The position numbers were made by a program, and so were the translations under genes. Below are positions 1-23,663 of a DNA stretch of 23,663 nt, piece after piece. The notes under the pieces were generated by a model that saw nothing but the letters and a program-made list of their open reading frames with translations, was not told where the DNA came from and did not search any database. Numbering within the stretch: position 1 is the stretch's first letter; every line of letters begins with the position of its first letter. The DNA lies in IMG/VR virus record IMGVR_UViG_3300035662_000164, positions 1 through 23,663 of that record. One strand, written 5' to 3'. Source of the stretch: a virus.

Positions 1-66
1 GACACATTTTTACGTGCGGGGGTTATCAGGGTGGGGGGTACTCATCTGCGCCGCCGCTTGATCATC

Positions 67-95
67 ACGGCCACTTTCGGGTGGCCGTTTTCTTT
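67..95 (+). terminator. Rho-independent terminator before the terminase genes
   Basis: An 8-bp perfect stem (ACGGCCAC at 67-74, GTGGCCGT at 81-88) closes a 6-base loop and is followed by TTTTCTTT. It ends just before the ribosome binding region of the small terminase gene. It probably ends transcription of a gene to the left of the window. Positions 1-66 hold no gene I can support. Confidence 0.75.
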
Positions 96-107
96 GGGGA
101 ATGCTGA

Positions 108-656
108 ATGGGCACTCGTGGACCGCAACCGCTACCGGCGAACGTGCATATCCTGCGCGGGAACCCGAGCAAGTTGCCGTCTGCGACTTTGTTCGATGAG
201 TTCAAGCCTGAAGTCGAAATCCCCAGCTCGCCGTCGTGGATCTGGCCCGAGGCAAAGAAAGAGTGGAAGCGCCTGACCGCCGAGCTACTGCGCTACGGCC
301 TGGTGTCGAAACTCGACCGCGCTGCCCTGGTGCTGTACGTACAGGCCTGGGCAAAGATGGTCTGGGCCGAGAACATGCTGAGCAAAGCCATGGCCGCTGC
401 CGAGGAAAAGCGCGCCGCCGCCGAAGCGGCGGGCGAGGAATACACCGGCGGCGACGGCATCATGATCCGCACCGCCAACGGCAACTTCACCTACTCGCAC
501 CATTGGGTGGTTGGACGCCGCGCTGCCGAGGATGTGAACCGCTACCTGGCGCTGTTCGGCCTCTCTCCGGCCAGCCGCGCTCGGGTCACCACCAGCGACA
601 ACCGCCAGGCCAGCCTGTTTCAGGATGCCGGGCAGGACAAATGGGGCGCGCTGTGA
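108..656 (+). CDS. terS: Phage terminase small subunit, P27 family
   Basis: Recognises phage DNA and recruits the large terminase subunit for genome packaging. The 182-residue protein opens with the P27-family signature: RGPQP followed by LRGNPSK within the first 22 residues. A helical region with W and K/E-rich segments follows (about residues 45-110). Length fits the family. The start at 108 is supported by GGGGA a few bases upstream and by the family N-terminus beginning at this Met. The 3' end overlaps the start of the large subunit gene, so the two subunits are translationally coupled. Some ORFs in other frames overlap this gene but show no family signature. Confidence 0.93.
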   Translation: MGTRGPQPLPANVHILRGNPSKLPSATLFDEFKPEVEIPSSPSWIWPEAKKEWKRLTAELLRYGLVSKLDRAALVLYVQAWAKMVWAENMLSKAMAAAEEKRAAAEAAGEEYTGGDGIMIRTANGNFTYSHHWVVGRRAAEDVNRYLALFGLSPASRARVTTSDNRQASLFQDAGQDKWGAL

Positions 657-2380
657 TCGACCCCAGCGCCACCCACTTCACCGACATCGCAACCGCTTAT
701 GCGGCCGATGTCGTTGCCGGGAAAATCCCCGCCTGCAAGTGGCACCGCCTCGCCTGCCAGCGTCACCTGGACGACCTCGCCCGCACCGACTTCCGCTACA
801 CCTTCAACCCGGAATTGGTCGACAGCAAGGGAAAAGCCTACCGCCCGGCGGAACGGATTTGCAAGTTTGCCGAGCTGATGCCGCACATCAAGGGCGACTG
901 GGCCGCACGCAGCCAGTCAATCACCCTCGAACCGTGGCAGATATTCATCCTCGCCAGCGCTTTTGGCTGGGTGGACCGCATCACCGGCAAGCGCCGCTTC
1001 CGCGTGGTCGACCTGTTCGTCCCACGTAAAAACGCCAAGTCGACTCTGGCCAGCGTCATCGGCTTGTACATGCTCGCCGTCGACGACGAATTCGGCGCTG
1101 AGGTGTACTCCGGCGCCACCTCGCAAGACCAGGCGCTGGAAGTCTTCCGCCCCGCCTTGCTGATGGCACGCGCCACGCCGGGCTTCCGCGCCACGTTCGG
1201 CGTCACGCCCAACGCCAGCAACCTCAGTGTGGTCGAGACCAACAGCAAATTCGAACCGGTGATCGGCAAGCCGGGCGACGGCGCGTCACCGAGCTGCGCC
1301 ATCGTCGACGAATACCACGAACACAAAACCGCCGAACTGTATGACACCATGCAGACCGGCATGGGCGCGCGCTCGCAGCCGATGATGCTGGTCATCACCA
1401 CATCCGGCAGCGACATTTCCGGCCCGTGCTATCAGCACCAGGTGGAGCTGCAGAAAATCCTAGAAGGTGTCATCGAAAACGACCAGCGCTTCGGCATCAT
1501 CTTCACCGTCGACGAAAAGGACGACTGGACCAGCGAAGAAGCGTTGCGCAAAGCCAACCCCAACTTCGGCGTTTCGGTCGATGCCGAATTCCTGCGCACT
1601 CAGCAGCGCGACGCCATCGCCGACCCGCGCAAGCAGAACGTCTTCAAAACCAAGCACCTCGACATCTGGGTTGCCGCCGCCTCGCCCTGGATCAACCTGC
1701 ACGCCTTCCAGCAGGCCGGCGACCCCAGCCTGAAGCTAGAAGACTTCAACGGCGAATCCTGCGTCATCGGCCTCGACCTCGCCAGCAAACAGGATATTGC
1801 CAGCGCCGTCTGGCTGTTCAAGCGCCCTGGCACTGAGGTCGGCAAGCCGCATTACTACGCCATCAGCCGCAACTTCGTGCCAGGCGATGCTGTAGAAAAA
1901 CCAGAAAACGCCCACTACCAAGCCTGGGTCAATGCCGGTTACCTGGTGGCCACGCCCGGCAACATGATCGACCTGACCCAGATAGAAGAAGAAATCCTCG
2001 CCAGCTCGGAAACCGTCGTCGTTTCCGAAGTCGCCAAAGACCCCTGGGGCGGCCAGCAGCTCGGCGCCAACCTCGCCGCCGAAGGCTTTCAAGTGGTCGA
2101 CATCCCACAGCAAGTGCGCTACCTCAGCGAGCCGATGAAAGAGATACAGGCGCTGGTCGACGCCGGCCGCTTCCACCACGACGGCAACCCCGCCTTCGTC
2201 TGGATGTTCAGCAACGTCGAAGTCAAGGAAGACCGCAACGAAAACATCTTCCCGCGCAAGTTACGCCCGGAAAACAAGATCGACGCCGCCGTCGCCACTG
2301 TGGTGGCAATGAACCGCGCCATGGTCAGCATCGCCGAATCCGACATCAACGACTTCTTGGATAACCCCATCTTCGCATGA
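641..2380 (+). CDS. terL: Phage terminase large subunit
   Basis: ATP-driven packaging motor and headful/cos nuclease. The 579-residue protein has a Walker A variant RKNAKST (residues 129-135), Walker B with catalytic acid VDEYHEH (222-228), coupling motif ITTSG (252-256), and nuclease acidic residues D379 (GLDLAS) and D548 (NKIDAAV). This is the Terminase_1/HK97-P27 type. The reading frame stays open back to 236, but that part is a shadow of terS. I place the start at ATG 641, with AGGA at 634-637. GTG 653 is an alternative because it forms a GTGA overlap with the terS stop. The gene overlaps terS by 16 bases and the portal gene by 4 bases. Confidence 0.95.
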   Translation: MGRAVIDPSATHFTDIATAYAADVVAGKIPACKWHRLACQRHLDDLARTDFRYTFNPELVDSKGKAYRPAERICKFAELMPHIKGDWAARSQSITLEPWQIFILASAFGWVDRITGKRRFRVVDLFVPRKNAKSTLASVIGLYMLAVDDEFGAEVYSGATSQDQALEVFRPALLMARATPGFRATFGVTPNASNLSVVETNSKFEPVIGKPGDGASPSCAIVDEYHEHKTAELYDTMQTGMGARSQPMMLVITTSGSDISGPCYQHQVELQKILEGVIENDQRFGIIFTVDEKDDWTSEEALRKANPNFGVSVDAEFLRTQQRDAIADPRKQNVFKTKHLDIWVAAASPWINLHAFQQAGDPSLKLEDFNGESCVIGLDLASKQDIASAVWLFKRPGTEVGKPHYYAISRNFVPGDAVEKPENAHYQAWVNAGYLVATPGNMIDLTQIEEEILASSETVVVSEVAKDPWGGQQLGANLAAEGFQVVDIPQQVRYLSEPMKEIQALVDAGRFHHDGNPAFVWMFSNVEVKEDRNENIFPRKLRPENKIDAAVATVVAMNRAMVSIAESDINDFLDNPIFA

Positions 2381-3621
2381 GCCTCCTAACCCACATTGCC
2401 GGCTGGTTCCGTTTCGGCGGCCTCGCCCTGGGCGACCGCAGCGGCACGCAACTTTCCGCGCCATCGTCAGCGCTGGTGTCAGACACGCGCAGCAGCGGCG
2501 CGGATGGCGCGTTGCAGATCAGCGCCGTGTGGGCCTGCGTCCAGGTCATTGCCGCCACCATCGCCAGCCTGCCGCTGTTCGTCTACCTGGAGAAAGGCAA
2601 AGGCCTGCGCGACCTGGCGCGTGATAGCTCGCTGTGGACCCTGCTGCACGAATCGCCAAACCGGCTGATGACGCCGATCGAGTTCTGGACCGCCATCATC
2701 CTCAACCTGCTGCTGCGCGGCAACGCCTACGCCCGCATCGACCGCGACGCCAAAGGCGAAGCCTACGCACTGACGCCGATGTCTGCCGATCAGGTAGAAA
2801 TGCGCATCCTGTCGGATGGCACGGTCGTTTATCTCTACAGCATCGGATCGGATGTTGCCGTACTGGCGGAATCCAGCGTGGTGCATTTCAAGGGCATGGG
2901 CAACGGCACCATCGGCTTGAGCCGCCTTGACTACATGCGCGCCACCACCGACGAAGCCGCCAACGCGCAGACCACGGCTAATCGGCTATTTGCCGCCGGC
3001 GGCAAGCCGACCGGCGTGCTGATGGTGGACCAGGTGCTGAACAAAGATCAGCGCGACCGTATCCGGCTCAACTTCGAAGAACTCGCTACCGCTACCACCA
3101 GCCGTCTGTTTGTGCTGGAAGCCAACATGAAATATCAGCAGGTCAGCCTGCTGCCGGAGGATATGCAACTGCTGGAAACCCGCCAGTTCACGGTCGAAGA
3201 AATCTGCCGCTGGTTTGGCGTCCCGCCGGTGATGGTCGGTCATGCCAACGTCACCACCTGGGGCAGCGGCGTCGAACAGATCCTGGATGGCTTCTTCAAA
3301 CTCACCATCCGCCCGGCCATTGTCAACTTTGAGCAAGCCCTGCGCAAGCGCGTACTCACCGCCAACCAGCGCGCGCTGTACAGCGTCGAATTCAGCATTG
3401 ATGCCCTGCTGCGAGCCAACATCAAAGACCGTTTCGATGTCTACGGAAAGGCCGTGCAGAACGGTCTGAAGACCCGCAACGAATGCCGCCAGCTTGAAAA
3501 CGACCCGCCCATTCCTGGCGGGGACGCGCTTACCGCACAAACCAACCTTGTACCGCTCGACAAGCTCGGGCAAGTCACACCAGGAGCCAGCAATGGAACT
3601 CAAGACCCTATCGCTCAGTGA
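2377..3621 (+). CDS. Phage portal protein, HK97 family
   Basis: Forms the dodecameric ring at one capsid vertex through which DNA enters and to which the tail attaches. The 414-residue length fits the HK97 gp3-type portal family. Typical features are the early segment ISAVWACVQVIAATIASLP (about residues 48-66), the LLRGNAYARI segment (about 111-120), and the later EEICRWFGVPPVMVG motif followed by W-G-S-G-V-E-Q. The start ATG lies in an ATGA overlap with the terL stop. The 3' end overlaps the protease start at 3593 by 29 bases. Confidence 0.95.
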   Translation: MSLLTHIAGWFRFGGLALGDRSGTQLSAPSSALVSDTRSSGADGALQISAVWACVQVIAATIASLPLFVYLEKGKGLRDLARDSSLWTLLHESPNRLMTPIEFWTAIILNLLLRGNAYARIDRDAKGEAYALTPMSADQVEMRILSDGTVVYLYSIGSDVAVLAESSVVHFKGMGNGTIGLSRLDYMRATTDEAANAQTTANRLFAAGGKPTGVLMVDQVLNKDQRDRIRLNFEELATATTSRLFVLEANMKYQQVSLLPEDMQLLETRQFTVEEICRWFGVPPVMVGHANVTTWGSGVEQILDGFFKLTIRPAIVNFEQALRKRVLTANQRALYSVEFSIDALLRANIKDRFDVYGKAVQNGLKTRNECRQLENDPPIPGGDALTAQTNLVPLDKLGQVTPGASNGTQDPIAQ

Positions 3622-4285
3622 TTGCGACATCAAATATGCGCAGTCTGAAGGCGCGTTCAGCGGCTACGGCAGCGTGTTCGGCGTGGTCGATGCCAAGAAC
3701 GACATCATTATGCCAGGCGCTTATGCGGATGTACTGGCAGGGGACTCGTCGCCGGTTGATGTCTATGTCAACCATAACTGGCTCGATGCGCAGCTTCCGG
3801 TCGGTCGCTGGTCTGGCCTGAAAGAAGACGCGCGCGGCCTGATTGGCGAAGCCAATCTTGTCATGCAGATGCGTGGTGCTTCAGATGCCTATTGGGCGAT
3901 GAAGTCAGGGCTGGTCAGTGGCTTGTCTGTCGCCATCATCCCGGACCCGAAAAGCACGGAACGCCGTTCCGATGGTGTGCGCATCATCCACCGCATCAAG
4001 GCGCTGAAAGAGATTTCCATCGTCACAGACCCCGCCAACGATCAGGCCAGAATTACTGACATAAAAGGCATCGATGAAATGCGTGAAAGCATTGAATCGC
4101 TTGAATCAATCAAAGATTTTGAACGGCTGCTGCGCGAGGTAGGGCCGTTTAACAGGGACTCGGCAAAGCACCTTATTGCCAAAGCCCGAATGTTGTTGGC
4201 AAAGCGCGATGAAGCGGATGCCGGCGATATGAATGCAGCAGCCAACGCGAAGGCGCTTGCCCTCGCAATCAAACTATCTTCCTGA
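3593..4285 (+). CDS. Prohead protease, HK97 gp4-type (peptidase S78)
   Basis: Cleaves the scaffold-like N-terminus of the capsid protein during prohead maturation. The 230-residue protein shows the family motif GYGSVFGVVD (residues 24-33) with DIIMPGAY after it. Likely catalytic residues are H61 (VNHNW), S112 (GLSVAI) and E140 (LKEISIVTDPAN). The chosen start has a clear AGGAG site (CCAGGAGCCAGCAATG). An open frame extends upstream to 3494, but that part lies inside the portal gene. The Ala/Lys-rich C-terminal tail after about residue 170 is variable in this family. The gene sits directly before the capsid gene, as in HK97. Confidence 0.92.
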   Translation: MELKTLSLSDCDIKYAQSEGAFSGYGSVFGVVDAKNDIIMPGAYADVLAGDSSPVDVYVNHNWLDAQLPVGRWSGLKEDARGLIGEANLVMQMRGASDAYWAMKSGLVSGLSVAIIPDPKSTERRSDGVRIIHRIKALKEISIVTDPANDQARITDIKGIDEMRESIESLESIKDFERLLREVGPFNRDSAKHLIAKARMLLAKRDEADAGDMNAAANAKALALAIKLSS

Positions 4286-4296
4286 AAGGAAAAACC

Positions 4297-5463
4297 ATGC
4301 CCGAAGCAATCATGCAATCCCTCGACAAGATCGAGTCCGCGCTCGAAAAGTTTGCCACCAAGCAGGATGTTGAATCGCGTATGGGAACGGTTTCCACCGA
4401 TACCAAGACCGCCATTGACAACCTCGGCATCAAGCAGCGCGAACTGGCCGACGAAATCGTCCAGCTCAAGCAGCGCGGCGCATCCCTGCCGGAAGACAAA
4501 CCCGGCATGACCTCCTGGGGCGCCCAGTTCATCAAGTCCGATGAATACAAGGGCAAGCTCAACCTGGTGGCCGGCAATCGCCAATTCGGCAGCATCGGCT
4601 TTGAAGTCAAAAACACCTTGGTTGGTTCTGATACCAACGTTGCCCCGGATCGCAAGCCCGGAATCGTGCGCGGCGCCATCTCACCGCTGACCCTACAAGA
4701 CTTTTTGACCAAGCTGCCGACTGCTTCCAACGCAATCGAGTTTACCAAAGAAAACGCTTTCACCAATTCCGCAGCGGAAGCGGCGGAAGGGGCAGCCAAG
4801 GCTGAAAGTGCTTTGACCTGGACGCTGGTGAATATGCCAATTTCTACCGTAGCCCACTGGATCAAGATCAGCCGCCAGCTCGCCGCCGATAACGTCGCTT
4901 TGGCGGCCTATGTCGATACCAGAATGCGTTATGGCGTCAACCGGAAAGTGGAAACCCAGCTTGCATCGGGTGATGGCACCGCACCCAACATCAGTGGCAT
5001 TTTCGACGCTGGCAACTATGTAGCGCACGGCATTGCCAACGCCGCGTTGGGTTCAACGCTAAAGAAACTGGTGCTGATCCGCCAGATCATGGGCACGCTG
5101 GAAGCACAGGGCGACATGCCGGATGCGATCCTGTTGAACCCAGCCGACTGGGCAACGATCGAAATCGACCTGTTCACCACTGCCGCCGGCCAAGTCCGCG
5201 TTGGCGTCAATGAAATGGGCCAGCGCACGCTGTTTGGAGTGCCGATCATCAGCACCGTCGGCGTCACCGCCGACACCTTCGCGGTTGGTAACTTCGCCCA
5301 GGCCTGCACCGTGTACGAGCGTGAGGGCGTCATCGTGGAAATGTCGGATTCCGACTCCGACAACTTCACCAAGAACCTGATCACCATTCGCGCCGAACGT
5401 CGCCTTGCACTGGCCACTGAACGCCCGGCCGCGATCATCGGTGGCGATCTGACCCCGGCTTAA
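4297..5463 (+). CDS. Major capsid protein, HK97 fold
   Basis: Builds the icosahedral shell. The 388-residue protein has an N-terminal heptad-rich, charged segment (about residues 5-68) that looks like the HK97 delta/scaffold domain removed by the protease. The HK97 capsid fold follows from about residue 115, with the familiar stretch HWIKISRQLAAD near residue 190 and a C-terminal ERRLALATERPAAI segment. A strong ribosome binding site (CTGAAAGGAAAAACC-ATG) precedes it and a strong terminator follows. Both fit high-level expression. Confidence 0.94.
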   Translation: MPEAIMQSLDKIESALEKFATKQDVESRMGTVSTDTKTAIDNLGIKQRELADEIVQLKQRGASLPEDKPGMTSWGAQFIKSDEYKGKLNLVAGNRQFGSIGFEVKNTLVGSDTNVAPDRKPGIVRGAISPLTLQDFLTKLPTASNAIEFTKENAFTNSAAEAAEGAAKAESALTWTLVNMPISTVAHWIKISRQLAADNVALAAYVDTRMRYGVNRKVETQLASGDGTAPNISGIFDAGNYVAHGIANAALGSTLKKLVLIRQIMGTLEAQGDMPDAILLNPADWATIEIDLFTTAAGQVRVGVNEMGQRTLFGVPIISTVGVTADTFAVGNFAQACTVYEREGVIVEMSDSDSDNFTKNLITIRAERRLALATERPAAIIGGDLTPA

Positions 5464-5480
5464 CCGCCAGCAACCCAACC

Positions 5481-5518
5481 ACGCCCGCACTGCTTCTTGC
5501 TGTGCGGGCGTTTTTTTT
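5481..5518 (+). terminator. Strong rho-independent terminator after the capsid gene
   Basis: A 10-bp perfect GC-rich stem (ACGCCCGCAC at 5481-5490, GTGCGGGCGT at 5502-5511) with an 11-base loop is followed by a run of eight T (5511-5518). It lies between the capsid gene and the next late gene. It must be read through (antitermination or partial termination), or the downstream genes need another promoter. Confidence 0.88.
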
Positions 5519-5527
5519 GGAAAAAAC

Positions 5528-5734
5528 ATGGAACTTGTCACCGTCAAAATCAAAGGTCTGGTCGTCACCAGCCGCTATGGCGCGCTATCAAGCGGCGACC
5601 TGCTTCGCACCGACGCCGCCTTCGCCAAGCATCTGGTTGAGGACTGCGCCGCAGCGGAGTACGTCACCGCAACAGTTTCAGACCAGCCAAAACGCCGCCG
5701 GCCGGCAAAGCCCACGCACACCGAGCAAACCTGA
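5528..5734 (+). CDS. Small phage protein of unknown function (head region)
   Basis: A 68-residue protein with an N-terminal beta-like segment (MELVTVKIKGLVVTSRYG), a middle acidic helix, and a basic proline-rich tail (PKRRRPAKP). I do not recognise a defined family. Small proteins of this size often sit between capsid and connector genes in HK97-like phages and can be decoration or accessory head proteins. The start follows GGAAAAAAC after the capsid terminator. Its TGA overlaps the ATG of the connector gene by one base, so it is probably translated together with it. Confidence 0.7.
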   Translation: MELVTVKIKGLVVTSRYGALSSGDLLRTDAAFAKHLVEDCAAAEYVTATVSDQPKRRRPAKPTHTEQT

Positions 5735-6303
5735 TGCCAGCATCCCTGATCACCGCCCCCGCCGAAGAACCGCTCAGCCTCGCCGACGCGCGCGCGCACC
5801 TGCGCGTTGACCACAACGACGACGACCTGCTGATCAGCGGACTCATCCGCGCCGCGCGGGAAGCCGCCGAAGCGCGCACCGGCCGCGCGCTGGTAACTCA
5901 GCAATGGCGCACCACAGCATCAGCTTGGTCGGATGAAATCACCCTGCAACCTGCGCCGCTGGTCAGCGTGGAAGAAATCACCTACCTGGATGCGGCCGGC
6001 ACTCGTCAAACGCTGGCTGAATCGTCTTACCAGGTGGTCACCGACACCCTGCAAGGCAGCGTTTGCCCTGCCTATGGAGAAAGCTGGCCCAGCGCACGCG
6101 CCGAACCCGGCAGCATTCGCATCAGTTACACAGCCGGCTATGGCAACGCCAGCGCCGTCCCGCAATCCATCAAGGTCTGGATGCTGCTGGTCATCGGCAC
6201 CTGGTACGGCCAGCGTGAAGGCATCATCACCGGCATGCTCTCCGAAATCCCGCGTGGATTCTGGGAAGGTCTGCTCGACCCCTACCGGATCATCGGCCTA
6301 TGA
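5734..6303 (+). CDS. Head-tail connector protein (gp6-like / phiE125 gp8 family)
   Basis: Adaptor that sits under the portal and joins head to tail. The 189-residue protein begins with the family-typical PLSLADARAHLRVD followed by a D-D-D-L-L segment and an R-A-A-R-E-A-A-E-A-R-T-G-R helix (about residues 15-50). It ends with the conserved C-terminal pattern: IRISYTAGYG, a P-Q-S-I-K hydrophobic helix with W-Y, then LDPYRI near the end. This pattern is shared by phiE125 gp8/HK97 gp6-like proteins. It starts at a one-base overlap with the preceding gene and ends in an ATGA overlap with the peptidase gene. Confidence 0.88.
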   Translation: MPASLITAPAEEPLSLADARAHLRVDHNDDDLLISGLIRAAREAAEARTGRALVTQQWRTTASAWSDEITLQPAPLVSVEEITYLDAAGTRQTLAESSYQVVTDTLQGSVCPAYGESWPSARAEPGSIRISYTAGYGNASAVPQSIKVWMLLVIGTWYGQREGIITGMLSEIPRGFWEGLLDPYRIIGL

Positions 6304-6731
6304 ACCCAAACCCCGCGCCCCGCATCAACCTGGGCGACTACTTCGCCGGCCACGCAGGCCACCCCGGCATTACCGCAGAACACCGCGCCGCCGCCGTCGT
6401 GCTGCTGATTGCCGTCAACGCACTACTGGACGATCTGCACCAGAACTACCGCTGCACGCTCGAATACAACCCGAAGACCGGCAGCCTCATCAGCGGCGCC
6501 AAGAACGGCGGCTGGCGCCCGCAAGACAGCGACACGGGCGCGCCCAACAGCAGCCACAAACAAGGGCGCGGCGTCGATGTCTACGACGCCGATGGCGACC
6601 TCGACGCCATCCTCACCGACGCCCTGCTGAAAAAGCACAACCTATACCGCGAGCATCCCGCCCAGACAAAAGGCTGGCTGCACCTCACCGACCGCGCACC
6701 GAAGAGCGGCAAGCGCACGTTTTACGCCTGA
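6300..6731 (+). CDS. M15-type peptidase, probable endolysin
   Basis: A zinc peptidase of the VanY/M15A type probably cleaves peptide cross-links in the cell wall at lysis. The 143-residue protein shows the metal-site pattern S-S-H-K-Q-G-R-G-V-D (H86, D93). It also has the second motif G-W-L-H (H128) that supplies the third ligand in M15 peptidases. No signal peptide is visible, so release would rely on the holin gene directly downstream. Its start overlaps the connector stop as ATGA. The other reading is a virion-associated peptidase, since it lies among head genes. Confidence 0.78.
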   Translation: MNPNPAPRINLGDYFAGHAGHPGITAEHRAAAVVLLIAVNALLDDLHQNYRCTLEYNPKTGSLISGAKNGGWRPQDSDTGAPNSSHKQGRGVDVYDADGDLDAILTDALLKKHNLYREHPAQTKGWLHLTDRAPKSGKRTFYA

Positions 6732-6742
6732 AAGGAACTGCT

Positions 6743-6955
6743 ATGAAAAACCTCACCCTCCTGCTCACCCAGATCATCGCCATGATTTTCGGCGCGCTCA
6801 CCGTCGCCGGCATCACCGTCGACCCCGCCGTCCAGGCCGACATCCAGGCGCAGACCGGCAGCATCGTCAACACCCTGGCCGGACTCGCCATCATGGTCAC
6901 CGCGCTGGTCGGCAGCATCAAAAGCGTGTGGGACAAAATCACCGCCGGCAAATGA
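6743..6955 (+). CDS. Holin-like small membrane protein
   Basis: A 70-residue protein with two predicted membrane helices (about residues 5-24 and 41-60) joined by a short polar loop, and a short basic tail ending KITAGK. This is a typical small class II holin layout, and it lies immediately downstream of the peptidase. The ATG at 6743 has a clear site, CTGAAAGGAACTGCT-ATG. The frame is open further upstream, but that sequence belongs to the connector and peptidase genes in other frames. Holin function is inferred from topology and context, not from a recognised motif. Confidence 0.72.
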   Translation: MKNLTLLLTQIIAMIFGALTVAGITVDPAVQADIQAQTGSIVNTLAGLAIMVTALVGSIKSVWDKITAGK

Positions 6956-6956
6956 C

Positions 6957-7496
6957 ATGCCCGTCAAAATCGTCAGTCTCATCATCGCCGCACTCGGCCT
7001 GCTGACGCTATCCGGCTGCAGCACCGACAGCGCCCTGCGCGCCCAGATTGCCGGCGCCAACATCGAACTGGCCCGGCACAAAGCCGAGACAGCCGCCAAG
7101 CCGATCCTTGACGCGCAAATCCCCACACCGTCCGGCATGATGTTGATCATCGTGCACGCCCCGCAGGGATCGAACACGGCACAGATCAGCATGCCGGATG
7201 ACCCGTGGGCACGGGCAGCGGATAGAGCCGTAGGCGTACTCGGCACCGCCGCCGGCCTGTACCTGGGCGGCGAAGCGGCAGTCGGGCTGGTGCGCGCCAG
7301 CACGCAGGGCGTTGCCGAAGCGTTGCGCGTACAACCTGCGCCGATGGTGGTGACCCAGCCCGCCCCGGTCATCGTGCCACCGGCCGATCCGGTGATCGTC
7401 ACCCAGCCCGCGCCGGTCATCGTGCCACCGATCGATCCGGTGATCATCACCCAGCCCGCGCCGGTCATCGTTCACCCCGTCATCGTCGGGCCCTAA
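6957..7496 (+). CDS. Lipoprotein with C-terminal proline/valine repeats
   Basis: A 179-residue predicted lipoprotein. The N-terminus is a lipoprotein signal peptide with lipobox LSGC (residues 18-21, lipidated Cys21). A helical segment follows, then a Gly/Ala-rich stretch (about 90-120), then a repeated tail built on QPAPVIVPP and DPVIVTQ units. The tail is encoded by a 48-bp tandem repeat. It lies in the lysis-like cassette, so a spanin-like or envelope-bridging role is possible. It is much longer than usual outer-membrane spanins, and I do not assign a function. The TAA overlaps the next ATG by one base. Confidence 0.75.
   Translation: MPVKIVSLIIAALGLLTLSGCSTDSALRAQIAGANIELARHKAETAAKPILDAQIPTPSGMMLIIVHAPQGSNTAQISMPDDPWARAADRAVGVLGTAAGLYLGGEAAVGLVRASTQGVAEALRVQPAPMVVTQPAPVIVPPADPVIVTQPAPVIVPPIDPVIITQPAPVIVHPVIVGP
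7353..7472 (+). repeat. 48-bp tandem repeat, 2.5 copies
   Basis: Two full 48-bp units (7353-7400, 7401-7448) and a 24-bp partial unit (7449-7472) lie in frame inside the lipoprotein gene. They encode a 16-residue repeat containing TQPAPVIVPP and DPVIV. The units differ at only a few bases, so copy number may vary between isolates. Confidence 0.9.
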
Positions 7497-7882
7497 TGTT
7501 TCTGACCCGCCTCAACGTCATGTTGATCGACGACCGCGCCAACCAGGGACGGGGATCATGGATGCTCAGCACGCCGCTGGTCTACGAATGCGACGACAAA
7601 ATCCAGTACATCGTCCCCACCGGGTTTGTGACGGATTTCGCCAGCGTCCCGCGCGTACCAATCGCCTTCTTGCTGGCCGGCGACACCGCGCACCGGCCAG
7701 CCGTCCTGCATGACTGGCTGATCAAGAAAATGCCCATCCCGCGCACGCGGGCCGACGAACTGTTTTACGAAGCCATGCGCAGTGTCGGCATGCCCGCCTG
7801 GCGCGCCGGCATGATGTACCGCGCCGTCGCCGCGCAAACCCGCCACCTCGCAGACAAACTCAAATCATGGAGCAGTGAATGA
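7496..7882 (+). CDS. DUF1353 family phage protein
   Basis: A 128-residue protein with the DUF1353 signature GFVTDFASVPR (residues 43-53) and a following H-D-W (72-74) within an A-V-L-H-D-W-L-I-K segment. A C-terminal helical part follows (ADELFYEAM and on). DUF1353 proteins are common in phage structural and lysis regions, and their biochemical role is not established. The conserved D, H and D residues suggest a metal or catalytic site, which is inference. It starts in a TAATG overlap with the lipoprotein gene and ends in an ATGA overlap with the next gene. Confidence 0.85.
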   Translation: MFLTRLNVMLIDDRANQGRGSWMLSTPLVYECDDKIQYIVPTGFVTDFASVPRVPIAFLLAGDTAHRPAVLHDWLIKKMPIPRTRADELFYEAMRSVGMPAWRAGMMYRAVAAQTRHLADKLKSWSSE

Positions 7883-8268
7883 AAGAAGGCGACGGCATTG
7901 TCGACTGGGATGGAGAAGAGCGCCGCAACTGCATCGGTTGTCGCAACCTGGACTCGCTCGAGCGCAGAGTGAACCAATGCAAAGCCCAGTTCGACGCCGA
8001 GATCATCCAGGTGCATGAATCTGTGGCCGGTCTCAACAAAGAGATCCACGGCCTGCGCTCGGACATGAGCGCATCGGTGGGCGAAATCAACAAATCACTG
8101 GCCGACATCGCCGCCACGCTTCGCCAGCTCGCCGACCTACCCGAGGCGTGGCGCAACCTCAAGGGCTTCATGGCGGTGGTGCGCTGGACCAAAGAAAACC
8201 TGCTGCTGCTCGCCATCATGGGCGCGGTAGTGATTTACGCAATCAAATCATTCGGCCTCGCGCCGTAA
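7879..8268 (+). CDS. Coiled-coil protein with C-terminal membrane helix (XhlA-like)
   Basis: A 129-residue protein. It starts with a polar N-terminus containing a CxxC pair (C18, C21), followed by a long heptad-type helix (about residues 25-85). A single membrane helix lies near the C-terminus (about 107-123, NLLLLAIMGAVVIYAI). This topology matches haemolysin XhlA-type holin-associated proteins. Together with the neighbouring peptidase and holin-like genes, it suggests a lysis role. No diagnostic motif proves this. Its start overlaps the DUF1353 stop by 4 bases. Confidence 0.7.
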   Translation: MKEGDGIVDWDGEERRNCIGCRNLDSLERRVNQCKAQFDAEIIQVHESVAGLNKEIHGLRSDMSASVGEINKSLADIAATLRQLADLPEAWRNLKGFMAVVRWTKENLLLLAIMGAVVIYAIKSFGLAP

Positions 8269-8277
8269 GGAACCAGC

Positions 8278-8685
8278 ATGGCCTTGCAATTATCAACAAC
8301 AGTCCGAAATGCTCGCCTCGACGCCATTGAAACGACTATCGGCGTGAGCGCCGTTCTCAAAATCCGCACGGGCGCAGCGCCGGCAAACTGCGGCACCGCA
8401 GACAGCGGCACCGTACTGGCAACGCTGGCACTTCCGGCCGACTGGATGGCCGCAGCGTCCGCTGGCGCCAAAGCCAAGTCGGGCACATGGGAAGACACCA
8501 GCGCCGACGCCACCGGCACCGCCGCGCATTTCAGGCTGTACGCCAGCGACGGCACCACCTGTCACGCACAAGGGACGGTGACGGCAACCGGCGGTGGCGG
8601 TGATCTGCAAGTGGATAACACCAGCTTCGCCATCAGCCAGGCCTTCAGCGTCACCAGCTTTAGCCTGACCGACGGCAACGCCTGA
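8278..8685 (+). CDS. Putative virion protein of unknown function
   Basis: A 135-residue Ala/Thr/Gly-rich protein without signal peptide or membrane helix. It begins with MALQLSTTVRNARLDAIE and has beta-rich segments such as TAAHFRLYASDG and QVDNTSFAISQAFSV. This pattern is common in small phage structural proteins, but I do not recognise an assigned family. The start has a good site (GTAAGGAACCAGC-ATG). It lies two bases from the next small gene, and both sit just before the head closure gene. Confidence 0.72.
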   Translation: MALQLSTTVRNARLDAIETTIGVSAVLKIRTGAAPANCGTADSGTVLATLALPADWMAAASAGAKAKSGTWEDTSADATGTAAHFRLYASDGTTCHAQGTVTATGGGGDLQVDNTSFAISQAFSVTSFSLTDGNA

Positions 8686-8687
8686 TC

Positions 8688-8873
8688 ATGCTGCTGCTCA
8701 ACTCAACCAGCGCCATGCGCAGCGGAACACCTGTTATTGGCGGCAGCATCGTCAGTCAAAAAATCATCGGCGGTGTACCGGGCTGCATCTACCGTATTGG
8801 AATCACAATTATCACCAGCACCGGCCAGACGTTTATCGAAGGCGCTGATCTGCTTTGTGAGGAGCGGGATTAA
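8688..8873 (+). CDS. Small beta-rich protein, possible fibre-tail adaptor-like
   Basis: A 61-residue protein consisting mainly of predicted beta strands (GTPVIGGSIVSQKIIGG, then YRIGITIITSTGQTF). The pattern of a glycine turn, Y-R-I-x-I-x-I-x-T-S-x-G-Q-T and a final acidic end resembles a single Ig-like strand set, as in small phage adaptor proteins. This is only a loose resemblance. The TAA stop overlaps the ATG of the head closure gene (TAATG), which supports translation as part of the operon. Confidence 0.55.
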   Translation: MLLLNSTSAMRSGTPVIGGSIVSQKIIGGVPGCIYRIGITIITSTGQTFIEGADLLCEERD

Positions 8874-9196
8874 TGATCGCCGCAGGCCGCCTCGATCAGC
8901 GCATTACCCTGCAAACGTCTGCAATCAACCGCGACAGCCTGGGCGGCGCCACGGAAACCTGGGTCGACACGGCCACCGTCTCGGCGCGCGTCTCGCCGCT
9001 GAGTGGCCGCCGCATGGCCCAGGCGCAGCAAGTTGGCAGCGCCGTCAGCAAGCAGGTCGAAATCCGCTGGCGCGCCGGCATCACGGCCGCCATGCGAATC
9101 CGGTTCGCCGATGGCCGGGTAGCCAAGGTGAGCTGGTTTGAAGAACACAAACGCGAAGGCTGGCTGATCATGGTCTGCGAGGACATCGATGCTTGA
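8873..9196 (+). CDS. Head closure protein (gp16/gp7-like head-tail adaptor)
   Basis: Plugs the connector and provides the docking surface for the tail. The 107-residue protein has the family pattern: AGRLDQRITLQ at the N-terminus, G-G-A-T-E-T-W in the middle, a V-S-P-L-S-G-R-R segment, then R-W-R-A-G-I-T-A-A-M-R-I-R-F. These are typical of the SPP1 gp16 / HK97 gp7-like head-tail joining family. The length is normal. It overlaps the tail completion gene by 8 bases. Confidence 0.88.
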   Translation: MIAAGRLDQRITLQTSAINRDSLGGATETWVDTATVSARVSPLSGRRMAQAQQVGSAVSKQVEIRWRAGITAAMRIRFADGRVAKVSWFEEHKREGWLIMVCEDIDA

Positions 9197-9716
9197 AATC
9201 AACATCCAGGGTTTGGCAGACCTCAACAAGCAACTGCAAGACCTGCCGGCAAAAATCGAAGCCAACGTGCTGCGCGGCAGCTTGCGTGCCGGCGCCAAGA
9301 TCATCGAAGCCGAAGCCAAGCGGCTGGCGCCAGTCGGGCCGCCGCGTGTCACACGAACCAAGAATGGCGATGTCACGCTGAGAAAAGGCGGCGCCTTGCG
9401 CAATTCCATTCGCGTCTCCACGCGCTCCAGACTCAAGGCCGGTTGGCTCAACGTCAACATCAAGGCCGGCAACAAGGACGCCTGGTATGCCCACCTGGTC
9501 GAGTTCGGCACCGCCCGCCACTGGATCAAGCCGAAGAACAGAAAGAGCCTGTTTTTCGCCGGCCTCGCCAAAGAGCTCGTCGATCACCCCGGCGCAAAAC
9601 CCAAGCCCTTCATGCGTCCCGCCTTCGACGCCAAACACCGCGCCGCGCTCGATGCCATGGCGGACTACATCCGCACCCGGTTACCGAAAGAATTCAAGAA
9701 AGCCGCCGGAAAATGA
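9189..9716 (+). CDS. HK97 gp10-like tail completion protein
   Basis: A neck/tail completion protein of the HK97-gp10_like family. The 175-residue protein begins MLEINIQGLADLNKQLQDLP, typical of the family (G-hydrophobic-L-x-x-L-x-x-L-P). A helix (GSLRAGAKIIEAEAKRLAP) and the Y-A-H-L-V-E-F-G-T motif (about residues 100-108) follow. The P-F-M-R-P-A-F motif is near residue 140. Order and overlaps (8 bases upstream, ATGA downstream) match the usual neck gene cluster. Confidence 0.92.
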   Translation: MLEINIQGLADLNKQLQDLPAKIEANVLRGSLRAGAKIIEAEAKRLAPVGPPRVTRTKNGDVTLRKGGALRNSIRVSTRSRLKAGWLNVNIKAGNKDAWYAHLVEFGTARHWIKPKNRKSLFFAGLAKELVDHPGAKPKPFMRPAFDAKHRAALDAMADYIRTRLPKEFKKAAGK

Positions 9717-10111
9717 GCGCCGAACTCGCGGTCTATACCCTGCTGGCCAACCATACCGGCCTGGGCAATCTGGTTAGCCAACGCATCTATGCCGACGCCC
9801 GCCCGGAACTCGATCCCTTGCCCGCCGTGGTCTACGCCACCATCAGCGATACACCCACGCCGCCGATCGACGCCACCGCCGGGCTCGAACCCTGCACTGC
9901 GCGCGTTCAGGTCAACTGTCTGTGCACCAGCGCCGCCGCCAGAAAAAGCCTCACCGAACAGGTCATTGCCGCGCTGCATAAACAAAGCGGCAGCATTGCC
10001 GGCGTCAGCGTGCAGGCCATCCTGCAAAGCAGCGCCGGCCCCAGTCAGTACGACGCCCTGGTGGATGTGTACAGCCAGAGCGTTGATTTCATCGTGCATT
10101 ACCTGAGATAG
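9713..10111 (+). CDS. Tail terminator/completion protein, DUF3168 (gp17-like)
   Basis: A 132-residue protein of the DUF3168 / SPP1 gp17-like family that caps the tail and joins it to the head. Characteristic features are the N-terminal LAVYTLLANHTGLGNLVSQR segment, a P-L-P-A-V-V-Y motif around residue 40, and beta strands with ARVQVNC near residue 65. The C-terminal YSQSVDFIVHYL strand is also typical. The ATG at 9713 overlaps the upstream stop as ATGA. The frame stays open further upstream only as a shadow of the gp10-like gene. Confidence 0.87.
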   Translation: MSAELAVYTLLANHTGLGNLVSQRIYADARPELDPLPAVVYATISDTPTPPIDATAGLEPCTARVQVNCLCTSAAARKSLTEQVIAALHKQSGSIAGVSVQAILQSSAGPSQYDALVDVYSQSVDFIVHYLR

Positions 10112-10144
10112 CCCAGACCCCGGCCTGCGCCGTCTCCCACATTC

Positions 10145-10166
10145 ACCCGCCCCGGCGGGTTTTTTT
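10145..10166 (+). terminator. Rho-independent terminator before the tail tube gene
   Basis: A 6-bp stem (ACCCGC at 10145-10150, GCGGGT at 10155-10160) with a 4-base loop is followed by seven T (10160-10166). It lies between the DUF3168 gene and the tail tube gene, in the same transcription direction. Confidence 0.75.
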
Positions 10167-10186
10167 ACGCCTGAAAGGAACCCACC

Positions 10187-11413
10187 ATGCCCTTAGCCAC
10201 TGGAGTTGCCAAGCAAGTCCGTTACAAAGTCGAAGCCACCTACGGCACCCCGCCCGGCGCCGCGTCCGCCCAATTGCTGCGGCGTGTGCAATCCACGCTC
10301 GACCTCTCCAAAGACACCTACCAGTCGAATGAAATCCGCGATGACTACCAGATTGCCGATTTCCGCCACGGCGTGCGCAAGGTGGCTGGATCGCTCAACG
10401 GCGAACTCTCGCCCAAAACCTATGCCGACTTCATCGCTGCCGCCTTGCGGCGAGACTTCGCCGCAGTCAGCGCCATCACCGCCCTGTCGATCACCATCGC
10501 CGCCGGCTCGCTGCTGGGCGGCATGCAGACCTACACCGTCACCCGCGCCGCTGGCGACTTCCTGACCGGCGGCATCAAGATCGGCGACGTGGTGCGTCTT
10601 ACTGCCGGCACCTTCAACGTCAACAACCTCAACAAAAACCTGATGGTAGTGGGGCTCACCGCCACCATCGCCACCGTCGTCGCCCTCAATGCCACCGCAC
10701 TGACCGCCGAAGGCCCCATTGCCTCCGCCACCCTCAGCGTGGTGGGCAAAAAGACCTACGTACCGACCAGCGGCCACACCGACAAATCGTTCAGCGTCGA
10801 ACACTGGTTCAGCGATGTCGCGCAAAGCGAAGTGTTCACCGGCTGCAAGGTCAATACCGTGGGCATCAAGCTGCCCGCCACCGGCATGGCCACCATCGAC
10901 GTTGGCCTGGTCGGCAAAGACCTGGTCACCGCCACCAGCCAGTATTACACCAGCCCCACCGCCGCCACCGCCACCGGCGTGGTGGCCGCAGTCAACGGCG
11001 TGCTGGTCGTGGGTGGTGTGCCCATGGCCATCTGCACCGGCATCGACCTCAACATCGAAGGCGGCTACAGCGGCGAAGCGGTGGTCGGCGCCAACACCGT
11101 GCCCAACCAGTTCCCCGGCCGCGTCAAGGCCAGCGGCCAGTTCACCGCCTACTTCGAAAACGGCACCCTGCGCGACGCCTTCCTGAACGAGACCGAAATC
11201 AACCTCATCGTCGTCATGACCGCCAACAACGACGCCGCCGCCGACTTTATCGGCTTCACCCTGCCGCGCCTCAAACTGGGCGGCGCCAGCAAAGGCGACG
11301 GCGAAAGCGCCATCGTCGCCACCTTCCCGTTTCAGGCCCTGTTCAACAGCGCCGGCGGCACCGGCGTCAACAGCGAAAAAACCACCCTGGTCGTGCAAGA
11401 CAGCCAGGCCTGA
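10187..11413 (+). CDS. Major tail (tail tube) protein
   Basis: Forms the tail tube around the tape measure. The 408-residue protein matches the phage tail tube family that starts with A-K-Q-V-R-Y-K-V-E-x-T-Y-G-T-P-P. The segments LRRVQSTLDLSKDTYQSNEI (about residues 29-48) and RHGVRKVAGSLNGELSP (about 55-71) follow, and a beta-rich body. Glycine- and alanine-rich loops occupy the C-terminal half. The site CTGAAAGGAACCCACC-ATG and its own leader after a terminator suggest strong or separately controlled translation, as expected for a high-copy structural protein. Confidence 0.88.
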   Translation: MPLATGVAKQVRYKVEATYGTPPGAASAQLLRRVQSTLDLSKDTYQSNEIRDDYQIADFRHGVRKVAGSLNGELSPKTYADFIAAALRRDFAAVSAITALSITIAAGSLLGGMQTYTVTRAAGDFLTGGIKIGDVVRLTAGTFNVNNLNKNLMVVGLTATIATVVALNATALTAEGPIASATLSVVGKKTYVPTSGHTDKSFSVEHWFSDVAQSEVFTGCKVNTVGIKLPATGMATIDVGLVGKDLVTATSQYYTSPTAATATGVVAAVNGVLVVGGVPMAICTGIDLNIEGGYSGEAVVGANTVPNQFPGRVKASGQFTAYFENGTLRDAFLNETEINLIVVMTANNDAAADFIGFTLPRLKLGGASKGDGESAIVATFPFQALFNSAGGTGVNSEKTTLVVQDSQA

Positions 11414-11424
11414 TGTGTGTTTGA

Positions 11425-11446
11425 CGGAATAGCCACGGCTATTCCG
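11425..11446 (+). other. Perfect stem-loop after the tail tube gene
   Basis: A 9-bp perfect stem (CGGAATAGC at 11425-11433, GCTATTCCG at 11438-11446) with loop CACG sits in the 61-base gap between the tail tube and chaperone genes. No T run follows, so it is not a classical terminator. It may protect the tail tube mRNA 3' end or attenuate transcription. Confidence 0.6.
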
Positions 11447-11474
11447 CCTCCCCTCACCCAAACAAGAGACCCTC

Positions 11475-11879
11475 ATGCTCGACATCAACGCCGTACACGA
11501 ACAACCCACAGCCACCATCGACATCCTGCACCCGGTCACGCAAGCGCCGCTGGGCGCCCAGGTGACGCTGGCCGGCCCGGAACACCCGGACCGCAAGCGC
11601 ATCCAGTTTGCCCGTCAACGCCGCGCCCGAGCCGCCTTTGCCAAACGCGGCCGTCTTGAGTTTGACGACCCGGAAGACGAACTGCAGGACGAAATCGACT
11701 ACCTCGCCGCCTGCACGCTGGGCTGGACCGGAATCGCCAAGGACGGCACCCTGATCGAACACAGCAAAGCCGCTGCCCGCGATCTGTATGCCAAACCGGA
11801 AATGCGCTGGCTGCGCGTGCAACTGGCCGCCGCGCTGAACGACCTGGAAAATTTTATCGTCACCTCCGGCAGCGACTGA
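11475..11879 (+). CDS. Tail assembly chaperone, short form (G-like)
   Basis: The 134-residue protein lies between tail tube and tape measure genes, the standard place for the lambda G-like tail assembly chaperone. It coats the tape measure during tail assembly. Features are a beta-rich start (ATIDILHPVTQAPLGAQVTL), a K-R-I-Q-F-A-R-Q-R-R-A-R-A helix and an acidic DDPEDELQDEIDYLAACTLGW segment split around residues 64-84. W-x-G and N-D-L-E-N-F near the end are also typical. The slippery site AAATTTT at 11849-11855 lies seven sense codons before its stop and allows a -1 shift into the extended form. Confidence 0.87.
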   Translation: MLDINAVHEQPTATIDILHPVTQAPLGAQVTLAGPEHPDRKRIQFARQRRARAAFAKRGRLEFDDPEDELQDEIDYLAACTLGWTGIAKDGTLIEHSKAAARDLYAKPEMRWLRVQLAAALNDLENFIVTSGSD

Positions 11880-12202
11880 TCGACCGCGTCGCAGCAGAAG
11901 CGCGTCTGTCCGCCCGCCAGCCGGACGGCCAGACGCTGGCGCAGCATCTGATGGCCGCCTGGCGGGCCAGCGGACGCCAGCCGGAGGAACTGAATTTGCC
12001 GGATGTGCCGGGTATTGCGCTGGGGGTGTATCAAGCCTGGCGCAACTTGTCGGAATCACGCCCGTCCGGGTTTGGCAAAGCGCAGGTGAGTTATGGCGAA
12101 ATTGATGCCTGGCAGCGCGTCAACAACGTGCGGCTGACGCCCTGGGAACTGGAAACATTGATCGAGATGGACCGCGCCGGGCTTCAGGCGTCTGGCGAGT
12201 AG
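11475..12202 (+). CDS. Tail assembly chaperone, -1 frameshift fusion (GT-like)
   Basis: Ribosomes that slip back one base at AAATTTT (11849-11855) read on in the -1 frame without a stop to TAG at 12200-12202. This gives a product of about 242 residues: 127 from the first frame plus 115 from the second. The second part has no good start of its own near the overlap. The frame is open from before the slip site, and its sequence (QTLAQHLMAAWRASG, then YGEIDAWQRVNNVRLTPWE) is typical of the C-terminal T-like domain of siphovirus chaperones. In the lambda model, this domain recruits the tail tube protein. Coordinates span both frames, so conceptual translation needs the slip. Confidence 0.82.
11849..11855 (+). 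promoter_or_regulatory. -1 ribosomal frameshift slippery heptamer
   Basis: A AAT TTT in the zero frame fits the canonical X XXY YYZ pattern. After a one-base slip, both tRNAs can re-pair on AAA and TTT. A weak stem (GCGAC at 11872-11876 with GTCGC at 11888-11892) lies downstream and could stimulate slipping. That stem is only suggestive. Confidence 0.8.
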
Positions 12203-12369
12203 CGGGGCGCCAGGCTGCTGTTCAATGCCTGAAACCAGAAAACCACGGTCCAGCCAAACAGTAGGTTAAGCCAGACGATGGCGTCCCACCCGGGAACACG
12301 CCTAGCCATAGCGATCACGCTGGGCAGGACGTACAGCACAGGCAACACCGCAAAAATCAGTTCGATCAT
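12184..12369 (-). CDS. Superinfection immunity-type membrane protein
   Basis: A 61-residue protein on the opposite strand with two membrane helices (about residues 3-22 and 29-51). It matches the small superinfection-immunity family (T4 Imm-like, Pfam Imm_superinfect). A leucine-rich first helix with a proline in the middle is followed by a short basic loop (ARRVPGWDAI), then L-N-L-L-F-G-W-T-V-V-F-W (34-45), the family hallmark. Such proteins sit in the inner membrane and block DNA entry of related phages. A near-perfect Shine-Dalgarno AGGAGG lies six bases before its ATG on the minus strand, which strongly supports a real gene. It overlaps the 3' end of the chaperone fusion by 19 bases in antisense. 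Confidence 0.85.
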   Translation of the reverse strand: MIELIFAVLPVLYVLPSVIAMARRVPGWDAIVWLNLLFGWTVVFWFQALNSSLAPRYSPDA

Positions 12370-12408
12370 CGGACACCTCCTGTCTGCAGTTTAGTTGAGG
12401 AATGGATC

Positions 12409-15400
12409 ATGGCCATTGAAATTGGAAGTCTGGTGGTGGAACTGTCGGCCAATGTCGCGCGTCTGTCCGCCGACATGAACAAAGCCACCGGCATCGTCAG
12501 CGGCAGCATGAAAAACATGTCCGACAGCATCCAGGGAATCAGCAACCGCATGAATCTGATTGTCGGAAGCCAGGTATTTCAGTCCCTTGATCTGCTGGCC
12601 AGGCGTGGCATGGAAGCGTTTTCCGCCATCAAGCACAGCGCCATCGATGCCGCCGATGAGCTCAACAAGCTGTCGCAGAAGACCGGCTTCAGCACCGAAT
12701 CGTTGTCTGGCCTCAAATACGCAGCAGAACTATCCGACCTCAGCCTGGAAGGCATGACCAAAAGCCTCAAGAGCTTATCGGTCAACATGGTGGAAGCCAA
12801 AGGCGGCAGCAAGGAAATGGCCGGTATCTTCAAGCAACTGGGGGTGTCGATGGACGACCCGGAAGCTGCGTTGCTGCAACTGGCCGAACAATTCCAGCAG
12901 ATGCCGGATGGCGCCCAGAAAGCCGCCCTGGCCGTCAAACTGTTCGGCAAGGAAGGCCTGACCATGATCCCCTTCCTGAACCAGGGCCGCGATGGCATTG
13001 CCGAACTGACGGCAGAAGCGCAGCGGTTTGGGCTGGTAATCGACAGCGAAACCGCGCGCCAGGCCGAAGCCTTCAACGACAACCTGACCCGACTGAAAGC
13101 CAATGTTGGCGGCTTGGTGCAGCAGCTTGGCATGTCGATGTTGCCTATGCTGATGTCGTTGTCCGAGTCGTTGCTTTCCGCAAAAACGGCGGTCGGCGGG
13201 TTTGATGACAATGTCCGTCAGATCGTCGGCCGCCGCGCAGGTGTGGAAGGGTTCGTCGAGAGCTTCGCCAGAGGCATGGCGCATCTGTACAACATGATCA
13301 TGCCGGTCATCGTCATTGGCCGGCAGCTATACGATGTGCTCAAGGGCATCGCCATCGAGGGCGCTGGCTGGGCCGCCCAGATTGGCGCCCTGGCCAGCGG
13401 CAATATCAGCGGCTTCCGCGCCATCCGCGAAGCCGTCTCGCGTGACGCAGAACAGCTACGCAAAGACTCTGATGCATTCATCGCGCGCATCTCGTCTTCA
13501 GCCCAAGGCGCTGCCGGCAATGTCACCAAGTTTTTTGACGAGCACCGCCGCACCGTCCGCAGCGGCAGCCAGAAATACCTGATGGCCAGCGAACAAGACG
13601 CACGGTTGCTGCAAACCGCCATCGACAAAGCCTATAAAGGCGCCGGGAGATCCGTCAAGGATTTCGACTCGGTGCTGTCGGCCAGTAGCAACAACAGCAA
13701 GAAGGTGGCCGACGAAGCCGCCCAGCGTCTGGCGTCCATCAAAAACGCCGATCTCGATCTGGACTTTGCCAAAGTCGCGGCAGAAACCGAAGCGATCTAT
13801 GCGCGCTCGCAAGTGCTGGTGAAGCTGCAACAGCACGCCATCGATGCCTATGCCGACTCGCTCAACGAAGCCGCCTTCGCCGCTGCCGACCTGCAGATCA
13901 AGTTCAATGGCATGGTCGACGCCAATGCCCAGGCCATGACCGAAACGGCACAATCCACCGTGGCCAGCCTGGGCGAAGAGATCGAAGGCCTGCGGCTGCG
14001 CAACGAAGAAATCGGCCTCACTGCCGAGCAGCTGGCCCTGCTCACGCAAACCCGGCTGGACGCCACCATTGCCAGCAAAGAACAGCTTTATGCCGATACC
14101 GCGCTGACCGAGCAGAATGCAGATTACCTGGCGGCATTGGCCGAGCAAATCAAACTGCTGCGCGAAAAGAAAGGGTTGTTGGGCCAAGGGGCCGCCCGCC
14201 AACTGATTGCCGATGAAGCCCGCACGGCGCAGGATGAATGGAAGCGCGCGGCGGACGACATTGAAAAGAGCCTCACAGACGCCCTGATGCGCGGCTTTGA
14301 AGGCGGCAAAGATATTGGCCGCAACTTCGTCGACACAATCAAGAACTACCTCAAGGCCGCATTCCTAAAACCGATTTCGGTGCAGATCAGCACCACACTT
14401 CTTGGCGCGGTGGGCATGGGCGGCACAGCCCAGGCAGGAGGAATTGCGGGCGGCAGTTCAAGTACGATTGGCGTCGCAGGCGGGTTGAAGGCGCTATATG
14501 ACAGCGTCGCCGGCGGCTTCGCCGCGCTGGGAAATAGCGTAGCGTTTGCCACCGAAGCGGCGGGCAATTGGTTGGTGACCAACACCACAGGTGCGCTGAA
14601 TTCGGCCGGGTCATCTTTAATGGCCAACTCCGGCGCTGTCGGCTCTGCCGCTTCCGCGCTCGGCGGCGCAGCCGCCGGCTTTGTCCTCGGCAAGATGATC
14701 AGCGGCGGCTACAGTGTAATCGGCAAGAGTGGTAATACAGCCGTGGCACTGGGCACGGCCATCGGCTCGATATGGGGGCCGATCGGCTCGGTCATCGGCG
14801 GCGCCATCGGCGGCCTGGTAAACCGCGCATTCGGCATGGGGGCAAAAAAATCCACCGGCGATGGAATTAGCGGCACGTTTGCGGGCGAAGACTTCAGCGG
14901 CTCAGAATGGGCAACCTGGAAACAAAAAGGTGGCTGGTTCCGCTCCGATAAAAGCGGCATCGACACCGGGCCGCTTTCCAATCAAGCCACCAGGGCAATG
15001 TCCGACGAGTTTGCCTGGCTGAAGCGCGCGACGACGGATTACGCCCATGCGATGGGCCTCCAGACCGATAAAATTGTGGCGTACACAAAGAGCATCAACG
15101 TCAGCCTAACGGGGCTGGATGAGGCGGGCAGGCAAGCCAAATTCACCGAGGTTTTCGCCGAAATGGCGAATGACATGGCAAACCTGGCACTGGGGACGGT
15201 AAAGTACACCCGAGCCGGCGAATCCTCCGCACAAACACTGGAGCGCTTGGTTGTCCACTTGACCGCTGTCAACGCGACGATGGCCAGCCTGTCCCGCAAC
15301 GCCTTCTCCGCCAGCCTGTCTGGTGCGGACATGGCAAACCAACTGGCTGATTTGGCCGGTGGCATGCAGGCGTTTATCGACCTCTCAGCCGGGTATTACC

Positions 15401-17064
15401 AGAATTTTTACAGCGAAGGCGAACGCTTCACTGCCGCTGTGGCCGGTATGCGTGACAGCCTGATCAATATCGGCGTCAAAACCATGCCGACCACCATCGC
15501 CGCATTCCGCCAGTTGATGGAGGCGCAAGACCTCACCACCTTGAGTGGCCGCGCCACCTATGCCGCGCTGCTGAATGTATCAGCCGGGTTTGCCGAGTTG
15601 GTCAACAACATCTCCGGGCAACTGCACGAGCTGGAAGCCGAGCAGTTGAAACTGGCACAGGAAATCTTAGACGAACGCAACAACCTGGAAAAACAAATGT
15701 TCGCCCTGTTGGGCGACGAAGCCGCCCTGCGCGAACGCGAACTAGCCAGCATCGACCCGCTGAACCGCGCCCTGTTCTTGCATGTACAGGCGCTGAGCGA
15801 TGCAAAAACGGCAAATGAGGCCTACACCGACCAACTGAACGCGCTCGCCAGCGCCGGCCAGGGCGTGGCGAGTTTTATCCGCGAACTTCGCGCCGACCTA
15901 ACCTCTCCAGGCAGCACGTTAAACAGCCTGCGTAGTGCCTATAACGCAGACCTAAGCCGCGCCAAGTTGGGTGATTTCGACGCCAGCAACGCGATTGCCG
16001 ACAGCGCCAAAGAGTACCTTGATGCCGTGCGCAACCAGGCCAAGAGCCGCACCGAGTACGACATCGCCGCGACCCGCATCGCCAACGAGTTGGAGAAGTT
16101 GCCGGCCACCGAGAGCTATGCCAAGCAACAACTGGCGGCGCTGCAGAACCTGCACACCCAGGCCAACAGCCTGGACGCGCTCGATGCCGCACGGCAGGAA
16201 GCAGCAAAGCGCGTGCTAGGCAACGTCGACGCCAACACGGTGGACCTGTCAACACAGACCGATCGCCAGATCGACCAATTACGCCAGTTGGTGGGTGAGA
16301 GCATCACCAACAGCGCCCGCATCCTGCAACTGAATAGTTCGATGGATGCGCTGAAAAACGCCATTGTGGCCATGACCGCTGCGGAGAAAACCAAAGCCGA
16401 CATCGCCAACGGCAATATGTTGCTGAAGGCGCTGACCGAGCAGCAGGCGGGGGCGATTGCGGGGGTGAACGCGGGTATTGATCGAATCTGGCAACTGCAA
16501 TCCCTGTATGGCAGCGGGCAATACATCAACGCCAAGGCGGGGCCGTTGGATTACTCCAACAGCGCGCAATTTGCGGTTGTTGACGGTCTATATAGTCAGC
16601 AATACGGTCAGCACTCATACGCCACGATGACCGGCTACAACAACATCAGTGCTTTCAAAGCCGCCTACGCCGCTGAAAAGCTCTCCGACAAGACGCTAGG
16701 CCAAGCCAGCACCCTCAAAGACCTGAAAGACCAGATCGAAGCCCAGCGATCTGCCATCCGCGCTCTCGGCGGCATCCCGCAATTTGCCGTCGGCACCAAC
16801 TGGGTACCGCGTGACATGACCGCGCGCATCCACGAAGGCGAACGCATCATCCCCGCCGCCGATAACTCGGAATTGATGCGCCGGCTGTCCAGCCCGCGCG
16901 AGAACAACACCGCGCTGCTGGCCGAACTCAAAGCCCTGCGCGCCGAGGTGGTGCAGCTGCGCGCCGAAACCCGCGCCACCGCGCAGCACACCGGCAAGGC
17001 GGCACGCCTGCTCGACCGCGCCATGCCGGACGGGGATGCGCTCAGCGTGAGGGCTACAACATGA
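12409..17064 (+). CDS. Tail tape measure protein
   Basis: Sets tail length and is ejected with the DNA. At 1551 residues it would correspond to a tail of roughly 230 nm by the usual 0.15 nm per residue rule (inference). It opens with the typical EIGSLVVELSANVARLSADM. Amphipathic helices follow, then a long coiled-coil region (about residues 400-620). A Gly/Ala-rich hydrophobic part (about 660-810) could cross membranes during injection. More coiled coil occupies about 1060-1320. The C-terminus carries the common IPQFAVGTNWVPRDMTARIH and EGERIIPAADN stretches. The start follows GAGGAATGGATC. The 3' end overlaps the next gene as ATGA. Confidence 0.95.
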   Translation: MAIEIGSLVVELSANVARLSADMNKATGIVSGSMKNMSDSIQGISNRMNLIVGSQVFQSLDLLARRGMEAFSAIKHSAIDAADELNKLSQKTGFSTESLSGLKYAAELSDLSLEGMTKSLKSLSVNMVEAKGGSKEMAGIFKQLGVSMDDPEAALLQLAEQFQQMPDGAQKAALAVKLFGKEGLTMIPFLNQGRDGIAELTAEAQRFGLVIDSETARQAEAFNDNLTRLKANVGGLVQQLGMSMLPMLMSLSESLLSAKTAVGGFDDNVRQIVGRRAGVEGFVESFARGMAHLYNMIMPVIVIGRQLYDVLKGIAIEGAGWAAQIGALASGNISGFRAIREAVSRDAEQLRKDSDAFIARISSSAQGAAGNVTKFFDEHRRTVRSGSQKYLMASEQDARLLQTAIDKAYKGAGRSVKDFDSVLSASSNNSKKVADEAAQRLASIKNADLDLDFAKVAAETEAIYARSQVLVKLQQHAIDAYADSLNEAAFAAADLQIKFNGMVDANAQAMTETAQSTVASLGEEIEGLRLRNEEIGLTAEQLALLTQTRLDATIASKEQLYADTALTEQNADYLAALAEQIKLLREKKGLLGQGAARQLIADEARTAQDEWKRAADDIEKSLTDALMRGFEGGKDIGRNFVDTIKNYLKAAFLKPISVQISTTLLGAVGMGGTAQAGGIAGGSSSTIGVAGGLKALYDSVAGGFAALGNSVAFATEAAGNWLVTNTTGALNSAGSSLMANSGAVGSAASALGGAAAGFVLGKMISGGYSVIGKSGNTAVALGTAIGSIWGPIGSVIGGAIGGLVNRAFGMGAKKSTGDGISGTFAGEDFSGSEWATWKQKGGWFRSDKSGIDTGPLSNQATRAMSDEFAWLKRATTDYAHAMGLQTDKIVAYTKSINVSLTGLDEAGRQAKFTEVFAEMANDMANLALGTVKYTRAGESSAQTLERLVVHLTAVNATMASLSRNAFSASLSGADMANQLADLAGGMQAFIDLSAGYYQNFYSEGERFTAAVAGMRDSLINIGVKTMPTTIAAFRQLMEAQDLTTLSGRATYAALLNVSAGFAELVNNISGQLHELEAEQLKLAQEILDERNNLEKQMFALLGDEAALRERELASIDPLNRALFLHVQALSDAKTANEAYTDQLNALASAGQGVASFIRELRADLTSPGSTLNSLRSAYNADLSRAKLGDFDASNAIADSAKEYLDAVRNQAKSRTEYDIAATRIANELEKLPATESYAKQQLAALQNLHTQANSLDALDAARQEAAKRVLGNVDANTVDLSTQTDRQIDQLRQLVGESITNSARILQLNSSMDALKNAIVAMTAAEKTKADIANGNMLLKALTEQQAGAIAGVNAGIDRIWQLQSLYGSGQYINAKAGPLDYSNSAQFAVVDGLYSQQYGQHSYATMTGYNNISAFKAAYAAEKLSDKTLGQASTLKDLKDQIEAQRSAIRALGGIPQFAVGTNWVPRDMTARIHEGERIIPAADNSELMRRLSSPRENNTALLAELKALRAEVVQLRAETRATAQHTGKAARLLDRAMPDGDALSVRATT

Positions 17065-17957
17065 TGCAATTTATCAAGCCGGTGCAAATCGGCGATGCGC
17101 AATTCATCAGCAGCACGCGCGCCGAAAACGATCACGCCGCCTGGAGCGGCGCGACCACCTACGCGCAGGATGCGCGCGTCATTCTCGCCAGCACGCACCG
17201 GATTTACCTGAGCACGCAGGCCGGCAACCTCAACCACGATCCGGCCACCGATGATGGCACCTGGTGGCTGGATGTTGGGCCTACCAACCGATGGGCGATG
17301 TTAGACGCCGTGGTCGGCACGGTCACCGCTCAAGCCTCACCGCTCACCGTGACGCTGAAACCCGGCTTTATCACCTCACTGGCGCTGCTGGATATTGCTG
17401 GCACCTCGATCACGGTGACCATGACTGACGGCCCAGGTGGACCAACGGTCTATAACCGCAGTTTCGACGTATCCGACACCGCCATTTTGACTGACTGGTG
17501 GGAGTATTTCTACGCGCAAATCACCCCCAATAAGACGCTGGTCATCAGCGATTTGCCGCCCTACGAAACAGGCCACCTGAGCGTGAGTATCGCCGCCGCC
17601 GGCACGGCGCAATGTGGCACGTTGGCGGTGGGGCAGGCAGTGGACGTGGGCGACATTGCCTACGGCGCGCGCATTGGTATTACCGATTACTCACGCAAGG
17701 AAACCGATGATTGGGGCGGCAGTTACGTCAGCCAACGCGCGTTCGCCAAGCGATTCGAAGTCATCGCAAGTATCCCCGCTACCCGAGTTGATTACGTTGC
17801 GGCCCAGTTCGCCGCCATCCGCGCCACGCCGGTGATTTGGCTGGGTGGCACGCAGTACGACTCCCTGCTCGCGTTCGGCTGGCTGCGCGATTGGGGTATC
17901 AACATCGCTTATCCGACCTATTCCGAGGCATCCATGACGATTGAGGGACTGACATGA
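17061..17957 (+). CDS. Distal tail / tail-tip protein with CBM-like N-terminal segment
   Basis: A 298-residue protein after the tape measure, where distal tail and hub proteins are encoded. Residues about 24-79 (N-D-H-A-A-W-S-G-A-T-T-Y, then R-I-Y-L-S-T, W-W-L-D-V-G-P-T-N-R-W) resemble the W..Y..W spacing of small carbohydrate-binding (CBM5/12-like) modules seen in tail proteins. The rest is beta-rich and ends with GWLRDWGINIAYPTYSEAS, a pattern found in baseplate-type proteins. It probably contacts the fibre made by the two following genes. I cannot assign a named homologue. The stop overlaps the next ATG by 4 bases. Confidence 0.72.
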   Translation: MMQFIKPVQIGDAQFISSTRAENDHAAWSGATTYAQDARVILASTHRIYLSTQAGNLNHDPATDDGTWWLDVGPTNRWAMLDAVVGTVTAQASPLTVTLKPGFITSLALLDIAGTSITVTMTDGPGGPTVYNRSFDVSDTAILTDWWEYFYAQITPNKTLVISDLPPYETGHLSVSIAAAGTAQCGTLAVGQAVDVGDIAYGARIGITDYSRKETDDWGGSYVSQRAFAKRFEVIASIPATRVDYVAAQFAAIRATPVIWLGGTQYDSLLAFGWLRDWGINIAYPTYSEASMTIEGLT

Positions 17958-18421
17958 CCATTAGCGCACTACCCCCCGCGCCGACGCGCGAAGACGCCGC
18001 CGACTTCCGCACCCGCGCCGACGCGTTTTTGTCTGCGTTGCCGGCGTTTGGCACGCAGGCCAATGCGCTGGCGGCGGATGTGACCGCCAAGCAGTCGGAT
18101 GTAACCACCAAGCACGACTCGGTCATTGCCGCCCACACCACCGCCATGGCGGCAGGCCTGGCCAACGCCGCAACCAACGCCAGCACCGCCACCAGCAAAG
18201 CTACCGAAGCTGCCGCCAGCGCCAGCAACGCACAAGCCGCCTGGACCGCCGCCCTAGCAGCCAACCCCGATCTCAACCCTGTGATCCGCATGAACCCCCG
18301 CGTGGCCAGTGAAAACACCACCATCCCCAGCCACTTCAACGCCTACAGCGCCGGCCCGCTGGAAATCGCAGCCGGCACCACCATTACCCTTGAAGACCAT
18401 TCCACCTGGAGCATTTTATGA
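17954..18421 (+). CDS. Tail fibre shaft/attachment protein
   Basis: A 155-residue protein with a fibre-type N-terminus: ISALPPAPTREDAADFRTRA and a D-A-F-L-S-A-L-P segment, typical of tail fibre attachment domains. A long alanine/threonine-rich helical region follows (about residues 40-100, A-A-T-N-A-S-T-A-T-S-K repeats) that can trimerise. The C-terminal beta segment carries the N-A-Y-S-A-G-P-L-E-I-A-A-G-T-T-I-T-L-E-D motif, common at fibre ends. It is linked to the DGR variable protein gene by an ATGA overlap. The two probably form one fibre, with the diversified protein at the tip. Confidence 0.78.
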   Translation: MTISALPPAPTREDAADFRTRADAFLSALPAFGTQANALAADVTAKQSDVTTKHDSVIAAHTTAMAAGLANAATNASTATSKATEAAASASNAQAAWTAALAANPDLNPVIRMNPRVASENTTIPSHFNAYSAGPLEIAAGTTITLEDHSTWSIL

Positions 18422-19773
18422 GCAACCTGATCTTACGCAGCATCACCGGCAAGGACGGCCAACCAGTCTATTTTCCTAACGGCATCGCCATCGGTTCCGG
18501 CAATTCCGGCGGCGTCAATGATATCGGCCTTCCCGGCCAGCGCGGCTTCGGTGTTGGCATCTGTCCAGAGGCCCTGCCCACCGGCATGGTGGAGCTGTCC
18601 GGCACGCGCGATCCGGCGTCCGACAATTACGGAAATTATCAGTTTTCGGACGGTAGCATCATGGTCTGGATGCCGGCGTTTTTTTACAAGTTCGGCACCG
18701 GGGTAAACGGGCTGGCGATCAACATTGTTGACATCAAGCCGTTTTCCACCTACGCCAGCATCGCCTCCGCCACCTCAGCCGGCTATGCGTTGCACCGAGC
18801 GTTCTACGATGGCGGCGCAATCAAATCCGGCGTGTTTGTCGATAAATACCTCGCCACCAACAACGCTGGCACTGCCAGCAGCCTGCGTAACGGCAACCCG
18901 CTCAGCAGTGCCCTTGCACATAATCCGTTTAACGGCCTCACCGGCGCACCCGCAAACACGTATGCCGGCGCAATTGCAGCGGCAAAAACGCGCGGCGCGA
19001 ACTTCTTCTGCAACTCGCTGTTCATTTTCAAAGCGCTGGCTTTGCTTTCCCTGGCACACGGCCAATCCAGCACCAGCACCACATTTAATGCCTGGTATTC
19101 CAGCAGCACCAGCAACTTCCCGAAGGGCTGCAACAACAACGCACTGAGCGATGCGCAGGATGCCATGCTGACATTTGTGTGGGATGGCTACGCCGCCAAC
19201 AACTCATGCAAAACCGGTAGCGCCAACCTGTTCGCGCGCACCACACACAACGGGCAGAACTGTGGCGTGGCAGATCTTAATGGCTGCATGTGGGAGATCA
19301 CCCCGGGCTTGACGGTAAACAATAACGATCCCGCAGTCGGCAATTTTTATGTGCTGAAAACCGCCACGGCGATGCGCAACGTGACAGGCGGCAACGCCCT
19401 GGCGACTGATCTGTGGGGCGCAACCGGCCTAGCCGCGCTGTATGACGATCTCGGCCTGATGAACAACTTCACCGGCTATGCGCTGAATTTTTCCGACCGC
19501 ACATTAACGATGGGCAGCGCCAGCCAAGCGCTCAGCGCCGCCACCAGCGGCACCGCATGGCAGATGACCGGCGCGGGCGTTCCGCTAGTGGCAGGCGGGT
19601 CAAACATGTTCGGCAATGACACCCTAAACGATTTCAGCACGGCGGATTCGTGCCCGATTGCCGGCGGGTCTTGGAACGCTTCGTCCGGTGCGGGCGTTTG
19701 GGCGTTGGCCCTCAGCGCTGCGCGGGGCTACTCCGACGCCACTGTTGGGTTTCGCTCGGCCTTGTACCTCTGA
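18418..19773 (+). CDS. DGR variable tail fibre tip protein (C-type-lectin/FGE-like fold)
   Basis: The target protein of the retroelement, and probably the receptor-binding tip. The 451-residue protein has an N-terminal beta-rich part and a long central region with aromatic and glycine clusters. The sequence GCMWE (289-293) corresponds to the G-x-x-W-E core of formylglycine-enzyme/C-type-lectin folds used by DGR targets. The last 40 residues (412-451) are encoded by the variable repeat. They show the typical frame G-G-S-W-N...G-V-W...V-G-F-R-S, with conserved scaffold residues between diversified sites. The same logic holds for Mtd in Bordetella phage BPP-1. The gene starts in an ATGA overlap with the fibre gene and lies 17 bases before avd. 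Confidence 0.93.
   Translation: MSNLILRSITGKDGQPVYFPNGIAIGSGNSGGVNDIGLPGQRGFGVGICPEALPTGMVELSGTRDPASDNYGNYQFSDGSIMVWMPAFFYKFGTGVNGLAINIVDIKPFSTYASIASATSAGYALHRAFYDGGAIKSGVFVDKYLATNNAGTASSLRNGNPLSSALAHNPFNGLTGAPANTYAGAIAAAKTRGANFFCNSLFIFKALALLSLAHGQSSTSTTFNAWYSSSTSNFPKGCNNNALSDAQDAMLTFVWDGYAANNSCKTGSANLFARTTHNGQNCGVADLNGCMWEITPGLTVNNNDPAVGNFYVLKTATAMRNVTGGNALATDLWGATGLAALYDDLGLMNNFTGYALNFSDRTLTMGSASQALSAATSGTAWQMTGAGVPLVAGGSNMFGNDTLNDFSTADSCPIAGGSWNASSGAGVWALALSAARGYSDATVGFRSALYL
19650..19759 (+). repeat. DGR variable repeat (VR)
   Basis: 110 bp at the 3' end of the fibre tip gene that match the template repeat at 20196-20305. There are 15 differences, and each is an adenine in TR replaced by G (7), C (6) or T (2). 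All 88 non-adenine positions are identical. The adenine-free 3' end TGTTGGGTTTCGCTCGG is the probable initiation-of-mutagenic-homology element. Homology stops right after it, where VR and TR diverge. Confidence 0.97.
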
Positions 19774-19784
19774 CGGCCCGAGCG
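19753..19784 (+). promoter_or_regulatory. Stem-loop at the VR 3' end (putative DGR target hairpin)
   Basis: CGCTCGG (19753-19759) pairs with CCGAGCG (19778-19784) as a 7-bp perfect stem. It is extended inward by CC/GG (19760-19761 with 19775-19776) with one bulged C, and closes a 13-base loop. It spans the end of the VR and the fibre stop codon. The TR copy lacks the right arm. BPP-1 and related DGRs need a hairpin or cruciform just after VR for efficient retrohoming, so the position fits. It may also shade the avd start at 19791. Confidence 0.6.
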
Positions 19785-19790
19785 ATAGCG

Positions 19791-20192
19791 ATGGGCCTTC
19801 ACGACGAAGCTAGGCTGGATAGCAAATTTACGGACTTTGCACGTCAGATGAATTTGTATCTCAATCACTTCCCGAAACACGAGAAGCACGGTCTTGCGCT
19901 GGAGATTCGGCGCGCGGCTTATGACACCTACAGCTTCATCGTGGAGGCGCAAAAGCGCTATCACAAAAAAACCGCAATAACCAACCTCGATGTACGCCAC
20001 GAGCAGCTGCGCATGCTGCTGCGCTTGGCGCATGCGCTCGGTTATTTTGAGTTCAAGGATGGACACCACCACCCCGAGAAAGACGGCGAACACCGCTACT
20101 TAGTTATCTCGCGGATGGTGGACGAGTTAGGGCGCATGATCGGCGGCTGGGTAGTTGCTGATCGTGCGCTAGACAAACGGGAAGCGTCTTAA
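19791..20192 (+). CDS. avd: DGR accessory variability protein Avd
   Basis: Avd forms a positively charged barrel that binds the reverse transcriptase and TR RNA and is required for mutagenic homing. The 133-residue, all-helical protein contains the typical segments GLALEIRRAAYDTYSFIVEA (34-53) and RYHKKTAITNLDVRHEQLRM (56-75). The LLRLAHALGYF and SRMVDELGRMIGGW helices follow. It belongs to the bAvd / 23S-rRNA-intervening-sequence-like four-helix family. I chose ATG 19791 because the frame upstream of it is only an out-of-frame reading of the VR. No good Shine-Dalgarno precedes it, so translation is probably coupled to the fibre stop 17 bases before. Four bases separate its stop codon from the TR. 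Confidence 0.93.
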   Translation: MGLHDEARLDSKFTDFARQMNLYLNHFPKHEKHGLALEIRRAAYDTYSFIVEAQKRYHKKTAITNLDVRHEQLRMLLRLAHALGYFEFKDGHHHPEKDGEHRYLVISRMVDELGRMIGGWVVADRALDKREAS

Positions 20193-20195
20193 CAT

Positions 20196-20305
20196 GTGCC
20201 CGATTGCCGGCGGGAATTGGAACAATTCGTCCAGTGCGGGCGTTTGGGCGTTGAACCTCAACAATGCGCAGGGCAACTCCAACGACAATGTTGGGTTTCG
20301 CTCGG
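20196..20305 (+). repeat. DGR template repeat (TR)
   Basis: The 110-bp unaltered template, transcribed into RNA and reverse transcribed with adenine-specific errors. It contains 22 adenines. Read in the VR frame they fall in nine AAY asparagine codons plus ATT, AGT, CAG and GAC. No adenine substitution in this set can create a stop codon. TR lies between avd and the RT gene, as in BPP-1. Confidence 0.97.
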
Positions 20306-20447
20306 ACTCGGCTTCACCTCACGGATCGAAAGATCGAAGTGGAACCAAGGGAGACGCTTTCCGGCGCGAGGCTTTTGCCTCGGCTAAATCGGTTTGCATG
20401 GGCCTTTCTAGTAGGTTTGATTCTGTCATTCTCGAAAGTCTGGCCCC
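20196..20447 (+). ncRNA. Template RNA: TR plus structured spacer
   Basis: In DGRs the functional RNA runs from just before TR through the spacer to the RT gene and is bound by RT-Avd. The spacer here (20306-20447) holds two hairpins: GATC-GAAA-GATC (20324-20335, a GNRA-type tetraloop) and CGAGGC-TTTT-GCCTCG (20367-20382). The second is extended by two pairs with one bulged G. The exact RNA ends are not visible. An 85-codon frame (20194-20451) runs through the same stretch and its TGA overlaps the RT ATG. It could be read as a coupling leader, but I do not call it a protein gene. Confidence 0.75.
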
Positions 20448-21449
20448 ATGAAACGCGCTGGCTATTTATTCGAGCGCACGTTTACACCGGCGTCTTTGTT
20501 GGCGGCATTCCATGCCGCCGCACGCCACAAGCGCGGTAAACGCGCCTGCTTTCAATTCGAAAAGCACTTGGCACACAACCTGGACGCACTGCACGCCGAA
20601 TTGCACGGCGGCACATATCGCCCCGGCCCCTACTACAGCTTCACCGTTTACGAACCAAAAACGCGGCAGATATACGCACCTGCTTTCCGCGACCTAGTGG
20701 TGCAACATGCCATCTACGCCGAGATCTACCCGATATTCAACAGGGGCTTCATTGACCAATCGTTCGCCTGCCGAGTCGGGCGAGGCACGCACAAGGCCGC
20801 TGATTATGCGCAGGAGGCAATGCAGGTTTGTGCGCCGGACAGCTACACGCTCAAGCTCGATATCCGCAAATTTTTCTATCGCATCGACCGCGATATTCTG
20901 CGCACATTGATTGAGCGCAAGATTAAAGATCGCCGCTTCGTTGATCTGATGATGGCCTTTGCAGACCACGGCGAACCAGTCGGCATCCCCATCGGCAATC
21001 TACTCAGCCAGATTTACGCACTGCTTTACCTAGACCCGCTCGACCACTTCATTGTGCGCGAAATCAAGCCGCTGCGTTACTGCCGTTATGTTGATGATTT
21101 TGTGCTTTTCGGCCTGACTCGCGCGAACGCCGTGACCGCACGAGAGCGGGTGATAGTGTTCTTGGCCGGCCTGCGCCTCACGCTATCACGCTCAACCCTG
21201 GCCCGCGTCACACGCGGCATCAACTTCGTCGGCTACCGCACCTGGGCCAGCAAGCGCTTCATCCGCCGGCACAGCCTTTACACACTAAGAGCCGCCGCCA
21301 AACGCGGGAGGCTCGATAGCGTGATCAGTGTTTTGGGCCACGCACGCAAAACCCACTCTTTGCAGCACCTGCTGCGCTACCTGAAAGGAAATCACCATGC
21401 CCTCTATCGTCTCCTACCGAAAGTTTATCAACGCCCAGGTTACTCGTGA
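20448..21449 (+). CDS. DGR reverse transcriptase
   Basis: Copies TR RNA into adenine-mutated cDNA that replaces VR. The 333-residue protein has the ordered RT motifs. These are Y-S-F-T-V-Y-E-P-K-T-R (64-73), the F-R-D-L-V-V-Q-H-A segment (80-88), L-D-I-R-K-F-F (137-143, catalytic D138), GIPIGNLLSQ (179-188) and the YVDD catalytic box (214-217). G-I-N-F-V-G-Y (257-263) completes the thumb-side pattern. The I-G-N-L-L-S-Q form of motif 4 (instead of Q-G-x-x-x-S-P) is the DGR-RT hallmark. Overall it closely parallels the Bordetella phage enzyme in length and motif order. The ATG overlaps the stop of the TR-spanning frame as ATGA. The 3' end overlaps the next gene by 53 bases. Confidence 0.96.
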   Translation: MKRAGYLFERTFTPASLLAAFHAAARHKRGKRACFQFEKHLAHNLDALHAELHGGTYRPGPYYSFTVYEPKTRQIYAPAFRDLVVQHAIYAEIYPIFNRGFIDQSFACRVGRGTHKAADYAQEAMQVCAPDSYTLKLDIRKFFYRIDRDILRTLIERKIKDRRFVDLMMAFADHGEPVGIPIGNLLSQIYALLYLDPLDHFIVREIKPLRYCRYVDDFVLFGLTRANAVTARERVIVFLAGLRLTLSRSTLARVTRGINFVGYRTWASKRFIRRHSLYTLRAAAKRGRLDSVISVLGHARKTHSLQHLLRYLKGNHHALYRLLPKVYQRPGYS

Positions 21450-21837
21450 ACTTGCCGCGCCTGATGGCGCGACCGAACTCGCCACCTTGGCGGATGGCAC
21501 CACATACGTTTGCCTGCCCGAAGCCGGCGCCCTGCCAGTCGCGCAGCACGCCGAAATCGTAGACAGCATCGCCAGCGTGACGCCGGATGCCACCCTGCGC
21601 GCTCAAATCATTGCCGCCAGCCCGCATTGTCGGTTGATTGATGAGCGCATGCGCACCATGATCCGCGACGCCTATCCATTGGAGGATGAACTTAAGTTCG
21701 CCCGCATCGGTGTTGGCGCGGCGATGGGGGTGTATCAACCCACTAGCGATGAAGTGCAGGCCATGACCGTGTTCGGCGAATTTGTCGAAGGCGTGCGGCA
21801 ATGGGGGCGGGATCAACGCACTTCGCTTGGGTTGTGA
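21397..21837 (+). CDS. Phage protein of unknown function downstream of the DGR RT
   Basis: A 146-residue protein with a strong site (CTGAAAGGAAATCACC-ATG) inside the last 53 bases of the RT gene. Its N-terminal half is predicted mixed alpha/beta (ELATLADGTTYVCLPEAG, then A-Q-H-A-E-I-V-D-S-I). The C-terminal half (IRDAYPLEDELKFARIGVG, then F-V-E-G-V-R-Q-W-G-R-D-Q-R, ending T-S-L-G-L) resembles short phage proteins encoded next to tail fibre genes (Y-x-x-x-D-E-L-K ... W-G-R-x-x-x-x-x-L-G-L). Their role is not established. A fibre assembly or fibre-associated role is a guess from position. A tiny gene follows with a one-base overlap. Confidence 0.75.
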   Translation: MPSIVSYRKFINAQVTRELAAPDGATELATLADGTTYVCLPEAGALPVAQHAEIVDSIASVTPDATLRAQIIAASPHCRLIDERMRTMIRDAYPLEDELKFARIGVGAAMGVYQPTSDEVQAMTVFGEFVEGVRQWGRDQRTSLGL

Positions 21838-21941
21838 TGATCCACCCGCTGACTTTTTACGTTAACCAACACCAGACCGCAGAAGAACTTATCGCACTAC
21901 TACCCTTAATCCAATGGCTTGATTCGCAGCAAAACTGTTAA
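21837..21941 (+). CDS. Tiny protein gene at the end of the late operon
   Basis: A 34-codon frame starts at the A shared with the preceding TGA (TGATG). It reads M-I-H-P-L-T-F-Y-V, then Q-T-A-E-E-L-I-A-L-L-P-L-I-Q-W-L-D and ends at TAA. The helical, leucine-rich second half and the one-base overlap suggest real coupled translation. It is too short to classify. A terminator-like hairpin follows directly. Confidence 0.5.
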   Translation: MIHPLTFYVNQHQTAEELIALLPLIQWLDSQQNC

Positions 21942-21951
21942 GACCTTGCAC

Positions 21952-21985
21952 AAAACCGCGCCGGCTATGGGCGCGTGCCTGTTTT
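21952..21985 (+). terminator. Putative terminator at the end of the late operon
   Basis: A 6-bp GC stem CGCGCC (21957-21962) / GGCGCG (21970-21975) with a 7-base loop is flanked by an outer AAAAC/GTTTT pairing (21952-21956, 21981-21985). GTTTT forms a short T tract. It lies 10 bases after the last late gene stop, so it is well placed to end the right-going transcript. Confidence 0.5.
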
Positions 21986-22090
21986 GCGCGTTTATTGTGT
22001 GCTGTGTTGTATGTTTAAGCTGTTGATTTGATTATTAAAGTGTACGTTTTTATGTATATTTGAGTGCTAATCTTACTAACTCCTGTCAAA

Positions 22091-22115
22091 CCCGCATGGA
22101 TATTGGCTTTGCGGG
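22091..22115 (-). terminator. Possible terminator for the integrase transcript
   Basis: CCCGCA (22091-22096) and TGCGGG (22110-22115) form a 6-bp stem. On the minus strand it is followed by TTT, 39 bases past the int stop. The stem is short and the T run weak, so the call is tentative. Confidence 0.35.
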
Positions 22116-22153
22116 GAGTGTTTATTATTTGCTCGTTATTCGCACACTATAAG

Positions 22154-23290
22154 CTAGCCTGTTTTCATAATGATTTTAGTCCACTCAGACCCGCGAACAT
22201 CCCGATAAACGGCAGTCGTTGCTGCGTCCTTGTGACCGGCCAGCGCCTGGGCGAATTCGGCGCCGGCCTGATCGGTCCATAACCTGATCGAGAGTGAGCG
22301 CATTTCGTGGAAGGTCGGCGGTTCGATGCCCTCAGGCCAGAAGCGCGGCACGGAATCGCGCGCCTTGGCGAATCCCTTTGTCAGCCGGTTGAGCGATAGC
22401 GCATCACCTGGTGCTACTCTGGATTGATGCCGTATCTGATGCAGTAGCCAGGGTGAAACCACGGCATCGCGGCATTTCGCCACCACATCGGATAGCGTCA
22501 GATCGAGCGAGTCAAGGCGCAGATCGAGCGGGATGGCGAGTTGTGCGCCTGTCTTGCCTTGTCGCACGTAGAGCGTGCCGGACTCGATCCATGCCGATGC
22601 GTCGGCACGCTTGCGGAACTGCATCGCGGCCAGGTCTTCGCGCCTTTGGCCGGTAATGATGGCAAGTTCCATGGCGCGTTGCAGCCACGGGTCATGCTTG
22701 GCGGCAGCGGCATAGATGACGCGGAATCCGTCGAGCGTCAGGCGGGCGCGTTTGACGCCGGCCGGGACGCTGCGTAGCACCATGATGGGGTTGGTGGTTG
22801 CCCATCCCTGGGCGATGGCTTCGCGCCACACGTCCTGGACGTAGCTTTTCCAGTTCACCGCCGCGCCGTGTTTGCCGGCTTCGATCATGCCGTCGATCCA
22901 GTCCGCCCAGATGCGCGGCGCGGCGAGTTCGGCCAGTGTTCGCCGCCCGAATTTGGCCTCAAGTGCGCTGCGCTTCCAGTTTAATTGCCGTTGGGTTGTT
23001 GCGGCCAGGTTGCGTCTGGATTGAATCTTGGCGTATTCGCTGAGCCAGTCCGCCAGCGTGGCGCCGGTGCTGGCTTGAATCTTTGCGAGGATGTCTGTCT
23101 GTGCTTGTTCGGCCTCAACGTATTGGTTGGCCTCGATGGCCTGCTTGATCGCGTCCTTGCGCGGCACGCGGCCCACTGCGATGGCTTTCCCAATCAGGCG
23201 GTTGACGTAAACAAAGTACCCCGGCCGCTGTTCATAGAGGTTTGCGGGTAGATCATCGCTGGTTGTTTTGCGCGGCCTGCTCACGGACAT
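22154..23290 (-). CDS. int: Tyrosine integrase, lambda type
   Basis: Site-specific recombinase for phage integration and excision. The 378-residue protein has an N-terminal arm-binding region (about residues 1-55). A core-binding domain follows (about 75-170). The catalytic domain carries R216 (TGQR), K246 (QGKTG), H328 and R331 (HEMR), H353 (AGHK) and nucleophile Y362 (TAVYR). All six catalytic residues are present, so the enzyme should be active. The start at 23290 lies inside the excisionase gene (38-base overlap), typical of int-xis operons. The gene faces the late operon tail to tail, across the probable attP region. Confidence 0.96.
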   Translation of the reverse strand: MSVSRPRKTTSDDLPANLYEQRPGYFVYVNRLIGKAIAVGRVPRKDAIKQAIEANQYVEAEQAQTDILAKIQASTGATLADWLSEYAKIQSRRNLAATTQRQLNWKRSALEAKFGRRTLAELAAPRIWADWIDGMIEAGKHGAAVNWKSYVQDVWREAIAQGWATTNPIMVLRSVPAGVKRARLTLDGFRVIYAAAAKHDPWLQRAMELAIITGQRREDLAAMQFRKRADASAWIESGTLYVRQGKTGAQLAIPLDLRLDSLDLTLSDVVAKCRDAVVSPWLLHQIRHQSRVAPGDALSLNRLTKGFAKARDSVPRFWPEGIEPPTFHEMRSLSIRLWTDQAGAEFAQALAGHKDAATTAVYRDVRGSEWTKIIMKTG

Positions 23291-23483
23291 GATCTAGGAT
23301 GCTCTTGGGTTGGTCAGTTTGCTTCCGATACATCGCCGTTGGCAACACGTAGATTTTCGCGCCGGCGCGGATCGGTTCCGGGTAGATGCGCCCCTGGCTG
23401 ACCCAGCGCCGTGCGGTGCTGATGTGCGGCGGCGGGTCGAAGTTGTCGGCCAGCCAGCGGCTTAGTTCGATGTGTTTGGCCAT
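23253..23483 (-). CDS. xis: Excisionase (Xis-like DNA-binding protein)
   Basis: A 76-residue protein with the excisionase winged-helix pattern. An N-terminal helix E-L-S-R-W-L-A-D-N-F is followed by P-P-P-H-I-S-T-A-R-R-W-V-S-Q-G-R-I (residues 17-33, recognition helix). A wing reading P-E-P-I-R-A-G-A-K-I-Y-V (36-47) comes next. This matches lambda-type Xis / Exc proteins that bend attachment DNA and direct Int towards excision. It overlaps the integrase start, so the two are co-expressed. No strong Shine-Dalgarno is visible before its ATG. Confidence 0.87.
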   Translation of the reverse strand: MAKHIELSRWLADNFDPPPHISTARRWVSQGRIYPEPIRAGAKIYVLPTAMYRKQTDQPKSILDHVREQAAQNNQR

Positions 23484-23515
23484 GTGACGTAAAACTCTGT
23501 AAATACGCGGTTACG

Positions 23516-23529
23516 CGTCAAAAGTGACG
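23516..23529. promoter_or_regulatory. Inverted repeat between xis and the upstream gene
   Basis: CGTCA-AAAG-TGACG forms a 5-bp inverted repeat. GTGACGT occurs at 23484-23490 and 23524-23530, and CGTCAC recurs in inverse orientation near 23546. The cluster could bind Xis or a repressor. This is a weak, pattern-based call. Confidence 0.3.
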
Positions 23530-23533
23530 TGTC

Positions 23534-23663
23534 TCATGCGTTGGGCGTCACTGGCCGTTCTTGTCCTGGAGTCCATTCCAGGTATCCGCCTTCCTCACTT
23601 GCCGCCTGGCTCATGGCCTGGTGGCATTCAGGGTGCATCTTGATCGTTCCGACGTCGCCTGAA
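23534..23663 (-). CDS. Partial early gene of unknown function (3' end only)
   Basis: An open frame on the minus strand runs from the window edge to TGA at 23534-23536. It gives the last 42 residues of a protein: I-K-M-H-P-E-C-H-Q-A-M, then E-E-G-G-Y-L-E-W-T-P-G-Q-E-R-P. The H-P-E-C and E-W-x-x-G patterns recall small early phage proteins with a Cys/His site seen near int/xis operons. The rest is outside the window, so I do not assign a function. Confidence 0.6.
   Translation of the reverse strand, partial: SGDVGTIKMHPECHQAMSQAASEEGGYLEWTPGQERPVTPNA

Follow-up and report, generated by a model that had tools for sequence, protein, structure and literature searches.

Does the locus described here hold a working diversity-generating retroelement (DGR), and if so, is it the DGR of Bordetella phage BPP-1 in another phage? 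The DNA analysed, an IMG/VR viral contig fragment of 23,663 nucleotides, is called the window in its entirety. A sequence-only reading had proposed a complete DGR of BPP-1 type in a temperate siphovirus. All parts, i.e. target, VR, avd, TR and the reverse transcriptase (RT) gene, were found where it had placed them (Table 1). Target, avd and RT are read in the same direction within 18418-21449, and all three frames are open.

Table 1. Positions of the DGR parts and of selected phage genes in the window.
Feature	Position	Strand	Evidence or remark
HK97-type major capsid protein	4297-5463	+	PF05065, E 5e-39
Tape measure protein, 1551 aa	12409-17064	+	PHROG tape-measure families
DGR target gene, 451 aa	18418-19773	+	ORF; VR codes for its C-terminus
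VR	19650-19762	+	Direct repeat; mutable adenine columns 19657-19742; constant 3' part 19743-19759; fixed C at 19760 (A in TR)
Post-VR target hairpin	19775-19797	+	Conserved in relatives; outer stem covaries; BPP-1-type counterpart in L118
avd (accessory variability determinant), 133 aa	19791-20192	+	PF22296; PHROG Avd
5' arm of the 13-bp helix closing the TR-containing RNA	20178-20190 (3' end of avd)	+	Covariation in 30 relatives; 3' arm 20351-20363
TR, 23 adenines	20196-20308	+	Direct repeat; same in all eight contigs of the phage
TR-RT spacer, 139 nt, structured RNA	20309-20447	+	Holds 3' arm of closing helix (20351-20363) and covarying hairpins
DGR reverse transcriptase, 333 aa	20448-21449	+	Family matches; YVDD and IGNLLSQ
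Conserved gene overlapping the RT 3' end, 146 aa	21397-21837	+	Follows RT in 95/109 related loci with enough sequence
Approximate phage attachment point	22060-22071		Phage sequence of L008 ends at 22071, then 3' end of bacterial mlaE
Tyrosine integrase, 378 aa	22154-23290	-	PF00589, PF09003; PHROG integrase
Excisionase, 76 aa	23253-23483	-	PHROG excisionase, E 9e-11

VR and TR form a 113-nt direct repeat with an offset of 546; in the RT family of the window this spacing is mostly 538-602. Identical letters occupy 97 of the 113 columns, and all 16 mismatches fall on an A of TR, while no C, G or T of TR is changed (hypergeometric chance 2.2e-14). Seven of the 23 TR adenines are unchanged in VR. 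One mismatch, A at 20306 in TR against C at 19760 in VR, is constant in every copy of the phage and lies inside the otherwise constant 3' end; in our comparison it appears to resemble the IMH/IMH* difference of BPP-1. The remaining 22 adenines affect 13 codons; the stop-free amino-acid combinations open to these were computed at about 1e13.

Avd matched the Pfam family bAvd (PF22296) at 1e-16, which is above the cut-off, and the PHROG "Avd protein of DGR" at 3e-21; its match to the Avd equivalog NF033474 (E 7e-20) stayed below that model's cut-off, as did the matches of the RT to the NCBIfam RT models. The RT matched Pfam RVT_1 and the PHROG RT family (9e-96), and carries the YVDD and I-G-x-x-x-S-Q motifs that had been read from the letters, the latter as IGNLLSQ. 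Its best match among solved structures was 8ub7 ("Reverse transcriptase", 4.5e-47), which we take to be the DGR RT of BPP-1; the best group II intron RT reached 1e-26. In a maximum likelihood tree of 46 RTs, a check that the sequence-only reading had proposed, the four RTs from group II introns formed a clade (100/98) separate from the DGR RTs, with which the window RT falls. For crAss115 the RT row covers 38 aa, or 11% of the columns, and no use was made of where it falls. The lineage of the window RT comprises viral contigs, proteobacterial and campylobacterial MAGs and Pseudomonas phage Bise. The relative of BPP-1 groups with Chromohalobacter phage YPCBV-1 (97/89), apart from the window, in a tree that resolves the deep order of the DGR RTs only in part.

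For the target alone, phmmer against the PDB and Pfam both came back empty; only an alignment profile and the predicted fold led to TaqVP (5vf4). The profile, made from 50 relatives of the target, matches TaqVP across the VR end. An AlphaFold model (pLDDT 86) was matched by Foldseek to TaqVP with E 8e-16 and TM 0.53-0.62 at about 15% sequence identity, and more weakly to five BPP-1 Mtd variants (E 3e-3 to 1e-2). Profile and model support a predicted TaqVP-like C-type lectin fold with VR in the C-terminal code, in agreement with the lectin-fold target that had been proposed. Among the matches to predicted viral structures were many proteins labelled "tail collar fiber" from sipho-, myo- and podoviruses, and the target also matches a PHROG tail protein (E 2e-8). 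It is probably a tail or receptor-binding protein and would bind the host.

An alignment of 30 relatives revealed a 13-bp helix that joins the avd tail to the spacer and thereby encloses TR; several spacer hairpins are supported as well. Within this structure 96% of cells are paired as compared to 39-49% in slid registers, a large margin even though derivation from the same alignment is to some degree self-favouring, and 29 of 42 pairs show two-sided changes. The single-sequence RNA fold is weak (z -1.9), and an Rfam scan of the window gave no family at gathering scores. Of other DGRs searched for such an avd-tail/spacer helix, those of BalMu-1 and a Helicobacter prophage clearly have one; it was not significant in Bise and the BPP-1 relative. 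According to a study of BPP-1, the spacer folds, recruits RT-Avd and primes cDNA synthesis, and a motif at the 3' end of avd stops the cDNA (PMC12875486).

A second structure follows VR. For efficient homing BPP-1 depends on a hairpin that directly follows VR and combines a GC-rich stem with a GRNA loop (PMC3240598), and in the BPP-1 relative (L118) it reads GCGGGGCC-GAAA-GGCCCCGC, a perfect 8-bp stem. The window hairpin, GGCCC-GAGC-GATA-GCGA-T-GGGCC, has the four-nucleotide GRNA loop (GATA), but its stem is interrupted by a tandem G.A mismatch and a bulged T. It overlaps the avd start codon (19791), which may constrain it. A pattern search for the core retrieved 37 distinct sequences from 66 loci. 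In the outer stem, evaluated for 32 of the 37, 79% of cells are paired versus 26-46% in slid registers, 8/9 pairs show two-sided changes, and none of 500 shuffles equalled the covariation; a few distant rows pair poorly beyond the core. Since other relatives (L024, L056, L102) have unbroken stems with GRNA loops, interrupted and unbroken forms occur in one lineage. The DNA fold of 19743-19830 alone was no better than shuffles, and the hairpin emerged from comparing relatives. We think that the energy model does not reward its tandem G.A pairs. An inverted repeat overlapping the 3' end of VR (TCGCTCGG/CCGAGCGA) was also considered as a functional hairpin and was rejected, as it is missing in many relatives.

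As to the phage itself, the window carries an HK97-type capsid gene, protease, portal, terminase, head-tail connectors and the long tape measure gene, and the sheath family PF04984 is absent from both the window and the contig of L002. Judged from this gene content the phage is probably a siphovirus. The capsid and tape measure genes that had been cited to set it apart from the podovirus BPP-1 are both real, but an HK97-type head does not distinguish the two, since that of BPP-1 is HK97-like as well (PMC3863775). The contig of L002 links the right part of the window to its left end via a 14.6 kb early region with a repressor gene. In L008 the phage sequence gives way to the 3' end of a gene for a permease of the MlaE family (E 2e-24), which indicates a copy integrated at bacterial mlaE. 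Because integrase, excisionase, repressor and a contig joined to bacterial mlaE are all present, the phage is temperate, as had been proposed.

The gene that overlaps the RT 3' end lies nearly always 942-973 nt past the RT start in related loci. Pfam assigned no family to its product, which is possibly a tail-fibre chaperone; its identity as a DUF4376 tail-fibre chaperone, hinted at by a Bacteroides phage neighbour, was not confirmed by Pfam. Many relatives carry other flanking phage genes than the window, and thus the module occurs in unlike phages; Bise and the contig of L072 are contractile-tailed examples. Sequence comparison thus presents the cassette as a stable and widespread module of a populous lineage with fixed layout.

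The sequence-only reading had taken the locus for a BPP-1-like DGR joined to a long-tailed virus, i.e. transferred into a siphovirus. Shared part order and 8ub7 as best solved relative speak for this. The order target-avd-TR-RT is common in DGRs, however, and the window RT does not group with the BPP-1 relative but belongs to a different lineage. Moreover, the target is closer to TaqVP than to Mtd, and the hairpin differs. Transfer from BPP-1 is therefore very unlikely. Nor is the combination with a long tail unusual, as had been suggested: TEM-confirmed Siphoviridae with DGRs have been published (PMC8143477). The idea of an exceptional, BPP-1-derived DGR in a long-tailed phage is corrected on both counts.

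Has the element been active? When viral contigs were searched with the window RT, seven with a 100% identical RT were obtained (L002-L008), which together with the window make eight contigs of one phage, all from IMG/VR. They align to the window gap-free over 3.9 to 12.9 kb. L006 shows no difference over 9.8 kb including VR. The other six contigs together show 74 differences from the window in the DGR region, all inside VR. Of these, 72 fall on TR-adenine columns, and the remaining two represent a single T-to-G change at 19698 that L005 and L007 share. No difference was seen in TR, avd or RT, nor in the remainder of the target, among the contigs compared (L005 begins within VR). Outside the DGR, L007 has 15 further differences at the distant positions 10450-10654, and L005 has two adjoining a junction at 23542. 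Five further complete VR versions and one partly covered version (L005, equal to L007 wherever both can be read) are thus found in six otherwise identical contigs. Variants confined to TR adenines had been suggested as a check on virions or reads; here it was run on contigs, which possibly come from few related samples and keep one haplotype per assembly.

Related populations behave alike. In group A (81% RT identity) between 0 and 15 VR-adenine columns distinguish the two members of a pair, which are otherwise identical over up to 5.8 kb. For pairs of group B the corresponding range is 2 to 19, with 0 to 3 differences outside. The A-restricted pattern recurs in group F for L074/L075, L074/L078 and L075/L078, with 0 to 4 differences outside and no more than one change at a non-A column. 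Groups D and G, which gave no clean pattern (many outside differences or TR differences), were left out of the support for activity.

Because six of the seven sister contigs have different VRs while TR, avd and RT are identical, the contigs indicate that the element has been active in nature, a statement on past activity that carries no rate. A decayed or silent DGR, in which the difference between VR and TR is old and fixed, would agree with a single genome, which is uninformative on this point, and with the VR of L006, which equals that of the window; we give it very little credence in view of the additional VR versions, the intact and unchanged TR, avd and RT, and the same VR pattern in related populations. 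As another source of the VR differences, VR-like copies in related phages could have exchanged sequence by ordinary gene conversion or recombination, or assembly, confused by the 86% similarity of TR and VR, could have mixed the two; L079 and L081, which differ in TR only, are a possible example. Yet at TR-A columns the differing VRs show C, G and T that match neither TR nor one another, and non-A columns are constant, whereas mixing with TR or conversion could only bring back A, so that we regard this as extremely improbable. An RT of defence, retron or group II intron type next to an unrelated repeat is practically out of the question in spite of weak cross-matches to group II, Drt and retron models, since all such matches in NCBIfam lie far under the cut-offs, 8ub7 is the best solved relative, IGNLLSQ is present, group II RTs form their separate clade, and avd and the TR/VR pair flank the gene. 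We conclude with high confidence that the window carries a complete DGR, that it belongs to a temperate tailed phage, most probably a siphovirus, and that the element was active in nature in the past. This exceeds the original claim of completeness.

Beside the integrase gene another kind of variation was observed. Contigs that otherwise agree continue past 23542 with four different sequences. The differing segments of L002 and L005 measure 269 and 409 nt, respectively, and are followed by 681 identical nt. Both ends of the segments fall at G/TT, then RRRY or a near match. Each segment ends in an attC-like palindrome, and the shared site, 60 bp upstream of xis, itself folds attC-like. The window and L006 have the same VR but different apparent cassettes, while L002 and L006 share the apparent cassette and differ in VR, hence the two would vary independently. 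Integron cassettes and attC arrays are known in phages (PMC9892861). It is quite possible, and we suggest it tentatively, that two separate diversity systems operate in a single population of this temperate phage: the DGR, which rewrites the target protein, and an integron-type cassette exchange, whose integrase would have to be supplied by the host; chimeric assembly is a possible cause of the differences. The divergence at 23542 was also considered as the prophage end and rejected: the contig of L002 continues through to the left end of the window, and the integrated end is near 22071.

A course of events can be proposed on the basis of what the DNA itself provides, namely the parts, the A-restricted divergence of VR, the unchanged TR, the covariation of RNA and hairpin, and lysogeny. 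Following the mechanism established for BPP-1, a joint transcript of avd, TR and RT would be made, and the avd tail and the spacer would fold around TR. RT together with Avd would prime cDNA synthesis from the spacer and copy TR with errors at A. The cDNA would then enter at the constant 3' end of VR, aided by the hairpin just past the target stop codon, and replace VR. In this order of events each round would yield a new version of the predicted receptor-binding protein.

More than 30,000 DGRs have been catalogued; three of the six major lineages occur mainly in phages, and the highest activity is found among viral DGRs (PMC8144416). VR activity has also been observed in published DGR prophages (PMC11792537). 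New here are the evidence from within a population, the RNA covariation and the interrupted post-VR hairpin. In this clean natural population VR is the sole variable part of the DGR region, which allows mutagenic retrohoming to be followed in assembled contigs with no need for culture, and the covariation of RNA and hairpin offers a testable structure outside BPP-1.

Compared to known systems, the window shares with BPP-1 (Rauchvirus), as read from its relative PV330005, the part order that had been claimed, the restriction of VR/TR differences to TR-A (19 in the relative) and a GRNA-loop hairpin after VR. BPP-1 differs in the branch of its RT, in Mtd, which is only a weak fold match to the target, and in being a podovirus. 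Bise (OR683401) is the closest cultured RT relative (58% identity over 99%) and of the same lineage, but has a contractile tail with sheath and an unbroken hairpin stem, and a homologue of 21397-21837 was not found in it. The nearest solved fold to the target, TaqVP, is from Thermus aquaticus and to our knowledge not known as a phage tail protein. Faecalibacterium prophages are likewise temperate with a DGR and their activity was seen in reads, but they have other hosts and targets (DUF6273, Ig-like, Mtd-like) and some have two VRs (PMC11792537). The Bacuni siphophages of Bacteroides uniformis have two target genes, a Bacteroides host and no lysogens detected, unlike the window phage; like it, they carry a complete DGR, and near-identical phages differ mainly in VR (PMC8143477).

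The gene overlapping the end of the reverse transcriptase (RT) gene is kept downstream of RT in 95 of the 109 related loci that offer enough sequence. This gene likely belongs to the module of the diversity-generating retroelement (DGR), and its product is perhaps a tail-fibre chaperone. L079 and L081, two contigs of related phages, are identical in the variable repeat (VR) and its flanks and show 8 differences in the stretch taken as template repeat (TR), which may reflect a mis-set repeat boundary, a TR/VR mix-up in assembly or a real change of TR.

Features and their coordinates. L002, L003, L005, L006 and L008 are IMG/VR contigs of the window's phage.
Feature	Window	Other contigs	Remark
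Unnamed gene	21397-21837		overlaps RT end
Apparent integron-type cassette site	23497-23548	L002 5261-5528; L005 3857-4264; L003 6034; L006 9798
Phage-host junction	22071	L008 11624	phage sequence to bacterial gene

Past the junction in L008, phage sequence gives way to the 3' end of a gene for an MlaE-family permease, which locates the integration site of the phage. L007, another contig of this phage, is outside VR identical to the window except for 15 differences clustered in ~200 nt (window coordinates 10450-10654), likely a recombination tract in the tail region.

Comparison of otherwise identical contigs detected four different sequences after ...CTCATGCG|TT, 60 bp upstream of the excisionase gene xis. 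The sequences of L002 and L005 come together again precisely at a second G|TTAGCC, which follows attC-like palindromes, and the phage cassette genes are oriented towards xis and the integrase gene int. We cautiously attribute this site to the integron type of cassette site. Integron-type cassettes in phages have been addressed in earlier work (PMC9892861).
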